Of a stretch of 63,861 bases of DNA, positions 1-63,861 are shown piece by piece. The notes under the pieces are model-generated. The model was given only the letters and a program-made list of their open reading frames with translations, was not told where the DNA came from and did not search any database. This DNA is from a virus. The position numbers and the translations under genes are program-made. Location: IMG/VR virus record IMGVR_UViG_3300003323_000369, positions 1 through 63,861 of that record; one strand, given 5' to 3'. The stretch's first letter is position 1. Each line of letters opens with the position of its first letter.

Positions 1-191
1 CTGTAGTAAAACGCGGCTTTGCGCGCGGTTCCGGCGTATCCCAGTGCTGTATACACCGTGCCGCGCGGAGTAACCCGCTCTTCGGTGTAACAAACGCCCA
101 AGGCGTGCTCAATCTTGCGTGCATCCTTCGGAATCCAGCGCAAAGCTACGCGACGATCCGACAAACTCTGTTTCTCTGATATTGCTTTCAT
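1..191 (-). CDS. Conserved phage protein, 5' part of junction-spanning gene
   Basis: ATG at 191-189 opens a frame that is still open at base 1 after 63 codons plus two bases. Joining base 1 to base 63861 completes a serine codon (AGC) and continues without a stop to TGA at 63381-63383, giving a 223-residue protein. The N-terminal part contains GYAGTARKAAFYYS and the rest resembles a small conserved phage protein with an SSWGY.QTNVD-like motif further on (from memory). Function unknown. Its Shine-Dalgarno sequence AGGAG lies in the loop of a hairpin at 198-213. It is the last large gene of a minus-strand operon that starts near 2584. Confidence 0.85.
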   Translation of the reverse strand, partial: MKAISEKQSLSDRRVALRWIPKDARKIEHALGVCYTEERVTPRGTVYTALGYAGTARKAAFYY

Positions 192-265
192 GTGTTTGTG
201 CCTCCTAAAGCACGTTGAGAGGGTAAATCTCTCATCAGGCACTCTCCGAAGTGCCTAAGCGAGAC
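192..265 (-). promoter_or_regulatory. Structured leader of three hairpins before the junction gene
   Basis: The 74 bases between the stop of the upstream gene (266) and the ATG at 191 can fold almost entirely into three hairpins. In minus-strand order they are: 256-237 (AGGCACT / AGTGCCT, 7 bp, 6-base loop), 235-217 (TGAGAG / CTCTCA, 6 bp, 7-base loop) and 213-198 (GTGC / GCAC around loop TTTAGGAG). The last one shows the ribosome binding site in its loop, 10 bases before the ATG. A CTGATGA string is present, but the partner GAAA of a hammerhead ribozyme is not, so no ribozyme is called here. Confidence 0.6.
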
Positions 266-805
266 TCACAGGGGTTTGCCTGTTACGCAATCACAGGATT
301 CGCCTACCCATGAGGCGCAATCGCTTGCGTGCGGCATGGTTCGTTCTACCGCGTCCATAATCATCTTCAGGCCCTTGTTGGACATCCGATTGCCGATGGC
401 TTCGATACCGGCCTCATGCCCGCAATCGCAGGCATATTCGGCAGAGAGCGCGTGCGAGCACGTATCATGGTGACCCTTGGACACGCACACGCGAAGCGCG
501 GCTAACAGTGCTTCGCGATCATCAAACACGCGATCATAGATTTCCTTCGAGTAGGCGAGCTCCTCTTGCGCCTGCTTCAAGTGAATCCGTGCGGTATCGT
601 AGGCGACACTGACTAGGGCTTTGCCGTGGCACTCTTGGCAGGTATGATCGCCTGCTTGCCCGTCTTTACAGCAGGGACACGCTGCAAGGCGCATGATGCG
701 GTCATTTTCATCTAGCAGGTCCAAGTACCACTGAGCCAGTTCCGCCTTCGTCTTGCGCTCCAGATAGGCCCTAGTGATGCGCGTGGTAACGGTTGTGATG
801 CTCAT
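266..805 (-). CDS. Hypothetical cysteine-rich protein
   Basis: The frame gives 179 residues from the ATG at 805, chosen over a longer frame because it overlaps the upstream stop as ATGA. It has three cysteine clusters: CPCCKDG plus CQECHG around residues 40-65, a CDCGHEAG region near 130, and CDC near the C-terminus. This suggests one or two zinc sites. The middle is charged and probably helical. I do not recognise a family. It belongs to a chain of overlapping minus-strand genes. Confidence 0.7.
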   Translation of the reverse strand: MSITTVTTRITRAYLERKTKAELAQWYLDLLDENDRIMRLAACPCCKDGQAGDHTCQECHGKALVSVAYDTARIHLKQAQEELAYSKEIYDRVFDDREALLAALRVCVSKGHHDTCSHALSAEYACDCGHEAGIEAIGNRMSNKGLKMIMDAVERTMPHASDCASWVGESCDCVTGKPL

Positions 806-1173
806 TTGGTCTCCAGTGTCGGTATTGCCGCGTCGATATCGTCTAGCCTTTGGCGAACAGCCCAATCCGGGATCTGGACGGCGGCGAAACTGTTCACCAC
901 ATAGCCGCGTTCGTCTTTAACTGGAACGTGAACGGTGAAATGTTCCCAATAGTGCCGCAAGAAAGCAGCATCGGAGCGCAATGTCTCAGCCATGATGAGC
1001 ATTACTTGCAGGCGCGAACTGGCTTGCGCCTTGTAGCGGTCACGCATGGCCATTTCCTCGGTCAGTCGCGTTTCCAGCTCCGAAACACGCGCCGTGAGTC
1101 GATTCCACTCTTCCTCAGCGCCAATGGTGTCGGCCTGCTGCTGCTCCCACAAGTCGCGATCTTCGATGCTCAT
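802..1173 (-). CDS. Hypothetical coiled-coil protein
   Basis: 123 residues from ATG 1173, which overlaps the previous stop (ATGA). Residues 5-60 are rich in Glu, Arg, Leu and Gln with heptad-like spacing, so a coiled coil is likely. The C-terminal half is a compact region with VPVKDERGYVV. Function unknown. It is translationally coupled on both sides. Confidence 0.7.
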   Translation of the reverse strand: MSIEDRDLWEQQQADTIGAEEEWNRLTARVSELETRLTEEMAMRDRYKAQASSRLQVMLIMAETLRSDAAFLRHYWEHFTVHVPVKDERGYVVNSFAAVQIPDWAVRQRLDDIDAAIPTLETK

Positions 1174-1361
1174 AGCGGAAGTACCCACACTGCATACTGC
1201 TTTCTGCCGGGTCCGTCGAAGGATAGATGCATGCGAACATCGGCGTAATTGCCTGTTCCGCCCAAGGCGCGTAGTTTCGCTTCGTCGCGCTGGATCTTGC
1301 GGGCCTTGAGCATAGCTTGGTCATAACGGAGACCATCAAACAGTTTGAACCAATCAGACAT
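1170..1361 (-). CDS. Hypothetical small protein
   Basis: 63 residues, starting MSDWFKLFDGL. Its ATG lies inside the last codons of the small upstream gene (8-base overlap), and its own stop overlaps the next start. No domain is recognised. The last residues are hydrophobic (YAVWVLPL). Arrangement within the overlapping chain is the main support. Confidence 0.65.
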   Translation of the reverse strand: MSDWFKLFDGLRYDQAMLKARKIQRDEAKLRALGGTGNYADVRMHLSFDGPGRKQYAVWVLPL

Positions 1362-1479
1362 TGCAGGTCTCCAGTCTGCACGGAGTGCCGTTTAGAGTTA
1401 ACGCACGCACAAACTGTTCCGCATGGTACAGCGTGTAGTAAGTGCGAACGGATGAGCCAAAGTAGACGCGGTATTTCAT
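1354..1479 (-). CDS. Small hypothetical protein
   Basis: 41 residues, MKYRVYFGSSVRTYY at the N-terminus. The ATG at 1479-1477 overlaps the stop of the upstream gene (ATGA) and its TGA at 1356-1354 overlaps the next gene's start. It is short, but it fills an otherwise unexplained gap in a tightly packed operon. Function unknown. Confidence 0.6.
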   Translation of the reverse strand: MKYRVYFGSSVRTYYTLYHAEQFVRALTLNGTPCRLETCNV

Positions 1480-1823
1480 ACGAATGCCAATCCATTCCAT
1501 TTCCGGCCATCCGGCAGACCGACGCGCAAGCACTCAGAACAGTGCGACGAATCGCGCGTCTGGTGAACGCAGGCCCATTCTCCGCTTAGTAGCTTGGTTA
1601 GATCGGCAGTAATGCGCTTGATATCCCACTGTGAAGGCGGAATGCTGAAACTCAGCTTATTCGCCCACGGACCATCGGCGTCGATCCAAAACTCAACATT
1701 GCCGATGCGACTAGCATTCTCTCCAGCATCGGACGATGGAGTCACAGGCACAAACTGGCGAATCCATTCTTCGAATACGTCAGAGGCGACGTGCAAATGC
1801 TCGCTGTTGATCGTGAGACTCAT
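1476..1823 (-). CDS. Hypothetical protein
   Basis: 115 residues from ATG 1823. The centre is a mixed alpha/beta-looking segment (NVEFWIDADGPWANKLSFSIP). A CxxC pair (HCSEC) lies near residue 98. No family recognised. The start codon directly follows a hairpin carrying its Shine-Dalgarno sequence; that hairpin overlaps the stop of the preceding gene, so translation of the two is probably coupled. Confidence 0.7.
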   Translation of the reverse strand: MSLTINSEHLHVASDVFEEWIRQFVPVTPSSDAGENASRIGNVEFWIDADGPWANKLSFSIPPSQWDIKRITADLTKLLSGEWACVHQTRDSSHCSECLRVGLPDGRKWNGLAFV

Positions 1824-1838
1824 GGTTAGCTCCTAACC
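1824..1838 (-). promoter_or_regulatory. Hairpin carrying the RBS of the 1823 gene
   Basis: On the minus strand GGTTAG-GAG-CTAACC is a perfect 6-bp stem ending directly at the ATG. AGGAG at 1834-1830 lies partly in the loop. The upstream gene's TAA is inside the stem, so ribosomes finishing that gene would open it. It is a shorter relative of the loop-presented ribosome binding sites before the 191, 2155 and 2584 genes. Confidence 0.5.
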
Positions 1839-2155
1839 GGCCACAATGCGCCATTGCTCAGTTCTTTGTAATCGACGTTGAGCACGTAGTTACGCCGAAT
1901 CGAACCAAGCGCCACTTTCGCGCGTTCACGTTCAATTGCGTGTTCTTCGTCAGTGCGCGGGACACTAGGCGAACTGGCTTCGTTGTACGTGTTAATCAGT
2001 GCGACTAGATTGTCGCGACGTTCCAGATACGCTCTTGCGGCATCGGAGTAGCCTTGGCGATACTCCATCGCGTAAACAGGAATATCGGGAGGCGACATGG
2101 GCTGATTAGTCTCAGCATCGCGGAATCCATCACGGTAAAACGTGCTACTTGTCAT
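1826..2155 (-). CDS. Hypothetical protein
   Basis: 109 residues from ATG 2155 (MTSSTFYRDGFRDAE). Largely helical and charged, with a central segment YRQGYSDAARAYLERRDNL. No family recognised. It is the gene directly downstream of the hammerhead ribozyme; AGGAG is held in the loop of a hairpin at 2161-2178, 10 bases before the start codon. Confidence 0.7.
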   Translation of the reverse strand: MTSSTFYRDGFRDAETNQPMSPPDIPVYAMEYRQGYSDAARAYLERRDNLVALINTYNEASSPSVPRTDEEHAIERERAKVALGSIRRNYVLNVDYKELSNGALWPVRS

Positions 2156-2160
2156 GTTTT

Positions 2161-2178
2161 GATCGCTCCTATACGATC
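2161..2178 (-). promoter_or_regulatory. RBS-presenting hairpin of the 2155 gene
   Basis: Minus strand: GATCG, loop TATAGGAG, CGATC. The Shine-Dalgarno sequence is the last five loop bases and is 10 bases from the ATG. Bases 2176-2178 of the 5' strand are also needed for stem I of the ribozyme at 2176-2227, so the two structures exclude each other. Confidence 0.65.
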
Positions 2179-2227
2179 CAGACCCCGTTAGGGGTTTCGC
2201 CTGAGTCTCACAGGCTCGTCAGTGGAT
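2176..2227 (-). ncRNA. Hammerhead ribozyme, type I topology
   Basis: Read on the minus strand from 2227: stem I ATCCA; core CTGACGA (2222-2216); stem II GCCTG / CAGGC with loop TGAGACT; core GAA (2198-2196); stem III ACCCC / GGGGT with loop TAAC; C17 at 2181; stem I return TGGAT (2180-2176). All invariant hammerhead positions are present (C3 U4 G5 A6, G8 A9, G12 A13 A14, the A15.1-U16.1 pair, H17 = C). Each stem is 5 bp and fully paired. Predicted self-cleavage is between 2181 and 2180. It begins right after the stop codon of the 2228-2584 gene and lies in the transcript upstream of the 2155 gene. Core motif and topology are seen; activity is inferred. Confidence 0.88.
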
Positions 2228-2584
2228 TTACCAGACGCAGCGTGGATAGGTGGACTCCATCGAATCGGCGTATTCTTGGGATTCTTGCTCTGAAGCACGC
2301 TCGGCCAAATCCAGCAGATTCGGCGTAAAGCGAAATTGAGCGATAGACGGAATGGATTCCATCATCGACCAGAAACGCATCGATGCGGAATAAGATGCCA
2401 AGGGATGCCAGCAGTCGTTCTCGCGAGTCGCGTCGGTATATTCGACTGTGACGCGATCAAAGCCAGTGACGCGCACAATCACGCGCACAGGAACACCGTT
2501 AACCGTCCCATGTCCCAAAACGCGACGCCAGCGATTATCGCCATTAGCAATTACTTCCCTAACTGAGCATGTGCAGGGATTCAT
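2228..2584 (-). CDS. Hypothetical protein, first gene of left operon
   Basis: 118 residues from ATG 2584, starting MNPCTCSVREVIANGDNR. The N-terminal two thirds look beta-rich (VPVRVIVRVTGFDRVTVEY) and the C-terminal part is helical and acidic. No family recognised. Its RBS lies in a hairpin loop at 2591-2606 and a sigma-70-like promoter stands about 40 bases upstream. The hammerhead ribozyme starts at the base after its stop codon. Confidence 0.72.
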   Translation of the reverse strand: MNPCTCSVREVIANGDNRWRRVLGHGTVNGVPVRVIVRVTGFDRVTVEYTDATRENDCWHPLASYSASMRFWSMMESIPSIAQFRFTPNLLDLAERASEQESQEYADSMESTYPRCVW

Positions 2585-2590
2585 GTATCA

Positions 2591-2606
2591 GCCGCTCCTA
2601 TTCGGC
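2591..2606 (-). promoter_or_regulatory. RBS-presenting hairpin of the 2584 gene
   Basis: Minus strand: GCCG, loop AATAGGAG, CGGC, then six bases and ATG. AGGAG occupies the last five positions of an 8-base loop and is exactly 10 bases from the start codon, as in the hairpins before the 191 and 2155 genes. The stem sequences differ but pairing is kept. Confidence 0.65.
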
Positions 2607-2623
2607 ATCTAATCTACTCTTGT

Positions 2624-2652
2624 ATGATAATACTTGATCTACCAGGATGCAA
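2624..2652 (-). promoter_or_regulatory. Sigma-70-like promoter of left operon
   Basis: On the minus strand TTGCAT (2652-2647), a 17-base spacer and TATCAT (2629-2624). The -10 box differs from TATAAT at one position. It would start transcription about 30 bases before the ATG at 2584, so the RBS hairpin would be in the leader. Identified by eye. Confidence 0.55.
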
Positions 2653-2757
2653 TAGCTATTTTCACCTTCGAGCGATCTTTTTGCTCAACCGGCCAGTTTT
2701 CGCTAAGTCGCTGATTCGCATTTACGAAACTTATGCAACGCTGTTCTATCATAAGGC

Positions 2758-2934
2758 GTGCGTCATCCTACCGACTGGTATTGCAATGCCTGTAAACGCT
2801 GGTGTTCCGCAGCCAAGTATCAATGCGCCAAATGTAAAGCTCTAAGGCCCCGTTCTCCGATGACCTGGTCGAGACTCCAGGAGCGTATTGCGGAACAACG
2901 GATCGCCAGGCAGCTGCGTAAACACGGCCTGTAA
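2758..2934 (+). CDS. Small zinc-finger-like protein
   Basis: 58 residues from GTG 2758, the only start after an in-frame TAA. It holds WYCNACKRWC and a second YQCAKC pair, a CxxC...CxxC arrangement typical of a zinc ribbon, then a basic helical tail (RIAEQRIARQLRKHGL). No good Shine-Dalgarno sequence is visible. The motif density makes it likely real although it is short. It stands alone on the plus strand between divergent blocks. Confidence 0.6.
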   Translation: MRHPTDWYCNACKRWCSAAKYQCAKCKALRPRSPMTWSRLQERIAEQRIARQLRKHGL

Positions 2935-3213
2935 CGCATTGTTACGCCACGAGCGCAATTGTTCCATTGACCGGCGCAATCGAGCTACGCAAGCTCGCAC
3001 AAGCTGTGTATCGCCTAGTCCAAACGCACATCATCGAAGTGCTTCTGAGTGGATATGATAATACCACTTATCGTTAAAACTCACGCATAACCCATTGTGC
3101 CCTCATTGTTTAGGGGGTACCGGGGGTACGCCGTAGGAGCGCGCCAGTTGTGCTCAGCTTTATAAAAAATTGGCAGCGCTTTTAGTTAAAACGTGTGATA
3201 GGATGCAGTGATT
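2935..3213. other. Non-coding region, possible origin or control region
   Basis: No convincing gene in 279 bases. Visible elements: GAGCT/AGCTC hairpin near 2990; AGTGG/CCACT inverted repeat around TATGATAAT near 3050; a tandem copy of GGGGGTAC near 3114-3130; an AT-rich tract (TTTATAAAAAATT) near 3160-3171; and the recurrent TTTTAGTTAAA motif at 3180. It is next to a gene for a replication-initiator-like protein, which makes an origin or control region plausible but unproven. Confidence 0.35.
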
Positions 3214-3324
3214 ATGTATATTCACTTCCCGAGGCGGAGATTCCGTGGAGGTAAGGATGCTCCTATTTGGCTGGTGGTATTACTGCTTGGGGTATTCGCA
3301 GTGTTGGTTTGGGTTACGCGATAG
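3214..3324 (+). CDS. Small single-pass membrane protein
   Basis: 36 residues: a basic N-terminus (RRRFRGGK) and one hydrophobic span (APIWLVVLLLGVFAVLVWVT). The ATG at 3214 follows AGGA by about ten bases. A promoter-like TTGGCA near 3171 has the TTTTAGTTAAAA motif in its spacer. Function unknown; small phage membrane proteins may act in lysis, exclusion or host takeover. Confidence 0.55.
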   Translation: MYIHFPRRRFRGGKDAPIWLVVLLLGVFAVLVWVTR

Positions 3325-3341
3325 CGTTCGGTTTTGCTGGA

Positions 3342-3752
3342 CTACGGGACGATCCGCAAGCCATTCTTTTCTTTTTTATTTGGAGTGGGCCTGTGTGGCC
3401 CTACTGTGGGGCCAAAAGTGCCATCCTGTAGGGCCTGTATGGCCTCACCAGATTTTGGTAAATGCCAAAGTGGTTTGATTACACGAGGATGGCGGGATGA
3501 CCCTGTGACACGAATCAATCCGAGATTTTTGAGCACATTGATGCCACGGTTGACGCTTCTGCGCGGAACCGCAATCAATTCAACAATTTGGCTGATTGCT
3601 ACGGTGTCCTCGTGCTTCTGGAATCCCCATGTTAGGCGGAAGAGTGCGAGGTAGACTAATTTGGCGCAATCGGGGAGTTGCGGGAACCACGCGAAGATGT
3701 TGTTAGGTACTTGGGTGAAGTTGACTGAGGGAAGGCGGAAGCGGCGTTTCAT
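3342..3752 (-). CDS. Replication protein O N-terminal-like winged-helix protein
   Basis: 136 residues from ATG 3752, which overlaps the upstream stop (ATGA). Residues 8-85 match the pattern of lambda O N-terminal DNA-binding domains: a VPNNIFAWFPQL start, a LTWGFQKHEDTVAISQ stretch, a recognition region VPRRSVNRGINVLKNLGLI and a following wing. Such domains bind origin iterons. The protein ends soon after the domain, so it lacks the usual helicase-recruiting half. The C-terminal tail is basic. It is coupled to the SLOG-family gene. Confidence 0.65.
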   Translation of the reverse strand: MKRRFRLPSVNFTQVPNNIFAWFPQLPDCAKLVYLALFRLTWGFQKHEDTVAISQIVELIAVPRRSVNRGINVLKNLGLIRVTGSSRHPRVIKPLWHLPKSGEAIQALQDGTFGPTVGPHRPTPNKKEKNGLRIVP

Positions 3753-4147
3753 TCTAGCCATGCTTCGGGCCTGAGATTGGTAACGCGGACTGGCTTGTTC
3801 TGCTTTCGCATGGTCTCGATCATATTGGCCGTCCCTGGAGTACCGTAGGTTAGCGCAATAAGCCCGTCTGCGTAGTTCGCCATATTCCGGTTGCGGATGG
3901 CTCCCGCCGATTTGCCTTGATCGCTCCAGCGGGCCGGGAATCGTTTTACGGGGCGTCCGTTTCGCGAAGCCCATTCCTCTCCCGCTTTGTCGAATCCGTT
4001 GGCCGTTCCGGAGACGACCGTGCTGATATCGAGGCGTGAGCACTCAACCGCTCGCTCGACTACGCGGAGCGCCCATTCATACCAAGCAATCTTGTCATCC
4101 GTGCTCAATCCGTCAGGTGGGCGCGATCCCGCAATAATAATTTTCAA
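3749..4147 (-). CDS. DUF2493 / SLOG (YspA-like) family protein
   Basis: 132 residues from TTG 4147. Rossmann-like family signature: IIIAGSRPPDG at the N-terminus, VVSGTANGFDKAGEEWA at residues 45-61, then RFPARW and a KSAGAIRNRNMANYADGLIAL segment (RNRxM). These proteins are thought to bind nucleotides or nucleotide-derived ligands, and phages often carry them. No catalytic assignment is possible. It overlaps the replication-O-like gene and faces a repeat-rich control region. Confidence 0.75.
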   Translation of the reverse strand: MKIIIAGSRPPDGLSTDDKIAWYEWALRVVERAVECSRLDISTVVSGTANGFDKAGEEWASRNGRPVKRFPARWSDQGKSAGAIRNRNMANYADGLIALTYGTPGTANMIETMRKQNKPVRVTNLRPEAWLE

Positions 4148-4152
4148 TTGGT

Positions 4153-4224
4153 CACTTAACCTTTCAGGTGAGGGGCGGACGGGTTAAGTGGATCGCCCGC
4201 CGTGCCCACGCTGTTTACTTAACC
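4153..4224. promoter_or_regulatory. Operator-like cluster of ACTTAACC repeats
   Basis: CACTTAACC at 4153-4161 and its inverse GGTTAAGTG at 4182-4190 form a perfect 9-bp inverted repeat, and ACTTAACC recurs at 4217-4224. The cluster lies between the divergent SLOG gene (minus) and HNH gene (plus). Three copies of an 8-bp word in 72 bases between divergent genes suggest a repressor or activator site. The HTH protein at 4669 is an obvious candidate partner, by inference only. Confidence 0.55.
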
Positions 4225-4307
4225 TCCGTCGAGGTACCTCAAATACTACTCCTGTAAAATTTTTATTGCAAACTTTAGTAAAATATGGTACCTTAATTCT
4301 TCCCATT

Positions 4308-4781
4308 TTGAGCGTCTGTAAATGCGGTAGCCCAGTCCGATCAGCAGGACAACGCAACTGTTTGGCGTGTCACGCCGCTTACATGAGGCAACATCGCCCA
4401 AAATACTCCGAGCTAGAGCCTGTAGCCAAGAAAAAGGCTCACACGAGGGCCTACGCTCACACTTACCTCTATCGCGGCCATCTCAAGCGTCAGCCCTGTG
4501 AGGATTGTGGTGCGGAGAAGGCCGAAATGCACCACGAGGACTACGATAAACCGCTACAAGTTCGATGGAAGTGCCGCACGTGCCATTTGAAGCACCACGG
4601 ATGCGAAGATCACGTCGGCAAGGTACAACATTTGACTCAAGAAATGGTTTTAGTTAAACTAGCGCTCGATGGTACTACAAATGTCGGAAGAAGTGCCCCA
4701 GAGACGCAAACTCACCATTGCCGAGTTGAAGGTACGCACCTGGATACTCAAGAATCGCGGCATCATGAGCAAGTTGTCTAA
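4308..4781 (+). CDS. HNH-like zinc protein
   Basis: 157 residues if started at TTG 4308, which keeps a first zinc pair (CKCGSPV / CLACHAAY). Then a basic helical stretch and CEDCGAEKAEMHHEDY near residues 65-80 with a CRTCHLKHH pair: the usual phage HNH-type fold with paired CxxC motifs and HH. It may nick DNA or be a structural zinc protein. The frame continues past the HNH core into the region overlapping the next gene, so the true end of the domain is earlier. An upstream ATG-only start would be 4383. Confidence 0.65.
   Translation: MSVCKCGSPVRSAGQRNCLACHAAYMRQHRPKYSELEPVAKKKAHTRAYAHTYLYRGHLKRQPCEDCGAEKAEMHHEDYDKPLQVRWKCRTCHLKHHGCEDHVGKVQHLTQEMVLVKLALDGTTNVGRSAPETQTHHCRVEGTHLDTQESRHHEQVV
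4632..4660 (+). promoter_or_regulatory. Promoter of the HTH gene
   Basis: TTGACT (4632-4637), 17 bases, TAAACT (4655-4660). The TTTTAGTTAAAC motif (4648-4659) covers the spacer end and the -10 box, so a protein binding the motif would block or modify this promoter. The ATG at 4669 is 8 bases from the -10 box, consistent with a leaderless message. Confidence 0.5.
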
Positions 4782-4911
4782 GGAATTGGGTGTGTCCATC
4801 GCTTTTCTCCACAAAGTAGCCTACGGGAAAAGCGAAGCACGGTCTAAGGGCTTACGAGTTGAGCATCGCTTGCTCGCTGCCGGGTGTCCGCTAAAGCAAC
4901 AAGTTCGCTAA
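4669..4911 (+). CDS. Putative HTH DNA-binding protein
   Basis: 80 residues from ATG 4669 (77 from ATG 4678). A helix-turn-helix-like stretch MSKLSKELGVSIAFLHKVA is followed by a basic segment GKSEARSKGLRVEHRLL. Size and pattern suggest a phage regulator. No Shine-Dalgarno sequence is seen; the first ATG sits where the promoter at 4632-4660 would start transcription, so a leaderless start is favoured. It may act on the nearby ACTTAACC or TTTTAGTTAAA sites (inference). Confidence 0.6.
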   Translation: MVLQMSEEVPQRRKLTIAELKVRTWILKNRGIMSKLSKELGVSIAFLHKVAYGKSEARSKGLRVEHRLLAAGCPLKQQVR

Positions 4912-5106
4912 ATGCACTTCTACTTCGCCGAACAGCGACCGTGCGGTAAGAACGACGGTAGACCCATGTACTTCGAGTTCTTTCGTGTGGTTCGCTCGAA
5001 TGGCGCGATTGCTTCTGAAGAAACGGTACTGGATTTTCTCGGTAATCCTCAACTAGCCAACTGCATCGCATCGTCCATGAATCGCAACCACTGGAGCATC
5101 AAATGA
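4912..5106 (+). CDS. Hypothetical small protein
   Basis: 64 residues; the ATG at 4912 directly follows the upstream TAA and its stop overlaps the next ATG (ATGA). No recognised domain; aromatic-rich N-terminus (MHFYFAEQRPCGKN). Supported by operon packing. Confidence 0.6.
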   Translation: MHFYFAEQRPCGKNDGRPMYFEFFRVVRSNGAIASEETVLDFLGNPQLANCIASSMNRNHWSIK

Positions 5107-5444
5107 ACCGCCGAGGATTTCTTCGTGCTCTCGGAATAGGCGCTACTGTCCTTGCTCTTGATCCTGAGAAGGCGCTGTGGACTCCGGGAAAGAAACTCAT
5201 CTCGATCCCCAAGCCAGCGCCGTTGACTCAGCAGCAAGTCTACGATTTGGTAGCGCAGCGAATACTAGATGCGACGTGGAGAATGAGTGGCGACTTCTGG
5301 AAGAATGCCCTAGTAGAGGGCACGGGGTATATTCGCGCCACGCCAGACGCGCTAATCGTCGGTGGGCCTTCTGGGGATAGGCTCATGTTTGACCAGCATT
5401 TACAGTTTGTGACTTACGGAGGTTCGTCATGCCCAAATTTTTAG
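5103..5444 (+). CDS. Tat-signal-like phage protein
   Basis: 113 residues. The N-terminus NRRGFLRALGIGATVLAL has the twin arginine plus FL and hydrophobic core of a Tat signal, followed by PGKKLISIP. From memory, small proteins with this look recur in metagenomic phage genomes next to virion genes. The rest (LTQQQVYDLVAQRILDATW) is helical then beta-rich. A second Tat-like protein is encoded at 34422. Whether it is really exported is not known. Confidence 0.65.
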   Translation: MNRRGFLRALGIGATVLALDPEKALWTPGKKLISIPKPAPLTQQQVYDLVAQRILDATWRMSGDFWKNALVEGTGYIRATPDALIVGGPSGDRLMFDQHLQFVTYGGSSCPNF

Positions 5445-5599
5445 AGGACAAACTTAAAGCCGAGTACGGCGACAACAAGCACGCCATCTTTGGCACTCTC
5501 AACCGCATCGGGGCCATGAGGGGCAATAAGGAAACTGCGCTCGGCAAGCAGATGGAAAAGAAGCACGCCGCGAAAATGGCGAAATCCAAAAAGAAATGA
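5429..5599 (+). CDS. Small basic phage protein
   Basis: 56 residues, MPKFLEDKLKAEYGDNKHA at the start and a lysine-rich end (KHAAKMAKSKKK). GGAGG stands 8 bases before ATG 5429. It overlaps the end of the Tat-type gene by 16 bases and its stop overlaps the next ATG. Such short Lys-rich proteins are frequent in tailed phages; function unknown. Confidence 0.65.
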   Translation: MPKFLEDKLKAEYGDNKHAIFGTLNRIGAMRGNKETALGKQMEKKHAAKMAKSKKK

Positions 5600-5781
5600 C
5601 TCCTTCCGAGATTAAGCTAAACGCTTGGATGGGAGAATACGGTTCGGCATTAACTCCTTCTGCTGTAGAGGCGCTGCAGGCACTCATGAAGCACGTCTAC
5701 GAGGCTGGACAGAGAGATGGCGAAGGCTACGCTAGGCAGTTGGCCTACAACCACTTCTACGGGCATGAAATGGGCCGATGA
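5596..5781 (+). CDS. Hypothetical small protein
   Basis: 61 residues, mostly helical (SAVEALQALMKHVYEAGQRDG). ATGA overlap with the upstream stop and a second overlap with the next gene. No recognised family. Confidence 0.6.
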   Translation: MTPSEIKLNAWMGEYGSALTPSAVEALQALMKHVYEAGQRDGEGYARQLAYNHFYGHEMGR

Positions 5782-5945
5782 TGCCTCCTGAACTCTGCCC
5801 ACTCTGCGGGGCGCAAAGGATCGGTATCTCAGAGGGCGTAGCCTACTACGCCTGCAAAGCACGGTACCTCATAAACAAAAAGCAATTTATCGGAGCCAAC
5901 GATTGCCACTCAAATTCCGCCCGCTCGGAACACCCATCCTCCTAA
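5778..5945 (+). CDS. Small zinc-ribbon-like protein
   Basis: 55 residues from ATG 5778 with CPLCG at residues 7-11 and later Cys residues (YYACKA, NDCHS) that could complete a zinc site. Its start overlaps the upstream stop, and its last 43 bases overlap the glycosyltransferase that begins at 5903 in another frame. Function unknown. Confidence 0.55.
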   Translation: MMPPELCPLCGAQRIGISEGVAYYACKARYLINKKQFIGANDCHSNSARSEHPSS

Positions 5946-7084
5946 TCTCTGATGGACCGTCCGAGTTGTCTGGATTGGCCCGCTTCTGTCGCGATCTCGC
6001 ATCGCTTATCAGCATAATGCCCGAATTTAGGTGCGGCGTCCTCGGTCGAGGCGGAGTAGCGAAACGCTCATTCCCGTGGTTCCAAGCCAACTTCCCTGAG
6101 ATCCACCAATGGGGCGAAGAATACCTACCTCACGTCTGGAAAGACTTCTCTAACGGGCAAGACGGCATCATCATGAGCCTGTGGGACGCATCGAGACAAC
6201 TGTACTTTGGCCGTCCCGAAACCCTGCGTCCCGATCTAGCCAAGTTCTTAGGGCCGGGAAGAAACTTCGCTAAGTGGGGATACTTTCCCATCGATTCGAC
6301 TGGACCCGATGAGGTTCACTTACCCATAGAATCCGCGCAAGCCGTCATGGGTTATGATCGCGTGCTCGCAGCGTCCGAATGGGGCCGCGATGTGTTATCG
6401 GGACACCGGCAAGATGCGGATTGGATACCGCACATGATTTGGACGAAGACGTTTCGTCCAGTGGAGAATGCGCGGACGTTTCTGGGAATCGACAGCAACG
6501 CGATTGTTGTAGGCGTCAACATGGCTAATCAAGCACGTAAAGATTGGCCTGTGGCATTTGAGGCGGCGGCGATCCTGAAACGCACTTACGGGAATCGTTT
6601 GAGACTCTGGTTTCACTCCGACATGATGATTCGCCACTACAACCTCTACGCTCTCGCGCATGAGTACGGCGTGGCTGATTGCCTAGAAGTGACCCTTGAG
6701 AAAACAGACAAAGAACTGGCTCTCCGTTACTCCGCGTGTGACGTGACCATGCTCCCGAGTGCAGGGGAGGGATGGGGATTTCCGATAGCGGAATCATTGG
6801 CGTGTGGCGTGGGCTGTATCGTTACCGACTACGCAGCGGGACAAGAATTGGTGTTTGAAGAACACCGCGTTATGCCCGTGACGTACAAGATCGACACAAT
6901 TCATTGCGTTCGACGTGCGGTTCTCTCAGGTTGGTCCTTTGCGCGAGCAGCGGAGGAAGAAATCGAACGGAGATTAAAAGATCCAGTGGGGCATATTCAG
7001 CGGATGGTTGAGCGCGTAGCCCACCTGGACGCTGAGAAGTTGAAATACGTTTGGATGCGTTGGCTCAGGGAGGGACTTCAATGA
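5903..7084 (+). CDS. GT4-type glycosyltransferase (GT-B fold)
   Basis: 393 residues from TTG 5903. The N-terminus (TPILLISDGPSELSGLARF) is a Rossmann strand with a Gly-rich loop; the C-terminal half has the retaining-glycosyltransferase signature PSAGEGWGFPIAESLACG near residues 285-302, with the usual Glu-x7-Glu spacing for nucleotide-sugar binding. It transfers a sugar from a nucleotide-sugar donor in the cytoplasm; acceptor unknown. First large gene of a 9-kb sugar locus. Length is normal for the family. Confidence 0.85.
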   Translation: MPLKFRPLGTPILLISDGPSELSGLARFCRDLASLISIMPEFRCGVLGRGGVAKRSFPWFQANFPEIHQWGEEYLPHVWKDFSNGQDGIIMSLWDASRQLYFGRPETLRPDLAKFLGPGRNFAKWGYFPIDSTGPDEVHLPIESAQAVMGYDRVLAASEWGRDVLSGHRQDADWIPHMIWTKTFRPVENARTFLGIDSNAIVVGVNMANQARKDWPVAFEAAAILKRTYGNRLRLWFHSDMMIRHYNLYALAHEYGVADCLEVTLEKTDKELALRYSACDVTMLPSAGEGWGFPIAESLACGVGCIVTDYAAGQELVFEEHRVMPVTYKIDTIHCVRRAVLSGWSFARAAEEEIERRLKDPVGHIQRMVERVAHLDAEKLKYVWMRWLREGLQ

Positions 7085-7284
7085 CCGTGCTTGCGATCTG
7101 CTTTCGCGCAACACTGACGCTCGTAGTGCTCACTATAGCTCTGGAGTCCCTGTGGGCTATTAATACTCTCTTGAATACCCCTGACGATCTGGCTGTGTTC
7201 GGAGGGGTTTTATTGGCGATACTCACTGCTGCTGGGACTGGTAGCAGTTTGTATTTAATCTGGCGAACTGGAAAGGGAAAGTAA
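7081..7284 (+). CDS. Small two-span membrane protein
   Basis: 67 residues from ATG 7081, overlapping the stop of the glycosyltransferase (ATGA). Two hydrophobic segments (residues about 3-25 and 38-60) joined by a short polar loop, and a basic end (WRTGKGK). It precedes the SPFH lipoprotein by one base and may work with it. Family unknown. Confidence 0.6.
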   Translation: MTVLAICFRATLTLVVLTIALESLWAINTLLNTPDDLAVFGGVLLAILTAAGTGSSLYLIWRTGKGK

Positions 7285-7285
7285 C

Positions 7286-8146
7286 GTGAAACGGTTAAAT
7301 GGCTTGGGAGTAGTATGCTTGCTTGCGTTTTCGCTCAGTGCGTGTACTCGTATTTCGCCTGGGCATGTCGGCATCGTGGTAAACGCCTCTGGCAGTAATC
7401 GGGGAGTGCAAGACTACCCCGCCGTTACGGGAAGAGTCTACTATAACCCGTTCAATACGGACGTATACGAGTGGCCTACGTACATTCAGACCGCCGTGTG
7501 GACGCACAACAAGGACGAAGGACATCCCGTCAACGAAGAGATCACTTTCACCACAAAAGATCAGATGCAGGTTGCGGCGGATATCTCGGTAGCCTACCAG
7601 TTAAAGGCGGAAAAGGTGCCGTATTTCTACGTGAAGTTCCGCACGAGCGACATGGAAAGTTTCACGCACGGGTACATGCGTAATATGGCACGGGAAAAAT
7701 TTGACGAGGCTGCTGGACACTACAGCATCGAGCAGATTATGGGAGACAACGCGGCGTTCCTCAAGGAAGCCCGCGATAATCTGCAACGCGATCTAGAGCC
7801 GATAGGAGTAGAGATTTCACAGTTCGGCTTCATCGGAGCGCCGCGCCCTCCACAGCAAGTGATTGATGCGATCAATCTAAAGGTGCAGGCCACTCAGATT
7901 GCCCTCCAGAAGCAAATCGAGGTTACTCAAGCGACAGCGGATGCACAAAAGCAAGTGGCACAAGCAAAAGGCGAAGCCGAGAGCAAACTCATCGCGGCAG
8001 AGGCAGAAGCCGAGAGTAATCGCAAGATCGCAGCGTCGCTTTCCCCAACCCTTGTGCAGTGGGAGGAAGTCCGCAAGTGGGACGGCAAGGTACCAACCGT
8101 ACAAAGCGGGAGCGGATCTTCATTGTTGCTGAATCTAGCGAAGTAA
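7286..8146 (+). CDS. SPFH/Band 7 (prohibitin-like) lipoprotein
   Basis: 286 residues from GTG 7286. Signal peptide with lipobox LSAC (residues 17-20), so it should be lipid-anchored. Residues 25-190 form an SPFH domain (HVGIVVNASGSNRGVQDYPAV; PVNEEITFTTKDQMQVAADI; YSIEQIMGDNAAFL). Residues 190-250 are an Ala/Glu/Lys/Gln-rich coiled coil typical of prohibitin/stomatin homologues. These proteins form ring- or cage-like membrane scaffolds. Its place among sugar-transfer genes suggests an envelope role. Confidence 0.85.
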   Translation: MKRLNGLGVVCLLAFSLSACTRISPGHVGIVVNASGSNRGVQDYPAVTGRVYYNPFNTDVYEWPTYIQTAVWTHNKDEGHPVNEEITFTTKDQMQVAADISVAYQLKAEKVPYFYVKFRTSDMESFTHGYMRNMAREKFDEAAGHYSIEQIMGDNAAFLKEARDNLQRDLEPIGVEISQFGFIGAPRPPQQVIDAINLKVQATQIALQKQIEVTQATADAQKQVAQAKGEAESKLIAAEAEAESNRKIAASLSPTLVQWEEVRKWDGKVPTVQSGSGSSLLLNLAK

Positions 8147-8398
8147 ATGAACTCTGAGGATCAATTCGCCCAACAACTGGCTGAATCCCGCATGCTCGCG
8201 GTTGCTGAGTATATGCGGGAGTTCGGAAGGATAAACCCACCGCCGCACGTCGATTCAGTATCCGCTACATTCAGCCTTACATTTGATGACGGAACTAGCG
8301 TCAATGTCGAGGCTGAGATGGGCCGGGGGAGTAATCCCGAATCCCTTTTGAAGGCCGATGAGGTTAAGCATCCGTGGTGGAAATGGTGGAAGCGATGA
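8147..8398 (+). CDS. Hypothetical small protein
   Basis: 83 residues; the ATG follows the previous TAA without a gap, and its stop overlaps the next ATG. Helical N-terminus, beta-like middle (VSATFSLTFDDGTSVNVEAEM), and a tryptophan/lysine end (HPWWKWWKR) that could touch a membrane. No family recognised. Confidence 0.6.
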   Translation: MNSEDQFAQQLAESRMLAVAEYMREFGRINPPPHVDSVSATFSLTFDDGTSVNVEAEMGRGSNPESLLKADEVKHPWWKWWKR

Positions 8399-9105
8399 CC
8401 TACGAAATTGTTGTGGTACTCTGCGCTGGACCAAAGCCTGAGTTCCCCAACATCGAAGAAATCAAGCCACGGTTAACGTCCTACGACAACACCTCAAACA
8501 CGTTGTCTCCGTGTCAATGCTACAAAGATGCTCTACGTGTATCCTCGGCTGATATTTTGATCTATTGCCACTCAGACGTGACGATCCACGATGCAGACTG
8601 GCTCACTCGCGTCCTCGCAGAGTTTGAGCAGCATCCCAACTGCGTAGCCGTAGGCTTAGGCGGAGCTACTTCCTTGGGGCATCCCGATCTTTACAAAAAA
8701 ACTTGGATGATCCAAGGCATGGCGAGAGGGGGGTATCGCTCCAACCAAACGGACTACGCTACTCACGGAATCCGTGAAACCGGATCATGCCGCGTTGCAG
8801 TGCTCGATGCGTTCTTTATGGCTGTGAGACGTGAGTTTCTCTTGCGCGTCGGGGGCTGGCCCGTGAAGCATCTAAGTCATCACGTAATGGACCTTTGGCT
8901 TGGGTGTGAAGCAGCGCGGCACAACAAAGAGATTCGCATGGTGGGAGTTTCCGTTACTCATCATGGCGGAGGGACAAGTACCAACGAAAAGTATCGCCAA
9001 GCGAAGTGGCTTCAGGGAGGCACGCTTGAATCCGATCACATAGCGCCGCACAAGTGGCTGTTCGATGCCTATAGAGATTGCTTGCCGATACAGGTGCAAC
9101 CATGA
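8395..9105 (+). CDS. GT2-like glycosyltransferase
   Basis: 236 residues from ATG 8395 (ATGA overlap). GT-A style core: opening strand, then YCHSDVTIHDADWL near residue 60 that contains the acidic metal-binding motif, and a later RVGGWP segment with HHVMDLWLGCEA near 160-175, resembling the acceptor side of GT2 enzymes. Cytosolic nucleotide-sugar transferase; donor and acceptor unknown. Confidence 0.75.
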   Translation: MTYEIVVVLCAGPKPEFPNIEEIKPRLTSYDNTSNTLSPCQCYKDALRVSSADILIYCHSDVTIHDADWLTRVLAEFEQHPNCVAVGLGGATSLGHPDLYKKTWMIQGMARGGYRSNQTDYATHGIRETGSCRVAVLDAFFMAVRREFLLRVGGWPVKHLSHHVMDLWLGCEAARHNKEIRMVGVSVTHHGGGTSTNEKYRQAKWLQGGTLESDHIAPHKWLFDAYRDCLPIQVQP

Positions 9106-9284
9106 AACCAGTTCGCGTGATTCTTGACGATGCTCAATGGATGGCGATGTATTCCTCGTTCTCATCCATACCGGGAACCAATAGTAGTTTCCCGTTGCCG
9201 AACATTGCGTATTCCAGCGGCGTTGCTGGCGATGCGCCTTACGTGTTCATTCCGCTGAGTGTGTACCTGGAATCGGTTCGATGA
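9102..9284 (+). CDS. Hypothetical small protein
   Basis: 60 residues from ATG 9102, overlapping both neighbours by 4 bases. Beta-rich composition (ends YVFIPLSVYLESV). No family recognised; retained because of the tight coupling. Confidence 0.55.
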   Translation: MKPVRVILDDAQWMAMYSSFSSIPGTNSSFPLPNIAYSSGVAGDAPYVFIPLSVYLESVR

Positions 9285-9739
9285 AGTGTCTCGTGCTCGG
9301 CAATACCGGACTCGTAGGCTCCGCGCTGACCGCGCGTCTAATCGAATTGGGCCACGAAGTAACAGCGGATCGCCGGGACATCCTTGACCGTGAACACTTG
9401 GGCGATGGTGGACCATTCGAGATCGTGTTCAACTGCGCGGCGCTGGTCGGTTCAAAAGCCTGTACCAACGACCCGGAACGAGCCATCGAAGTAAACATTG
9501 AGGGCGTCTTGAACATCATTGACACGTTCCCTGACGCCTGGACGAAGATCATCCACTCATCGACTGTGGCCGTGGATCAACCAACGGTTTACGGGATCAC
9601 GAAGAAGATCGCGGAGCGGTTGTTTGCAAAGGTATTCGGCTCCGTGGAATTGCGTTACGAGCACATCCAAACTCCAGAGTATTTGAACGAAGTAGTTGAG
9701 ATGAACCTAAAGGCGGCTGGCCTATGCCTAAGCGAGTAA
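9281..9739 (+). CDS. Short NAD-dependent epimerase/dehydratase (SDR) protein
   Basis: 152 residues. N-terminal GNTGLVGSAL is the NAD-binding glycine motif of extended SDR enzymes, HSSTVAVDQPTVYGITKK carries the Ser and YxxxK catalytic residues near 93-111. Extended SDRs are usually about 300 residues; here the C-terminal substrate domain is almost absent, so it may be a trimmed enzyme with altered function. It overlaps the next glycosyltransferase by 16 bases. Confidence 0.7.
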   Translation: MKCLVLGNTGLVGSALTARLIELGHEVTADRRDILDREHLGDGGPFEIVFNCAALVGSKACTNDPERAIEVNIEGVLNIIDTFPDAWTKIIHSSTVAVDQPTVYGITKKIAERLFAKVFGSVELRYEHIQTPEYLNEVVEMNLKAAGLCLSE

Positions 9740-10344
9740 CGGTGATTGTACCTTCGTATTGTCCCGACGAAACAGTAAAAGGCTACGAGGCCGAATGTTT
9801 GCGCTGCGTTGCTGAGTACACGCCTCGCGATCTCTACGATCTCGTTCTTGTAGGCGGGGGAGATTGGAGTTACCCCAAGAAAGTAAACTCCATCGCGGAA
9901 CGCTGTGAAACCGAGTACATCGCGATTCTCTCAAACGACGTATTCGTTACTCCCGGATGGCTAGAGACGATGATCCGAGACTACGAGCATCTTCCCAAGT
10001 GCGGCATCTTAGCGCCAATGGAAGAATCGTTTCCGGGGATCTACACCAAAGACGATCATTGGTGGGCTTTGGTTCTCATCAAAACGAAACGCTACCGGCT
10101 GTATCCTCTAGACGAAACACTACCCTTGGTCTACCATGACCAAAACACGTCTATCGAGATGAAGCAGGCGGGCTTTGAGATTTACCGCACGGGAAACGTA
10201 GTTGTGAAACACATCGGCATGGCTACACGATCCCGAATTGGCACGGGAGACAACGCGAAAGAGCGCGAAGAAATGATCCGGCGTTGGGGCGTAGCGGAAC
10301 TGAAGGATTGGGTACTCAAGTATGAAGATCGCTTGGCTGAATAG
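9724..10344 (+). CDS. GT2 family glycosyltransferase
   Basis: 206 residues, starting PKRVTVIVPSYC, the typical first strand. The acidic motif SNDVFVTPGW lies near residue 70-80 and a later YHDQNTSIEMKQAG segment supplies the acceptor-side acidic residues. Short for GT2 but complete across the core. Overlaps neighbours at both ends. Confidence 0.75.
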   Translation: MPKRVTVIVPSYCPDETVKGYEAECLRCVAEYTPRDLYDLVLVGGGDWSYPKKVNSIAERCETEYIAILSNDVFVTPGWLETMIRDYEHLPKCGILAPMEESFPGIYTKDDHWWALVLIKTKRYRLYPLDETLPLVYHDQNTSIEMKQAGFEIYRTGNVVVKHIGMATRSRIGTGDNAKEREEMIRRWGVAELKDWVLKYEDRLAE

Positions 10345-11191
10345 AGGGCGGCATACGCATCAGGGCGGAGACCTGATTCAGTTAGACGCAACAATGGAGG
10401 CTCTGCGTAGAAGAGGCATTGAATGCGTCGAAACCGGATGGGATGCGGAGAAAATTAGGCGCGGCAACTTCGATCTATGCCATATCATGCATAGCAATTT
10501 CGATTGGTCATGGGGCAACTACCAAGCCGTGATGTGCGCTGAAAAGCCCTACGTGCTGACTCCCATCTACTACCCTGGGTTACTCGCAGGAATCAACGAG
10601 AAGCAGTTAAAAACGATAGTTCACGGGGCGGAACTGGTGTTGCCGTTCAGTAACCGCGAAGCACAAGAACTACGCGAGGCCGTGGGCTACTTCCCCTACG
10701 AAGCAATACCCAATGGCACAGACCCAATCTTTCATTGCGATACACCAGCTAGTGAACGAGAGGGCGTGCTGTGTGTCTCTGCTCGCGGGGAAAATGACAA
10801 AAATATCCCGCTAGTCAAAGCAGCGTGCGAGAAACTCGGGATTCCGTTTACCTGCGTTACGGGAGTCCCGCATAGCGAGATGCCTGCGATCTACGCCAAG
10901 CATCGGGTATACGTGAATGCCAGTGAATCGGAGCGCATGAGCCTCACGGTGGGAGAAGCATTGTGCGCTGGATGCGTAGTAGTGGACAATCCGGGGAATC
11001 GCGGCAGTGAGTGGTACGGAGGCTATCACTGCCGAGAAGAACTGCGAAACATTGACTACTGGCTTCCCGCGCTCTACCGGAGTCATGTCAACTGGGGTCG
11101 TTTTACAGACGCCAATAAATGGGCGCGACAATTCACGTGGGACTACGTAGCGGATCGCCTCAGTGAAATTTATCGGTGGGTCTTGAAATGA
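10322..11191 (+). CDS. GT4-type glycosyltransferase
   Basis: 289 residues; the N-terminus has NRGRHTHQGGDLIQL, a GGD-type loop, and the C-terminal half carries YVNASESERMSLTVGEALCAG near residue 198-218, the Glu-x7-Glu retaining-enzyme signature. Shorter than average GT4 (about 350-400). Begins 22 bases inside the upstream gene. Acceptor unknown. Confidence 0.8.
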   Translation: MKIAWLNRGRHTHQGGDLIQLDATMEALRRRGIECVETGWDAEKIRRGNFDLCHIMHSNFDWSWGNYQAVMCAEKPYVLTPIYYPGLLAGINEKQLKTIVHGAELVLPFSNREAQELREAVGYFPYEAIPNGTDPIFHCDTPASEREGVLCVSARGENDKNIPLVKAACEKLGIPFTCVTGVPHSEMPAIYAKHRVYVNASESERMSLTVGEALCAGCVVVDNPGNRGSEWYGGYHCREELRNIDYWLPALYRSHVNWGRFTDANKWARQFTWDYVADRLSEIYRWVLK

Positions 11192-11250
11192 GATACCTAC
11201 GCAGCTTTCTATACTTAATCAGATCAATCAGAAGGGAGGTGAATCATTTA

Positions 11251-11427
11251 GTGTTGGACTTCAGCAAACTCAACCAGGCGGTAACGGATTTGACGGCGGC
11301 AGTAAACGCGGCAGTGCCAGTCCTTCAGGGCGGCGCGGCGGATCAGCAATCTATTGACAACGTGACCACGCAAGTAAACGTAGCAACGACGGTTCTCAAC
11401 GCGGCGCTTGTACCACCGCAGCAGTAG
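11251..11427 (+). CDS. Small phage protein with alanine-rich helices
   Basis: 58 residues from GTG 11251, chosen because AAGGGAGGTGA ends 8 bases upstream; ATG 11188 would add 21 residues. Sequence LDFSKLNQAVTDLTAAVNAA suggests a small helical bundle or coiled coil. Function unknown; such proteins are common in phages. Confidence 0.6.
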   Translation: MLDFSKLNQAVTDLTAAVNAAVPVLQGGAADQQSIDNVTTQVNVATTVLNAALVPPQQ

Positions 11428-11483
11428 CAGACTTGGGTGCTCTGTACGGCGAACGGAGCCCCCCTCATTCGTTGGAGGAAACC

Positions 11484-12037
11484 GTGGAGATTAAGGGCTA
11501 TTCGTTAACTGAGCAAGACATAGAGCGGTTTTGGTCTCACGTGAACAAAACTGAATCCTGTTGGCTGTGGATGTCTAACAAGAAAACAACAAAGATAATC
11601 TATGGCCGATTTGGTGGGCTAGTTCACATGGAAAGCATCGTGCACAGATAAACACCCATCAGTTGTCTTGGATTCTTTGTAGAGGGCCGATACCGCAGGG
11701 TCTGTGGGTATTGCATAATTGCCCAAGTGGTGACAGAAAGGACTGCGTAAATCCAGAACACTTGTATCTGGGTACCGATAAGGATAACGCCAGAGACCGC
11801 GCCATTAAAGGGCAAGCAGCAAGTGGCGAGAAAAATGGCAGATATACCCATCCAGAATCAGTCCTAAAGGGCGAAAAGCATGGAATGGCCAAATTGATGC
11901 CGCAAGATGTCCTGGCAATAAGAGGCCGAAGAAAGTCTGGAGAGATACTCAGGTCAATAGCGGAAGACTACGGCATTAAAATAGCCACAGTTCACAGAAT
12001 TGCGGAGGGTAGATCATGGTCCCATTTACCAATGTAG
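11484..12037 (+). pseudogene. Frameshifted HNH homing endonuclease
   Basis: The N-terminal part (from GTG 11484, RBS GGAGG) reads IERFWSHVNKTESCWLWMSN and stops at 11651. The rest of the domain continues in another frame from about 11605: SWILCRGPIPQGLWVLHNC, then DCVNPEHLYLGTDKDNARD and a C-terminal helix-turn-helix-like tail ending at 12037. The same order occurs intact in the HNH gene at 28845, so one indel near 11605-11615 (ATTTGGTGGGC) has broken this copy. It sits inside the sugar locus like an inserted free-standing homing endonuclease. Sequencing error is an alternative. Confidence 0.75.
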
Positions 12038-12738
12038 TAATGCTGGTGAGGGACCGCCCAAGGCTTACTGAGCAGGCGCTACGCACACTCTATCAACACA
12101 CCGATCCACAGGCATTCCGTCTATGTCTCGTAGACGACGGGAGCAAAGCAGAAACAGGCCATCTCATCACCAGCTACGGAAGAAAGTACACCAATATCGA
12201 AATCGTTCACTTCGCTAGACCCGTAGGTATTGTGGGATTCTTGCGAAACGTGGGCATCTGGACCAGCGAACGAGTGTTTGGGCGGGGAGAGTTCCTTTAC
12301 CTCAGCGACAATGATGTGTGTTTTCAGGAGCACTGGCTTGAGCGGATCACGAGATGCAAGGAAATCACAAAGGATGAGGACGGAAAAGGTCCGGCAGTGC
12401 TCGGCGGCTATCGGCACCCATTTCATCTTCCGATAAAGACTCTGCCGTCATACGATCAAAACTGGCATACCTTTGTTGAAGTCACCGACGCCGTAGCTGG
12501 TTACTCGCATTTGATGCGTTGGGCATGTTGGGATCTTCATGGGCCGTTCGATCAAACGGCCAAAGGGGTGTGCCAATCTGAGGATCACGCCTTTTGCTGC
12601 AAGGTGAAAGCGTCGGGAGGCTACGTGGGATATATTGACCCGCCCGTCATCCATAACTGCGGTATCACCAACAGCGAAGGAAAGCCAGCAATCGGAGCGG
12701 AGCATTTCCCCCGCGTTCCTGACCTTATCTACGAATGA
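12016..12738 (+). CDS. GT2 family glycosyltransferase
   Basis: 240 residues from ATG 12016. FTNVVMLVRDRP opening strand, CLVDDGSKAETG near residue 38-49 and the DxD-type SDNDVCFQEHW near 96-106; a later QSEDHAFCCKVKASG segment gives the acidic acceptor motif. Classic GT2 layout. It starts inside the tail of the broken HNH gene, in a different frame. Confidence 0.82.
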   Translation: MVPFTNVVMLVRDRPRLTEQALRTLYQHTDPQAFRLCLVDDGSKAETGHLITSYGRKYTNIEIVHFARPVGIVGFLRNVGIWTSERVFGRGEFLYLSDNDVCFQEHWLERITRCKEITKDEDGKGPAVLGGYRHPFHLPIKTLPSYDQNWHTFVEVTDAVAGYSHLMRWACWDLHGPFDQTAKGVCQSEDHAFCCKVKASGGYVGYIDPPVIHNCGITNSEGKPAIGAEHFPRVPDLIYE

Positions 12739-13409
12739 ACAATATCGCCGTAGTAGCCTGTGCCTACACCAACGATCCACAGAAGTACGGCGCTCTCACC
12801 TCGACTGCTCGCAAATTTGGCATCTTTCACTTACTGCACATCTTTGGACAGGGGCGCTTACATCCGGGAGATTCGCGAGTCTTACCAGAAGCGATAGACG
12901 TACTCAAAACCACCACGGAACGCTACGTCATCTGCACAGATTCCTACGACACAATGTTCTGTCGATGGGACGAAGCGGAAATCATCCGGCGCATTGAGGA
13001 AGCACGCGGAAATCTTATCGTCTCGTGCGAAGCGGATTGCTGGCCTCCCGGAGAATGGTGCAAGGCTTACGCCCGAGGAACACCGTGGTACGCGATCAAC
13101 GGCGGTCAGTTATGCGGAGAATTGTGGGCCGTCATCGATCTATTCAAAGCAATGAACAAAATGCCCTCGATACCCAATTGTCAGGAGCGCATGCACAGGC
13201 TCTACGCGGACGGGTTTGAATTGGAACTGGATAACTTTTGCCACATCTTCCAATCTATGAGCGGAGCACCAAGCGGAGAATATGTGAAGTTTAGGGATGA
13301 GAAAGTGCGGAACACGTACACGCTAACGAATCCGATCATGCTGCATATGAATGGCAGAACTCCAGGGTTACAGGACTGGCACAAGAGGGTGATGGATGCC
13401 CCCTATTAA
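12735..13409 (+). CDS. PLOD/procollagen-type glycosyltransferase
   Basis: 224 residues. RYVICTDSYDTMFC near residues 62-75 is the DxxD-like motif of the lysyl-hydroxylase-associated glycosyltransferase family, followed by LIVSCEADCWPPG and YAINGGQLCG, which resemble the substrate-binding loops. The end LTNPIMLHMNGRTPG carries the conserved His-x-Asn. These enzymes use UDP-sugars and Mn2+ in eukaryotes and giant viruses; here the target is unknown. Confidence 0.7.
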   Translation: MNNIAVVACAYTNDPQKYGALTSTARKFGIFHLLHIFGQGRLHPGDSRVLPEAIDVLKTTTERYVICTDSYDTMFCRWDEAEIIRRIEEARGNLIVSCEADCWPPGEWCKAYARGTPWYAINGGQLCGELWAVIDLFKAMNKMPSIPNCQERMHRLYADGFELELDNFCHIFQSMSGAPSGEYVKFRDEKVRNTYTLTNPIMLHMNGRTPGLQDWHKRVMDAPY

Positions 13410-13905
13410 ACTGAATTGCGCGAGCGGGCAACGTCCCTTCGGCGATGGCTGGACCAACATAGACTGTAACCCTAAGTGGAACCCCGACGTAGTGGCGGAT
13501 TGTACCTCCATGCCGATGTTCGAGGACAACAGCGCGGAGATCATTGTGAGCCATCATGGTGCTGAACACCTAACGCTCGGGCAAAGTGAGGCATTCTTCC
13601 GCGAAGCGCATCGCATTCTGATGCCGGGAGGCTCACTGCTGGTATTCGTTCCCGATCTCGCGGCGTTAACCCACGCTTGGGTAGAAGGACGGATCTCAGA
13701 TTACATCTTTTGCGTCAATCTCCACGGAGCTTACATGGACAATGAAGCTGATTTCCACCGCTGGAGTTTTACAAAGAAGTCCCTGACGGAGCATCTCAAG
13801 AAAGCGGCTCCGTGGCGCTTGGTGCTTCCGTTCGGTTGGCGAAGCATTCCAGGAGCGGACTTGGCGAAAGACTGGTGGGTATTGGCAATGGAGGCAATCA
13901 AGTGA
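13396..13905 (+). CDS. SAM-dependent methyltransferase
   Basis: 169 residues. LNCASGQRPFGDGWTNID at residues 6-23 is motif I of class I methyltransferases (G-x-G-like loop), ADCTSMPMF follows as motif II, IIVSHHGAEHL is the motif-IV region and ILMPGGSLLVFVPD the later strand. Probably methylates a sugar or small polar acceptor, given its neighbours. Overlaps the previous gene by 14 bases. Confidence 0.78.
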   Translation: MPPIKLNCASGQRPFGDGWTNIDCNPKWNPDVVADCTSMPMFEDNSAEIIVSHHGAEHLTLGQSEAFFREAHRILMPGGSLLVFVPDLAALTHAWVEGRISDYIFCVNLHGAYMDNEADFHRWSFTKKSLTEHLKKAAPWRLVLPFGWRSIPGADLAKDWWVLAMEAIK

Positions 13906-14090
13906 GGTACTACTCAGTCTCTCCCGGAGAATGGATTCAACCAAAACGCAAGGGCTATAAAATGTGTTGCTGCGACTGCGGGTTAGTTCACATTCTGGAC
14001 TTTCGGATAGTCAATCGCCGTATCCAGTTCCGTGCGTTCAGGAATGAACGCTCCACGGCTCAGGTACGCAGACACAAGAAAGAGGCGTAA
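13902..14090 (+). CDS. Small CCxC phage protein
   Basis: 62 residues from GTG 13902, overlapping the upstream TGA as GTGA. It contains YKMCCCDCGLVHILDFRIV near residues 19-37 and a basic tail. This pattern recurs in phage genomes (from memory); probably a zinc-binding protein. Function unknown. Confidence 0.65.
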   Translation: MRYYSVSPGEWIQPKRKGYKMCCCDCGLVHILDFRIVNRRIQFRAFRNERSTAQVRRHKKEA

Positions 14091-14794
14091 TGGATCGAGG
14101 CACAATCATAATTTCATCGCGCAATAACCTGCATCTGACAAAAAAAGCAGTAGCCTCTGCACTAAAGCAGGATTATCCCTGTGACGTGCTTCTCGTAGAC
14201 AACGCATCCTCCGATGGAACCGTAGAGTGGGCGAACACCAAAGATATTGCGATGATCGCGTATCAACAGCAACAATCGTTGGCTCACTGCTGGAATACGG
14301 CGCTGAGATTCACGTTCGCGCACAGCGAGCACGCTATGGTCGTGAATAACGATGTCGAGCTTCGTTCAGATTCGTACCGCTTACTTCTGAAACATGGCGG
14401 CTTGTTCGTGACGTGCGTATCCGTGGACATACCTGAGCGCATGGGCGTACACGGCGATCGACGGATGGAGGAATTGCGACGGAGCGAGCGCCCGAATCCT
14501 GATTATTCGTGTTGGCTTATGAGAAAGGCGGCATGGGAGGCCGTACAATTCCGCGAAGAGTTTTATCCGTGCTGGCATGAGGACAACAGCCACCACGTTG
14601 ACCTACACAGAGCGGGAATCAAAGCTGTGTGTATTGACCTGCCATTCCTCCATCACGGATCGTCCACGATCAAGCACGCCGATCCCGCTGAACGCGCAGA
14701 ATTGGAACGGGGATTCTCCAGAACAAAGCAACGCTTCTTTGAGTTGTACGGCTGCTACCCAGGAACCCCAGAGTACGACGCGCTATTCCGGTAA
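14090..14794 (+). CDS. GT2 family glycosyltransferase
   Basis: 234 residues; ATG shares a base with the upstream TAA. GTIIISSRNN opening, LLVDNASSDGT at residues 33-43, MVVNNDVELRSDSY near 82-95 as the metal-binding motif, and a WHEDNSHHVDLHRAG segment near 162-176 as the catalytic-base region. Last gene of the sugar locus; it converges on the virion module with a 12-base overlap. Confidence 0.85.
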   Translation: MDRGTIIISSRNNLHLTKKAVASALKQDYPCDVLLVDNASSDGTVEWANTKDIAMIAYQQQQSLAHCWNTALRFTFAHSEHAMVVNNDVELRSDSYRLLLKHGGLFVTCVSVDIPERMGVHGDRRMEELRRSERPNPDYSCWLMRKAAWEAVQFREEFYPCWHEDNSHHVDLHRAGIKAVCIDLPFLHHGSSTIKHADPAERAELERGFSRTKQRFFELYGCYPGTPEYDALFR

Positions 14795-15037
14795 CAAATC
14801 CCTCGGACTCGTCGGAACCCGCTTCGTCTTGAGCATGTATTCGTGAATCGCTAGTTTCTGTTCGTAAGACAGATTTGCGTAGCTTGGAACACCGTATACG
14901 TCCTTGGCTGCTTTCGATAGCAGAGCATGGCCGTTTTTGCCCGCTGGAGATCCGGGTAATTCCAAGTCTTGAGCCAATGCGTGTGCTTGGCGGTTCAAAT
15001 CGGTATGCAGTGCGGGGTGCTTGGCTATTCGGTCCAT
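14783..15037 (-). CDS. Hypothetical protein at end of virion operon
   Basis: 84 residues, helical (LNRQAHALAQDLELPG, YANLSYEQKLAIHEYML). It overlaps the upstream gene by 13 bases. Position after the ejection-protein genes suggests a virion component, but nothing in the sequence proves it. Confidence 0.6.
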   Translation of the reverse strand: MDRIAKHPALHTDLNRQAHALAQDLELPGSPAGKNGHALLSKAAKDVYGVPSYANLSYEQKLAIHEYMLKTKRVPTSPRDLLPE

Positions 15038-16242
15038 TTACTCAGCATGCGAGTGATGCTCTCGCCAGAAGGTTCGTGCATCTCCCTCCAGTGCTTGTGC
15101 TTGATTCCTAGTTTCTGGCCGGCTTCGTCCAGCCAGAGATTCTTTTGAGCCATCGGAGCCGCCGTGAATTGGGCCTTGGAAATCCCCTTGGCCTTCATCG
15201 TGTCGATAAAGTTCAAATCCTTGGCGTCCGCTGCCGCATCGACCATCATTCCAGGCTTGGTTCTCGCTGGACCGTTGCTCAACTTGATATCTGGCAGGCT
15301 CGAAGTGTCTACAGGACCGCTCCTGCGTGCCGCTTGAGCCGCCACAGACGATTCAGGGGGCGGCGGGGGTAGTTCGATACCCCCCGAGGCTACGGACGCG
15401 CCAGGAGCCTCAAAAACGCGCGTAATAGGGCTTTTGCCGATGTTGGTTGGCGGTCCAGGTACGTTTGTGGCTCCCGTGATGGGCGGTTCGGGGAGGGTAT
15501 CCAAGCCTCGGAATGCGTTTATGCCGCCCTTTACGGCTCCGAATACCTTGGGGAGTGCACCTGTCGCAGCAACGGATGCAATAGCCTCGGGAGAATGACT
15601 ACCGAACAGCAAATTGGCTCCTTCTCCAAGAGTCGCCATTGTCGGCGAAAACGGAGCGGTTTTCGCTCCCTCATATGCGCCTTTTCCGACTGCCTTCAGT
15701 GTGCTCCCCTTGGGCAGAACAGCACCAGCTTTCGGTAAATCGGGCAGGAACGCTGGCAGAACGGACTCGACCAAATGAGCCGCGCCTTGGCCGTACTGAC
15801 CGCTGCCCAATTCTTCCCCCGCTTGGGCCATTTGCTCACCCTGAGGAAAGGGCAAGGTCATGGCATAGCCAGAAGCGCCTACTGGGTCACCTGATTTAAG
15901 TTCCTGGACCGCTTTCCCGCCACGCTCATAAGCCGATTTCGCAAATCCTGCCAGTTGTTGTGCCGCTGCATAGGGAGGAAAGATCACGTTCATCGGATCT
16001 GGTTTTACGGCTTGCCATAGATCTGGGAGTAGCGTACCAAAAAATCCTTGATCCTCAGGTCCGTTTTCCCCCGTTGGCTGAGGGTTCATCCTAGAAGCCG
16101 CTTGGTAGAGTACGGTTCCTTGTTCCTTGGCGGGGAGTGCGGCGAAACGCGGATCAACTGACCGCATTACCTTCAGGCGTTCACCTAACGGCAATGCGTG
16201 GAAATTTGGATCTACGAGAATCTGTTGAGGGTCAGCGGGCAT
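15025..16242 (-). CDS. Putative internal virion / DNA ejection protein
   Basis: 405 residues. N-terminus is helical; the middle is rich in Gly, Ala and Pro with stretches such as YGQGAAHLVESVLPAFLPD; a low-complexity proline run precedes a conserved-looking C-terminal helical domain (ISKAQFTAAPMAQKNLWLDEA). No enzyme motif. The position behind two similar Gly/Ala/Gln-rich genes fits podovirus ejection proteins. Confidence 0.55.
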   Translation of the reverse strand: MPADPQQILVDPNFHALPLGERLKVMRSVDPRFAALPAKEQGTVLYQAASRMNPQPTGENGPEDQGFFGTLLPDLWQAVKPDPMNVIFPPYAAAQQLAGFAKSAYERGGKAVQELKSGDPVGASGYAMTLPFPQGEQMAQAGEELGSGQYGQGAAHLVESVLPAFLPDLPKAGAVLPKGSTLKAVGKGAYEGAKTAPFSPTMATLGEGANLLFGSHSPEAIASVAATGALPKVFGAVKGGINAFRGLDTLPEPPITGATNVPGPPTNIGKSPITRVFEAPGASVASGGIELPPPPPESSVAAQAARRSGPVDTSSLPDIKLSNGPARTKPGMMVDAAADAKDLNFIDTMKAKGISKAQFTAAPMAQKNLWLDEAGQKLGIKHKHWREMHEPSGESITRMLSKWTE

Positions 16243-18214
16243 TGACTCCTCTCAGGTATTCATCGGCTGTTCTGGGTGCAACGGTAGCACCAGCGGGAGG
16301 AGCGGGTAAGTTCCCGATAACCCCGCTCTTTTTCTCGTTCGCCAAGATAGACTGACGCCCCTCTACGAGTCGCGTTTCCATTTCCCCCAAGAGGTTCAGG
16401 ATTTGGCTTCGGTCACTAAAGTTCAATCCTACTCGTGGAGTATGTTCTAAGGCGCGGTTCAGAATTGCCTCGGCCCGTGATCCGGTTCCCTTGAGTGCTT
16501 GAGCGGCACTTCGGAGATCCGCGAAACTCAAGCCAGAGATAATGTCATCGTTCGGCGTGCCTTGGTGGAGGTACGTGTACCGTACGTAGTCTTTCGCAAG
16601 TTCGCCTTTGTCCAGATTCGGACGGGATTTAATCATGTCCCTGACCCGACGCACTTCCTGCAAGATCGGATCAATGGCGGCGAGATCCTTCTGAGCCGAA
16701 GCGGAATAGGTAGTCGGGATCGGCAATCCATTCTTCTGAGCGTAGTCGCGAGCGGCCTGCTGTTGTTTCTCGTTGAGTGAAGCGTCTCCGGCCATCCACG
16801 CCTTGTAGTTATTCGCGATGCTCTGATCGCCTCCCGTAGACTTGACTGTACCGCTGGATGTGATGTTGACAGGCGGAGGAGTCGGCGGAGTGGTCACGGT
16901 CGGCGAGCCTCTACGCTTCACTGAGGTAGTGGTCTGATCCTCTTGCCCTGGAACGTGAACCGTAGAACTGCTGGTAGTCGGAGCCAATGCGACAGGAGTA
17001 ACGCCTTCCGCTCCCTGGACCGGCTCCAGTTTCCCGGTATTGGGGTTGTACTTGTAAAAACCCTGAGCCGTTGGCGTCAGATTCTTTTTGGTCGCTGAGA
17101 TTTGCGCCGCCACAGGTTCATGGCTGAGTTTGTTTACCTGATACCGAACGGGAGTATCGGGGTCGAGTGAATCCACATCGTAGCCCTGCAACTTCAGGAA
17201 TCCCGGATGCGCGGCTTCAAACAATCCCACAGTGGTTTGTCCCGGTACGGTTTGCTGCGTCATGGCAGATAAAAGTGGACCGATAGCGAGTCCCTGTGAG
17301 CCTCCGCCCAACACTTCCATCCGCATCAGGTTAGGTAGCAATGTTGCGGGATCACTGCCCATCTGATCGATGTACGGATTCATGAGCGCGAGTTTCCGCT
17401 GTGCGAGGTTCATGGATGCTTCGCCGGGAAGCATTGTTTTAATCGCATCCTCCAGAACCGGGGGCATGATCCCGGTGTGTTCGTAGCCGTATAGAGGACG
17501 CGCTAGTAGATCGCTTAGATTGATGGGCGGCGGAATCGCCGCTGCACCCGCACTGAAAGTAGGCGCTTGATCTACCGGAACAGATTGATTAGCCCGTGTA
17601 TCCCCGCTCCCAGAAGTGTCCCCTTGAGTGGGTTGACGAAAGGTGGCATTAGGGCTACTGCCCCCTCCCATCGGTTGAGAATTTGGCTGTACTGGAGACG
17701 TGCTAGGCTGTGCCGCCGAACCTGCTTGCGGCCAGTCTCCAACAAACGGAGGAGTTGTAAGTGGAGCACGCCACGGCAAACCCAACAGATTGGATTGTGC
17801 CGGAGCCGCTTGCGCTGGAGGCTGAGGCAACGAAGGTAATCCATTGGCTTGACGTGCGGCCTGCTGGACCGCTGGAGTCCCCTGACGTGCTTTATTGATC
17901 GGGTTATCTGGGTGAACGGCCCATATCTTGTTGGCTTCCTGCTTCGCCTTTACCCAAGCATCATTCAGCGCAGCGATATTCTCGCGCGTGGGTTCGATGG
18001 TTCCCGCTTTGGCGATAACGTCAAGCAAAGGCTCTTGGACATCGGGATTGTTGTCCCACTTCGACGCCACTCGTTCCCATTGAGTCGCGAGGTTGTTAAG
18101 TTGCTGGTGATTGAGTTGGTTTTGCATCAACGAGGCACGCAGCATGCGCTCCCGTTGATTCTCCCCAAAGTTGAGGAGCGCATCCCCGACGCCGTTTAGA
18201 TCGATTGCAGGCAT
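16232..18214 (-). CDS. Putative large internal virion / ejection protein
   Basis: 660 residues. Helical N-terminus (ERMLRASLMQNQLNHQQLNN), a long Pro/Ser/Gln-rich linker at about 115-215, a folded-looking middle with YGYEHTGIMPPVLEDAIKTM, another low-complexity region, then helical C-terminus. No lytic motif was found. Length and composition fit ejection proteins carried in the virion and released into the cell. Confidence 0.55.
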   Translation of the reverse strand: MPAIDLNGVGDALLNFGENQRERMLRASLMQNQLNHQQLNNLATQWERVASKWDNNPDVQEPLLDVIAKAGTIEPTRENIAALNDAWVKAKQEANKIWAVHPDNPINKARQGTPAVQQAARQANGLPSLPQPPAQAAPAQSNLLGLPWRAPLTTPPFVGDWPQAGSAAQPSTSPVQPNSQPMGGGSSPNATFRQPTQGDTSGSGDTRANQSVPVDQAPTFSAGAAAIPPPINLSDLLARPLYGYEHTGIMPPVLEDAIKTMLPGEASMNLAQRKLALMNPYIDQMGSDPATLLPNLMRMEVLGGGSQGLAIGPLLSAMTQQTVPGQTTVGLFEAAHPGFLKLQGYDVDSLDPDTPVRYQVNKLSHEPVAAQISATKKNLTPTAQGFYKYNPNTGKLEPVQGAEGVTPVALAPTTSSSTVHVPGQEDQTTTSVKRRGSPTVTTPPTPPPVNITSSGTVKSTGGDQSIANNYKAWMAGDASLNEKQQQAARDYAQKNGLPIPTTYSASAQKDLAAIDPILQEVRRVRDMIKSRPNLDKGELAKDYVRYTYLHQGTPNDDIISGLSFADLRSAAQALKGTGSRAEAILNRALEHTPRVGLNFSDRSQILNLLGEMETRLVEGRQSILANEKKSGVIGNLPAPPAGATVAPRTADEYLRGVNAR

Positions 18215-18224
18215 AGAACTCTCC

Positions 18225-18785
18225 TTAGCGGAATAGGCTTGGTATTAATGACGCCCCGCCCGTGAACGGAGCCAGAGCAATACCTAATCCAGTCTTGAAT
18301 AAACCGCCCCATAACCCACCCTCTTGTGACTGCTGTTTCAATCCCAACTGACCGAGAGCATCGGCGGCGGCATTGCTCGAATTAAATAGATCCGCACCAG
18401 TTCTCGCTTGTCCCAATCCCAATTGACCAAGGGCATTCGCCCCACCCGTTCTCGCTTGGTTGTACAAGCTCTGAATCCCTTGGTTCGTCTGAAACGGAAG
18501 TGAGAATAACGTACTCGAACGTCCTCCGCCCCTCGGCATGAGTGTTGTAGCGGCCTGTAACGCTTCTTGGTTTGCTCCCTGAATCCGGTTGATGTCGGGC
18601 TGCAACATCGCTGTGGTGTTCGCCTGGTTCCCGTTCAGGAGTGTTCTGAAGAAGTTCCCCGCTGAATTGGTGTTCTGGGTGCCGAGGTTGACGAGGTTGT
18701 TTCCGTAGCCCGCTTCTAATCCGGTATTGGAGCCGAGTTGTCCAAATGCCTGTTTGGTTTGATCGTTAGGGCCGAAGCTACTCAT
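18225..18785 (-). CDS. Putative ejection or virion protein
   Basis: 186 residues, rich in Gly, Asn, Gln and Ala with repeated NALGQLGLGQARTGADLF / DALGQLGLKQQ units around residues 117-153, and a hydrophobic C-terminal segment (GIALAPFTGGASLIPSLF) that could insert in a membrane. Such a pattern is common in phage membrane-penetrating ejection proteins. Confidence 0.55.
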   Translation of the reverse strand: MSSFGPNDQTKQAFGQLGSNTGLEAGYGNNLVNLGTQNTNSAGNFFRTLLNGNQANTTAMLQPDINRIQGANQEALQAATTLMPRGGGRSSTLFSLPFQTNQGIQSLYNQARTGGANALGQLGLGQARTGADLFNSSNAAADALGQLGLKQQSQEGGLWGGLFKTGLGIALAPFTGGASLIPSLFR

Positions 18786-19369
18786 TGAATCGTGTCCTCG
18801 ATTCCATCAGGATGGGAAACTTTCTTCGGCAACGGCGGTGGAACCGCTGCTTTCTGAACTTGCGGAATCATTTTCGAGTACACCAGCCACGGTTCTTTCT
18901 TCATTCCGATCACCTCGGCCATCTGAGCGATCTTGCCGGGATCGGCGAATACGTACACCTCAAACCCTCCGCCCGTGCGTTCCTGAATCACTTGCTCCGC
19001 AGTGCGGGTGAGTCTCCGGTAACTGGCCTCGTGCCCCGGTTTGATCCACAACGGTTGCCCATGAACCTTGAATTGGATGACGAGAAACGCGACCACCTCG
19101 CCGTTCTGTACTTCCCCGACAACGAAGGACATCGCGGGATCAGGTAGCGGCGCTCCATGCTCCGCGAAGATCGGACGTAGGGATTCGATTTCCTCTTGGG
19201 TTAACACTCGTGTTTCGCTGGTATTCGGCTGCGAGAGGCTGCGAGAGGCTGCGTCTTGGCTGCGTTCCGGCTGCGAGATTGAGGCTGTAACAGTGGGTGG
19301 ATCTTCAGGCGGATCAACAAAGTCCTCCTTAGACGGTGGAGGAAGCAAGTCGATGTTGAACGTCGCCAT
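18782..19369 (-). CDS. Hypothetical protein with repeat-containing linker
   Basis: 195 residues. Residues 10-55 are a proline/serine-rich linker that contains GGCTGCG DNA repeats read in all three frames; residues 57-175 look like a compact alpha/beta fold (FVVGEVQNGEVVAFLVIQF; ERTGGGFEVYVFADPGKI), loosely GNAT-like in pattern. No catalytic assignment. No Shine-Dalgarno sequence: a TAGAAT -10 box lies 6 bases before the ATG. Confidence 0.6.
   Translation of the reverse strand: MATFNIDLLPPPSKEDFVDPPEDPPTVTASISQPERSQDAASRSLSQPNTSETRVLTQEEIESLRPIFAEHGAPLPDPAMSFVVGEVQNGEVVAFLVIQFKVHGQPLWIKPGHEASYRRLTRTAEQVIQERTGGGFEVYVFADPGKIAQMAEVIGMKKEPWLVYSKMIPQVQKAAVPPPLPKKVSHPDGIEDTIQ
19227..19276. repeat. 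Five direct GGCTGCG repeats with helical spacing
   Basis: GGCTGCG starts at 19227, 19237, 19247, 19258 and 19269, that is at 10, 10, 11 and 11 bases. The copies are read in three different frames of the overlapping gene, so they are repeats of DNA rather than of protein. Spacing close to one helical turn puts all copies on one face of the DNA. Confidence 0.7.
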
Positions 19370-19375
19370 GCAATG

Positions 19376-19381
19376 ATTCTA
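19376..19381 (-). promoter_or_regulatory. Likely -10 box, leaderless start of 19369 gene
   Basis: TAGAAT on the minus strand, 6 bases before ATG 19369, with no Shine-Dalgarno sequence. The -35 region is poor. TTTTAACTAAA, one of the recurrent palindromic motifs, lies 26 bases upstream (19407-19417). Confidence 0.4.
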
Positions 19382-19420
19382 CATCGAAACGCTTGATTTG
19401 AGGCTATTTAGTTAAAAGAT

Positions 19421-19451
19421 CCGGGTGCTAAGTTCGGAGGCTCGCACCCGG
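19421..19451 (-). terminator. Probable intrinsic terminator
   Basis: Minus strand: CCGGGTGC, a 15-base loop, GCACCCGG, followed by ATCTTTTAAC. An 8-bp GC-rich stem and a short T tract after the 19491-20036 gene would end upstream virion transcription before the 19369 promoter. The T tract is weak. Confidence 0.55.
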
Positions 19452-19490
19452 AGAATGCTTAAGGTCAAAAGGAATGCTAGTAGTATACGC

Positions 19491-20036
19491 CTAGTACAGG
19501 TTCAATACAACCCAATTCATGCCGTCCGATTGCACTTGAATGGCTTGTTGGTCATTCAGCACGAATCCGCTAGGGGCTACTCCATCTACGGTTTGCGAGG
19601 CCGTTGAGCCTAAAACCACATGATCCGAGGAGTCAAACGAGTTCTTGATCGTGAAGATTTGCCCTAGGCACTTGGTTGCATCGGGGAGATTCGCGGCAAG
19701 ATCCCCCGCCGTAGCGTGAAGCACCACGGTTGAGTCAGAGAAGGCGATCAGGGCATCCTCAGCAAATACCTGTCTGAATGCCTGGATTAGCGTCGTGGGC
19801 GAACTGGACGCCGCTGGAGTACTCGTAGCCGGGGCCGCTGTTTGCGACTGAGCGGAAACCTGTTGCTGAAGGGAGGTTACCTGACCCCCGACAGATTGCA
19901 GTTTATCGTAGATGTCGTTGGTGACCCGATTGGTTGCGGGATCGGGGTGATTGAGACGGCTAAAGGCGGGCTGAGATTGCAGTAGCGCTTTACCAAAGGC
20001 ATTTATGGTGTTATTTAACGGATTCTTACTTGCCAT
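19491..20036 (-). CDS. Putative tail fibre / knob protein
   Basis: 181 residues. Helical N-terminus, a heptad-like region (IYDKLQSVGGQVTSLQQQVSAQSQ, best seen at residues 42-64), an Ala/Ser/Thr/Pro linker, then a beta-rich C-terminal head ending DGMNWVVLNLY, a typical phage-fibre tip style. Suggests a trimeric stalk and head. Receptor unknown. Confidence 0.55.
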   Translation of the reverse strand: MASKNPLNNTINAFGKALLQSQPAFSRLNHPDPATNRVTNDIYDKLQSVGGQVTSLQQQVSAQSQTAAPATSTPAASSSPTTLIQAFRQVFAEDALIAFSDSTVVLHATAGDLAANLPDATKCLGQIFTIKNSFDSSDHVVLGSTASQTVDGVAPSGFVLNDQQAIQVQSDGMNWVVLNLY

Positions 20037-20163
20037 TCATGTGGCGGATAGCGTTCATCGAAGGACGGATGGTAGGTGACGATGGAGACGCCCCCGTTAG
20101 CGCAATAGGCCATTCTTTGGGGTAGCGAGCACCCATTGATGGCCAGATTTCCAGAGCAGCCAT
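20026..20163 (-). CDS. Small hypothetical protein
   Basis: 45 residues from ATG 20163 (MAALEIWPSMGARYPKEWP). It ends within the start of the next gene (11-base overlap, ATGGCAAGTAA), an overlap pattern used elsewhere in this genome. No Shine-Dalgarno sequence is visible, so the call is tentative. Confidence 0.4.
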   Translation of the reverse strand: MAALEIWPSMGARYPKEWPIALTGASPSSPTIRPSMNAIRHMNGK

Positions 20164-20192
20164 TTGCGGATATTCGGAATATGTTCTACAAA

Positions 20193-20537
20193 TCACTGGA
20201 GGTAAAGGAACGTGATGGAATCGGCGCTCTGGCTACAGGCGAAGTAGATATTCGATAAGTCGTAGGACGCCGAATTGCTCACAGGAGGGAAGCTGTAGCC
20301 GCTGGCGTTGGTCACTGGAATACCCGTGGTCGAGGAGATGGTCGAACCTCCGATGTAGACCGTGCCCGTATTCGCGAGCGGGGCCATGATGTCCAGCTTG
20401 ATTACTTTGAGGCTGGTGGTCGATACCTGCTTAGAGCCGCTGGACGGGCAAGTAGCCGAACCGCTTTTGACGTTGGCCGCTGGTGCGACAGCCAAGCCCA
20501 TAACCAGGAAGAAAAGCGCGAATAAACGGGTGACCAT
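20193..20537 (-). CDS. Exported small beta-rich protein
   Basis: 114 residues from ATG 20537. Residues 1-20 are a Sec signal peptide (TRLFALFFLVMGLAVAPAA). The mature part is beta-rich with two cysteines. A longer frame upstream (to 20630) has no signal peptide and is rejected. It lies between fibre genes, an odd place for an exported protein. Confidence 0.6.
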   Translation of the reverse strand: MVTRLFALFFLVMGLAVAPAANVKSGSATCPSSGSKQVSTTSLKVIKLDIMAPLANTGTVYIGGSTISSTTGIPVTNASGYSFPPVSNSASYDLSNIYFACSQSADSITFLYLQ

Positions 20538-20544
20538 GAGGGAA

Positions 20545-22215
20545 TTATACAGCGAAAACAGCCAAGTGGATGTATTGGGGTTGATCCCAAGATTTTGTTT
20601 CGAGAGTGAACGCATCCGGGAACAGCGCAAACTGAGAGCCGTTGGCCCCCTCTAGCTCATATCCAAAGGCGAGATCCTTGACGCCGTTGTCCACGATCAA
20701 CGGAACTACTTTGAACTGACCGCCCGTATTCGGAATGGTGTAGTTGAACGTTCTGCCATCTTGACACTTAACCGTAAACAGGACATCGACAGTCGCAATT
20801 AACCCTGCATAGATGCGCCTGTGGTGTTTCCATCCCTGGAACGCGAGGTTGATGAATTGCGTAACAATGCGTTTCGATACATACGGTTGCGCGTACCCTG
20901 AGGGTTCCCAAGCATACCACCGAGGACCATCGGGACCGCCTGTCCAGCGTGCTAACAGGTTGATATTCCGATAGAGGCTGAGGTCACCCAATGAGGCGAT
21001 GTTCTCTAGGAATTGCTCACGTAGTCCTGTGGGCGACATGACCAACGTGGGACCGCCTATGTTGTTGTTATTGAACCTGATCTCGGCTGAAAAATCGCCC
21101 ACTTGGTCCAGTTCCGTCATCGTGTCCACGAACAACTTTTGCGCTCGCTCATCGCCGCCGTCATAGGACGGTGTTTGCACCACGGATTCGATATCGACGC
21201 CGTTATCCGTATTGCCGCCTGCTTTGAAGATGTTCTGGCCTGAGAGGATCAAGAGTTGCTGATCGTTCGGCTTCTTCTCCGATGGCTCATCGAGGTAATG
21301 GACTACGGCGGTATCGGCGTAGCGATGCGGGAACCACCTTCGCTGTGGGATTTCGTAGCGCAGAGTTAGCGTTGCACCACCGATAGGTGGGGTAGTAACG
21401 TCAAACTCACAATCAACCGTGGCGGTGTCGGGCGGCGGAGGGACAACGTTCGACTGGACGCGATCCCAATAGCCCATTGAGTCGGTAATAGGACCGCCTC
21501 CGGGTTCTTGGTGCTGTTCGATGGTGAAGGTGCCGTCATACCCGCTGGCAGGGAGCGCTAAAATCGGCGCACAGCATCCAGTAAGTGGGGGCCATAGGCC
21601 ACTACCTGCTCCCGCTACTATCAGATAATCGCTGCCAACTCCATCCACTAACAGATCTAGGAACCCGTAACCCTTGCTTCCGCTCGCCGCTACGTTAGAG
21701 TCTGAGCTTACCTGTACTGCATTACCGAGGCTATCTGTAAGGTTTAGAGTTACCGGGATATTCCCTGCGTACTGAGTCTGAACGTCGAAATCCTGAACGG
21801 TCGGGAAAGTTGGGAAGTTGTACTGAACGACCGCCATTGTGGCGGCCAAGGGAAGATTGAAGGGAACGATTTCATGGTGAACTGTAAATGTCGCCTTGAC
21901 CGTACCCGCGCCGCCAGGATGACCAACCCACATTCCGATTGAGGGGCCATTGCCCGTTGGTCCATAGGCATTGTTCACCCAAAACAATGGGGAGCCATAT
22001 GATCCGCCACCGTCATCTGTAACTGAGCCTGTCCCGACTGTGGTGTTCAGTCCATTGAACCCCTGAAGCGTTACTGTCACCAGAACGACTACCGTATTAA
22101 CCGTCGAAGGAGGGTCAGGTATAACGCAATCCAGTTCTAGGGTATGGTCCCCGAATCCTGGGACGCTGTAGGTCTGAGACGATGAGTAACTCGCAACTGG
22201 GGCAAAGATCGGCAT
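20545..22215 (-). CDS. Putative tail / fibre protein
   Basis: 556 residues. Beta-rich N-terminal half with repeated strand patterns (VVVLVTVTLQGFNGLN), a proline-rich joint near residue 260, then a domain with EIPQRRWFPHRYADTAVVHY and a C-terminal region VSKRIVTQFINLAFQGWKHH. No enzymatic motif. Shares start/stop (TAATG) with the upstream gene. Best read as a virion tail protein. Confidence 0.5.
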   Translation of the reverse strand: MPIFAPVASYSSSQTYSVPGFGDHTLELDCVIPDPPSTVNTVVVLVTVTLQGFNGLNTTVGTGSVTDDGGGSYGSPLFWVNNAYGPTGNGPSIGMWVGHPGGAGTVKATFTVHHEIVPFNLPLAATMAVVQYNFPTFPTVQDFDVQTQYAGNIPVTLNLTDSLGNAVQVSSDSNVAASGSKGYGFLDLLVDGVGSDYLIVAGAGSGLWPPLTGCCAPILALPASGYDGTFTIEQHQEPGGGPITDSMGYWDRVQSNVVPPPPDTATVDCEFDVTTPPIGGATLTLRYEIPQRRWFPHRYADTAVVHYLDEPSEKKPNDQQLLILSGQNIFKAGGNTDNGVDIESVVQTPSYDGGDERAQKLFVDTMTELDQVGDFSAEIRFNNNNIGGPTLVMSPTGLREQFLENIASLGDLSLYRNINLLARWTGGPDGPRWYAWEPSGYAQPYVSKRIVTQFINLAFQGWKHHRRIYAGLIATVDVLFTVKCQDGRTFNYTIPNTGGQFKVVPLIVDNGVKDLAFGYELEGANGSQFALFPDAFTLETKSWDQPQYIHLAVFAV

Positions 22216-23930
22216 TAGCTACTACTATCCGTCACTTGTGCAGTGTAAGGATAGGAACCTGTGGCAGTTGGTGTTCCGCTAATAATTCCCGTCGAAGGGT
22301 CTAAAGTTAGTCCCGGAGGAAGCGATCCGGCAACAATGGCGAACGTGTAAGGCGGGACTCCCCCAGAAGCTACGAGCGCCCCGACGTAAGGTACCCCAAC
22401 CTCAAGATCGTGGAAGGTCGGACAAGCGAGCGCGAGTTCCCCCGGAGAAACCCCGTTCACTGAGATTCCGCACGGCTGAGGTACACTTACCGCACCCAAA
22501 GAGTCTTGAGCTGTGTACGTTACTGGATAGAATCCAGCGAGTGTTGGCGTCCCAACGATACCTCCCGTGGCGGGATCTAGCGTTAATCCTGGAGGTAATG
22601 CGCCACTGACGGAATACGTATAGGGAGCCGTTCCGCCGCTTGCTGTGACCGCCGAAGAATAAGGCGAACCTGTCGTAGCGGTTCCAAGTGGACACGTGAC
22701 CGTGATCGCGGTAACTGGGGCGCTCGGTCCCCATGTGTACAGAACACTCACCAGGACCGCTGGTGTATTGACGCCTAAACCCGCGATGACTCCGATAGAC
22801 CCATTAGCCAAAGTATTGCAGTAGACCGGCCCCATCCCGCTAAAGCGCGGCGGAGGGGTCGGTGGGCTGGTGTTTTCCTCGTAGTACTTAGTGACTGAGG
22901 ACCATCCACTTGTGATCGATGAACTACTGGTTTGGTCGATGAGATCGTAGTTCCTAAAGTCTCGGCGGTACCAGAATAGTTTGAAGTTGGTTCCCGCAGA
23001 GTTTGCAGTGATCGTGATGTAGTTCAGCCGGTAAGTTGTTCCAAAGGGTGCGATGCTCAGAGTCGCGATGGGAACCACGCTCCATACAGGGGCATTGCTT
23101 GGAGTTCCCACCAGCAAACAAATCTGCGGAGTTGCGACAAAGGAAACGATAACGCTTCGGTAGAACGGCTGAACGATAGAATCCGAATTGGCGTCGTAGA
23201 TCGGCGGCGTAACAGAAGAGAGATCCTCATTCGCGGTCATGGCCGACATGGAACCGCGACTAGTGATGGACGTTCCGTTGAAGATCGCCCACAACTTCTG
23301 TCCGAATCTCAAACCAAAGCCGGAGCCTTGACCAAAGATGAACACAACATCTCCATCTCCGTTCACTGAACAGCTATCGAGGAAGAACGCTGGATTAGAC
23401 CCGTCGTCAACCTCAACTGGAGATCCCCACGTACCCGAGACATTGACTTTGCAGAATACCGGATTTGTGGGAGAGTACCACCCGATAACCTGGTGGCCCG
23501 CGCCATTGATCGCGAGAACTAAATTCCCAAGGTTAACAGGAGCAAGTAAGACTCCGCTATCGCTAGGCGTTCCAAAGGCTGGAGTCGCCATGTCGAACGT
23601 AACTGTGAGAATACTGCCGGTATCAGGATCTTGGTAAGCCGCATCGAGTACGGTACCTGAGCCTCGATAGACCACATAGCACTGTGCGGTTGCTTCGTTC
23701 TCTCCGCGAAACGGAGCGCATCTTGGACCTGCTACAGCGGGGAAGTAATTGACTCCATCGGTCGAACTAAATGCTTGGATGTTCGGACCTGTTACGCCAT
23801 CAGGTTCAGAGGCCGCGAGAATCCAGTACGTTGACCCATTCTTATACGGTCCTGGACGCCCGAACACCCCATGAGCAATGGGATATGCGAGGGGTGCTCC
23901 GATGACAGTGGGTGCTCCGACAGTAGGCAT
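22215..23930 (-). CDS. Putative receptor-binding protein with Ig-like repeats
   Basis: 571 residues. Residues 1-395 look like a beta-propeller or sialidase-like fold (repeated strand-turn patterns with DGVNYFPAVAG, DPDTGSILTVTFD). Residues 405-571 hold two putative-Ig (He_PIG) repeats, each with GGxxPYT(Y/F), LPPGLTLDP(A/S)TG and GTPT. Such modules bind carbohydrate or protein at cell surfaces. The last repeat stops at TDSSS, slightly short. Confidence 0.65.
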   Translation of the reverse strand: MPTVGAPTVIGAPLAYPIAHGVFGRPGPYKNGSTYWILAASEPDGVTGPNIQAFSSTDGVNYFPAVAGPRCAPFRGENEATAQCYVVYRGSGTVLDAAYQDPDTGSILTVTFDMATPAFGTPSDSGVLLAPVNLGNLVLAINGAGHQVIGWYSPTNPVFCKVNVSGTWGSPVEVDDGSNPAFFLDSCSVNGDGDVVFIFGQGSGFGLRFGQKLWAIFNGTSITSRGSMSAMTANEDLSSVTPPIYDANSDSIVQPFYRSVIVSFVATPQICLLVGTPSNAPVWSVVPIATLSIAPFGTTYRLNYITITANSAGTNFKLFWYRRDFRNYDLIDQTSSSSITSGWSSVTKYYEENTSPPTPPPRFSGMGPVYCNTLANGSIGVIAGLGVNTPAVLVSVLYTWGPSAPVTAITVTCPLGTATTGSPYSSAVTASGGTAPYTYSVSGALPPGLTLDPATGGIVGTPTLAGFYPVTYTAQDSLGAVSVPQPCGISVNGVSPGELALACPTFHDLEVGVPYVGALVASGGVPPYTFAIVAGSLPPGLTLDPSTGIISGTPTATGSYPYTAQVTDSSS

Positions 23931-24595
23931 TAAACCTCAATCATTCTGTGGAGTAGATGGAGCGCGGAGTCCTTTAGCTCTGCTACTACTTTCGTAAGCT
24001 CCGATTGTTCTCTTTCGCGTGCGGAAACGCTGGCGTCTCGTACTGTAGCGCGGGATGCATCCCACGCTTGGGCGTTGTCCCGAAGAGCCAGATGCGCGCT
24101 AGCCCATGCCGCATCTCGACCGGCCTCTATTGAGGCTTGATTGGCCGCCTCCCGTTTTAGGTCCCGTCCAGCATTCCATATTGCGCTGGTTGATGGAGTC
24201 CATTCCCCCTTGGCTTGGGCTTCTCGTAGCGCTTCCCATGCAGCATCCCAGGAGGGATCTTGAGTCGCATTTCGAGTAGACTCTCGTGCCGCAGACCGGA
24301 CGTGCTGAGTAGAAGCACAAACTGCGGAATCCGTGATTTCCGGTAATCCTCTTAATGCCTCAGCATGTGAATGAAGGGACGGGGTGAGATCGATAAATGC
24401 AGGGGCGCATACACGAACGAGCCAGTCATACGCCATCCATGACCGCCGTAAATCTCTCGCTTGGTCTCCTGCTGTATTCTGTAGCCGTTCCTGGAGCGAT
24501 TGGAGTTTGTTGTGGTCTAACTGTTCGATATAGGGCCACCAAATACAGAAGTTCTTGAGAACTGGAGAAGCGGAATCAAAAATCAGTGATGTCAT
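23930..24595 (-). CDS. Alanine/tryptophan repeat protein
   Basis: 221 residues. N-terminus WWPYIEQLDHNKLQSLQ; the middle (residues 95-185) is a run of degenerate repeats built on DAAW-x-AR-x-A (WDAAWEALREAQAK, GRDAAWASAHLALRD), strongly helical with regular Trp and Arg. Resembles alpha-helical repeat proteins of unknown role in uncultured phages (memory only). Shares a base with the next gene (TAATG). Confidence 0.55.
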   Translation of the reverse strand: MTSLIFDSASPVLKNFCIWWPYIEQLDHNKLQSLQERLQNTAGDQARDLRRSWMAYDWLVRVCAPAFIDLTPSLHSHAEALRGLPEITDSAVCASTQHVRSAARESTRNATQDPSWDAAWEALREAQAKGEWTPSTSAIWNAGRDLKREAANQASIEAGRDAAWASAHLALRDNAQAWDASRATVRDASVSAREREQSELTKVVAELKDSALHLLHRMIEV

Positions 24596-24610
24596 ATGGA
24601 TATCTTAGTC

Positions 24611-27268
24611 TCAAGATACTGGAATGTAGTCGAAATAGATATCATTGTCGCCTGCGGTCAGACGCAGATTCCCCAACATGGTCATGTCAACAGGAGCGAG
24701 ATCGGGAGTCCCCGCCGCTGGCTGTCCGTCATGAGGAAACAATGGATACAGGGGATCTTCTCTCGGATCAGGAGACGCCACACGTTCGACACCGCTTTCG
24801 TTCGCTCTGTAAAGCCCGTCTCTTCCGAGGAAATAAACCCCGTCTTGTCCTGTACAGCAAGCCCATCTAGACCACATCCCCGAAGGACTCGGCAGCATTT
24901 CAAATTGGTAGGGTGGGGTTTGCTGGAAGGAATACCGAACGAGATAGATGTGCTCCCGGCTCCCGACGATGGCTGTACCGCCGCGCCAAGCGGCCCCTGA
25001 GATTAAAGGCTCACTAGGGGCGCAAATCTCGATATTGTTGGTATCGCTCGCGGCGTCCAAATTACCAGCATTCGTGAAGTAGAGCGTCCCGCCACTTACG
25101 GGATCGCCCAATCCAAAAGCTACAGGTGCGAATGGTCCCTCCATCGGCCCGAAAGCAAACGGTAATGGCTGTGCCGCTAGTGTGGGGCTTTGGATCGCAA
25201 AAGTGGCGTTGGTCAGAACACCAGCCGAACGGGTGATTTCGAGAGTAACTCCGTTCTTAGGTTGACCATAGGTCTGGTAAGCGACTCCGTTAATCAGAAT
25301 GACCTGAGCAGACAAGAGATTCAGGTTGAACTGCGTTCCCGATACCCAAGTGACCGTAGTTCCGACGACGTTAACGACTCCCTGCCACGGGAGAACTAAG
25401 AGCGGCCACGGCTGTAGCAGGGTAAAATCCGCTACTGGATTCGCCTCCGCTGAAGAATCCGGTAGAGAGTCCGAATACGTCTTAGGCGAAGCAGGATCAT
25501 TCGCGACAGTTCCAACGTAAGTGAAGTTGGCTAACCCTCCGCCTAATCGGTAGATGTCCAAGCTATCCACACCATCCTGAGAGGACGTTGCGGGAGTGAT
25601 TAGCACTTCCTCTCTCAGCGGAAAGAGTTGATAGCGTGTCTGCGGTCCAGGAACCGAAGCTGCGCCTGTGGTTGAGTCTCTGTTCCGACTGGCGTAAAGT
25701 AGTCCCACGGGATCATTGGGCTGAATTGTTGGGCCGTAAGTCCCAAACAGGTACCACCAGTCGAACGCGAAATCGGTTTGCGCGTTGATGATAACTTCGA
25801 TCATCAGGGCTTGCACGTTCGCAAGTGTTCTGGAGAGATCGTTTCCTACGCGCACTCCTTCAGACAACGGAATGACGATCTCATTCCACGATCCCTCGGT
25901 TGGAATACCGTTTCCGAAAATTTGGCTCGGACTCAGTGTAAAGATGTAGTAGTTATTGGTGAACGCACTTCCCGGAGAACTGGGTGCAATCGTAGTCGTT
26001 CCTGCGTCAACATCGATCCACAGTCGAACCTCCGCAATACTCGTTGCGACGGTTGCCCAGAACGAGATATGCATGTAGTCGTCAGCAATTGAAATCGGTC
26101 GCCCATTGGCTTTTGAGGCATCCAGCGCAATCAAGTTGCGGATCGTTGCTGAAGTCCCGACATTATCCGGGGCATTCCCACGAGCATAGACGCAGTAGGC
26201 CCTGACATCTTCGTTAATGACGTGCGTTGTGTTCGTGTAGACGTACCAGGAGATCAATCCAGTGACGGTTTCCCCTGCCACATGAGCCACATTGGTTTTG
26301 CAGCGAATCGAGTAATTCACTCCATCGGCAGTTGGGATGACAGCGAGTACCCGGACGGCCTCCTGAGAGCTGCTTGCATTGAGAATGATGATGGAATTGC
26401 GGGCCAGATTGGACGGGCTTCCCGTGAGAACGATAGAGCACAGTCCCGTGGTGCCATTGTCGTACTTGATTCCCTGAATACTTGTTGCCGTGATCGCGGG
26501 GTGAATCTCTCGAATCACTACGGTTTCCTGGTTTCCCCCGCCAAAATCTAAAACGACCTGGCTCCGTTCCCCGGCCCATGCCGGTGGTCCGGTCGCGGAA
26601 CCGTCTGTCGAAAGTACGTTCATACAGCACCAGCCAGTATTGGTAACTGGATTGTCGTAGAGGATCGTAGTAATGCTGCTGGTGATGCTTGTTCCTTCCC
26701 GGTTAATGGGATCGACAATCGAGATTGGTCCTGTGCTGTAGGCCCACTGTACGGCGTCTTGGCCGTCGCTCAGTTCCACTAAAGCCGGGGTTCCGTAAGT
26801 CGCCTCGGTTACCGCTGGAGGTGGAGCTACCCCAATTTGTCTGACTGCTTTATCGGGCCTAACCTTGCGTTGGCGGAATTGGTCATAGACGTACATGAAC
26901 GATTCCGGGGCCGCTTCGGGGCGGAACGGAATCAGAGACAACGGATACCCTGAGTAACCGGCGTCGATTTGCGTTAGCGGCCCAGGATCAGTACCCGCAT
27001 GGAGAGCGGAGCCGTTACCTGCCACGTAGATATAGCCGTCCGGGGCATAGGAGCCGTCAGGATCGTTCAATCGCCGGATGCTATGGTAACCACTCCCCGA
27101 AGGTGCGATGAATTGGTTGTACCCCGGCCTAGCGTCGATGCGCCCTTCTGAGACAACACGTGTGTTCTGGAGAAAGGGAAAGTACCCAGGCGGCATCCGA
27201 TCTACGGGGTGGACAAGATCCACTCCGTTACAGTCCATGCGTACTGGTTGCCGCAAAATTTCGGGCAT
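24611..27268 (-). CDS. Large tail / head-tail protein
   Basis: 885 residues, the longest gene. N-terminal motif GYFPFLQNTRVVSEGRIDARPGY (core FLQNTRV...RPGYN) is the pattern seen in many podovirus-like tail proteins, including P22 stabilisation/tail-needle neighbours and large beta-propeller tail components (from memory). The remainder is beta-rich with a conserved-looking C-terminal block (VGSREHIYLVRYSFQ, GQDGVYFLGRDGLY). It overlaps the upstream adaptor gene by one base. Confidence 0.6.
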   Translation of the reverse strand: MPEILRQPVRMDCNGVDLVHPVDRMPPGYFPFLQNTRVVSEGRIDARPGYNQFIAPSGSGYHSIRRLNDPDGSYAPDGYIYVAGNGSALHAGTDPGPLTQIDAGYSGYPLSLIPFRPEAAPESFMYVYDQFRQRKVRPDKAVRQIGVAPPPAVTEATYGTPALVELSDGQDAVQWAYSTGPISIVDPINREGTSITSSITTILYDNPVTNTGWCCMNVLSTDGSATGPPAWAGERSQVVLDFGGGNQETVVIREIHPAITATSIQGIKYDNGTTGLCSIVLTGSPSNLARNSIIILNASSSQEAVRVLAVIPTADGVNYSIRCKTNVAHVAGETVTGLISWYVYTNTTHVINEDVRAYCVYARGNAPDNVGTSATIRNLIALDASKANGRPISIADDYMHISFWATVATSIAEVRLWIDVDAGTTTIAPSSPGSAFTNNYYIFTLSPSQIFGNGIPTEGSWNEIVIPLSEGVRVGNDLSRTLANVQALMIEVIINAQTDFAFDWWYLFGTYGPTIQPNDPVGLLYASRNRDSTTGAASVPGPQTRYQLFPLREEVLITPATSSQDGVDSLDIYRLGGGLANFTYVGTVANDPASPKTYSDSLPDSSAEANPVADFTLLQPWPLLVLPWQGVVNVVGTTVTWVSGTQFNLNLLSAQVILINGVAYQTYGQPKNGVTLEITRSAGVLTNATFAIQSPTLAAQPLPFAFGPMEGPFAPVAFGLGDPVSGGTLYFTNAGNLDAASDTNNIEICAPSEPLISGAAWRGGTAIVGSREHIYLVRYSFQQTPPYQFEMLPSPSGMWSRWACCTGQDGVYFLGRDGLYRANESGVERVASPDPREDPLYPLFPHDGQPAAGTPDLAPVDMTMLGNLRLTAGDNDIYFDYIPVS

Positions 27269-28596
27269 TACTTAGTCGAAACCTCCATCATGTCGGGGCG
27301 CTCCGCCATTTCCTTTTGCGGTTGGGCGAACAATGGCGTGAGGTACCGAATCTTGGCCTTGTTGATTCCGCCTCTCCGTGCCGCTGCTTCCAGGAACGAA
27401 TCGTATTGCTTAAACGAATCGGTAAACTCCTGTCCTCCGCACTTAAACGTGAGCATGTGAGTGGCGTAGTCGATGATATGCGGGATATCTTCAGACCCCA
27501 GAGGGATGTAATCCGTCCCTACCGTGGGAATGGGAGCCGACTGCACAACATCCGCCGTCATTCCGTAAGCCTGATTCGGTGAACCTGGAGAGATCGCGGC
27601 GATATCGTAGAGAACCCCTGCTACGGCAGGCGGTCCCGATTGGTTTCGCCATGCGAAGTTCCCAGAGTCAATAGAAGCTAGGGCATCAATCTGGAGAGGA
27701 ACACCGTCTCTCAGTAACCGGACAATCGACCGCGCGGAGCGGGCAAAATCCACCGCCTGTTGGTACCGCATCTCAGCGTATTGCGCCCTGAGAGCATCTT
27801 TGTTCTGTGACTCGGAAGAGAAAATATCCTGGAGCGCCGCATACTTAACGGCGTACATCCATTCGTTGGGAATGTTGAACGTAGCATCAGGATCGGTGAG
27901 ATCGACCAACAATGAATCGACCGTCAATAACTCCAGCAACCCCGGATTCAAAGGCGCTGGTGATAGCTGCAACTGCAAGGGGGCTAAATCGGATTCCGAG
28001 TATTGCTTCGGAACCCCCGGCGTAATCGTCCACGTCGGATCGGCATGGTCAATCGACCACTCATCCTCCCGCCATAGGTTGGTCCACGTCCCTGAGAATC
28101 CATCCTGCCAAGCGGCCCTGTGAACGTAAACCGTAGTGTCGGGAAACGGTAACGATCCATCAGCAGACGGCGGGGTATCAACCGGAGTCACCGATAGCGG
28201 AAACTTCGCATCAATGATGAACTGGTTTCGCGCTCGCTGAATGGACTGCAGAATGGATTCGATACTGATTTGCCCGCTCATCCCCGCGCCCGAGATACCA
28301 TTCGCGGCTTCGAGGCACATGAACTGGATATCTTTGGTGATTTGGTCTAACGTCCAGGTACGAGGCCGAAGTGCGGGTAACAGCGTCGAAAGGTCGTAAT
28401 AGGGATTAGACTGCGAAGGATTCAGGTTAAACGCACCCCTCCCTCTCCAGTAGTTGGTGATGCTCCCAAAGACATAGAGAGCCTCCTGGATTGCGAAGTA
28501 CTTCTGCGCTACCGGCCAATACAGACTATTCTCGTCATCTAACAAGACGCCTAGTTGCGTCGAGAGTTGATCGAGGGTCAGAGTCGTGTACGGCAT
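27268..28596 (-). CDS. Putative head-tail adaptor / tail protein
   Basis: 442 residues. N-terminus TLDQLSTQLGVLLDDE and VAQKYFAIQEALYVFGSITNYW; helical C-terminus with AAARRGGINKAKIRYLTPLF. A central region INSESQN-like helical block precedes ARSIVRLLRDGVPLQIDA. Its N-terminal helices resemble those of the 417-residue protein at 29300, suggesting related connector-type subunits. No enzyme motif. Confidence 0.5.
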   Translation of the reverse strand: MPYTTLTLDQLSTQLGVLLDDENSLYWPVAQKYFAIQEALYVFGSITNYWRGRGAFNLNPSQSNPYYDLSTLLPALRPRTWTLDQITKDIQFMCLEAANGISGAGMSGQISIESILQSIQRARNQFIIDAKFPLSVTPVDTPPSADGSLPFPDTTVYVHRAAWQDGFSGTWTNLWREDEWSIDHADPTWTITPGVPKQYSESDLAPLQLQLSPAPLNPGLLELLTVDSLLVDLTDPDATFNIPNEWMYAVKYAALQDIFSSESQNKDALRAQYAEMRYQQAVDFARSARSIVRLLRDGVPLQIDALASIDSGNFAWRNQSGPPAVAGVLYDIAAISPGSPNQAYGMTADVVQSAPIPTVGTDYIPLGSEDIPHIIDYATHMLTFKCGGQEFTDSFKQYDSFLEAAARRGGINKAKIRYLTPLFAQPQKEMAERPDMMEVSTK

Positions 28597-28605
28597 TCAC
28601 GGGGA

Positions 28606-28776
28606 TTAGTACTTGTCTTTGCAGGGGCCTTCGATCATGCCGCCGTCTTTCGACGCGCCCTTACCGATGTTCTTGGAGCCTTCATAAACCTTAACCGGGG
28701 CTTCGATGTTCTTGGGCTTCGCTCCGTTGTAATCTGCGGCGGGCGATTGGATACCAGACTTAGTTGTGTTGTCCAT
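28606..28776 (-). CDS. Small virion-operon protein
   Basis: 56 residues from ATG 28776, AAGGAG 11 bases upstream. Lys/Gly/Asn-rich (KNIGKGASKDGGMIEGP) with one Cys at the end. Likely a small structural or assembly protein because it sits between two adaptor genes. No family recognised. Confidence 0.6.
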   Translation of the reverse strand: MDNTTKSGIQSPAADYNGAKPKNIEAPVKVYEGSKNIGKGASKDGGMIEGPCKDKY

Positions 28777-28844
28777 CAGAAAAAATCTCCTTCACCTGAG
28801 TATATTCGTTGAAACAAAATAGCGAAAGAATGTTACAATGTGCC

Positions 28845-29303
28845 ATGCCCCGTGAGCGCGATCCAATTGTTAGATTTTGGGAGAAGGTCAACAAAACGGA
28901 GACTTGCTGGCTGTGGACGGCAGGCCTGAACAACATGGGATATGGACGTTTCCGTCTCAGGAATCCGAGACGCAGCATTTACGCCCATCGATACTCGTGG
29001 ATCATCAATTGCGATCCAAATCTTTCGGACGATGCCATGGTTCTTCATAGGTGTGACACCCCGGCATGTGTTAATCCTAGTCATTTGTTCACTGGTACGC
29101 GGACAGACAATGCGCGCGACATGGCTGCGAAACTTCGCGGCAATACCACAAAACTCACCCGCGCTCAGATTAAAATGATTCGTGCTCGCATCCGTGGGCA
29201 TCAGACCTATGGAATGACGAAGCAACTCGCTGGAGATTTTGGGGTTCATCGTAGCACGATTCGGCGAGCAGCGAAGTCTATCTCCTTTCAACTTCTGGAC
29301 TAG
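28845..29303 (+). CDS. HNH homing endonuclease
   Basis: 152 residues from ATG 28845. FWEKVNKTETCWLWTAGLN, then YAHRYSWII, VLHRCDTPACVNPSHLF and GTRTDNARDMAAKL: the free-standing HNH endonuclease pattern of phages with zinc cysteines. The C-terminus (residues about 105-150) carries a helix-turn-helix that would recognise the target. It is inserted on the plus strand within a minus-strand virion operon, converging on the adaptor gene. TACAAT lies 5 bases before the ATG. Confidence 0.85.
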   Translation: MPRERDPIVRFWEKVNKTETCWLWTAGLNNMGYGRFRLRNPRRSIYAHRYSWIINCDPNLSDDAMVLHRCDTPACVNPSHLFTGTRTDNARDMAAKLRGNTTKLTRAQIKMIRARIRGHQTYGMTKQLAGDFGVHRSTIRRAAKSISFQLLD

Positions 29304-30553
29304 CCGTTCAAAAACGGGGCATGGCGACTTTGCCATTCACCAGTGTCCCAGGGCGCCGGGAAAAGTGGGTACGACTGATAATCAATGAGGGTCAAACCTA
29401 CCTCCTCATCCGTTCTTTCGAGATCCACAAGCATGTCCATGACGCGCCCCTCATGCCAAGCGGCTAATTGCAGATTGTAGTACGGGTTCGGCGCTGAATC
29501 GCCTCCCGCGCCGGGATACGTTGCTGCTTTCGCTAGTGCCATTTCGAGGAGCACTTCTCCGCGATTCGCGATGAACGGAGGTAGTTGCGGTTGCTCCCGT
29601 GTTAGATCGTATTCCTTGGCAATGTACTGGTAGGGGTAAAGGTACCCGGAGAACGTTGGTCCCGGCCATAGCTCGTAGCGGGGTCCACTCTGGGTAACAA
29701 TGGACTGGCAGTTGATGACGAAGAGATCATTGGCTACGTAGGTTTGTCCCTCCGGCCAGTAAACTTGAACGCCATCCATTAAATCTTCAGGATCGGTGGA
29801 GGTGGTTTGTACGGGCTGAAAGCTGGTTTGTCCCGCTCGCATCCATTGGAAGGTAGCCGTTCCGCTATCGCCTCCAAGGACTACTTGGATGATGTAGGTT
29901 GCATTGGCAACGTAGGTAAACCCGGTAGAGGTTGTGGAGATCGGAGAAGCACCATTGGCCCCTACCGGAATTACCGGCCCGATGATACCGCCAAACTGTG
30001 AAGTGTAGTCGCGAAACACGACCGAGTACGTCTGCCCCTGGTTGGTCCTCTGCGGGTCCATGATTGCCAGGTCGTTCTCGGTCGTGGTGGTCCACAATCG
30101 GTAAGCATCCTTGATCGACATGACGTACAACCAGTAACCAAAGTCCTCAGGGACGGGGTAGTAAATCTGAAGGATTTGGTACGTCTGTGCGGTTACGTCC
30201 GCACCCGCCCAAGGTTGGTCAATCAGGAGTTCAGTTGCCGAGAGCCATCCGACGATTGTGTAGAAGGGGAATAACAAGCCGCCAATGCGAATCTGTCTCC
30301 CAATCATGTCGGGGGTCCATGTGGTTCCGCTGCCGGTAATCAGCGTAGGTTGCCCGTTGCTGACGTTTGTAGACGCTGTGCCGGTTTGATAGAGATTAGG
30401 TGGTGCGAAGGTTCCCGAACGACGGCGAAAGCTCCACTCGCGCCTTGCTTGGAGTTGATGCCAGCTATCTTGAATAAGTTGTTCGGATAGAGCAATGCCT
30501 ATCGCGGGTGCTCTTGATAAGAGCCTGTTCGACAGTGTAATGAAGTTATCCAC
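29300..30553 (-). CDS. Putative head-tail connector / adaptor
   Basis: 417 residues from GTG 30553. Helical N-terminus with LIQDSWHQLQARREWSF, a pattern of connector and tail-tubular-A-type proteins; middle is beta-rich with a GTASTNVSNGQPTLITGSG stretch; C-terminus is helical (EVLLEMALAKAATYPG). Lies directly after capsid genes, where head-completion proteins are expected. Confidence 0.55.
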   Translation of the reverse strand: MDNFITLSNRLLSRAPAIGIALSEQLIQDSWHQLQARREWSFRRRSGTFAPPNLYQTGTASTNVSNGQPTLITGSGTTWTPDMIGRQIRIGGLLFPFYTIVGWLSATELLIDQPWAGADVTAQTYQILQIYYPVPEDFGYWLYVMSIKDAYRLWTTTTENDLAIMDPQRTNQGQTYSVVFRDYTSQFGGIIGPVIPVGANGASPISTTSTGFTYVANATYIIQVVLGGDSGTATFQWMRAGQTSFQPVQTTSTDPEDLMDGVQVYWPEGQTYVANDLFVINCQSIVTQSGPRYELWPGPTFSGYLYPYQYIAKEYDLTREQPQLPPFIANRGEVLLEMALAKAATYPGAGGDSAPNPYYNLQLAAWHEGRVMDMLVDLERTDEEVGLTLIDYQSYPLFPAPWDTGEWQSRHAPFLNG

Positions 30554-30559
30554 ATCGCA

Positions 30560-30826
30560 CTATCCGACTCGGGAGATAACCTCGATGACTTCGTTGACCA
30601 TCGGAGCCGATGAGGTGAACGTGAGTGTTCCACCAGAGTTCGAGATCCCGGTAATCAGACTCGCGGTACCGGCCTGAGTGAACGGCTGGTTTGCGACGAA
30701 CAGGATATTGATATCCCCGGTGATGAGCGTGGACCCGGTTGCTCCGCTGATGACGTAGAACTTGGCAACGCAGTCACCGAAGATGTGACGTTGAACCGCT
30801 GGAGTTCCCTGTGTGACCTGTGCCAT
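30560..30826 (-). CDS. Small capsid-associated protein
   Basis: 88 residues, starting MAQVTQGTPAVQRHIFGDC; beta-rich. AAGGAG precedes the ATG. Starts with the same MAQV as the 197-residue neighbour and includes GTPA like it, which suggests the two are related decoration-type proteins. Confidence 0.55.
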   Translation of the reverse strand: MAQVTQGTPAVQRHIFGDCVAKFYVISGATGSTLITGDINILFVANQPFTQAGTASLITGISNSGGTLTFTSSAPMVNEVIEVISRVG

Positions 30827-30837
30827 TCAAAATCTCC

Positions 30838-31431
30838 TTAGTCTACGAAGCCAATGTTGACGTTCACCGAAGCGAAGCCCGCAGCCGGGGCCGTGGCGCT
30901 CGCAACGGTACCGATAACCTGACTCACGGGAGCCGTGGTAACCGCAACCTGCGAGATCGCACGAGCCGTGTCAGCCGTGGTGTCCGCGATAGCCGCCGCA
31001 CCCGCTACGAGAGTTCCGGTAGCTGCGACCGAATAGCCCTTCTTTTGGATCACGAGATCGCAGACGTAGGTAACCGGGTTACCGTTGGCGTCATTGATTC
31101 CCGGAGCCGTCGAAACGGCCAACTGGAAGATACCAGCCACGCGGTTGATTGCGCCGGAAGGTCCAACGTCGCACTGGCGTTTGTCGTTGGTAACCAGACC
31201 CGCTGCCTGGTCTTTCCAGAACGCCAATTGTCCCGCTGCGACCGCGCCTACCGTAGTAGCCGAAGTAGCGCCCGAGTCCAATCGAACACGGAGGTAAGAA
31301 CCCCCGCCGATCTGGTCGTTGAAGGCGCAACCGATCTCACCCGGAGCATAGAAAGGCGTCGGAGAGTTGGTAAGCGCCGGAGTGCCTTGCGGCATGAACG
31401 GGTTTGCAATGCGTGGGTAAACTTGAGCCAT
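30838..31431 (-). CDS. Putative capsid decoration protein
   Basis: 197 residues, MAQVYPRIANPFMPQGTPAL at the start; Ala/Thr/Val/Gly-rich and beta-rich, ends NVNIGFVD. Position immediately downstream of the major capsid gene, small size and beta-rich, low-charge composition fit a head-stabilising decoration protein. Confidence 0.6.
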   Translation of the reverse strand: MAQVYPRIANPFMPQGTPALTNSPTPFYAPGEIGCAFNDQIGGGSYLRVRLDSGATSATTVGAVAAGQLAFWKDQAAGLVTNDKRQCDVGPSGAINRVAGIFQLAVSTAPGINDANGNPVTYVCDLVIQKKGYSVAATGTLVAGAAAIADTTADTARAISQVAVTTAPVSQVIGTVASATAPAAGFASVNVNIGFVD

Positions 31432-31458
31432 GTGAGTCTCCTATGCCTTTCCTATTCG

Positions 31459-32568
31459 TTAGCTTTGGAAGTTCATTCCGTAGCAGTGATAACCCGGAAG
31501 GACGCTGAGGTTGTGAGCCAACAGAACCTTTCCGACGATCTTGGTATTGCCCGCGCTCGGGATGAATCCGTCGTCATCGAGCGAGCCGTTGAATGGGGCG
31601 TTCTTCGAGATTCGATACTTGATGTGCGGCTTGCGAGCGTTCAGCATCCAGATGGATTCACCCGTGCTGTTCCCCGAAAGAGTTGGGTAGCCCGTCACTA
31701 CTCCGCCTGTGGTGTAGGTGAAGAACCGAACCGCAACGCGATCATTGGTTCCGCTGGAAGCGCTCAGGTAAGATCCGGGAGCATAGCGCGAGGCCATGAT
31801 AACCGCGCCGTTGTATTCCAGCCCTCGGAATCCGCCCTTGGCAACCGAGACGTTCTGGAATCTCTGCTGCGTCTGGTAGTTGTTGCGGATGTAGCCGAAG
31901 CCCTTAACCGTGGTCAGGATGATGTTCGGTTCGTAGTCGCCCGAGCCGAAGTTCACCGACTGGTACATCGCGTCAATCTGCGGAAGTGAGATCGCCCCAC
32001 CCGCGAAGTTGACCGGGGCCGGGGAAAGCATACGGCCTCCGTAAGTGGTGCGGGTCAGGGTGCCGTAGATCGGATACGAATTGCCGTCGAGTCCAGCGGT
32101 TGAGCCATCCGAGAGAGCTTCCATCAGGCCGTTAATCATCTTGATGAAGTTGCCCGATTGTCCCTGGAGGTACAACTGGAGGGCGGTCTGGGCACCCAAC
32201 TGCATGTAGGCGGAATCGACGCGCTCCTCAACCAGTTTCACGACCGCGAGAGGACCGTTGTTCAGAACCTTGATGTCCTCTTTGTAGAACGGGATCAGCA
32301 CGGCTTGATACTTGGGTTCGAAGCGCAACTGCTGTTCGATTTGGCGCTGGTCAGCCGGAAGATCCTGACCCTTCGAGTACGCGCCGCCATCCTGCACGTC
32401 GTACTCAAAGTTGTCGTTCCAGGTCGATCCGCCGTCTACCTCGTCCAAGCAGTTATCGTCCAGGAAACTCATCAGCGGATCGTGGTTGAAAACCAAGTCC
32501 CGCAGTTTCGGCTGCTCATCGATATAGCGCCGCGTGGTTACTTCAATTTGAGTGAGCGTGTCCGGCAT
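31459..32568 (-). CDS. Major capsid protein
   Basis: 369 residues with strong AAAGGAGAT ribosome binding site. N-terminal helix with TQIEVTTRRYIDEQPKLRDLV; middle GGAYSKGQDLPADQRQIEQQ and EPKYQAVLIPFYKEDIKVL resemble an HK97-like E-loop and P-domain layout; C-terminus has LNARKPHIKYRISKNAPF. Downstream of a scaffold-like gene, as usual. It would form the icosahedral shell. Confidence 0.78.
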   Translation of the reverse strand: MPDTLTQIEVTTRRYIDEQPKLRDLVFNHDPLMSFLDDNCLDEVDGGSTWNDNFEYDVQDGGAYSKGQDLPADQRQIEQQLRFEPKYQAVLIPFYKEDIKVLNNGPLAVVKLVEERVDSAYMQLGAQTALQLYLQGQSGNFIKMINGLMEALSDGSTAGLDGNSYPIYGTLTRTTYGGRMLSPAPVNFAGGAISLPQIDAMYQSVNFGSGDYEPNIILTTVKGFGYIRNNYQTQQRFQNVSVAKGGFRGLEYNGAVIMASRYAPGSYLSASSGTNDRVAVRFFTYTTGGVVTGYPTLSGNSTGESIWMLNARKPHIKYRISKNAPFNGSLDDDGFIPSAGNTKIVGKVLLAHNLSVLPGYHCYGMNFQS

Positions 32569-32598
32569 GGTATCTCCTTTGTTTGCCTATAGTTGGCG

Positions 32599-33402
32599 CT
32601 ACTGAACAGTTGCTCCCGCTTTAAACGCATCCGGGTTCATGGCCGCTTCAATTACCTTGTTGCGGTCATAGGTTGGCTTGTTCGGCTCTGCTTTTACGAC
32701 AGGAGCCGTGGAACGATCACGAGACAGCGGGGACTTGGAACCACCCGCATCGGCGGCGGCGGGGAAGAACCCTTGGGTATTCTGCTTCGCCATTTCCTCT
32801 TTCACGCGCCGCTGAATTTCCTTCTCTGTGGCGTCTTTCGCGGCTGCTTCGCGCTCGGGTTTATCCCATTCCTCATAGGCGGCGTTTAGATCACCCCCCT
32901 TGGCTGCGGCCAATTCCTCGATCTTTTTCCAATCGATGGAGTTCTTACGGTTGGCACGCATGTGGCGCTCAACGAGCGATGCCGAGTTCACCAGCAGATT
33001 GCTCCACTGCGGAGCGTAGCGTTCCTGGATGTGCTTGTCGGCAGCTTCCGCTACCATGCGCTTCACATCCTCAGGCTTGAACTGCTGCTGATTGTTGTTC
33101 TGAGTCTGGTTGTTCTGCGGGGCGTTCTCGATAGGCCCGAATCTCTCTTCGTAGAGAGCCTGACGCTGCAAGAGCGCCTGAAGCGAAGCGTGGTTTTTCG
33201 AGTACCACTCTTCGTAGGTTTTGGCTTTGTTCAGACTGGCTTCAAGTTCCGCCGCCTTGCCTGCGATCTTGTCGTACTCTTGCTTCTGAACGAGGTTCCC
33301 GGCTTTGGACGTGATCTTTTCATTCGCCATAACCGCTTTGGCCGTGGCTTCGTCCAGACCACCTTCGTTCATCAGATATTCGAGAACTTCTTTGCCTGTC
33401 AC
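32599..33402 (-). CDS. Scaffolding protein
   Basis: 267 residues from GTG 33402. Highly charged and helical: coiled-coil-like region at 20-100, Asn/Gln-rich linker around residues 97-110, further helices and a disordered tail. Lies one gene upstream of the major capsid gene, the classic place. Scaffolds guide capsid assembly and leave before packaging. Confidence 0.68.
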   Translation of the reverse strand: MTGKEVLEYLMNEGGLDEATAKAVMANEKITSKAGNLVQKQEYDKIAGKAAELEASLNKAKTYEEWYSKNHASLQALLQRQALYEERFGPIENAPQNNQTQNNNQQQFKPEDVKRMVAEAADKHIQERYAPQWSNLLVNSASLVERHMRANRKNSIDWKKIEELAAAKGGDLNAAYEEWDKPEREAAAKDATEKEIQRRVKEEMAKQNTQGFFPAAADAGGSKSPLSRDRSTAPVVKAEPNKPTYDRNKVIEAAMNPDAFKAGATVQ

Positions 33403-33405
33403 GGA

Positions 33406-33750
33406 TTACATTCCCCCTTGGATATTGGGTCCAGGTCCACTAGGCGGAGCGGGTAGTTGCATACCCCCACCAGGACCAAGAGCGCCTTGCGCGGCTATCG
33501 GCAACGCTGAGGTTGCGAGCGCTATGAGTTGTCCGCAGAGATCCGCAGGAATCCCTAACTGAGAAAGTTGTTTTGCAGCCGAGGTAATTTGATCGACCGC
33601 ATTTTTCACCGGAGCCAATCCCGAAACGAGAGAGGCTAGAGGGGACGGCATGTCCCCTCCGCCTTTGGCTGCTGGCGCTGGAGAAAGATCGGGGAGCGGA
33701 GGCAGGGGAGCCGCCGAAGCTACCGGATTCGGAGTGGGCGCTGTTGCCAA
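33406..33750 (-). CDS. Hypothetical Pro/Ala-rich protein
   Basis: 114 residues from TTG 33750, which abuts the upstream TAA. Residues 1-40 and 95-114 are Pro/Ala/Gly-rich; the centre is helical (SLVSGLAPVKNAVDQITSAA). Similar proteins occur near capsid genes of other phages (memory only). Function unknown. Confidence 0.6.
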   Translation of the reverse strand: MATAPTPNPVASAAPLPPLPDLSPAPAAKGGGDMPSPLASLVSGLAPVKNAVDQITSAAKQLSQLGIPADLCGQLIALATSALPIAAQGALGPGGGMQLPAPPSGPGPNIQGGM

Positions 33751-33900
33751 TTACTTGCCCATCTTTCCGGCAGGGGACATTTCCTTGCCAAACGACTTGT
33801 GAGATTTGCCTACGGAGCCGGAGAAGCCTTTCATCTTGCGACCAAAACCGGGCTGACCTTTGCTCGACTTACCCATGCCCATTGACTTCATCTTTTTCAC
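33751..33900 (-). CDS. Small Gly/Lys/Ser-rich basic protein
   Basis: 49 residues from GTG 33900, overlapping the upstream TGA as GTGA and ending directly before the next gene's start. Composition is nearly all Lys, Gly, Ser, Met and Phe (KSMGMGKSSKGQPGFGRKM). May bind DNA or be a minor head protein. Confidence 0.6.
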   Translation of the reverse strand: MKKMKSMGMGKSSKGQPGFGRKMKGFSGSVGKSHKSFGKEMSPAGKMGK

Positions 33901-34091
33901 GATGCGACTCCTTTGCCTCTGAGCTTCGACAGGGTTTCCGCAAGCCGAGAGCGTTTCCCTAATTTGCCGGGAGAACTCTCGTGCTTTTTCGCGAAAGCCA
34001 TAGTGGATTGTCCAGCCTTTTTCGCTTGACGGCCTAACGCGCCCTTGTTCAGGTGCGCGTGTTCAATCCAGAGTGGATCTTTGTCGGCCAT
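33897..34091 (-). CDS. Small basic virion-operon protein
   Basis: 64 residues; Lys/Arg/Ala-rich (ALGRQAKKAGQSTMAFAKKH). First gene of the capsid sub-operon: the ATG is 8 bases from a strong -10 box and has no Shine-Dalgarno sequence, so it is probably leaderless. Function unknown. Confidence 0.65.
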   Translation of the reverse strand: MADKDPLWIEHAHLNKGALGRQAKKAGQSTMAFAKKHESSPGKLGKRSRLAETLSKLRGKGVAS

Positions 34092-34099
34092 TGAACGAA

Positions 34100-34128
34100 A
34101 GAATAGGGCACAAAGACAATCCTGTCAA
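34100..34128 (-). promoter_or_regulatory. Promoter of capsid operon (leaderless start)
   Basis: Minus strand: perfect TTGACA (34128-34123), 17-base spacer, TATTCT (34105-34100), then 8 bases to ATG 34091. This is the best -35 box noticed in the window. Transcription would begin at or next to the ATG. Confidence 0.7.
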
Positions 34129-34176
34129 GTCTGTGAAAACAAAGGGACTTACCTTTTAGTAAAAGTGTAGTGGCAA

Positions 34177-34187
34177 GTTAACTAAAA
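34177..34187 (-). promoter_or_regulatory. TTTTAGTTAA-type motif in divergent promoter region
   Basis: Minus strand TTTTAGTTAAC, a copy of the recurrent motif, in the 118-base divergent region 34092-34209. A related TTTTAGTAAAA is at 34154-34164. On the plus strand it falls in the spacer before TATCAT (34194-34199), 10 bases upstream of the GTG at 34210. Confidence 0.45.
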
Positions 34188-34209
34188 TGCTGTTATCATT
34201 CCTCCATCG

Positions 34210-34425
34210 GTGATGAGGAAATTGGTTCCGCTTCGCGTAACTATCTCGCCCTGCAATATCGGCTATGGGTACCACTACAAGGGCCTGTGCTTTGCGTATG
34301 CGTGGGCCACAAAAGCAGGAAGTAGAGAATGGTGGAAGTCACTGCTGTTTGCCGCCGATGTTAGTGAACAAGATTCGGCTAAATGGGTATCCGACAGGAA
34401 AAGCGTTAAACTGAGGAGCAAATGA
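34210..34425 (+). CDS. Hypothetical small protein
   Basis: 71 residues from GTG 34210 (70 from ATG 34213). No family recognised; aromatic-rich middle (YGYHYKGLCFAYAWATKAG) and basic end. Overlaps the Tat-type gene by 4 bases. The two form a plus-strand island within the minus-strand virion module. Confidence 0.55.
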   Translation: MMRKLVPLRVTISPCNIGYGYHYKGLCFAYAWATKAGSREWWKSLLFAADVSEQDSAKWVSDRKSVKLRSK

Positions 34426-34757
34426 CGAGACGATTCTTCGGCAAGATGCTGGCGCAAGCGGCGTTCGGAATGTATGCGGCGATTCCGATTCTGTCATCGC
34501 CATTTCAGGCGGCGAAAGCTACTAAGCCACTACCGGAGCCGAACGCTATCGATATGTCAGCGGGGCCGCTGTCTCCTAAGCGCAAGGCGTGGCCGAAACT
34601 AGACATGGAACAGTTTGCGCAACGTTGTCAGATCGCTTGGGAACTCAAGCACAACGAACTTTACGGGACTGGTTTGCCTGAAGAATTGATTGGTGTGAAT
34701 GGCTGTGGGCGTGGCGGTTATTCCAAATCAGATCCTCGATATGAAGGTCGCGGCTAA
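34422..34757 (+). CDS. Second Tat-signal-like protein
   Basis: 111 residues. TRRFFGKMLAQAAFGMYAA has a twin arginine followed by FF and a hydrophobic core, like the 5103 gene product. The mature part has an SAGPLSPKRKAWPKLDMEQF stretch and a glycine-rich end. Encoded opposite the portal gene, with which it converges (4-base overlap). Export by Tat is inferred only. Confidence 0.55.
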   Translation: MTRRFFGKMLAQAAFGMYAAIPILSSPFQAAKATKPLPEPNAIDMSAGPLSPKRKAWPKLDMEQFAQRCQIAWELKHNELYGTGLPEELIGVNGCGRGGYSKSDPRYEGRG

Positions 34758-36712
34758 CTCGTCTGAATCGTAGGTCCGTTGCCGCTTTGCCCCATCGAAG
34801 GTGGGGCCTCATTAGTCGCCTTCCTGCCTTGCGCGTCAGCCACCATGCCCAAGCCCAATTGCTGTTGAAGCTGCAATCTCTCTAGTTCCGAATTAGGCAC
34901 GATCACCTGTGATGGAACGAGATTCATCCGGCCAAGATTCTCCATTAGCGTGAACCACGAAATGTAGCCCATCTTCGACAGGAGTAAATCTTCCATGCGC
35001 TCTTGGGTCGCGGCGCTGTTGAGCAGTGAGCCTTTCTTGAACTTGTACGTTACTGACTTCAGCATCTCGCGAGCACGAACGTAACGCGGTCTGGGTTCAT
35101 CGGTTCCTAGCGCATTCTCCATTGAGCCGATGTCTCCCGGTTGACCATCGGGAACGTCATCGGGAATGAACGTCTTTGGATCGAAGTCCATATCCTCGGG
35201 CGTCACTGCTCCGGGTCCGAACTTCGCAATACGCTTGGGCAGAGTATCGAACTCCGCACAGTCGTACATGTACATCTCGGCAAACTCCAGCATGAAGCCT
35301 TCGATGATTCTTGAGCGAGAGCGATTCCCCGGCGTCATCGCTTTCATGAGCGTGTCAATGGTATCGTCGGAGGGAATCTGAGCTAGTTGGGAAATCTGCG
35401 ACATATCCGCAGTTCCCGAGAGCTTCTGAATCATCTGCTCAATCCACTGGACATGCTGCCAGAGCGATTGATCTAGAGGCGGTGGGGGATTTACCTGAAT
35501 CCCTTTGCCCGCTGCCATGTTCGTTCGGATCACAGCACCCGGAACGCGGCTGTTGAATTTGTTTAACTCCGACTTCGATACGTTGCGATCCGCGATCACG
35601 CTCGGCTGTGCTACTTGCGCGGCGTGGTCATCGATGACTCGAAGCAAATCGTTCATCGACTTGTTCAGTGGGATCACGTCCCACAGATTCGCTTTGCCTA
35701 GCCACGATTTCGGGAATGCCGGATTGACCGTGAGCTTAATTAGCGGAAATTTCCCGTGCCAGTAGGGAGACGGCCCGTCATAAAGAAGTGTGTCCGTAGT
35801 CCACACGGTAAGGCGCTTGAACGGATAGAGCGGGAAGCCGGGAGGGACTTTGTAGGACCATGATGTTAGTTCTTTCGTGCGGTCCTCGTTCCATTTCCCC
35901 ATGTAGATGGTCTCATTGGTTTCGTTGACCCGATCATCATTCAAGTACATCGTGTTAACGAATACCGTAGGAACCGCTGGAATCGCATCGTCTTTGTTCG
36001 GTTCACGACGGGAAAGCGGTCCCGATACCTTCTGGCTTCCACCCGCGAAGGTTCGCCTTAGCCAACCAAAGATTCCCGGATCTCCGATATCGGCTTTGAC
36101 ATTCTTCCCGTACTCGGCTCGTACCCATCCGGGAGTTCTGGCGTCTCGGATGATAACTCCTAGAGCATCTTGGATGGTGTGATACGAGATCGGCTCGATG
36201 GGGTAGACCATGCGCGGGTCTTTCGCATCGACCATCATGTCGTTAAGGCGGCGGTTGTAGTAGAGGTGCGCCCATCCCGTACCTGCGACGTTGCAATACC
36301 GGATCACGTCTGCGATACGCAGGTCGATCATCCGGCCCGTGTACCAATCTTCGGCCTGTTGGTTTAAGATTCGGGCTTGTGGTTCGTACCGTGGGTTATG
36401 AGTCGCGTAGTTGAAAAATACTCGCGTATCGGTTAAAAGCGCGGTTAAATCTTCGTTGGTTTTCGCTACCAGATTGACTCTGGTTTTAGAGAGCGGACGC
36501 GCTACCGGAGCGTAGGAAACACCCGTATCTGATTCATTCGCAAAGATCGCGTCGATGGTCGAAGAGATTCGGTCATAGCCAACTGAGGCTTCAACGAAGC
36601 GTCTCCCTTGCTCAAGACGATCATTAGCCCATTCGATGATGGCGTAGTCACGTGAGCCGGGTTTGGCTGCATCCTCGCGAGTGGGCGGGAGATCGAAGAA
36701 ATCGTCGGCCAT
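34754..36712 (-). CDS. Portal protein
   Basis: 652 residues, normal for podovirus portals. N-terminal helices, then VNLVAKTNEDLTALLTDTRVFF, central QQAEDWYTGRMIDLRIADVIRY (RYCNVAGTGWAHLYYN), a clip region and helical stem near residues 365-430 (WDVIPLNKSMNDLLRVIDDH), and MTPGNRSRSRIIEGFMLEF. Forms the dodecameric vertex ring for packaging and ejection. The ATG lies 8 bases from TATGAT without a Shine-Dalgarno sequence. Confidence 0.8.
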   Translation of the reverse strand: MADDFFDLPPTREDAAKPGSRDYAIIEWANDRLEQGRRFVEASVGYDRISSTIDAIFANESDTGVSYAPVARPLSKTRVNLVAKTNEDLTALLTDTRVFFNYATHNPRYEPQARILNQQAEDWYTGRMIDLRIADVIRYCNVAGTGWAHLYYNRRLNDMMVDAKDPRMVYPIEPISYHTIQDALGVIIRDARTPGWVRAEYGKNVKADIGDPGIFGWLRRTFAGGSQKVSGPLSRREPNKDDAIPAVPTVFVNTMYLNDDRVNETNETIYMGKWNEDRTKELTSWSYKVPPGFPLYPFKRLTVWTTDTLLYDGPSPYWHGKFPLIKLTVNPAFPKSWLGKANLWDVIPLNKSMNDLLRVIDDHAAQVAQPSVIADRNVSKSELNKFNSRVPGAVIRTNMAAGKGIQVNPPPPLDQSLWQHVQWIEQMIQKLSGTADMSQISQLAQIPSDDTIDTLMKAMTPGNRSRSRIIEGFMLEFAEMYMYDCAEFDTLPKRIAKFGPGAVTPEDMDFDPKTFIPDDVPDGQPGDIGSMENALGTDEPRPRYVRAREMLKSVTYKFKKGSLLNSAATQERMEDLLLSKMGYISWFTLMENLGRMNLVPSQVIVPNSELERLQLQQQLGLGMVADAQGRKATNEAPPSMGQSGNGPTIQTS

Positions 36713-36720
36713 TGAAGCCG

Positions 36721-36749
36721 ATCATAACCCGTTGGAGATTGTAAAACAA
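36721..36749 (-). promoter_or_regulatory. Promoter of portal gene (leaderless start)
   Basis: Minus strand TTGTTT (36749-36744), 17 bases, TATGAT (36726-36721), 8 bases, ATG 36712. The recurrent TTTTAGTTAAA motif is at 36774-36764, 14 bases upstream of the -35 box, where an activator or UP-type element could act. Confidence 0.5.
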
Positions 36750-36776
36750 ACAAAGGATTGGAGTTTAACTAAAATA

Positions 36777-37193
36777 CTAGCGCAAAGCCTCAACCAATCG
36801 CCGCGTAATTGCGGGATCTTTTGGTGGGGTTATATCAGGTAACGCTAAGTCTCTCTCAGCGGTCGCGCTGTTCTTGTGATAGTGCGAGGCTTCATGGATC
36901 GCGCCGGTTTCTTTCTCGTGAGCACGTATCGCGGCAGGGGTGCTCAGTTCCTCACGAACGTAGCCTTGGCGTGCGTAGGCTTCGGGCATGGGCTGATCGT
37001 TTCTCGCGGGTACTCTTCGCTCTCCTGTCTTGGGATTGCGATAGATCACGGTTCGTTCTGAGGGATGGATAGCCGCTAAGAGTGTTCCACCGTGGGGTCG
37101 CTGGTGACCGTGCTTATTGGTTGAGTCGGCGCACAGAGGCCAATCTCCGAATGTCCGTGGTTCTCCGCAGTCGGGGCACAACTCAAAAGACAT
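36777..37193 (-). CDS. Zinc-ribbon phage protein
   Basis: 138 residues from ATG 37193, inside the end of the upstream gene (11-base overlap); an in-frame ATG 37223 would add ten residues. CPDCG near the start and a later Cys suggest a zinc site. Middle: HPSERTVIYRNPKTGERRVP; end helical. Function unknown; placed between terminase and portal. Confidence 0.65.
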   Translation of the reverse strand: MSFELCPDCGEPRTFGDWPLCADSTNKHGHQRPHGGTLLAAIHPSERTVIYRNPKTGERRVPARNDQPMPEAYARQGYVREELSTPAAIRAHEKETGAIHEASHYHKNSATAERDLALPDITPPKDPAITRRLVEALR

Positions 37194-37419
37194 AGGATTC
37201 CACTGAACGGCGAAATACTTCATTCAACAGAAACTCACTCAAGTCCCGCTGTTGTGCTCGTGAAACTAGACGTTTCGCCATGACGGGCGGAATCTCTAAC
37301 TTAACTTCCATCCACTCCCCGTCCATCTGGGCCTTGCAGGTGATGATGTCGGGTTTAGTGCCCGCTGCTACCGCTACAGGCATCTTCTGCTGAAGCGCAG
37401 CTTTGATCTCTGCTTTCAT
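37183..37419 (-). CDS. Hypothetical small protein
   Basis: 78 residues. ALQQKMPVAVAAGTKPDIIT then beta-like DGEWMEVKLEIPPVMAKRLV and a helical end. Between the terminase nuclease gene and the zinc protein. No family recognised. Confidence 0.6.
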   Translation of the reverse strand: MKAEIKAALQQKMPVAVAAGTKPDIITCKAQMDGEWMEVKLEIPPVMAKRLVSRAQQRDLSEFLLNEVFRRSVESYVF

Positions 37420-37446
37420 GTCTTGGAATCTACCACAAATGCAGTA

Positions 37447-38343
37447 TCACTCCCAAGCGTCCACTGCATCGGCCCACTGTTCCCGATAGTGTCTGGAGTC
37501 TCCCAAGGTCGGAGCAAAAGTCTGAGCCTCAACGATGGGCTTGTCGGTAACCTCGTCCTTTGGGCGGTCGGGGTCATAGTGCCACGCATGAGATGCCCAA
37601 AAGTTCATCGATGCTGCTTGCATCAAATCATCATGGAGTCCGTAAGCCGCTTGTGCTCGTTGGGTATTGATATCGACCACAGCATTCGAGTACTCCGCTA
37701 ACAGCCACGGGGAATTGATGAATGCTGAATCCTCTAGCAAATGTCTCCGCGCTCGCATCCACAGGAGCTTTTGCGACTCTCTCCATGATCGCCAGCCGAT
37801 GTGACTCGTTGGCTCCGCAATGTCCCCCGCGATGGTTTCCCAATACCAGAGATTCGAGTAACCCAAACGTAGCAATTCTTGGCACGTCAGAATGCCGGGG
37901 CCTGGTTGCGACTCAAAGATCAACAGGCACTGATCTTCCGCATCCCCTTGGTAGATTTTGCCCAATAGATTCAGTACTCTACCTGCTTCTACTGCGTCAA
38001 TGGGCGCGAAGAACTCAGCAACTTGGAGATCCTGATACCGCATCTTGGGCTGCTTAGTTCGTTCGTCAATCTCAGGCTTGCCGTCTTTGAGTAGCGGAAT
38101 CTTGAGCGCGTCCACTTGGAATATCTCAATAGCGCAGTTGTCCGTCTTGTCATCGCCGTCTACTCGTGCGAATCGGGACCATCCCGTATGCCCGACTGTG
38201 GGATCGCAACTCAACGTATAGCGAGCGTGGGATTTGGGTTCTTCCCAGACGTGTAAAACGCCTCTCGGATCATCACGGATCGCTTCATCGGATTCCAAGC
38301 ATCGCTTGAGGCTGTTACCGGAGACGTAGTAGCTTTCCTTCAC
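37447..38343 (-). CDS. Terminase large subunit, nuclease half
   Basis: 298 residues from GTG 38343, overlapping the ATPase gene's TGA as GTGA. RNase-H-like nuclease: LSCDPTVGHTGWSRFARVDGD (first Asp, near residue 45), CLLIFESQPGPG (second acidic motif, near 140) and AAYGLHDDLMQAASMNFWA (third acidic motif, near 240). It cuts concatemeric DNA during packaging. Normally fused to the ATPase; here a separate protein. Confidence 0.82.
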   Translation of the reverse strand: MKESYYVSGNSLKRCLESDEAIRDDPRGVLHVWEEPKSHARYTLSCDPTVGHTGWSRFARVDGDDKTDNCAIEIFQVDALKIPLLKDGKPEIDERTKQPKMRYQDLQVAEFFAPIDAVEAGRVLNLLGKIYQGDAEDQCLLIFESQPGPGILTCQELLRLGYSNLWYWETIAGDIAEPTSHIGWRSWRESQKLLWMRARRHLLEDSAFINSPWLLAEYSNAVVDINTQRAQAAYGLHDDLMQAASMNFWASHAWHYDPDRPKDEVTDKPIVEAQTFAPTLGDSRHYREQWADAVDAWE

Positions 38344-39623
38344 GCCCCAACTCCAGCAATCTCAACGTCATAGCAAATCTCAGGAAAGCGTACTCGCTGT
38401 TCCATCTTCTCAATCAACTCAGGTGGTAATGCGCCCTGTTGTGGATTCTGGAAAGACTGCTCAGGAGTAGCTGGATAGTTCGTCAAAAAGCCCGCTAATT
38501 CGCCACGTCTGACGTGTGAGGCTCGTGTGGTTTCCCACCAGTGAAGCTGATCCCGATTCGGATAGTACGTCATCCCGTCCATGAACTCAGGACTCGTGCG
38601 CTCGATTAGCTCCGCATGCTTAATCGTGTGCGGTTCTGGAGTCCAACTATCGGGTGCTACGTCGCGATGCTTCGTCTTGTTCAGGTACCACGGAATAAAG
38701 GCATAGACCCAATGTTCAAAGCCGCGTTTCTTGTGACGTGCTGCTTCTGTGACTTCGTGCCAGTAGCCCTTTCCGTTAGCCGTTGACTCCTGGATATGCA
38801 GTGTCGAGATGGACTTTGGAACAGCGGGGAGAAACGAGAAGCCGATAAAGAACGGATTCTGCCACAAAGCGACTTCGGTGAGATGCGATACGTCTAACTG
38901 CATGCCGACACCTAAGCCGCCACGGCCTTGCTGTTGGTTCTCCGCTTGGTAGACGCAGCGCGTTGCTACAGGTGGTTTGAATCCGATCTCGGTATCTTTT
39001 ACGTCTGGGTAGACGCTTGGTTTCATCCACCAGGGGAGGTAATCGAGGGCGACATGATCGCGGGTGAAAAGTTCGCTGACGCGCGGCTCATCGAGAGACG
39101 CCGCAAAACAACTTGAGCCGGAGTAAAAGAGCATCCGGTGGAGCGAGAGTGCTCTTGCTGTGGCTGTGGCTGCGACCTGTCTAACTTTGTGGAAATAGGC
39201 ATGGATGCCGAGGGTGAACTTGTGCTTTCGTTGTTCTTCATGACACTCTTCTTCTCTCTTTCCCAATAACTTGATGTAGCGGCGCTGTGATTCCAAAAGA
39301 AACGGCGGAGGGCCGATCTTCAGTGAGTCTTGATCCCCTGTGGTTCCGACTCCAGGATCGATGCGGAGGTTGTAATACCGCAAAAAGAAGTACTCGAAAT
39401 CGCACTTGCATATGATTCGTTCTGATTCGATGTGCGCGATCTCTGCGGGCTTCAGTACTCGGGTTAGTTGACCTTCGGGGAGTAGCTTTGCGTTGCGGTC
39501 GAAGCGCAGGAATTCCAGTTCACGGGCAATGTCGATACAATCTGTGCGCGGTCTGCGCTGAAATACTAAGCCCGCTTTCTTCGCGGCATAGAGACGCCGT
39601 TCGATGATGCTTGAGGCGTACAA
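38340..39623 (-). CDS. Terminase large subunit, ATPase half
   Basis: 427 residues from TTG 39623 (AAGGTG upstream). HKVRQVAATATARALSLHRM near residues 145-165 is a degenerate Walker A (no lysine at the usual place); QLDVSHLTEVALWQ near 225-240 is Walker B with the acidic residue; ESTANG near 265 is the coupling motif. Powers DNA translocation into the head. The coding sequence ends where the nuclease domain would begin. Confidence 0.82.
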   Translation of the reverse strand: MYASSIIERRLYAAKKAGLVFQRRPRTDCIDIARELEFLRFDRNAKLLPEGQLTRVLKPAEIAHIESERIICKCDFEYFFLRYYNLRIDPGVGTTGDQDSLKIGPPPFLLESQRRYIKLLGKREEECHEEQRKHKFTLGIHAYFHKVRQVAATATARALSLHRMLFYSGSSCFAASLDEPRVSELFTRDHVALDYLPWWMKPSVYPDVKDTEIGFKPPVATRCVYQAENQQQGRGGLGVGMQLDVSHLTEVALWQNPFFIGFSFLPAVPKSISTLHIQESTANGKGYWHEVTEAARHKKRGFEHWVYAFIPWYLNKTKHRDVAPDSWTPEPHTIKHAELIERTSPEFMDGMTYYPNRDQLHWWETTRASHVRRGELAGFLTNYPATPEQSFQNPQQGALPPELIEKMEQRVRFPEICYDVEIAGVGA

Positions 39624-39872
39624 TCAGACACCTTGCTCCAAATCCTCTTCGCTCTCCGTGTCTTTGGGTGCTCCGAAGAAATCCGTGAATCTGCGCTTAC
39701 GTTCCGAGATCCCCATGTAGGTTACTTCGGTGTCTTTCTCGCTTGGGGTTTCTGTGCGTAACATGATCGGGGGATTGCGCGAGGCTAGTTCCAGTTCGTA
39801 GAGCATGACTAGCTTATGCAAGTCTTTGGCTATGGAGTTGGAGCGCCGAAGCAGAGCGAAGAGAGTTTTCAT
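39624..39872 (-). CDS. Small protein upstream of terminase
   Basis: 82 residues; its TGA abuts the TTG start of the terminase ATPase, so the two are coupled. Helical N-terminus (LRRSNSIAKDLHKLVMLYEL), then acidic tail (TESEEDLEQGV). Could assist the terminase, but there is no recognised small-subunit motif. Confidence 0.55.
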   Translation of the reverse strand: MKTLFALLRRSNSIAKDLHKLVMLYELELASRNPPIMLRTETPSEKDTEVTYMGISERKRRFTDFFGAPKDTESEEDLEQGV

Positions 39873-39909
39873 GCGGAAAGAGAGAACGCGAGGAGGAGAA
39901 GAGGTTTCA

Positions 39910-41403
39910 TTAATTCCCTAATGGGTAACCCACGGTTACTGAAATAGCGCCGCCAGTCTGAACCGCGCCCATGTCGCTAAAGCCAGTGGTTGACCCCGCA
40001 GGAAAAGGACCGGGCACACCAGCCCCCTTAGCTAGTGCTCCGCCGTTCGCGATGGAATTGAGCGAGAAATCCTGGCCAGCGGAATTAGTGAAGGGAGTGG
40101 CCCCAAACGTCACATCTCCAGTTCCCGCCGGTATGTTCGCGGTGTAGTTGCCGGATGTATTGCTTCCCCACCCGTTGTGATCCACCAGGATGGCGGGAAG
40201 ATTTGAATATAGGCCGCTGTTGCTGCATCCGCTTACGCATCCGGCATTGTTCAGGCCGTACCCGCCGTTGCCATAGAAAATGTTGCCAGATAGAGTGACT
40301 AGAGAAAGGGTCAGGCTGCTGGCGTTCATCTGCAACTTGATTGCATCACTGCCGTTGTTGGCAAGCGTAGAACCCGTTACGGTCAAAGAAATGTCGCTAC
40401 CACCATTGCAGCAACCCACGTTGACCGCGATGCCAGTCGAATTAGCCAGAATGCTGTTCTTGATGATAATCGTAGATTTGTTGGCGTTGTCTGCACTGAT
40501 GACGCTTGTACCACTGCCGTAGAAATAGCTGTTGGTTAGGAACAATCCCTGATTGCTCGCCATGGTGAAAACGGTGCCGACATCGCTGATGAAAGCCGAA
40601 GCCGTCACGTTGATAAGGGAGTTTGCTCCGATGGTGCTGGGGATCGTTCCGTTAAACCCCGTAAACGTGCAATTTGACACGCTTAGTTGATTCACGCCGC
40701 TGCCGAAAGTGAAGAGCGATGCGCGCGTGCTCGCCGTGTTAGAAAATGCCACATTATCGAAGCTGATCGGATTATTTCCGTTGTTCTGGAAAAGGGTCGT
40801 ACTGTTCGTTGCCGTCGTGATAAGGGGCTTGGTCCCCCGATCTCCGCGTGTGCTGTTATAGCCAGAAATGTGGAAACCGCAACCGTTCGTGGGTTGCGAG
40901 GTCGAGGTCATCGTGTAGGTCCCAGCCTTGAGCCACATAGCAATCGACGAATTACAGCTAATAGCCAAAGCGGCTTTCGGGTCCGCCATTGCGCCGCCCA
41001 TCTTGGCGTTACACACAGAGCCATTAGTCCCCATACCACGATCGGCTTGAGCTACCGTGGCTGACCTGCTACTGATTTCGTATGTTCCGGCCGTGCAGCT
41101 TCCGCTGACTGCGGTCGTTATCGTTACCAAATTTCCCGGCCAATCGGCACCCACTGGGCAACTGGCACTCGTTGCCTGCGAGTTATTTCCAGCGCCTAGG
41201 GTGAAATCGGTCATCGTGCACTGCGCTGAGTCTTGTTGCGAGTAATCTGTGCCAGGGGCGCTTACACTGGGGTCGAATCCGCCACCGTTAGAATTACTTC
41301 CAGTCGTCCGAACCTCCATGACGACGGAAGAGTTGAGAGTCGCAAAGCAGCACGGAAGCAGAAAAGCAGAAAGAAGAATTGTCCTCGTTACTTTCATTGG
41401 CAC
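39910..41403 (-). CDS. Exported right-handed beta-helix protein
   Basis: 497 residues. Signal peptide at 1-22 (TRTILLSAFLLPCCFA). The mature part is dominated by parallel beta-helix style repeats of Ser/Thr/Asn/Gly with inward hydrophobics (SLINVTASAFISDVG, NGSDAIKLQMNASSL), as in pectate-lyase-like and phage tailspike folds, with many paired Cys. Ends in a compact beta domain. It may degrade or bind polysaccharide. Confidence 0.65.
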   Translation of the reverse strand: MPMKVTRTILLSAFLLPCCFATLNSSVVMEVRTTGSNSNGGGFDPSVSAPGTDYSQQDSAQCTMTDFTLGAGNNSQATSASCPVGADWPGNLVTITTAVSGSCTAGTYEISSRSATVAQADRGMGTNGSVCNAKMGGAMADPKAALAISCNSSIAMWLKAGTYTMTSTSQPTNGCGFHISGYNSTRGDRGTKPLITTATNSTTLFQNNGNNPISFDNVAFSNTASTRASLFTFGSGVNQLSVSNCTFTGFNGTIPSTIGANSLINVTASAFISDVGTVFTMASNQGLFLTNSYFYGSGTSVISADNANKSTIIIKNSILANSTGIAVNVGCCNGGSDISLTVTGSTLANNGSDAIKLQMNASSLTLSLVTLSGNIFYGNGGYGLNNAGCVSGCSNSGLYSNLPAILVDHNGWGSNTSGNYTANIPAGTGDVTFGATPFTNSAGQDFSLNSIANGGALAKGAGVPGPFPAGSTTGFSDMGAVQTGGAISVTVGYPLGN

Positions 41404-42119
41404 TCCAGGTTTGCGGTTACACCGACGTTCGTCGCTGACGCGGTCAGAGCCACTGCGATGATGTCGCCCGCCGCCACGGAGGTAGTTGTGAAATCGCTCA
41501 GGGTTGTGGATCGGATATGAGTACCTGAAGAGAGGGACACGCCGCTAGTGTTGATTGAGTTGCTTCCAAGTGTAGGGGATGCCGTTCCCGCCGCGATCTT
41601 CAGGAACTTGACAGTAGCTGTGCCTGAGTCCGAACCACCGATTGAAATATCGTAGGCCGTGATCGTACACGCTGCCGGTGCTGTTATCGGAAGGGAGGGC
41701 GAACCACCTGCTACAACCGCGCTACCGCCATTTAGAAAGGCCCCACCAAATATATAGATTTGCCTTAATGAACTCGCATCAATAATCTGGCCTGACCCGT
41801 TTGTACCAACCAGTGATTTGGATGTGGGAATAGATCCACCGTTAACCTTAACGACAGTATTAGCCGCGCAAGTGCCGGTTACGTCTCCGCCAAGAGAGCC
41901 ACAGGTCCCCCCTCCGCCTCCGCCAACTGCTGTCCACGTTCCTCCGTCGCATCCCCAGAACGCTCCGTTAGACGTGTTGTACTGCATGGGCGAACCAATC
42001 GTACAAGCACCAGCAGGGTCACTGGTTACGAACTGAATCGTAGTCTTGGGAATGGGCTGTGCTTGAAGCGGCGCAAATACGAAGCAGAGAAAGACAATCA
42101 GTAGACTACTTCTTAGCAT
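41394..42119 (-). CDS. Exported Gly-rich fibre-like protein
   Basis: 241 residues. Signal peptide LIVFLCFVFAPLQAQ (cleavage LQA-Q). A Gly run near residue 68 separates an N-terminal part with MQYNTSNGAFWGCDGGTW from a beta-rich C-terminal domain with ITAYDISIGGSDSGTATVKF. The pattern is that of phage fibre segments, but with a Sec signal. Overlaps both neighbours. Confidence 0.6.
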   Translation of the reverse strand: MLRSSLLIVFLCFVFAPLQAQPIPKTTIQFVTSDPAGACTIGSPMQYNTSNGAFWGCDGGTWTAVGGGGGGTCGSLGGDVTGTCAANTVVKVNGGSIPTSKSLVGTNGSGQIIDASSLRQIYIFGGAFLNGGSAVVAGGSPSLPITAPAACTITAYDISIGGSDSGTATVKFLKIAAGTASPTLGSNSINTSGVSLSSGTHIRSTTLSDFTTTSVAAGDIIAVALTASATNVGVTANLECQ

Positions 42120-42396
42120 CGGGAGTCTCCTTCGGGATCTTTTCTCCGCACACTGGATTGTTCTTGGCGTCTTGGGTTAACTGATACTCCCCGCAGTCTT
42201 TACGCATCTTGTCGAGGAGTTCTCGGACGGCTCCGGTAGCGGCGTCAGCGGCTTGTTGTTTCGCCTGCATGTCCCACAGAGCTTTGAAGTAATCCCGCTG
42301 CGTTTCGGGAGAGATCACAGGCTTACGTTCTTCGGAAGCAGCCACAGCCACACCAATAACGGCAATCATCCAGCACGACAACTGTAGTACTCGCAT
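42106..42396 (-). CDS. Exported small protein
   Basis: 96 residues. Signal peptide (LSCWMIAVIGVAVAASEE), then a charged helical segment (TQRDYFKALWDMQAKQQAADA) and a Cys pair. The layout resembles phage spanin-type periplasmic proteins, but no proof exists. Starts a minus-strand operon; -10 box 6 bases from the ATG. Confidence 0.6.
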   Translation of the reverse strand: MRVLQLSCWMIAVIGVAVAASEERKPVISPETQRDYFKALWDMQAKQQAADAATGAVRELLDKMRKDCGEYQLTQDAKNNPVCGEKIPKETPDAKK

Positions 42397-42402
42397 GGCA
42401 TT

Positions 42403-42431
42403 ATGATATATGAAAAGCGTGCCTCGACCAA
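42403..42431 (-). promoter_or_regulatory. Promoter of 42396 operon (near-leaderless)
   Basis: Minus strand TTGGTC (42431-42426), 17-base spacer, TATCAT (42408-42403), then six bases to ATG 42396; no Shine-Dalgarno sequence. The promoter lies within the start of the divergent gene at 42410, so transcription of the two may interfere. Confidence 0.55.
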
Positions 42432-43111
42432 AACCAAAGGAACTGATGAAAGAAAAGGGGCCGCGCGGAATTGTTCCCTCCGTCCACTTCGGAATCAGAG
42501 ACGAAGCCTACAACAAATTCCTAGAAGAGTTGAACCCCAAAGGCAATGAGGCTGTTCAACTTGCGCTCGCCTCAACCAATGACGAAAGATTCATCGGATT
42601 CTGTAATCGCCTCTCCGATCCGGCGTTCCGAACCTACTCGCTAGCAGCTTTAGCAAAATCCTGTAACATCGGTTTACCGGAGTTCGGGGAGTGGTGGAGA
42701 GACGCACAAAAAGCCCGCACAATGGCGATTGCCACGAGCGCAGTGGTGGATTTGGCGAAGGATCTAGCCAGTGACGTTAGAACAAAGAAAGTCTACTGTG
42801 ACAGGTGTGATGGCCTCGGTGTTATTTGGGCCGAAGCCTTTACCGAAGGTGCTGAACCGCTCCAATCTCTTGATCCTGAAGAGAAACGCTGGATTCGCAA
42901 ATGTCCAGCGTGTAAGGGAGAAAGGGAAGTTGACAAGATCGGAGACGCCGAAGCCCGCAGGTTCCTCTTGGAAATGACGGGTTATACAGGTAAAGGCAAT
43001 AAAGGCGTTGCCGTGCAAATCAACAACTACGGCGGAGCGGGAATGGATTCCGCTGTGGAACGATTGAATCGCGTGAATTTTACAATCGACGTTGAAAACG
43101 AAGCTACCTAG
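42410..43111 (+). CDS. Putative small terminase subunit with zinc motif
   Basis: 233 residues. FIGFCNRLSDPAFRTYSLAALAKSCNIGLPEFGEWWRDAQ resembles a DNA-binding helix-turn-helix (core SLAALAKSCNIGLPEFGEWW). CDRCDGLG and CPACKGERE form a DnaJ-like CxxCxG pair; the end has EMTGYTGKGNKGVAVQINN, similar to small terminase tails I remember. Would recognise phage DNA for packaging. It is on the opposite strand from the large subunit. Confidence 0.45.
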   Translation: MKSVPRPKPKELMKEKGPRGIVPSVHFGIRDEAYNKFLEELNPKGNEAVQLALASTNDERFIGFCNRLSDPAFRTYSLAALAKSCNIGLPEFGEWWRDAQKARTMAIATSAVVDLAKDLASDVRTKKVYCDRCDGLGVIWAEAFTEGAEPLQSLDPEEKRWIRKCPACKGEREVDKIGDAEARRFLLEMTGYTGKGNKGVAVQINNYGGAGMDSAVERLNRVNFTIDVENEAT

Positions 43112-43123
43112 TTTTAACTAAAA
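43112..43123 (-). promoter_or_regulatory. TTTTAGTTAAAA motif
   Basis: Minus-strand TTTTAGTTAAAA, a copy of the recurrent motif, directly after the stop of the 42410 gene and 37 bases upstream of the -10 box of the 43174 gene. Possible activator or operator site. Confidence 0.4.
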
Positions 43124-43159
43124 CTACAATCCTCTCTATGATTTAACCATAACCTGCCC

Positions 43160-43165
43160 TATAAT
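43160..43165 (+). promoter_or_regulatory. Consensus -10 box, leaderless start of 43174 gene
   Basis: TATAAT, then 8 bases (GCGTTCAT) and ATG 43174. No Shine-Dalgarno sequence. The -35 region is weak, so an activator bound at the TTTTAACTAAAA site 36 bases upstream would make sense. Confidence 0.5.
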
Positions 43166-43173
43166 GCGTTCAT

Positions 43174-44913
43174 ATGCGGATCGCACTTTTGGGCTTGTTT
43201 CTCGTGATTCCGGGTTGGGCGATGGAACGTGCCCAAGGCTTCTGCGAGCGCGGCGGTTCGACAGTTATTGCGCCTTCTCAGCCAGGGGGTGTTCCTCAGA
43301 ACCGCAAGTACCAACAATCCTATCCGGCCTGCTCCGTAACGGTATATCTCACCGGGACGATGACCAAGGCTACGATCTTCTCCACGAATACCTCAACCCC
43401 TTTAGCTAATCCTTTCACGGCAAGCCTTTACGGACTGTGGTACTTCTACGCCGCGAATGGCCGCTACGATGTGACGATCTCAGGTGGAGGACTCGCAACC
43501 CCATTCACGTTCGGCGACATTCTTCTGTCAGATGGCGGAGGGGGCGGAGGCGGCGGAACGGTAACCTCGGTCAGCGGAACATCGGGCGAGATCACCGTGG
43601 TCAATGGAACCACCACGCCGGTCGTCTCTATCGCGGATGCCTTTGATATCTCCAGTCACACGAGTACGGCTCCGATCAAAAAGGGGACTACGTTACCAGC
43701 AACGTGTTCAGTTGGGCAGTTCTACGACAAGACAGACGCCTCTGCGGGACAAAACCTCTACACCTGCACAGCAACAAATACCTGGACTGTCATTGGGGCC
43801 GGAGGAAGTACACCCACTCCCCCCGGAGGGTCCAATACGCAGTGCCAGTACAACAATGCCGGGGCATTCGCGGGAATCACGGGATGTTTTAGTTCGGACG
43901 GAATCACGGTTCAGTTAGTAGCGCCGATTTTGGGCACTCCAGCAAGCGTCACCCTAACCAACGCTCTTGGCTTGCCGCTTTCGACCGGCGTAACGGGCAT
44001 TCTCGGAGTAGTGAATGGCGGAACATCCTTCGCGAGCTACACCAAGGGTGACACTATCTGCCCGAGTGCCTCTACTACCCTGACAAAACTAGCGGTTGGT
44101 ACAAACGGCCAAGTACTAACCGCTGATTCCGCTCAGACCTGTGGAATCAAGTGGGCCACTCCTTCTAGCGGAGGCGGGGGTAGCGTATTCACCGGATCTA
44201 CTTCACTTAATCCGTCCTTCAGTGCCACTCCAACATTTAGCCTTGCTGATGTTTCGGTGAAATCCCCGGTTCGTTTTGAGCCAGGGGCGCTTACGGCGAA
44301 TGTCACTGCGGTCACCTTTACGAATAAAAGCCCTGGCGCGAAGTTCTCGATTGCGTGGCTCCAAGACGGAACGGGAGGAAGGACCGTGGCCTATGGAGGC
44401 TCAGTGACTGGAACACCAGCTTGCACGGTCACATCTACGGCAAATATCGAAACGACGCAGTTCTTTGAAGTAGGCGCGGACGGGAGCACGGTTAACGGAA
44501 CTGGGTGTGTCGATACTTCGCTAAATTCAACATTTCCCGGATCGTCTAGCGGTGTAACCACTCTGCACGCAGCAGCAACGGCCTCGGGTGATTTGACGCT
44601 TCCCGCTGCGACCGCAACCCTCACATATACGCTATGCAGTGGATCGGTCGCCTTGGGAACTAGCGCGATCTCTTCGGGTGCGGCGGCAACGACAGTAACG
44701 CAGTCTTGCACTGGACTTGCGACGACAGACACGATTGAACTGAGCTTTAACGGAAGCCCACTAGGAGTAACGGGATACGTTCCTAGCGCATCTGGGGGGC
44801 TATTCGTTTACTCATGGCCTTCCTCGGACACCATAAACATCTCTGCCGTGAACAACACGGCAGGAAGCATAACCCCTGGTGCGATTACATTGAACTACCG
44901 CGTTGTGCGATGA
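43174..44913 (+). CDS. Exported fibre-like protein
   Basis: 579 residues. Signal peptide RIALLGLFLVIPGWA. N-terminal domain to about 118, an eight- or nine-Gly hinge, then fibre-type repeats (VTSVSGTSGEITVVNG; CSVGQFYDKTDASAGQNLY), further Gly/Ser hinges and a beta-rich C-terminus. The repeats are like tail-fibre modules found in phages of soil bacteria, yet the protein has a Sec signal. It leads a plus-strand operon. Confidence 0.6.
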   Translation: MRIALLGLFLVIPGWAMERAQGFCERGGSTVIAPSQPGGVPQNRKYQQSYPACSVTVYLTGTMTKATIFSTNTSTPLANPFTASLYGLWYFYAANGRYDVTISGGGLATPFTFGDILLSDGGGGGGGGTVTSVSGTSGEITVVNGTTTPVVSIADAFDISSHTSTAPIKKGTTLPATCSVGQFYDKTDASAGQNLYTCTATNTWTVIGAGGSTPTPPGGSNTQCQYNNAGAFAGITGCFSSDGITVQLVAPILGTPASVTLTNALGLPLSTGVTGILGVVNGGTSFASYTKGDTICPSASTTLTKLAVGTNGQVLTADSAQTCGIKWATPSSGGGGSVFTGSTSLNPSFSATPTFSLADVSVKSPVRFEPGALTANVTAVTFTNKSPGAKFSIAWLQDGTGGRTVAYGGSVTGTPACTVTSTANIETTQFFEVGADGSTVNGTGCVDTSLNSTFPGSSSGVTTLHAAATASGDLTLPAATATLTYTLCSGSVALGTSAISSGAAATTVTQSCTGLATTDTIELSFNGSPLGVTGYVPSASGGLFVYSWPSSDTINISAVNNTAGSITPGAITLNYRVVR

Positions 44914-45695
44914 GACTACCGATTCTACTGTTGTGCATATCGATGCTGTTGCGAGGGCAAATTACCCCAACGGGATCTTCTACGTTTCGCGGGGGTGGTG
45001 GTGGAGGCGGAGGATACACGCTAGATCAAGTGTGCTCGACCGATACAGGGTCTTCTACAACGTCTCTCACCTGCACGATGGGATTAAAGACGGACTCGGG
45101 CGGCATGAGTACCAATAGCCCCGGATGTTCCAATATGGCGGGCTGTGCCGTAGCTTCAGGAGCCTCCGTCTTTTGTATCACGCAAAATACCGTCAGTCCG
45201 TCCACGATCACGGATTCGTCTTCCCAAACGTACAGTCACCTTGACGCCTTAGCGGTTCACTGGTTTCAAGACACGTGGGTAACTTACAATAGCGCTCCGA
45301 TCACGACAGTCACGATTAACTTCACATTCGGAGCGGGGATTTTATTCTGCGCTTCATTTACCGGAGTCGCCAGTTCGGGAGCCGATCAGCAATCTTCTCT
45401 TGATAACGGTTTCGGTGGGGGAACGGGATCGGGAATTGCCTTCGCCTCGGGAACTACGGGATCGACAACGCAAGCAGCCGAACTGATTATCAACGCCTTT
45501 TGCAACTCAACGCCTATCACGGTAACCTATCACGCTGGAACCGGATATACGTTAATCGATCAGAGTCCCAATGATGCAAACTGTGCGATTCAGTACAAGA
45601 TAGTCGCAATGACGGGGACGCAAACCGGAACCGGAACCTTTGACGATATGACGGGTGGACACGAGATCATGGCGTTCGTCCAAACATTCAAATGA
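44910..45695 (+). CDS. Exported Gly-rich beta protein
   Basis: 261 residues from ATG 44910 (ATGA overlap with previous gene). Signal peptide LPILLLCISMLLRGQ. An eight-Gly run near residue 30, then a jelly-roll-like beta domain with SFTGVASSGADQQSSLD and SAAELIINAF-type strands. Pattern resembles phage/host surface-binding domains. Partner or target unknown. Confidence 0.58.
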   Translation: MRLPILLLCISMLLRGQITPTGSSTFRGGGGGGGGYTLDQVCSTDTGSSTTSLTCTMGLKTDSGGMSTNSPGCSNMAGCAVASGASVFCITQNTVSPSTITDSSSQTYSHLDALAVHWFQDTWVTYNSAPITTVTINFTFGAGILFCASFTGVASSGADQQSSLDNGFGGGTGSGIAFASGTTGSTTQAAELIINAFCNSTPITVTYHAGTGYTLIDQSPNDANCAIQYKIVAMTGTQTGTGTFDDMTGGHEIMAFVQTFK

Positions 45696-47695
45696 AACTA
45701 ACCGCGATTATTCTCGGGTGCGCGGCGCTATCGTGGGGAGCAACTCCACCACGCCTGTTCTATACCGATTTGGACTCCGGTCCTGCCTCGGGAAACTCCG
45801 ACACAACCTACAGTGGAACAGGCGGGGTTTATGTTCAACTCTATGGGAATTTCTTCGGAGCCACGCAGGGAGGATCGACTGTAGCCCTAAACGGCTCTGG
45901 CTGTCTAACCGTGGTTTCGTGGGCCAACACGAATATCATCGTGAAGCTCGGAACTACCTGCACTACGGGTAATTTCACAGTGACCACTTCCGATGGAACT
46001 TCTAACGGTGTGGCATTCACTGTGCGCTCAGGCAATATCTACTACGTCGCAACCACCGGAAACGACGTGAATAGCGGAACTTTCGCGTCTCCCTTCCGAA
46101 CTATTGGTCATGCTGCGGGAGTAATGGCGGCAGGTGACACTGTTTACGTTCGGAATGGGGTCTCGGCGAATACCGATGACGGGAGCGGATGGAGTACGTG
46201 CTTTCTTTTGCCCGCTGGTGGAACCTCCGGGAACAATAAGGCGATGTCCGCTTATCCAGGAGCTACGGCACAAATCGGAAGTCCGCTGTCCAATGCAAAC
46301 GGAGGATGCGACACCGGCATTCGGGTTAGCACCCAAAGGGATTACTGGACGTTTTCCAATTTTGTGATTCGCGGCGGGGGAGTGGCCGTGAATACGAGCG
46401 GACTGAGTTTCCGTTACATCAACAACGACGTTTCGTGTCCCAATGGTAATGGACAAGCCGGTTGCATGGACATCGCCTACAGTTCCGGCTATAAGATTTA
46501 CGGCAATAACATCCACAACGTAGGGACCAACAATTCACCGGGATCGCAGACGGCCCTCTATCACGGCTTCTACCTCTCAGAGCAAAACGACCACTTTGAC
46601 TTTGGGTGGAACACCATTGCCTACGTCTATGGCTGTCGAGGCTTTCAGCAATACATTAATGTCGGAAACAACGTGTATGCGATCAGCCTGCATGACAACG
46701 TGATTCACGATACGCAGTGTGACGGAATCATTATGGGCCAGACGGACCCGTCTCTAGGCGCGGTGACGGTCTATAACAACGTCGTGTACAACACCGGGAA
46801 AGGACCGAATAATGCCGAGGCTACGGGCGCTTGGAGTTGCGTGTGGCTCTCGGGAGGACACGCTGGAACTGGGAACGTGCCAGGGGTAGGAGTGATGCAG
46901 TTTTACAACAATACGCTCTACAACTGCGGCACTTTCGTAAATGTTCCTTACGATCAATCCAGTGCAGGATTCATGTGGGCCTCAGGTGCGGATGGGCACG
47001 TGACGGTCAATATGAAGAACAATATCATCTACGTGACGGCCACGAATCGCTTTGGTCCAGTCCCGTACCTTCAGGTGATTGACGGAAACGGATTCACTTG
47101 CACGTCTAACTGCGTGGCTGTTCAGGGTACAAATAATCTGTTCTTTGGACAAGGCGGAATCCCGACTAATAACCAGTTGACGGGTTCCGTTGCGGCGAAT
47201 CCCCTGTTCACAAACGCGAGCGCGGCGGATTTCAGTATTGGGGCCTCATCTCCAGCGAGAGGCATGGGAACGTCGGGATGTGCAACAACCGATATCTCAG
47301 GACAACTCAGGCCGGGAGCAAATAGCTGCGATGCGGGAGCCTATCAGTACGGGTCTTCTGCTCAGGTTGGCAGTCCGACGATATCTCCACCAGCGGGTAC
47401 CTATACCTCAACGCAATCGGTTTCTATCACGCTGCCGATGGGAGCGACGGGATGTTACCGGACAGACGGAAATGATCCCGCAGCGACAACTCCCGGTACT
47501 TGTGATGGCGGATCGACTACGTACACGGTACCGTTTAACGTAAGCGTTACAACGACCGTAAAGGTTTTGGCCACGCAGAGCGGATTAGCAAATTCGCCTA
47601 TTGTGAGTGCGTTGTATACGATTGTTCCACCAGCGGTATCGGTGGGAAAGATTTCAGGCGGTAGATTGACGAACAGCGGTTCTAGATCACACTGA
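45692..47695 (+). CDS. Exported beta-helix protein with IPT and chitobiase-like domains
   Basis: 667 residues. Signal peptide LTAIILGCAALSWGA. Residues 20-110: IPT/TIG-like Ig domain (LYGNFFGATQGGSTVALNG). 112-540: right-handed beta-helix with DUF1565-like start (IYYVATTGNDVNSGTFASPF) and repeats. 550-650: chitobiase/beta-hexosaminidase C-terminal-like domain (ISPPAGTYTSTQSVSITLP). Looks like a host-type surface polysaccharide-active or adhesive protein. Confidence 0.7.
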   Translation: MKLTAIILGCAALSWGATPPRLFYTDLDSGPASGNSDTTYSGTGGVYVQLYGNFFGATQGGSTVALNGSGCLTVVSWANTNIIVKLGTTCTTGNFTVTTSDGTSNGVAFTVRSGNIYYVATTGNDVNSGTFASPFRTIGHAAGVMAAGDTVYVRNGVSANTDDGSGWSTCFLLPAGGTSGNNKAMSAYPGATAQIGSPLSNANGGCDTGIRVSTQRDYWTFSNFVIRGGGVAVNTSGLSFRYINNDVSCPNGNGQAGCMDIAYSSGYKIYGNNIHNVGTNNSPGSQTALYHGFYLSEQNDHFDFGWNTIAYVYGCRGFQQYINVGNNVYAISLHDNVIHDTQCDGIIMGQTDPSLGAVTVYNNVVYNTGKGPNNAEATGAWSCVWLSGGHAGTGNVPGVGVMQFYNNTLYNCGTFVNVPYDQSSAGFMWASGADGHVTVNMKNNIIYVTATNRFGPVPYLQVIDGNGFTCTSNCVAVQGTNNLFFGQGGIPTNNQLTGSVAANPLFTNASAADFSIGASSPARGMGTSGCATTDISGQLRPGANSCDAGAYQYGSSAQVGSPTISPPAGTYTSTQSVSITLPMGATGCYRTDGNDPAATTPGTCDGGSTTYTVPFNVSVTTTVKVLATQSGLANSPIVSALYTIVPPAVSVGKISGGRLTNSGSRSH

Positions 47696-47710
47696 GGGAG
47701 GAAGGGATAA

Positions 47711-48073
47711 GTGAACCTTAAGCTGGCACTCGGCGGCAGAGTGCAGAAGTGGTTGCGGATCGGGCATCAAGTTTTCCTCTATGTGGTGGTTGGATACGCC
47801 GGAATCCTAGTGGCCATTCCTCTTGCCAGTATTGATGCGCAACCGAGAACTGATATCGGTAGGCGCATCGACAACATCGAGGGGATTGACCAAAAGATTC
47901 TCGATGGGTTACAGTCGATGGATCACCGAATCACTGTGCTGGAGACTATCCTGTCTGACCAAAAAGATGAGGGGCGCTGGTCTCAATTGAGTCTCGGCGG
48001 TATTGGGCTATTGCTGGCAAAATCGGCCATCGAGGTTCTGGCGAAACGCAAGAAAACTGAAGGATCGGAGTAA
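47711..48073 (+). CDS. Membrane protein, possible holin
   Basis: 120 residues, strong GGGAGGAAGG upstream. One clear hydrophobic span (HQVFLYVVVGYAGILVAIPL), a heptad-like acidic region (IDNIEGIDQKILDGLQSMD), a second weak hydrophobic segment and a basic end. Fits a holin-like or membrane-anchored coiled-coil protein near the lysis genes. Confidence 0.5.
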   Translation: MNLKLALGGRVQKWLRIGHQVFLYVVVGYAGILVAIPLASIDAQPRTDIGRRIDNIEGIDQKILDGLQSMDHRITVLETILSDQKDEGRWSQLSLGGIGLLLAKSAIEVLAKRKKTEGSE

Positions 48074-48074
48074 A

Positions 48075-48857
48075 ATGAACACCCCAATTTCGTCCATCTA
48101 TCTATTCCCGCTGGATACCGTAGATAACCTGACTGCGAAGGGATTTGTAGATCCGTCTCGTCCCACGCAGTTGTGGTTTGATCCTTCGGCGGCGGGAAAA
48201 ACCGGACCGCTGACGTACCCCACGATCAATCTGCAAACCCTTGCGGTAAGCAGCTTCACCATTGATGCATCGTGGGCCGCAAAGCCGAACGTGGACGCGG
48301 CGAAAACGTATCCTCCGTACCAACCCGATCCGACGCCAGCCGTACGTGTGGTTTTGGATAAGAGCGCCCCAGATGTGCCTGTTGATCCGGGGACACTGGC
48401 GACTGCGAATGAAGCCTTGGCGATGCGCGATAAATTGGGCGGCGCAACGCTTGGCATTGCTGCGGTTCCGAGCGGGTACGCGATCAACTGGAATGGCGAA
48501 ACCCGAATGCAGTGGATCGTTGGCAGTTCCTTAGTTGGGAAATTGCTCCAGCAAGAATACGCGAACGGTGTTGGTGCTCCGGGTCATTGGGCTACAAGGC
48601 CAGTCTGGCAATGGATTGCAGACCCCGAACCCCACCTGTCCGACGCGGCGCAAAGCCCAATTCCTATGGTTCTACCAGCAGGGAAACAGATCCAGCGGGA
48701 TATGTTCTCAGGCGACTTGTTGGTAGTGGACATTCCCGGCGCACCACAGCCCTCAGGAGGGGCTACGGGCGGGGGATTAACCCAGGAGCAAGATGCCATC
48801 CTGAGAGACGTTCAGCGGCTTGCTAGGCTCATTGCGGGCAAGTTTGGAGCCTCCTAG
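48075..48857 (+). CDS. Hypothetical phage protein
   Basis: 260 residues from ATG 48075. N-terminus PISSIYLFPLDTVDNLTAK, a QPDPTPAVRVVLDKSAPDVP linker, a middle with GYAINWNGETRMQW and LLQQEYANGVGAPG, and a helical C-terminal end. No family recognised; lies between fibre and lysis genes. Confidence 0.6.
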   Translation: MNTPISSIYLFPLDTVDNLTAKGFVDPSRPTQLWFDPSAAGKTGPLTYPTINLQTLAVSSFTIDASWAAKPNVDAAKTYPPYQPDPTPAVRVVLDKSAPDVPVDPGTLATANEALAMRDKLGGATLGIAAVPSGYAINWNGETRMQWIVGSSLVGKLLQQEYANGVGAPGHWATRPVWQWIADPEPHLSDAAQSPIPMVLPAGKQIQRDMFSGDLLVVDIPGAPQPSGGATGGGLTQEQDAILRDVQRLARLIAGKFGAS

Positions 48858-49045
48858 TGGAACTGATTCCGTTATCCTCACTTCCCGGCATCAGCCAAAG
48901 CGAACGCTGGAGACTGAGGGTATTTGCGGAGTCTCAGGAACATAAGGAGTACGGGGATTTCGCACGATCTAATGATCCGCTTCCACAGGACGGATTGAAG
49001 GAAACGATGGACAGAACGATGGCGGCGGGAGCGGGGCAATTGTGA
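48857..49045 (+). CDS. Small hypothetical protein
   Basis: 62 residues from GTG 48857, sharing a base with the upstream TAG. LPGISQSERWRLRVFAESQ is helical and charged. Its TGA overlaps the next GTG. Function unknown. Confidence 0.55.
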   Translation: MELIPLSSLPGISQSERWRLRVFAESQEHKEYGDFARSNDPLPQDGLKETMDRTMAAGAGQL

Positions 49046-49521
49046 AACTAGCAATCTTTCTTTTAGCGGTTCCTTTGATGGCGCAAACGCAGGCTCCTAG
49101 CGCGTTTGTCGCGGCGGGTGCTGGTATCGCCTCGGGTCAACGAGTTCAGGGATGGGCGGCATACGGTAAACTGCTTACTTCCCAGACCTTCGGCTTACCT
49201 ACCTACTCGGTGATGCAGTTTCAGCCGAGCGGCACAAGCACTGCTGTGACGATGGCTGTGTACTCGCGCATCTTCACCAATGACGCGGTAGGCTTGTGGC
49301 TTGCTGCATCTGCCGGGGCGGGCATGGCTACTTCAGTGACGGCCTCTGGTTCAAACATTGCATCGACGGTGGGGAATTTCATAGAAGCAGGCGGGGTAGT
49401 GGGATGGAGAATCCCCAAAACATCGCTGTCGATCATTTACAAGCCAGCGGCCACGTTTTCTAACGTTCCCGGAGCGGCTCCGAGTCAGCACCTATTTGGT
49501 GTGCTGTGGAGAATTGAGTAA
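49042..49521 (+). CDS. Exported beta-barrel-like protein
   Basis: 159 residues from GTG 49042. Signal peptide LAIFLLAVPLMAQ. The mature chain alternates polar and hydrophobic residues with regular turns and ends with an aromatic strand (HLFGVLWRIE), like a small outer-membrane or YadA-style barrel. Could change the host surface or assist lysis. Inference from pattern only. Confidence 0.55.
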   Translation: MKLAIFLLAVPLMAQTQAPSAFVAAGAGIASGQRVQGWAAYGKLLTSQTFGLPTYSVMQFQPSGTSTAVTMAVYSRIFTNDAVGLWLAASAGAGMATSVTASGSNIASTVGNFIEAGGVVGWRIPKTSLSIIYKPAATFSNVPGAAPSQHLFGVLWRIE

Positions 49522-49568
49522 CAAAAATAAGGTACAATCATCCCAAACGGTAAACCCAAAGGAGACGC

Positions 49569-49904
49569 ATGGGCAACTATACTAGCTACGGTCCGGTTTC
49601 GTTTAATCCGGACATTCGATCAGAGCAATTGCAAGCGCAGACGGCACCCGAGAAGCGAGCGCCGCAGATCCAGACGCAACTGGAGATCCTTGCCAAGGAA
49701 GCATCGGCTCAACGCGAACTAATTGAGCGATTTGCGAATCGGCTTGAACCGGCCCTGTCTCTCTGCCCTCCAACTGGCGCCAGTGGCGCGGAAAACCGGA
49801 ATGAGCCAACGTGTCCTATCGCGGGGGCGATCTCCCAAATGGTCGCGCAGATAGCCCAAAACTCCGCGATCCTCCATAGCCTCATGTCTCGGCTAGAAGT
49901 GTAA
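49569..49904 (+). CDS. Hypothetical helical protein
   Basis: 111 residues, AAAGGAGACGC before ATG 49569. Long helical segments (QIQTQLEILAKEASAQREL; ISQMVAQIAQNSAILHSLM) and a Cys pair. Possibly a coiled-coil structural or lysis-associated protein. Family unknown. Confidence 0.6.
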   Translation: MGNYTSYGPVSFNPDIRSEQLQAQTAPEKRAPQIQTQLEILAKEASAQRELIERFANRLEPALSLCPPTGASGAENRNEPTCPIAGAISQMVAQIAQNSAILHSLMSRLEV

Positions 49905-49915
49905 AGCACCCCATC

Positions 49916-50134
49916 ATGGAGCACCTGTTCAGCGTCGAGCACGTTGCAATCTGGTTTAGCGGCGTCAGTATGATCGGGATTGTCGCTCATGCGGTGAACA
50001 CGTTTCCGGTTCCTCAGAATCCCTACGCTCGCTGGGCTTTGAGCGTGGTGCAGTTTATTGTTGGGCAGCGACTGCAAGCAGCTCAGACCAAGCTCGCGGA
50101 CACGCAGCAGATGAAAGCAGCCAACGGCCAGTGA
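49916..50134 (+). CDS. Small membrane protein
   Basis: 72 residues. One or two hydrophobic spans (IWFSGVSMIGIVAHAV and ALSVVQFIVGQ), basic/polar end. Its stop overlaps the next start. Position before the lysozyme-like gene suggests a holin or antiholin role. Confidence 0.5.
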   Translation: MEHLFSVEHVAIWFSGVSMIGIVAHAVNTFPVPQNPYARWALSVVQFIVGQRLQAAQTKLADTQQMKAANGQ

Positions 50135-50325
50135 GTCCATTCGGAGCACTGATGAGAATGGCTTGCTGTGCGTGCTGCCTAGGCAAACTTTTCAGCTATG
50201 TGCTCGTCCCTCAAAGCCCCAGTGTGTTCGTGGTTTGTACTTTGGCCGCGGTGAACGCTTACTGTATGCTGTCCCTCATCGATGCATGGGACGATGCTGG
50301 CAAGATAGGAAGGCCAAGACGCTGA
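50131..50325 (+). CDS. Small membrane protein
   Basis: 64 residues from GTG 50131 (GTGA overlap). Cys-rich N-terminus (MACCACCLGKLF), a hydrophobic span (SVFVVCTLAAVNAYCMLSLI) and a basic end. Located in the lysis cassette. Function unknown. Confidence 0.5.
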   Translation: MSPFGALMRMACCACCLGKLFSYVLVPQSPSVFVVCTLAAVNAYCMLSLIDAWDDAGKIGRPRR

Positions 50326-50362
50326 TGCTCTTCTACAGCCAATCCAAGGGAGAGTTTACCGC

Positions 50363-50740
50363 TTGACTGATCTCCTGGGTAAGATTTGCTCTGCTATCGC
50401 GCAGATGGAGGGCTGGTGGGTTCCCACCTCGGTACCCTTCAAGAACAAAAATCCAGGAGATTTACGAGCCGCACCTTGGCTATCGAATGCCAAGATCGAG
50501 AATGGCTTTTGGGTAGCCGACACCGTAGGTCAGGGAATCGCGGGTCTATATCACCAAGTCGCACTCAACGTGGCACGAGGCTACAGTTTGCGCAAGCTCA
50601 TCACGGCATGGGCACCAGCGACCGATGGCAACGACCCTGAGGCATACTTGAAGTTTGTCCAATGCCGAACTGGAATACTGAATCCCGATGTACCGCTACA
50701 GGATTTTTTGCAGCTAACGCACTCCGACATGATTAGCTAA
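50363..50740 (+). CDS. Lysozyme-like peptidoglycan hydrolase
   Basis: 125 residues from TTG 50363. IAQMEGWWVPTSVPFKNKNPGDLR near residues 13-36 (core NKNPGDLR) is the pattern of phage lysozyme-fold hydrolases of the PRD1 P5 / lytic-transglycosylase type: catalytic Glu in QMEG and a conserved N-N-P-G-(D/N)-L. The remainder has a helical goose-lysozyme-like pattern. A 13-codon ORF (50325-50366) links it to the upstream gene. Probably the endolysin. Confidence 0.7.
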   Translation: MTDLLGKICSAIAQMEGWWVPTSVPFKNKNPGDLRAAPWLSNAKIENGFWVADTVGQGIAGLYHQVALNVARGYSLRKLITAWAPATDGNDPEAYLKFVQCRTGILNPDVPLQDFLQLTHSDMIS

Positions 50741-50835
50741 CGGGCGGCGGGCGAGATGCAGATTACCGTTACGGCTTAGGTGATGCTGGCGTTCCGGTTC
50801 TGACCCGGATGTAGCGGCCCGCTAAAGCTTTTACG

Positions 50836-50925
50836 TATGGCATTGGGACTCGAACCCATCTCTCGGGATCACAGGTAGCGCTTTGCCTGCTATAACCGCG
50901 TCCTATCCACTAGACGATTGCCACC
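50836..50925 (-). tRNA. Divergent tRNA-like element
   Basis: Minus strand: acceptor GGTGGCA (50925-50919) pairs with TGCCATA except at the last pair; a D-arm like TCGTCTAGTGGATAGGAC; and a T-arm GGGTTCGAGTCCC with one mismatch at the outer pair. The region between has no good 5-bp anticodon stem with a 7-base loop; the best stem is GG...TAGC/GCTACC with a bulge. Length about 90 bases, as in tRNAs with long variable arm. It could be a degenerate tRNA or an attachment site copied from a host tRNA. Amino acid not assigned. Confidence 0.5.
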
Positions 50926-50959
50926 GCGTGTCACCATCCACGCCGACGCCAGCACAACT

Positions 50960-51055
50960 TCAAAAGCTCCTCACAACCCAATACACCAGAGTAAGCACCA
51001 TAAGCACGACTACGAAGGTAGGGGCTATGGAATAGAATCTCTCGTACCAGTTCAT
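50960..51055 (-). CDS. Tiny membrane protein
   Basis: 31 residues: MNWYERFYSIAPT then a hydrophobic span (VVVLMVLTLVYWVV). ATG 51055 overlaps the upstream TGA (ATGA). Last gene of a chain of very small membrane proteins. Function unknown. Confidence 0.55.
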   Translation of the reverse strand: MNWYERFYSIAPTFVVVLMVLTLVYWVVRSF

Positions 51056-51279
51056 TTCCACCTCCATCCATACTTCCAGAATCCGCTAAGGCACACTATT
51101 GCCAATATCCCTATCGGCCCTAGAATCCCGGCGAAACAGGCCACTAGAACAGCGCGACCGATATCTTCTCTGGTGTCCCTCTGTTCGGGATACTTCCCAT
51201 AGAAGTAGGCGTATATTGTTCCGTAGACGATAACCGCCGACACAAACCACCAGACAAACACCCAAAACAGCACGCTCAT
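51052..51279 (-). CDS. Small two-span membrane protein
   Basis: 75 residues with two hydrophobic segments (VFVWWFVSAVIVYGTIYAYF; VLVACFAGILGPIGILAIV) around a charged loop, and an aromatic basic end. Coupled by ATGA overlaps on both sides. Function unknown. Confidence 0.6.
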   Translation of the reverse strand: MSVLFWVFVWWFVSAVIVYGTIYAYFYGKYPEQRDTREDIGRAVLVACFAGILGPIGILAIVCLSGFWKYGWRWK

Positions 51280-51356
51280 CGTCTCACCCCATCTCTACAG
51301 AACCAAGCCATGATAAGAGCCAGTATCCAGAAGCCGAATTGCTTTAGTTTCGTCAT
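51276..51356 (-). CDS. Tiny membrane protein
   Basis: 26 residues from ATG 51356: TKLKQFG, a hydrophobic span (FWILALIMAWFC) and RDGVRR. Overlaps the stop of the upstream gene and the start of the next one, both as ATGA, which is the main support for so short a gene. Confidence 0.5.
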   Translation of the reverse strand: MTKLKQFGFWILALIMAWFCRDGVRR

Positions 51357-51553
51357 TGGCGTGTTACTCGAATATGGACGCGGAGGCCGCAGATAAAGAC
51401 AAGCAATACCACAATGGCGACCGGGGCCAATGCGGGTGCTAGTACCCACCACCAGGACCAATCTATGACGTGCGCCAACTTCAGTACGATAAACGCAATG
51501 GTCAGCAATCCACTGAATCCGATGCCGCCACTAGACGCGCTCTCTTGAGCCAT
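51353..51553 (-). CDS. Small two-span membrane protein
   Basis: 66 residues with a strong ribosome binding site (AGGAGGATCA) before ATG. GFSGLLTIAFIVLKLAHVI, then DWSWWWVLAPALAPVAIVVL: a pattern (DWSWWWVLAP) that recurs in small phage membrane proteins from memory. Role unknown. Confidence 0.65.
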   Translation of the reverse strand: MAQESASSGGIGFSGLLTIAFIVLKLAHVIDWSWWWVLAPALAPVAIVVLLVFICGLRVHIRVTRQ

Positions 51554-51674
51554 TGATCCTCCTGTAAACTCGCTTCACCCACGGCCACAGCTTCTCGGCG
51601 TACCACTCCGCAAACAAACAAGCAAAGCAGGTAGCGGAGACTACACCTGCTAGGAGACCGAGGTTATCGAGCAT
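51531..51674 (-). CDS. Small membrane protein
   Basis: 47 residues from ATG 51674: LGLLAGVVSATCFACLFAEW is the hydrophobic span, followed by a basic tail (KRVYRRINGSRERV). Overlaps the upstream stop by 11 bases and the next gene by 23 bases. Tentative but consistent with neighbours. Confidence 0.5.
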   Translation of the reverse strand: MLDNLGLLAGVVSATCFACLFAEWYAEKLWPWVKRVYRRINGSRERV

Positions 51675-51846
51675 TGCGGCTCCTGCACGCGGTACGTAGT
51701 TCCTGTTCGGATCTCATGGAAGTGTCCATATCAACGGATATGTGGGTACAGAGGCTCTTTAGCTCGTCTGCTAGTGGCCCCGTTCCGTAGAAGGTTCTGG
51801 CAAGCCACAGCAAAATGCGGACACATAGGCGTTCTCTGTTGTTCAT
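51664..51846 (-). CDS. Hypothetical small protein
   Basis: 60 residues, RLCVRILLWLARTFYGTGPL at the start, then a polar helical part. ATG overlaps the stop of the nuclease-like gene. No family recognised. Confidence 0.5.
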   Translation of the reverse strand: MNNRERLCVRILLWLARTFYGTGPLADELKSLCTHISVDMDTSMRSEQELRTACRSRNAR

Positions 51847-52265
51847 GCTGCCTTCTGCCCCCGTAGTTTCTCAATAGCTGCCTCAGTGAGTAGTTGCTGA
51901 AGCGTCATGTCCTTGGATGCGGCTAGCACCTTGAGACGCCGATGTAACTCGGGAGCCAAAGACACAGCAGGCCGCACAAAGATGGATGGCGGGGAAAGAA
52001 TCAATTGAGCATCCCCAATCAACTCCTTAAGGTCGTAATCGTGGCCCACTCGGAACCACTCCCTATCTCCCTCCCTGTACTCCCGCAACTTACCGTGAAA
52101 GTGCCTTTCGTCGGCACGAGTGCCTGGAATGCACCCAAGAAATAATAACTCTGGGCGCGTGCGGCGTTCAGTAATTCGGTGTTCGTTGAACCGTTCTTTA
52201 GGATCGATGGAGTGGCCTACCTTGAGGCATTCTCCAGCCTTAATGAAATAAACGTATCCGGTCAT
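51843..52265 (-). CDS. GIY-YIG / T5orf172-type nuclease fused to RHH-like tail
   Basis: 140 residues. GYVYFIKAGECLKVGHSIDP at 3-22 is the GIY-YIG-like start of the T5orf172/Mug113 family, followed by ERRTRPELLFLGCIPG and DERHFHGKLREYR. Residues 95-135 look like a ribbon-helix-helix (AVSLAPELHRRLKVLAASKDMTLQQLLTEAA-type, core LHRRLKVLAASKDM). A nuclease with its own DNA-binding tail, perhaps a mobile or defence-type gene. Confidence 0.72.
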   Translation of the reverse strand: MTGYVYFIKAGECLKVGHSIDPKERFNEHRITERRTRPELLFLGCIPGTRADERHFHGKLREYREGDREWFRVGHDYDLKELIGDAQLILSPPSIFVRPAVSLAPELHRRLKVLAASKDMTLQQLLTEAAIEKLRGQKAA

Positions 52266-52414
52266 GCGGCACGCTTCTTTCGTTGCGCGATCTCTTCAAG
52301 TTGCTGCGCGATGAATCGCTCTAACTTCATCCCCTGAGCATCGGCCATAACCTTGAGGCGTTGCCGGATGATCCGAGGGAGGATCGCGGTTACCCTTACA
52401 GTCTTGTCATGCAT
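52262..52414 (-). CDS. Ribbon-helix-helix DNA-binding protein
   Basis: 50 residues from ATG 52414: beta strand DKTVRVTAILP, then two helices (RIIRQRLKVMADAQG, KLERFIAQQLEEIAQ): an Arc/CopG-type fold. Its RQRLKVMADAQGMKLE resembles the tail of the neighbouring nuclease, so the two may share an ancestor. It lies beside an 8-bp inverted repeat and probably regulates its own operon. Confidence 0.7.
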   Translation of the reverse strand: MHDKTVRVTAILPRIIRQRLKVMADAQGMKLERFIAQQLEEIAQRKKRAA

Positions 52415-52441
52415 GCCTCAAGTATGAATCACCGCAAAAGA

Positions 52442-52474
52442 ATTTGCAATAGGGCTTGAAAACTTTTTGCAAAT
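52442..52474. promoter_or_regulatory. Inverted-repeat operator candidate
   Basis: ATTTGCAA at 52442-52449 and TTGCAAAT at 52467-52474, perfect 8-bp arms 25 bases centre to centre, in the divergent region between the RHH gene and the plus-strand operon. A natural site for the RHH protein; not demonstrated. Confidence 0.5.
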
Positions 52475-52627
52475 ACGATAACCTGTTTACGGATTCATCT
52501 GATGTTTCACGTACAGAATCTTGGTGCAATATGGTTGTGCGCTGGGGCGGGAAAACCGACCGGGCCGCTACCCTTCGGGGATACTATAACGCGGTTCTGT
52601 GGCGACGTTCCAGCGCGAAAGGATAAC

Positions 52628-52921
52628 ATGCCCACGAAAACACCCCGGCTAGAGCAAGTGGAAACGGCGTTCGGCACGCATACTCGCTACGTCTGCAATG
52701 AGGAAACCTGCTCATCCTTCTCTGATGACGAGTTCGACTTCAAGGAATGCGTAGTGTGCAACGGCTTCTGGTGTAAGGATCACATCCGAAACTGCGAATG
52801 CGGGGAGCCGTTGTGTTTGGAGTGTCACGAGCGGCATCTGCATGATTCGCAACATAATGACTCGCTGTATGACGCTCAGGACTTCCGCGATATCGGCGGG
52901 AGAGGAGTAGAACCCCGTTAA
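52628..52921 (+). CDS. Cys-rich zinc-binding protein
   Basis: 97 residues from ATG 52628 (AAGGA upstream); an in-frame ATG at 52502 would add 42 residues of poor quality. Cys pairs: VCNEETC, ECVVCNGFWC and CECGEPLCLEC form a possible cross-braced zinc finger (B-box or RING-like spacing). First gene of the replication module. Function unknown. Confidence 0.65.
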   Translation: MPTKTPRLEQVETAFGTHTRYVCNEETCSSFSDDEFDFKECVVCNGFWCKDHIRNCECGEPLCLECHERHLHDSQHNDSLYDAQDFRDIGGRGVEPR

Positions 52922-53125
52922 ATGGCTAAAGTGACTGCCGTAGTAAGTAACCCTGAGATCGTGACCGTTACCGTCACGGCGGAAATGAAGCTCTGGGAGT
53001 GGCGCAAGGTGCTGGAAACAACCTCCGGTGTCTACTCTGTCCCGCTAGAGGAATTGCGCTCATCTATACGTACGGCCATCCAATCGATAGAGAAGCGCGA
53101 AATATTCATCACGGAGGATAAATGA
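52922..53125 (+). CDS. Hypothetical small protein
   Basis: 67 residues; ATG follows the upstream TAA directly and its stop overlaps the ERF gene's start. N-terminus KVTAVVSNPEIVTVTVTAEM is beta-rich. No family recognised. Confidence 0.6.
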   Translation: MAKVTAVVSNPEIVTVTVTAEMKLWEWRKVLETTSGVYSVPLEELRSSIRTAIQSIEKREIFITEDK

Positions 53126-54165
53126 GCACTGTACCAATGCTGGCCGCTGATGTGCAACCCGTGACCGTTTACCAAGCGATTAGCGCCGTTCAGGGAGCGG
53201 TGGCACGAGAGGGTATCTCGAAGACGCGCAAGAACCAACAGCAGGGTTACGCCTTTCGGGGAATCGATGATGTGTACAATTCGCTCTCCTCGTTATTGGC
53301 GCGTTACGGCCTGTGTATCATTCCGCGCTACTTATCGCGAACTGTTACGGAGCACCAATCCAGGAATGGCGGGGTTCTGTTCAATGTCGTAGTTGAGGCC
53401 GAGTTTGACCTCGTGGGGCCTGACGGCTCCATGCACACCGCCCGAAACTATGGGGAAGCGATGGATTCAGCCGATAAAGCCACAAACAAGGCGATGAGTG
53501 CGGCCTACAAGAACATGGCGTTACAGGTGTTCGCGATCCCCACCGAGGGGGACAATGACGCCGACTACCGAACGCCTGATCCCGTGAAGGCCAAAGCAGC
53601 ACAGCAAGCCATCGTAAACGAAGCGCTAGAGAGAGAGCAGCAGTATCAACAGTTGGGTAGCGGCGATGCTCCCGACCCGTCTACGTCGATGAAGCTTCTG
53701 GAGCAGCGGCAAACAGCCAAGGATACAGAAGCCCAGACCATCGTAGAGCAATCCAAACCCAAGGGCAAAGCAAAGCCCACTACGAAAAACTTCGATATGC
53801 TAGGCCACTTCCAAGAGATGAAAGAACTCCTGCGAAAGCACTCCGATGGTACGGATACGATCTACTACTCGATCTTGGGCGGCGAGGGGTACGAAAAATC
53901 GAACCAAATCCCCAACGATACCGAGGGGCGGAAGGTGTACAAGCTCATGGCGCAGCGGCTCACGGAGCTAAAGTCTAAATCCGACGTGCGCGGGGTATTC
54001 GAGCATGCGCGAGAGGCCATCGGGCCGCATCCGTTCATGCAAATGATCGTTGGATACGGGTGCCAGAACATTGATGAAGTATTGAAGTTACCACAGCCCA
54101 ATTTCGATAAGCTAGTGGAGCAAATCAAAGCAGCGGTAGATGAAAAGAATGGAGTGCGCACCTAA
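53122..54165 (+). CDS. erf: ERF-family single-strand annealing protein
   Basis: 347 residues. Residues 15-155 match the ERF superfamily: GISKTRKNQQQGYAFRGIDD, VYNSLSSLLARYGL, VVVEAEFDLVGPDG, GEAMDSADKATNKAMSAAYK. ERF proteins anneal homologous single strands and serve phage recombination. The C-terminal part after a charged linker (residues about 160-230) is an additional helical domain. Neighbours are small phage proteins. Confidence 0.85.
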   Translation: MSTVPMLAADVQPVTVYQAISAVQGAVAREGISKTRKNQQQGYAFRGIDDVYNSLSSLLARYGLCIIPRYLSRTVTEHQSRNGGVLFNVVVEAEFDLVGPDGSMHTARNYGEAMDSADKATNKAMSAAYKNMALQVFAIPTEGDNDADYRTPDPVKAKAAQQAIVNEALEREQQYQQLGSGDAPDPSTSMKLLEQRQTAKDTEAQTIVEQSKPKGKAKPTTKNFDMLGHFQEMKELLRKHSDGTDTIYYSILGGEGYEKSNQIPNDTEGRKVYKLMAQRLTELKSKSDVRGVFEHAREAIGPHPFMQMIVGYGCQNIDEVLKLPQPNFDKLVEQIKAAVDEKNGVRT

Positions 54166-54384
54166 ATGGCTCGTTTCAAGAACATCGACTGGAATCTTCC
54201 CACAAAGGCTAACGGGGGTATTGACTCTTGGAATGGAGTTACCGCCGCGTTGCTGATGGACATTCGCGACGAACTTCAGGTGCTGAACCGGCTTCTCGGG
54301 TGCCATAATTTTCTCCGGGTTCCTCGCATCCTGGATGACATCGCCGCCAACACCAAGAAGCCCACACGCAAAAGGGCAAAGTGA
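54166..54384 (+). CDS. Conserved small phage protein
   Basis: 72 residues, FKNIDWNLPTKANGGIDSW at the start and RDELQVLNRLLGCHNFLRVP in the middle. I recall very similar short proteins in many phages; function unknown. Basic end (KKPTRKRAK). Begins directly after the ERF stop. Confidence 0.7.
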   Translation: MARFKNIDWNLPTKANGGIDSWNGVTAALLMDIRDELQVLNRLLGCHNFLRVPRILDDIAANTKKPTRKRAK

Positions 54385-54506
54385 TGCAGCGCACCTTCAT
54401 AGCTGGCTCATCCTTACGGCTCATCCTGAAATCCGCTAGTGAGCCTAAATCCGAGCATGTTCTTGTATATTTGGCTAAGGCTATTTGGAGGAAGATACGC
54501 AAGTGA
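54384..54506 (+). CDS. Small basic protein
   Basis: 40 residues from ATG 54384 (one base shared with the upstream TGA); ends VYLAKAIWRKIRK. Its TGA overlaps the next GTG. Support is mainly from packing of the operon. Confidence 0.5.
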   Translation: MQRTFIAGSSLRLILKSASEPKSEHVLVYLAKAIWRKIRK

Positions 54507-54736
54507 AGTCATTTCACATGTGTCTAGATATTCGCGGGTTTCTCCATAACCACAGTCGGCAGCGGGACTACGCGCACTTGTTCAAGCACGATGATGGTAC
54601 GCCGATGAGCGCCCACGAAGCCAAGGACGCGCTGTTTGACGCTCTCTCCAAGGGTTATAAGGTGCTCCCGTTCGGGGAATGCGACAATTTCAGCTACGAA
54701 GATGGATGCCAAGGACACGAATGCCCGCAACCATAA
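54503..54736 (+). CDS. Conserved phage protein
   Basis: 77 residues from GTG 54503 (GTGA overlap; AGGAAG about 9 bases upstream). FHMCLDIRGFLHNHSRQRDY and DALFDALSKGYKVLPFGECD. From memory, similar short phage proteins exist. Function unknown. A longer TTG start at 54485 is not preferred. Confidence 0.65.
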   Translation: MKSFHMCLDIRGFLHNHSRQRDYAHLFKHDDGTPMSAHEAKDALFDALSKGYKVLPFGECDNFSYEDGCQGHECPQP

Positions 54737-55092
54737 GAATACCCAAAAGATCGAAGTACAACGTCCGTACCGATGCACAAGGGAAAGCAGCGAGGACGTA
54801 TAACGGAGTCACCTACCATTCGGTTGCTGAGGCAAAATTCGCCGCGCAGTTGGATTTGCGAAAGCGAGTAGGGGAAATAATATCCTGGGAGCGACAAAGC
54901 CGTTACGCCCTCGTGGTAAAAGGGGTGATTGTCGGCAACATCGTGATCGACTTCGAGGTTCGATTTGAAGATCGATGGGAATACATCGAAATCAAGGGCG
55001 TAGACACAGCGGTAGGCAAGCTTAAGCGCAAGATATTTGAAGCATTGACAGGGCGCAAGATCACGGTAATCAATGCTAAGGACGTGCGCTAA
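54721..55092 (+). CDS. DUF1064-type nuclease-like protein
   Basis: 123 residues from ATG 54721 (AAGGA upstream). KYNVRTDAQGKAARTYNGVTYHSVAEAKFAAQLD (core YHSVAEAKFA) and later FEVRFEDRWEYIEIKGVD: DUF1064/VRR-like pattern with the acidic (E...D...ExK) residues of a PD-(D/E)xK nuclease. Could process recombination intermediates. Overlaps neighbours at both ends. Confidence 0.7.
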   Translation: MPATIRIPKRSKYNVRTDAQGKAARTYNGVTYHSVAEAKFAAQLDLRKRVGEIISWERQSRYALVVKGVIVGNIVIDFEVRFEDRWEYIEIKGVDTAVGKLKRKIFEALTGRKITVINAKDVR

Positions 55093-55205
55093 TGACCACA
55101 CAGCACGATTTCCGATTCCAGAAGGAACCCAGAGGCTTCTTCTGCATCAAGTGCGGTAAGCGAATGAGCGAGGTTAAAGATTCTCTGTGTTCGGGGAGAA
55201 AATGA
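55092..55205 (+). CDS. Small CxxC protein
   Basis: 37 residues from ATG 55092: FQKEPRGFFCIKCGKRMS contains one CxxC pair and SLCSGRK a further Cys. Overlaps both neighbours (TAATG, ATGA). Likely a zinc-ribbon protein. Function unknown. Confidence 0.55.
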   Translation: MTTQHDFRFQKEPRGFFCIKCGKRMSEVKDSLCSGRK

Positions 55206-55465
55206 GTTTGTGGCGCATCTCGAATCGGGCGGATGGTCCAGCTGCCAAGATTGCGGATCGCCACTACAATCGGCAGAAGATAGGGAGTCCGCAGTTCGTT
55301 CCTCCGGGGCGCTGTATTGTGCTCACTGGAACTGAGGGCGTGGCTCTATGGGTGACATCATGGCCGTTTGCGGAGTACGTAAAGCATGCTTGGGCGGGTG
55401 CGTGGGTAAACTCGTGCGACTGCGGCGATAACTTACCCCTAGAAGGAAGTATCGAACTGGATTAA
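55202..55465 (+). CDS. Truncated conserved phage protein
   Basis: 87 residues from ATG 55202. RISNRADGPAAKIADRHYN and QFVPPGRCIVLTGTEGVALW, HAWAGAWVNS belong to a phage family that, from memory, is about 150-170 residues. Here the reading stops soon after HAWAGAWVNS and the last 15 residues do not fit, so the C-terminal half is lost. A promoter for downstream genes lies in the remains. Confidence 0.55.
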   Translation: MSLWRISNRADGPAAKIADRHYNRQKIGSPQFVPPGRCIVLTGTEGVALWVTSWPFAEYVKHAWAGAWVNSCDCGDNLPLEGSIELD

Positions 55466-55472
55466 TTGAACC

Positions 55473-55501
55473 TTGACCAAATACCAGAATGGGGTTAGGA
55501 T
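55473..55501 (+). promoter_or_regulatory. Sigma-70-like promoter
   Basis: TTGACC (55473-55478), 17-base spacer, TAGGAT (55496-55501). Lies in the 117-base gap between the truncated gene and the gene at 55583, and would drive the downstream replication genes. Confidence 0.55.
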
Positions 55502-55582
55502 TGAGATGTTCCACAAATCAAGCCGCGGGCCACAGGCCGATGCCTCTAACGTCGGCCTCCGCGCACCCTTTAGAGGAGGGGA

Positions 55583-55864
55583 ATGAGCATAGAACTCAAC
55601 ATTCCTAAGACCGTCAAGGTTCAAGCGAAAGAACTGCGGATTTACTGCAAGGTCTGTGATAATTTCAGGGCCTCGCTCCACGATCAGGATGGAACAGAGA
55701 TCGTCTGCCAGGAAGATGGCTACGTTCCATCATTCATGCCGGGGCAACACTACGGCGATTACGTGATCCTAAACATCGACATGGAAACCGGCGTAGTCAC
55801 CAACTGGGAAAAGCCCGATCCAAAAGAAGTAGAGGAGTGGATCGAAAGCTTAAAACGAGGGTAG
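55583..55864 (+). CDS. Conserved small phage protein
   Basis: 93 residues, GAGGAGGGGA upstream. YCKVCDNFRASLHDQDG has a CxxC; YGDYVILNIDMETGVVTNWE is a pattern I recall in phage hypothetical proteins. Acidic helical end. Function unknown. Confidence 0.7.
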   Translation: MSIELNIPKTVKVQAKELRIYCKVCDNFRASLHDQDGTEIVCQEDGYVPSFMPGQHYGDYVILNIDMETGVVTNWEKPDPKEVEEWIESLKRG

Positions 55865-55914
55865 CTATATCAAACGCGGAACCGCTCGACACCCCAAGAT
55901 GTACGCCTTAGCTG

Positions 55915-56772
55915 GTGCGATCCTTGGCTGAAAAACTTCAGTGGTTCAAATTCGAGGCTACTAGTTGGATTAGCGATGAGTCTGTGCGCCTTATGACCGG
56001 ACTACAGAGAGGTTGGTACATTGATCTCATCGCGCACGCTTGGCAGGAAGGAGGACTACCTGACGATGAGAACGCTTGTAGGCGTCTCACGTCTTTCCAC
56101 TCGGACCTAGAAATCATAGATTGTTTGGCGTCGGACCCGGAGTCTGATTCTGAATGGCGCAGGCGCTTCGCGGATGATTTTAACAACGTATTTGCAATTT
56201 TCTCCCACATTCTGGAGAACGGCAGACGTTCACATCCAAAGCTCGAAGATCAGCGCGTCCTAGCAGAACTAACTCTAGGCAAACGTCAGGATGCTGCACG
56301 CTCTACTAACGAAAAGCGTAAAGCTAACCAAGACGGTCACCGTGACGGTGACCGAGCGCTACGCGCGTCTTACTCTAATTCTTATTCTTCTTCTACAGAA
56401 GTACAAGAAAAAGAAAAACCTCTGCGCGCGCGCGAGGATTTGCCTACCGGCTTCGCCCTCGACGAGCAGTACGCCAAGTTTCGCTTGTGTTGTCAACAGT
56501 TTGGGATGATTGTCAGCGATCCTGAGGACTTCCTTGGCGATGCCTGGTTCGGATGGAAAGTCCTTGATTTTGAACAAAAAGAAGCCGCTTGCGCCAATAT
56601 TTTGGCCCGCAAGGAAGCTGGTTTAGACCCGCGTTTCACGTCGCTTCCGGCGAAGTTTATCCGCAATCGCGAGTGGAAGCGGCCAATACCGAAACCAAAG
56701 GAAACAAAGTCCAAAGCGGATCAAATGCTCGATTCGGTTGTAGCGAAAATGGAGGCGGCAAGTGGCAATTAG
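55915..56772 (+). CDS. DUF1376-like replication protein
   Basis: 285 residues from GTG 55915. LQWFKFEATSWISDESVRLM and GLQRGWYIDLIAHAWQEGGLP fit the DUF1376 / phage replication-initiator N-terminal domain; a low-complexity linker (SNSYSSST, Glu/Lys) near 155-168; then a C-terminal helical region (QFGMIVSDPEDFLG). Such proteins load or help the host helicase. Its stop overlaps the next gene. Confidence 0.68.
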   Translation: MRSLAEKLQWFKFEATSWISDESVRLMTGLQRGWYIDLIAHAWQEGGLPDDENACRRLTSFHSDLEIIDCLASDPESDSEWRRRFADDFNNVFAIFSHILENGRRSHPKLEDQRVLAELTLGKRQDAARSTNEKRKANQDGHRDGDRALRASYSNSYSSSTEVQEKEKPLRAREDLPTGFALDEQYAKFRLCCQQFGMIVSDPEDFLGDAWFGWKVLDFEQKEAACANILARKEAGLDPRFTSLPAKFIRNREWKRPIPKPKETKSKADQMLDSVVAKMEAASGN

Positions 56773-57490
56773 TCAGCGAGAAGCAGCCCTGCAAGTAGGG
56801 CGATTTCAGCAGATGATTGGGTACCCAAACGGCGAAGCTGCGCTCAAGGATTTGGTTGTGGAAATGATGAAATGCGAGGACCAAGAGCAGGCAATTTTGA
56901 TCGTCGCGCACTTCAAAGACACGGCCACTTCAGACACCAGATGCCCCTCTTCCGGGGACATTTCACGAGCGATTTACGACTTGCAAAAGACCCGGAGAGA
57001 AGCTCTCTCGAAGTGCGTTGCATGCGGGGGAACGGGATCAGTTTTGGTGCCGATCCTGGTAACGTATCGCGGCGGATTTGTAGTGAAGCACATAGAACCG
57101 CTCCGTGGTGAGACGGAAACAGGCCTTGCTGCGTTCAACAAGCGCCTGGTGGATACAGACGGCTCAGGCGGTACGCAAATCATCCTGAGCGCCGCAGAGC
57201 GTTGTCCATGCCGAAAATTTGGCCGGCCGGTTTTGCGCGAGGAATCGGATTGCCGAAGGTGCAAGGGTGACGGATTCTACGGGGGGCAGATTGGGACCAG
57301 CTTCGACGGCCCGTGGAAGTGGTGCGATTGCCTAGCGGGAGTCGAGAAGAAAAACGCGGAGCCGGGGCTGGTGGATGAGGCGAACGCAGCTCGCGAGAAG
57401 CTACTGAACTTGGGCGCAAAGCGGCTCGGATTCCGAAACGCACGAGGACAATCGGAGAACGTGAGAAGCATTCTGGAGCACATTGGATGA
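56762..57490 (+). CDS. Zinc-motif protein, possible helicase-loader partner
   Basis: 242 residues from GTG 56762. Helical N-terminus (residues 1-90), CVACGGTGSVL near 96 and CPCRKFG / CRRCKGDGF near 160 and 178 with CDCLAG: DnaJ-like CxxCxGxG motifs. Partner of the overlapping DUF1376-like gene and perhaps part of the replication complex. No ATPase motif seen. Confidence 0.6.
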   Translation: MAISQREAALQVGRFQQMIGYPNGEAALKDLVVEMMKCEDQEQAILIVAHFKDTATSDTRCPSSGDISRAIYDLQKTRREALSKCVACGGTGSVLVPILVTYRGGFVVKHIEPLRGETETGLAAFNKRLVDTDGSGGTQIILSAAERCPCRKFGRPVLREESDCRRCKGDGFYGGQIGTSFDGPWKWCDCLAGVEKKNAEPGLVDEANAAREKLLNLGAKRLGFRNARGQSENVRSILEHIG

Positions 57491-57500
57491 GCGAGAGTTT

Positions 57501-57737
57501 ATGCGAATAGTGAATGCTTTCGTTATCTGGATCGCTGTGCAACTCGCGATTTGGGGCGCTGTCGCGGTGGATGTAAGCAATGAAGTATTCGAGCAAAAAT
57601 ACGATTGCACTCCCGTAAATAGAACGTTTCCTATCTGGCTTGGCGTTGTGTTCCCCGTGACGTTAGCCATTCCCGCTCCGGATAGAGAAATCCAGCGGGT
57701 GGATGCGTTCTGTACCGAACACAGAGTTGAGAAATAA
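57501..57737 (+). CDS. Small membrane protein
   Basis: 78 residues from ATG 57501. A hydrophobic N-terminal span (VNAFVIWIAVQLAIWGAVAV), then polar with two Cys. A second weak hydrophobic part (PIWLGVVFPVTLAIP). Function unknown. Confidence 0.55.
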   Translation: MRIVNAFVIWIAVQLAIWGAVAVDVSNEVFEQKYDCTPVNRTFPIWLGVVFPVTLAIPAPDREIQRVDAFCTEHRVEK

Positions 57738-57770
57738 GCAGCACCAAACTGCACGGGAAAGGCTCAATGG

Positions 57771-57974
57771 GTGGGCTTACGCAAGTCTCCGGTTGTCAAG
57801 TTGTCACGCGAGGATAAAGAGCGTCTAGTGTGGGAGATTGTCAAGTTAAAACTGTTTCACGGAGTTTGGTTCGATCCGCAATCCTCGATGGTGTTTGTGA
57901 AACGTCAGATGTGGTGTGATCGGGAGCATCTTCCATGGAGCGAAGCACTTAACATACTAAAGGAGCCGAAATGA
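57771..57974 (+). CDS. Hypothetical small protein
   Basis: 67 residues from GTG 57771, basic with aromatic residues (LKLFHGVWFDPQSSMVFVKR). TGA overlaps the next ATG. No family recognised. Confidence 0.55.
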   Translation: MGLRKSPVVKLSREDKERLVWEIVKLKLFHGVWFDPQSSMVFVKRQMWCDREHLPWSEALNILKEPK

Positions 57975-58144
57975 ACAGCTACACAATTCGCCGGGGTCTC
58001 GTATCTCCGAAGTACTGGTTCGCGCTCATTGAAGATGAGGACCTAAGACGCGGATTCGCTCAGGGGCATTCAGCACAAGAGTGCGTAAATGCTGTGATCC
58101 AAGACGCAGGCGGTAAGCCGTTCTTACTGGAGGTGTGCAAGTGA
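57971..58144 (+). CDS. Hypothetical small protein
   Basis: 57 residues from ATG 57971: SYTIRRGLVSPKYWFALIED and HSAQECVNAVIQDAGG. Overlaps both neighbours (ATGA, GTGA). Function unknown. Confidence 0.6.
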   Translation: MNSYTIRRGLVSPKYWFALIEDEDLRRGFAQGHSAQECVNAVIQDAGGKPFLLEVCK

Positions 58145-58281
58145 TTCTCTGCGATAGTTGCCAAGACGAACCAGCGAGGGGATTGCATAGATGCCCATAT
58201 CAGGTTGACGACCTTGATGACGACCAATTCCTTTGCAACTGCTGCGATGACTGCACGCAGGAATGCGCCGACGACCGTTAA
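58141..58281 (+). CDS. Cys-rich small protein
   Basis: 46 residues from GTG 58141 with eight cysteines: LCDSC, HRC, FLCNCCDDC and QEC. Acidic, probably binds two zinc ions. Overlaps the upstream stop as GTGA. Function unknown. Confidence 0.58.
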   Translation: MILCDSCQDEPARGLHRCPYQVDDLDDDQFLCNCCDDCTQECADDR

Positions 58282-58287
58282 TCGCAA

Positions 58288-58710
58288 ATGATCCAGAGAA
58301 AGAAACCAAACGAGCGTAAAGTAGCCACGAACTCCCGCATCAAACGGGAGAGAAGAAAGCTACGTTCGGCGAAGGGTACTTATCCGGCACGAGATCCGAA
58401 GTATTTGGCGTGGATCAGGACGTTGCCGTGTGTTTGTTGTGATCCTCCAGGCGTTCTCGCGGAACTCTTCCCTGGGCGCGGAATCCCGGATCAATATCCA
58501 ACCGAGGTAGCGCACGTCGGAGATCGCGGACTTGGACAAAAATGCAGCGACCTCCAAACCATCCCGCTGTGCGCGTACCACCATCGAACCGGGCCGGAAT
58601 CGCATCATCGACTAGGGAACCGCTTCTGGTCTAAGTGGGGCATAAACAAAGAAGAACTCATAGCGAATCTAAACCAGAGGTACCAGCAGGAGAGCGGGAG
58701 AGCCGAATGA
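58288..58710 (+). CDS. HNH-like nuclease (DUF968/NinG-like)
   Basis: 140 residues. Basic N-terminus (RKKPNERKVATNSRIKRERR); LPCVCCDPPG, then EVAHVGDRGLGQKCSD and TIPLCAYHHRTGPESHH: the VxAH, Cx2C and LCxxHH motif set of phage HNH-type recombination nucleases. Could resolve or nick recombination intermediates. Followed by an ATGA overlap. Confidence 0.75.
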   Translation: MIQRKKPNERKVATNSRIKRERRKLRSAKGTYPARDPKYLAWIRTLPCVCCDPPGVLAELFPGRGIPDQYPTEVAHVGDRGLGQKCSDLQTIPLCAYHHRTGPESHHRLGNRFWSKWGINKEELIANLNQRYQQESGRAE

Positions 58711-59123
58711 GTATCAATAATTTCGATGTTCTGAAAGAGATGGGGAATCGCAACATGGCGATCTCTCTCGCGCCACTTGACAATATAACCAACTTGCGCA
58801 AGGTGAACGCCGGCACGCAGGTCACCATCGGCGTTGCGGGAGACGTTGTGGCTGCGCTCGGAATTGACCGCAAATATGTAGGCGGTTTGATCCTCGCAGA
58901 CAGGGAACAATTCCACGCGCTCAGATCCGAGATGTCGAAAGAGCGCACGCCGAAAACACAGGCCGAAATTATGGCCGAGATAGAAGCTCTCTCCGCGAAA
59001 GCCAAGGACTACGACACAGAGAAGCAATCCAACGATACCTGCCTAGCCGCTGGCGCTCACGATGCTCTTCGCTGGATGCTCGGACTCGCAGAACAATCAA
59101 TCTCGGAAACCTTAGAATTATGA
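58707..59123 (+). CDS. Conserved phage hypothetical protein
   Basis: 138 residues from ATG 58707. SINNFDVLKEMGNRNMAISL, VTIGVAGDVVAALG, then helical and acidic. No family recognised. ATGA overlaps at both ends. Confidence 0.62.
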   Translation: MSINNFDVLKEMGNRNMAISLAPLDNITNLRKVNAGTQVTIGVAGDVVAALGIDRKYVGGLILADREQFHALRSEMSKERTPKTQAEIMAEIEALSAKAKDYDTEKQSNDTCLAAGAHDALRWMLGLAEQSISETLEL

Positions 59124-59416
59124 CACTGCGAGGGCTTAAGAAACGGGAGCGTCGCGCGGTCCGCAAACTGGTCAAGAAACACGGCTACCGCAGGAGTGAT
59201 TTCAATAGATCGGACGGCACAGAAACTCTTTATGCTCCAAGCAACCTCAAATCGAATAGGGTAGAGTTCGGACGCTTTGTCTCGCCTCTAATTGGAACGC
59301 TTCTTTACTGGTACACGAGCGACTACTATTCAGGCGAACAAGACGTTAAGTTCCCCTCAGATGTACTTGATGAAGTCGAGTTTGACTGGGATGCGGAAGC
59401 AAGAAGGCAGGGTTAG
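59120..59416 (+). CDS. Hypothetical protein
   Basis: 98 residues. Basic N-terminus (LRGLKKRERRAVRKLVKKHGY), central GRFVSPLIGTLLYWYTS, acidic end. No family recognised; part of the coupled operon. Confidence 0.58.
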   Translation: MTLRGLKKRERRAVRKLVKKHGYRRSDFNRSDGTETLYAPSNLKSNRVEFGRFVSPLIGTLLYWYTSDYYSGEQDVKFPSDVLDEVEFDWDAEARRQG

Positions 59417-59529
59417 TGACTAGAACCAGATGCGGGCAGGAGAGCGGGAGAGTGATCCCATGAGCCGAAGTTCAACTATTAGAAATTCTCGAACTGTTGT
59501 GCGGGCGGGCGAGTGATTGGAGGAGAGCA

Positions 59530-59970
59530 ATGAGCACCCGACTTAGCACGCACGCGAGCGCGCTTACGGTCAATGAATGGAGAGCGCGTGCCGTCGCGCT
59601 GTTTGGCGATGATCCGATGGAGTGGAAGTTTGTTTGTCCATCGTGCGGCCACGTCGCAGCAGTTAAAGACTGGAAAGATGCTGGTGCCACGGAAGCGGAG
59701 ATCGCGTTCTCCTGCCTCGGCAGACATCTACCAAATCCAAAGCGTATTGGGGAGAAGCCGGGACCATGCAACTACGCAGGAGGCGGATTATTCAGGCTGA
59801 ATCCCCAAGAAGTAATTAGTGAAGATGGCTCCCGAACAAAGGTGTTCGATTTCGCAGGAGGAAGCTCGGGGAGCGAGCCAACACAATCGACTGAGGCGCG
59901 AGAATCTACGACTCGCCAACAAAAAGAAACCCCTGACAACAGCACGCGAGACGGAGGAACCAATGAGTGA
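59530..59970 (+). CDS. VVC0807-like conserved phage protein
   Basis: 146 residues from ATG 59530, GGAGGAGAGCA upstream. CPSCGHVAAVKDWKDAGATE and IAFSCLGRHLPN, then CNYAGGGLFRLNPQEV near residues 79-94: the zinc-ribbon pattern of a widespread tailed-phage protein (VVC0807-like, from memory). Function unknown. The tail is Thr/Ser/Glu-rich. Confidence 0.72.
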   Translation: MSTRLSTHASALTVNEWRARAVALFGDDPMEWKFVCPSCGHVAAVKDWKDAGATEAEIAFSCLGRHLPNPKRIGEKPGPCNYAGGGLFRLNPQEVISEDGSRTKVFDFAGGSSGSEPTQSTEARESTTRQQKETPDNSTRDGGTNE

Positions 59971-59986
59971 GCAAGCCCGACCGGAT
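59959..59986 (+). repeat. Shared block A, first copy
   Basis: 28 bases covering the start codon and encoding MSEQARPD. It recurs at 61266-61293 with one mismatch, again at a start codon. The first copy keeps a GGAGG ribosome binding site; the second has lost it. Confidence 0.7.
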
Positions 59987-60310
59987 GGGTGGTATTGGGT
60001 GCGTTTGACCGCCGATAAAATGGCGCAACTCAACCCAGACGAGGAATTGTACGCCCCAAGCGACTGGTTCATTAAGACCATTCCTATAGGCGAACTGGAC
60101 GATTACGATAGAGGCGAACTGGACGATTACGAAATCGGCGAACGCATCCCAGACAACTCTGAACTCCGCAAACTCCGCGAGAAGTCGGAAGCGCTGGATC
60201 GCTTGATGAACAACCCGGATTGTCGCGACAAGTATTGGGACATCGTAGTAAAAGCGGCAAAAGATGCGCTCGCCGCAATTAAACAAGCAGCGAAGGACGG
60301 TGGGAAGTGA
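59963..60310 (+). CDS. Repeat-family protein (block A)
   Basis: 115 residues from ATG 59963 (GGAGG upstream; overlaps the previous stop). MSEQARPDGWYWVRLT, then a tandem GELDDYDR/GELDDYEI pair from a 24-base duplication near 60090-60135, then helical. N-terminal block shared with the 61258 gene. Function unknown. Confidence 0.6.
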   Translation: MSEQARPDGWYWVRLTADKMAQLNPDEELYAPSDWFIKTIPIGELDDYDRGELDDYEIGERIPDNSELRKLREKSEALDRLMNNPDCRDKYWDIVVKAAKDALAAIKQAAKDGGK

Positions 60311-60462
60311 AGAAACCAAAGCCATTCATATTGACGTACTGCTCGGAATGTCATTCAGTTGAGCGGCATCAACTCGATCTACGTAACTGCACAGACACAA
60401 AGGATTGCTACGAGTGCCTGTGGTGTGAACATCGCGTGATGTGCCCAAAGGAGCGAGCGTAA
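60307..60462 (+). CDS. Small zinc-binding protein
   Basis: 51 residues from GTG 60307 (GTGA overlap). YCSECHSVERH, CTDTKDCYECLWCEH and MCPKERA give about seven Cys plus His, suggesting one or two zinc sites. Overlaps the next ATG (TAATG). Function unknown. Confidence 0.6.
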   Translation: MKKPKPFILTYCSECHSVERHQLDLRNCTDTKDCYECLWCEHRVMCPKERA

Positions 60463-60800
60463 TGGCTAACACCCTTTTGCTGGGCGGGGAAGATTACACG
60501 GATCGTTGTGGGCACAATTACATACCGGAATATTGCCCCTATCAGCAATGCGGATTCCGCGCAACAAAGCAGCAACTCACCGCCTCCGAGGAAGCCCGGA
60601 AACGGGCGGAGGAAGCCTTACAAGAAGCTATAAAATGTCTTAATCATTGTGCAGAAAAACATGATTGTAGTTGGGCTGAAACGGAAGAAAGAAACTCTCA
60701 ATCCATTCTACCAGAGCAGACGAAAACGGAAGAATTGTATAAACCTCACGAATCGGATGAGTACATAAGTTACAGAGATTTATTTCCAAAGGAAGAATAA
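60462..60800 (+). CDS. Repeat-family protein (blocks B and C)
   Basis: 112 residues from ATG 60462. CGHNYIPEYCPYQQCGF zinc-like start, QLTASEEARKRAEEALQEA (block B), CLNHCAEKHDC, then EQTKTEELYK (block C). The last part lies in AT-rich DNA unlike the rest of the genome. Function unknown. Confidence 0.6.
   Translation: MANTLLLGGEDYTDRCGHNYIPEYCPYQQCGFRATKQQLTASEEARKRAEEALQEAIKCLNHCAEKHDCSWAETEERNSQSILPEQTKTEELYKPHESDEYISYRDLFPKEE
60576..60609 (+). repeat. Shared block B, first copy
   Basis: 34 bases encoding LTASEEARKRA; second copy at 61666-61699 with one mismatch. Together with blocks A and C this shows recent module exchange among the three genes. Confidence 0.7.
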
Positions 60801-60804
60801 CTAA

Positions 60805-61238
60805 ATGTACTGCGTACCCTATATAATTAATAAACTTTGCGGTTCCATTAACTCTTTACAAGCAGAGCTTGGTGATGAACCTATTAGCGGCGTTTTTGAT
60901 GGTTCAATTTTAAAAGCATTAAATAACGCCGGTTACAAAACAAAAGACATAACGCCACTCAAGCAGGTAACCGTCCTAAAAGCCGCGCGGAGTTTATTGT
61001 CTTAGAACGTCAATGGAATAGGGCCGACGAACAACAGTTTGAGTTTCGATTCTATAACCCTGATCTATTGATCAAATCATCGACTACTGACGTAGAATAT
61101 GTACTCGCCAAAGGAACAATTGATGAATGGTTTCATAACCACGTACTTGACACAGAACGTGTTTTGATGAAACATGCTCGAATAACTATAACCTCGATAC
61201 GCCGCAGGCATGGCAGGCGCTTTTGCAGGAGACTGTAA
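60805..61238 (+). pseudogene. Broken gene in AT-rich island
   Basis: First frame (60805-61005): YCVPYIINKLCGSINSLQAE and SGVFDGSILKALNNAGYKTK. A second frame continues from about 60955 to the TAA at 61236-61238: QAGNRPKSRAEFIVLERQW, then EYVLAKGTIDEWFHNHVLD. The two halves read as one protein split by a frameshift. Composition is far more AT-rich than the surroundings, a sign of recent transfer. No family recognised. Confidence 0.5.
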
Positions 61239-61257
61239 GTCATAAACTTTAATAATT

Positions 61258-61950
61258 ATGGAAAAACCAATGAGTGAGCAAGCCCGGCCGGATAAAGAGT
61301 TCATGCGTGGGGCAAATGATTGTGTGCGGGCTTCGTTTGCCACGGTCTTAGGTATTCCCTATGAGTTACTCCCGGAAATTCGCCCCGACAAATGGCAGGA
61401 GGATATTGACAAGTTTCTGGAACCGATGGGGATGTTCACGGTAAACGTGAAACTGGAAGAAGGCCACTCGCCACTAAACGGGTTATTGGTCGGCTCCATA
61501 GAGTCCACTCGCGGGGGAGGATATCAGCACTGCGTGGTTTTGCTGGATGGCGAGATTTGGTTTGATCCCGAACGTAGAGAAACGCAGGATAAGGCGCCGC
61601 GCCAGACAAAAATACTCGAATACACCCTAATCGTCCATCGCGATATCGGTAAATCAATCGCACAGCTCACTGCCTCCGAGGAAGCCCGGAAACGGGCGGG
61701 GGAACAAATACGTACATTGGAGAATCGACTGGATTGTACGCAGTTTCCACGAGACTATAACCAACTTCGCGAGCGCATCGGCAGGCTAGAGGAACTGTTG
61801 GCGGATCTTTTTGATGATTTTGTAAGGTCAGAAGGTTGCTACTGCAGGCAACTTATAGGCGGGACTAATGGCGACGGTGAACCATTAGGAAAATGCGGAT
61901 ACTGCAAAGCTCGCGAACTCCTCGCAGAGCAGACGAAAGCGGTAGAATAG
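61258..61950 (+). CDS. C39-peptidase-like protein with shared repeats
   Basis: 230 residues from ATG 61258 (226 from ATG 61270). After MSEQARPD (block A), NDCVRASFATVLGIPYELL and YQHCVVLLDGEIWFDPERR give Cys, His and Asp in the order of papain/C39-like folds. Then LTASEEARKRAGEQI (block B), a CYCRQ...CGYC zinc pair and EQTKAVE (block C). Activity unknown. Confidence 0.65.
   Translation: MEKPMSEQARPDKEFMRGANDCVRASFATVLGIPYELLPEIRPDKWQEDIDKFLEPMGMFTVNVKLEEGHSPLNGLLVGSIESTRGGGYQHCVVLLDGEIWFDPERRETQDKAPRQTKILEYTLIVHRDIGKSIAQLTASEEARKRAGEQIRTLENRLDCTQFPRDYNQLRERIGRLEELLADLFDDFVRSEGCYCRQLIGGTNGDGEPLGKCGYCKARELLAEQTKAVE
61266..61293 (+). repeat. Shared block A, second copy
   Basis: Copy of 59959-59986 with one mismatch (G for A). 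It carries the second possible start codon (61270) of the C39-like gene. Confidence 0.7.
61666..61699 (+). repeat. Shared block B, second copy
   Basis: Copy of 60576-60609, one mismatch. A third block C (about 22 bases, two mismatches) links 60713-60734 with 61926-61947, so order B then C is the same in both genes. Confidence 0.7.
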
Positions 61951-62850
61951 CTACGGTTTCACAAAGTCTACCGCTGCCTTACCTCCGCGCAATTCAAGGT
62001 TTATCCCTAAGTATCTTTGAGTTACGTCGATACTGCTATGCCCTAAGACTTGGGATATTTGCTCAATGGAGGCTCCGCCCTTGCGTGCGAGCTTGGCAAA
62101 GGTGCGCCTGAGATCGTGGGGCCGTACTTCGCCTAATCCAGCGCGGCGCGCGGAGTCGCGCACGATAACGAAAGCTGATTGTGGGGTGAGATCGAATAAG
62201 CGAATGTTATTTGGTTCGGATTGTTCACGATACGCGAGAACGTATTCTGCTACCCACTGGGGTACTGGTACCGTGCGCGTGCGTCCAGCTTTACCGACTA
62301 AATCACAGAAGCACCAGCGGTCCTCGCGTTTGGTCCATTGTTTCCATGTAAGTGAGGTAATCTCACTGCGTCTCAAGCCACAGCCGCAGGCGATAGCTAC
62401 GAGCGCCTGGTTACGAACGCGGTTAACGCCGTGTCCAGCGGATTCGATCAAGGCTTCGACGGAGGGTAAGTCGAGCCAATTACCGGATTTAGTCCCTCGA
62501 ACGGGGATGCCTTTGATGCGCTCAATGCCCGCGAGTGCGCCGTCTGAAATCAAGTCTCTGAGGTGCGCCTCACGCGCGAGCAGCCTAATCGCGGCTAATG
62601 TGACGTTGCGCGTGACTGGACCTGCGCCATTTTCGCCTAGCGTGTTCAGGTATTGCAAAACACCTTCGCGATTCAATGGTTTAGCGGATTTGAGGTATTC
62701 CCGGATGCAAAAACTGTACTTGCGGCGGCTGTGTTCGGAGGCAAGGGAGAGCACAGCAAGCCTAGCTAGGTCGTCTAGAATGCCATTTCCCGGCGATTCC
62801 AGCCTCACCAGCGAATCGGGAGCACGTTCTAGGGTGTGAGTAGCGGTCAT
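61951..62850 (-). CDS. int: Tyrosine recombinase / integrase
   Basis: 299 residues. SAM-like N-terminal domain (residues 25-105), catalytic domain with GCGLRRSEI (Arg, about 160), PHDLRRTFAKLA (His-x-x-Arg, about 246), LGHSSIDVTQRYLG (His and the Tyr nucleophile, about 269-280). Size and motifs fit XerC/phage integrases. Would integrate or resolve the genome. It converges on the C39-like gene with no gap, so attP is not visible next to it. Confidence 0.88.
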   Translation of the reverse strand: MTATHTLERAPDSLVRLESPGNGILDDLARLAVLSLASEHSRRKYSFCIREYLKSAKPLNREGVLQYLNTLGENGAGPVTRNVTLAAIRLLAREAHLRDLISDGALAGIERIKGIPVRGTKSGNWLDLPSVEALIESAGHGVNRVRNQALVAIACGCGLRRSEITSLTWKQWTKREDRWCFCDLVGKAGRTRTVPVPQWVAEYVLAYREQSEPNNIRLFDLTPQSAFVIVRDSARRAGLGEVRPHDLRRTFAKLARKGGASIEQISQVLGHSSIDVTQRYLGINLELRGGKAAVDFVKP

Positions 62851-62987
62851 TTGGTCCTAGCCTGTTCTAGCGGCATTTTGAGGGTATAACCACACTTGCG
62901 GCAGAACCAGCGGATTGGATTAGGCCGGTTCAAGACGGTATTCAAGTGCAATTTGGTGCCACAGTGCGGGCATACGGGTTTATTCAT
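62847..62987 (-). CDS. Small zinc-ribbon protein
   Basis: 46 residues from ATG 62987. CPHCGTKLHLN and FCRKCGYTL form a classic CxxC-x17-CxxC zinc ribbon. Its TGA overlaps the integrase start (ATGA), so the two are made together; it could help the integrase or act as an excision-type accessory, by inference only. Confidence 0.68.
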   Translation of the reverse strand: MNKPVCPHCGTKLHLNTVLNRPNPIRWFCRKCGYTLKMPLEQARTK

Positions 62988-63112
62988 GAACCCATGATGC
63001 GCTGTAAGATGCGTGCTTTGCGCTGTTTACGTCGCTCGCGATGAGCGGAGATCAAGATACCGGCAATGATCGCGAGCAATCCGAGGAGTACTGCCCAATC
63101 TTGGGGAATCAC
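62984..63112 (-). CDS. Tiny membrane protein
   Basis: 42 residues from GTG 63112: WAVLLGLLAIIAGILISAH is a single hydrophobic span, followed by a basic tail (RERRKQRKARIL). GTGA and ATGA overlaps on each side support it. Function unknown. Confidence 0.58.
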   Translation of the reverse strand: MIPQDWAVLLGLLAIIAGILISAHRERRKQRKARILQRIMGS

Positions 63113-63282
63113 TTCGCTTCCCTCCAACAATCCCCATGCCACCACTCAGTGAGACTTGCGTCCTGATCATCGGAATGCACGTGAACGCACGATTCGCCGG
63201 GGAATATCTGTTCCTCGCACCAATCGCATAGCTTTAGGCCGTTGGCCTCTGTAAACAATTCGGGATCGCAGTGTAGCGCCAT
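63109..63282 (-). CDS. Small treble-clef-like zinc protein
   Basis: 57 residues from ATG 63282 (GGAGG four bases upstream). LCDWCEEQIFPGESCVHVH and WWHGDCW give CxxC...H...HxxC, a treble-clef or LIM-like zinc site. First gene after the junction-spanning gene. Function unknown. Confidence 0.65.
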   Translation of the reverse strand: MALHCDPELFTEANGLKLCDWCEEQIFPGESCVHVHSDDQDASLTEWWHGDCWREAK

Positions 63283-63380
63283 AAAACCTCCATCAGTGGC
63301 ACCCCGCATAACGGAATGCCACTGACGCAGGAAACCCGTCACACGGGTTAGGTGTGCTTAGGAGTGGGACTCCTGCAAAC
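63283..63380 (-). other. Intergenic region with two inverted repeats
   Basis: 98 bases after the junction-spanning gene. AGTGGCA (63295-63301) and TGCCACT (63317-63323) form 7-bp arms; AACCCGT (63333-63339) and ACGGGTT (63343-63349) form a 7-bp hairpin with a CAC loop. No T tract follows, so these are RNA structures rather than typical terminators. Confidence 0.5.
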
Positions 63381-63861
63381 TCACGCGTACCACGAACAGT
63401 ACAAGCTGCGTCCATCCCACTTGGAGCCGCTGCCGTGCTCGAAATGCACGGAATTGCCTTCCGCCTTGTGCTTCGTTGGTTCAACTGGCACAGTTTTTAC
63501 GTTGACAACGCGATTGCCAATTCCCGGATCCCAGTCGCCGTACTCGCGTACCTCACGCGTGAGGATTTGGCGGATCGGAGTTTCAGGACGCACGCGACCA
63601 GACATAGGCCCGCATCCTTCATCCGGTACCAATTCGCCCGCGATCGGCTGGAGCCAGACGTAATTCGCCGTCGCCTTAACGATTTGATACATGTCTACGT
63701 TGGTTTGCTCGTAACCCCATGAATTGGTGATTACGTCGCCCACTTGGAGCGTATGGGGCTTGGATCGCTCTGCACGTCGCTCTGACATCATGCGTTCGTG
63801 ACTCTCCAGACCAGCGAAGAACGTCTCTACTTGCTTGTCGCGTAGCTCAGGCGTGCGGTAG
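63381..63861 (-). CDS. Conserved phage protein, 3' part of junction-spanning gene
   Basis: Continuation of the gene that starts at 191. Reading down from 63861 gives YRTPELRDKQVETFFAGLES, then QVGDVITNSWGYEQTNVDMY (the conserved SWGY-x-QTNV(D)-type stretch), a compact beta region and WDGRSLYCSWYA at the end (TGA 63381-63383). Within the window alone an ATG at 63791 would open the frame, but the true start is at 191. Function unknown. Confidence 0.85.
   Translation of the reverse strand, partial: YRTPELRDKQVETFFAGLESHERMMSERRAERSKPHTLQVGDVITNSWGYEQTNVDMYQIVKATANYVWLQPIAGELVPDEGCGPMSGRVRPETPIRQILTREVREYGDWDPGIGNRVVNVKTVPVEPTKHKAEGNSVHFEHGSGSKWDGRSLYCSWYA

Follow-up and report, generated by a model that had tools for sequence, protein, structure and literature searches.

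A type I hammerhead ribozyme between a stop codon and the next ribosome-binding site in a phage operon

Hammerhead ribozymes of all three types were found in bacteria by Perreault et al. in 2011, frequently within prophages and as arrays of several copies, and the same authors located hammerheads between phage genes and proposed that they process long phage transcripts (PMC3088659). Tandem prophage hammerheads cleave in vitro, a trio from Agrobacterium undergoes cleavage upon expression in E. coli, and in the haloviruses HF1 and HF2 a transcript 5' end was mapped no more than 3 nt from the cleavage site of the phage hammerhead (PMC3088659). A review from 2017 still described the role of phage hammerheads as an open question (PMC6155905).

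Here, we analysed a 63,861-nt stretch of viral DNA (hereafter, the window), in which a 52-nt type I hammerhead ribozyme occupies positions 2176-2227 of the minus strand, as indicated by its sequence, its fold, a motif scan and a covariance model built without the window. The element shares with the type I hammerheads of Perreault et al. the core, the topology, the position between genes and the proposed processing of mRNA; those hammerheads often occur several to a genome, whereas the window record carries one copy, at a new locus (PMC3088659). Since phage hammerheads with a proposed role in mRNA processing have been described (PMC3088659), the kind of element is already known, and the locus itself is new. 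Like the window element, the HHphage hammerhead of HF1 and HF2 lies shortly upstream of a start codon, there that of a phage early gene, but its core departs from consensus and its activity was studied in high salt, whereas the core in the window is canonical (PMC3088659). Two features of the window element, the fusion of the stop codon with stem I and the predicted hairpin around the Shine-Dalgarno sequence (SD), were not found described in the accessible part of PMC3088659, where the term 'stop codon' does not occur. In the accessible literature, a scope outside which most subscription journals fall, we found neither the stop-codon fusion, nor a hairpin competing for stem I (anti-stem I hairpin), nor the Rfam blind spot reported below, and priority is not claimed.

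Sequence, structure and covariance models

Read along the minus strand from 2227 to 2176, the element comprises the 5' strand of stem I, AUCCA (2223-2227); the catalytic core CUGACGA, spanning C3 to A9 with C at N7 (2216-2222); stem II, GCCUG/CAGGC (2215-2211/2203-2199), closed by the 7-nt loop UGAGACU of the phage UGARANN loop class (2199-2215 in all); the core GAA, corresponding to G12, A13 and A14 (2196-2198); stem III, ACCCC/GGGGU (2195-2191/2186-2182), with the closing pair A15.1-U16.1 and a UAAC loop (2182-2195 in all); C17 (2181); and the 3' strand of stem I, UGGAU (2176-2180). By homology to other hammerheads, the cut is predicted between C17 (2181) and U1.1 (2180), so that the downstream mRNA would start with UGGAU and carry a 5'-OH. 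Every position of the hammerhead consensus as given in PMC3088659 (C3 U4 G5 A6 N7 G8 A9, G12 A13 A14, A15.1-U16.1 and H17) is matched, and three helices of five perfect pairs each surround the core. The open helix is stem I and stems II and III are closed by loops, which defines type I. An isolated 63-mer was predicted to fold into exactly the hammerhead structure, with a free energy that was unremarkable (z = -1.2). The original prediction, made from the letters of this DNA, had named the invariant positions, their order, the stem lengths, the register and the cut site, all of which lie on the minus strand where it placed them; the sequence and the fold, which it had proposed as a check, also bear out its type I topology with both ends in stem I. 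The type I reading is supported in every detail that can be tested on sequence.

The motif scan returned a single hammerhead site in the whole window, whereas 60 shuffled versions yielded none, and neither the scan nor the covariance model detected a second hammerhead in the 63,861 nt. In a sequence comparison of the contact between stem I and loop II, the loop UGAGACU and the 5' flank AA agreed with the phage class, but the 3' flank did not: the bases directly 3' of stem I are CG, compared with the usual A or AA in relatives, and the contact may therefore be weaker.

A covariance model constructed from 20 relatives of equal length, with the window excluded, scored the element at 72.1 bits (E 6.7e-25), the runner-up place in the window reaching 11 bits. 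By contrast, Rfam at its gathering cut-offs reported nothing at the ribozyme. Hammerhead_1 (RF00163) gave no match in the window record at an E-value of 0.001, and with an E-value cut-off Hammerhead_3 (RF00008) produced a mis-registered type III alignment of 29 bits, against a gathering cut-off of 48.5. Both models share the catalytic core with the element, and RF00008 matches stem II and the core; as a different permutation, however, it mispairs stems I and III. We rejected a type III identity, as the score is below gathering, the outer helix is mispaired and the open helix is stem I. Among the Rfam models, RAGATH-1-hammerhead (RF03152) alone was seen to align in the correct type I register, covering exactly 2176-2227 at 20.6 bits (E 0.12, cut-off 56.3 bits); in this model stem III is longer and the stem II loop differs.

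The original prediction had regarded a missing covariance-model match as evidence against a hammerhead. Such a match is indeed missing from Rfam at gathering, but the model built from relatives recovers the element strongly, and across 26 related loci Rfam at gathering recognised as type I none of the 41 type I hammerheads that we counted there, although it did find two type II hammerheads and seven tRNAs. The absence of an Rfam match thus reflects the models rather than the element. Rfam has a blind spot for the type I hammerheads of this phage class, and such ribozymes are therefore probably under-annotated in public genomes.

Placement in the operon and among relatives

PHROGs matches in the window include terminase, portal, major head protein, an Erf-like recombinase and integrase, in keeping with the phage origin first proposed for the operon, and the window is the virus record of a tailed, probably temperate phage. 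On the minus strand, an orphan gene of 118 aa (2228-2584) ends in a UAA stop codon (2228-2230) that adjoins stem I, its A residues being the conserved 5' flank of the ribozyme. Downstream of the element lie the SD, AGGAG (2170-2166), and the ATG (2155-2153) of an orphan gene of 109 aa (1826-2155), which confirms the predicted position between a stop codon and the next ribosome-binding site. Four more ORFs of the same operon overlap or abut (266-1823). Computed from the longest-ORF starts, the other joints of the operon measure +2, -35, -74 and -64 nt, compared with +72 nt at the ribozyme, which occupies the only real gap of a tight operon. Intrinsic terminators and sigma-70 promoters were no more frequent at the element than in shuffled sequences, and the minus strand at that position lacked both.

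No close relative of the phage was present in a set of 50,697 phage records. The flanking 118-aa and 109-aa proteins have no relatives in viral contigs, isolated phages, Pfam or PHROGs, nor in the nine records related by head protein, and no DNA similarity to isolated phages was detected for the ribozyme region or a 20-kb structural stretch. Among isolated phages, a recognisable head protein was limited to those infecting Tunturiibacter (25% identity).

Relatives of the ribozyme were abundant. A pattern for the exact form of stem III matched at least 119 stretches in viral contigs, and a pattern for the stem II loop class matched at least 120 stretches in viral contigs and 86 in prokaryote genomes. 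A motif scan of 322 sequences (2.75 Mb) yielded 400 sites, representing 357 distinct type I hammerheads, and one site in shuffled sequence; most of the 322 loci had been fetched by hammerhead patterns, so that only the shuffled count informs on chance. The 357 hammerheads, from the viral and prokaryotic contigs scanned, lie mostly between co-directional genes; 56 loci hold two or more copies, with a maximum of eight. Nine phage records encode a major head protein closely related to that of the window; eight of these show no hammerhead, although several are fragments, and the ninth carries one at a different locus.

In a gapless alignment of relatives, 12 of the 15 pairs, among them pairs of stem I, showed changes on both sides, and 97.7% of cells were paired compared with 70.7% after shuffling; the other three pairs adjoin the core or were fixed by the search pattern. 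Because the alignment rows came from a scan that requires pairing, covariation is tested more fairly by the loop-class pattern, which is silent on stem I and on most of stem III beyond its core end and does not constrain three of the five stem II pairs. Among the matches listed for it, 185 of 192 distinct sequences pair the whole of stem II, and in 175 stems I and III are closed as well. A core varying freely among relatives, named at the outset as a sign against the ribozyme, was not seen: the core is kept, though relatives were fetched with core patterns.

Upstream stop and downstream start codons were present in the sense orientation in 217 of the 306 relatives with enough flank, compared with 37 in the antisense control, and placement between a stop codon and a ribosome-binding site, as in the window, is the commonest arrangement. 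The start codon follows the cleavage site by a median of 27 nt (25 nt in the window). In 222 dereplicated cases, the upstream stop adjoins stem I in 96 and is the core UGA (U4-G5-A6) in 42; the others lie in loop II (16), within stem I (12), detached upstream (54) or elsewhere inside the element (2). The upstream stop codon is thus usually built from ribozyme nucleotides. This overlap is partly mechanical, because any reading frame entering a hammerhead may encounter a UGA in the core or in the loop, and the class with abutting stops is more telling. An A at position -1 of stem I was found in 46 of 53 relatives with an abutting stop, in 42 of 50 with the stop elsewhere and in 23 of 24 in which no stop was found. 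Since the A is kept regardless of the stop, it is a need of the ribozyme, probably as the stem I side of the loop II contact, and phages reuse this conserved A as the end of UAA, the arrangement also present in the window. The sequence, structure, conservation and placement of the element are matters of observation. Stop-codon fusion and spacing before start codons argue for gene-by-gene processing of mRNA and suggest direct tests, and the window element illustrates how neatly such ribozymes fit around phage stop and start signals.

Predicted cleavage and competing readings

From these features we infer cleavage, processing in vivo and an effect on expression: very likely, the type I hammerhead, transcribed within a polycistronic phage mRNA, cuts in cis between C17 (2181) and U (2180) soon after synthesis and uncouples the two halves of the operon. 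The upstream message would retain its intact stop codon and end in the folded ribozyme with a 2',3'-cyclic phosphate, and the downstream message would begin with a 5'-OH, its ATG following after just 25 nt. Such a cut would probably serve to uncouple the stability and translation of the two halves, and the freed strand of stem I may refold as a hairpin around the SD, hindering religation and possibly tuning translation. Our confidence is not higher mainly because of competing folds in the native context. With 30 nt of upstream and 40 nt of downstream flank, the nearest-neighbour model, which ignores tertiary contacts, favours another structure by 6.4 kcal/mol, a gap worse than that of 90% of relatives (median 1.5). 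This preference could change with co-transcriptional folding, with the presence of ribosomes on the upstream gene and with tertiary contacts.

The hairpin raises an alternative in which the element serves mainly as a translation switch: stem I would be paired before cleavage, its 3' strand would enter the SD hairpin after cleavage or upon failure of stem I, and cleavage would determine how strongly the 109-aa gene is translated. The predicted downstream product starts UGGAUCGUAUAGGAGCGAUCAAAACAUG, and positions 2178-2161 of the minus strand can form GAUCGU(AUAGGA)GCGAUC (-7.3 kcal/mol), a hairpin that recruits part of the stem I 3' strand and has most of the SD inside it. Only 0.3-0.5% of shuffled sequences, and 0.3% of those preserving stem I, reach this energy; it ranks only fifth of the 57 start regions in the window, however, four others being more stable. 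In 33 of 236 dereplicated relatives, the 3' strand of stem I can form a strong helix with the 25 nt that follow, compared with 15.4 (sd 3.5) in swapped and 18.3 (sd 3.2) in shuffled controls, but with one ribozyme per contig the excess is weaker (18 versus 11.8), and the signal therefore comes largely from multi-copy phages such as L143, L287 and L024. In L143, copies that differ in stem I sequence retain matching hairpins. In most such relatives, the hairpin precedes the SD rather than enclosing it. We regard the anti-stem I hairpin as genuine but confined to a minority; it would aid product release and cap the new 5' end with a terminal hairpin, and its SD-enclosing form in the window is a hypothesis drawn from folding. 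A role mainly as a translation switch is, on this balance, unlikely.

Somewhat further in doubt is the reading in which the hammerhead has little or no effect in its native transcript, misfolded or covered by ribosomes, and is a passenger on phage cassettes. The competing folds in context, with a gap of 6.4-8.2 kcal/mol, and the patchy occurrence among near relatives are consistent with this, but, in a phage that evolves fast, no core nucleotide and none of the 15 pairs has been lost, and the element is placed as it most often is among hundreds of relatives. Equally doubtful is a more elaborate proposal of our own, in which ribozyme and start region would act as one switch: stem I and the SD hairpin would compete for shared bases, the upstream ribosome terminating on the fused stop would couple cleavage to upstream translation, and the cut would set downstream translation, the minority anti-stem I hairpins being the same device.

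Religation of the ends of the cleavage we favour into spliced or circular RNA is very improbable. Ligation by hammerheads is established chemistry and paired hammerheads elsewhere yield circular RNAs (PMC7761336), but the window contains a single hammerhead and hence no excisable unit, and Perreault et al. sought such products and detected none (accessible part of PMC3088659). Chance resemblance, to which only the lack of an Rfam match above cut-off lends anything, has already been refuted by the covariance-model search, in agreement with the shuffled-sequence counts given above.

Other hammerheads in phages, archaea and bacteria

Several other loci deserve description. A phage record (G003) whose major head protein is 82% identical to that of the window carries another type I hammerhead (L332:497-547, minus strand), in frame within a 152-aa ORF; the 3' strand of its stem I, GGGAGG, is the SD of the next ATG, which predicted cleavage would release. 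Three loci (L233, L013 and L169) hold six to eight distinct type I hammerheads each, and in a Patescibacteria MAG (JAHCSE010000023.1; L287 and L269) a type I array is mixed with two type II hammerheads (L287, 5314-5383 and 6479-6550). Contigs of Nitrosotalea and other Thaumarchaeota (L237, L242, L246, L272, L281, L285, L297, L302, L304 and others), including an assembled chromosome (L297), have a conserved type I hammerhead directly before an SD and start codon, with stem I formed by UCCC/GGGA. In many Legionella genomes (L241, L251, L256, L264, L274, L305, L321 and others), type I hammerheads are followed by a conserved stretch resembling AAGCCACTTCATTCCCTAA, possibly forming with it a mobile or regulatory unit.

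Weak blastn matches in isolated phages were set aside as relatives of the window element: that in an Erwinia phage is a different hairpin with a T-run, and those in Streptomyces and Rhodobacter phages resemble type II hammerheads. The latter two, in Streptomyces phage Janus (L334:778-880) and Rhodobacter phage RcRudolph (L335:795-860), are unannotated and, read by eye, appear to be type II hammerheads; both phages are cultured, which would make experiments easier.
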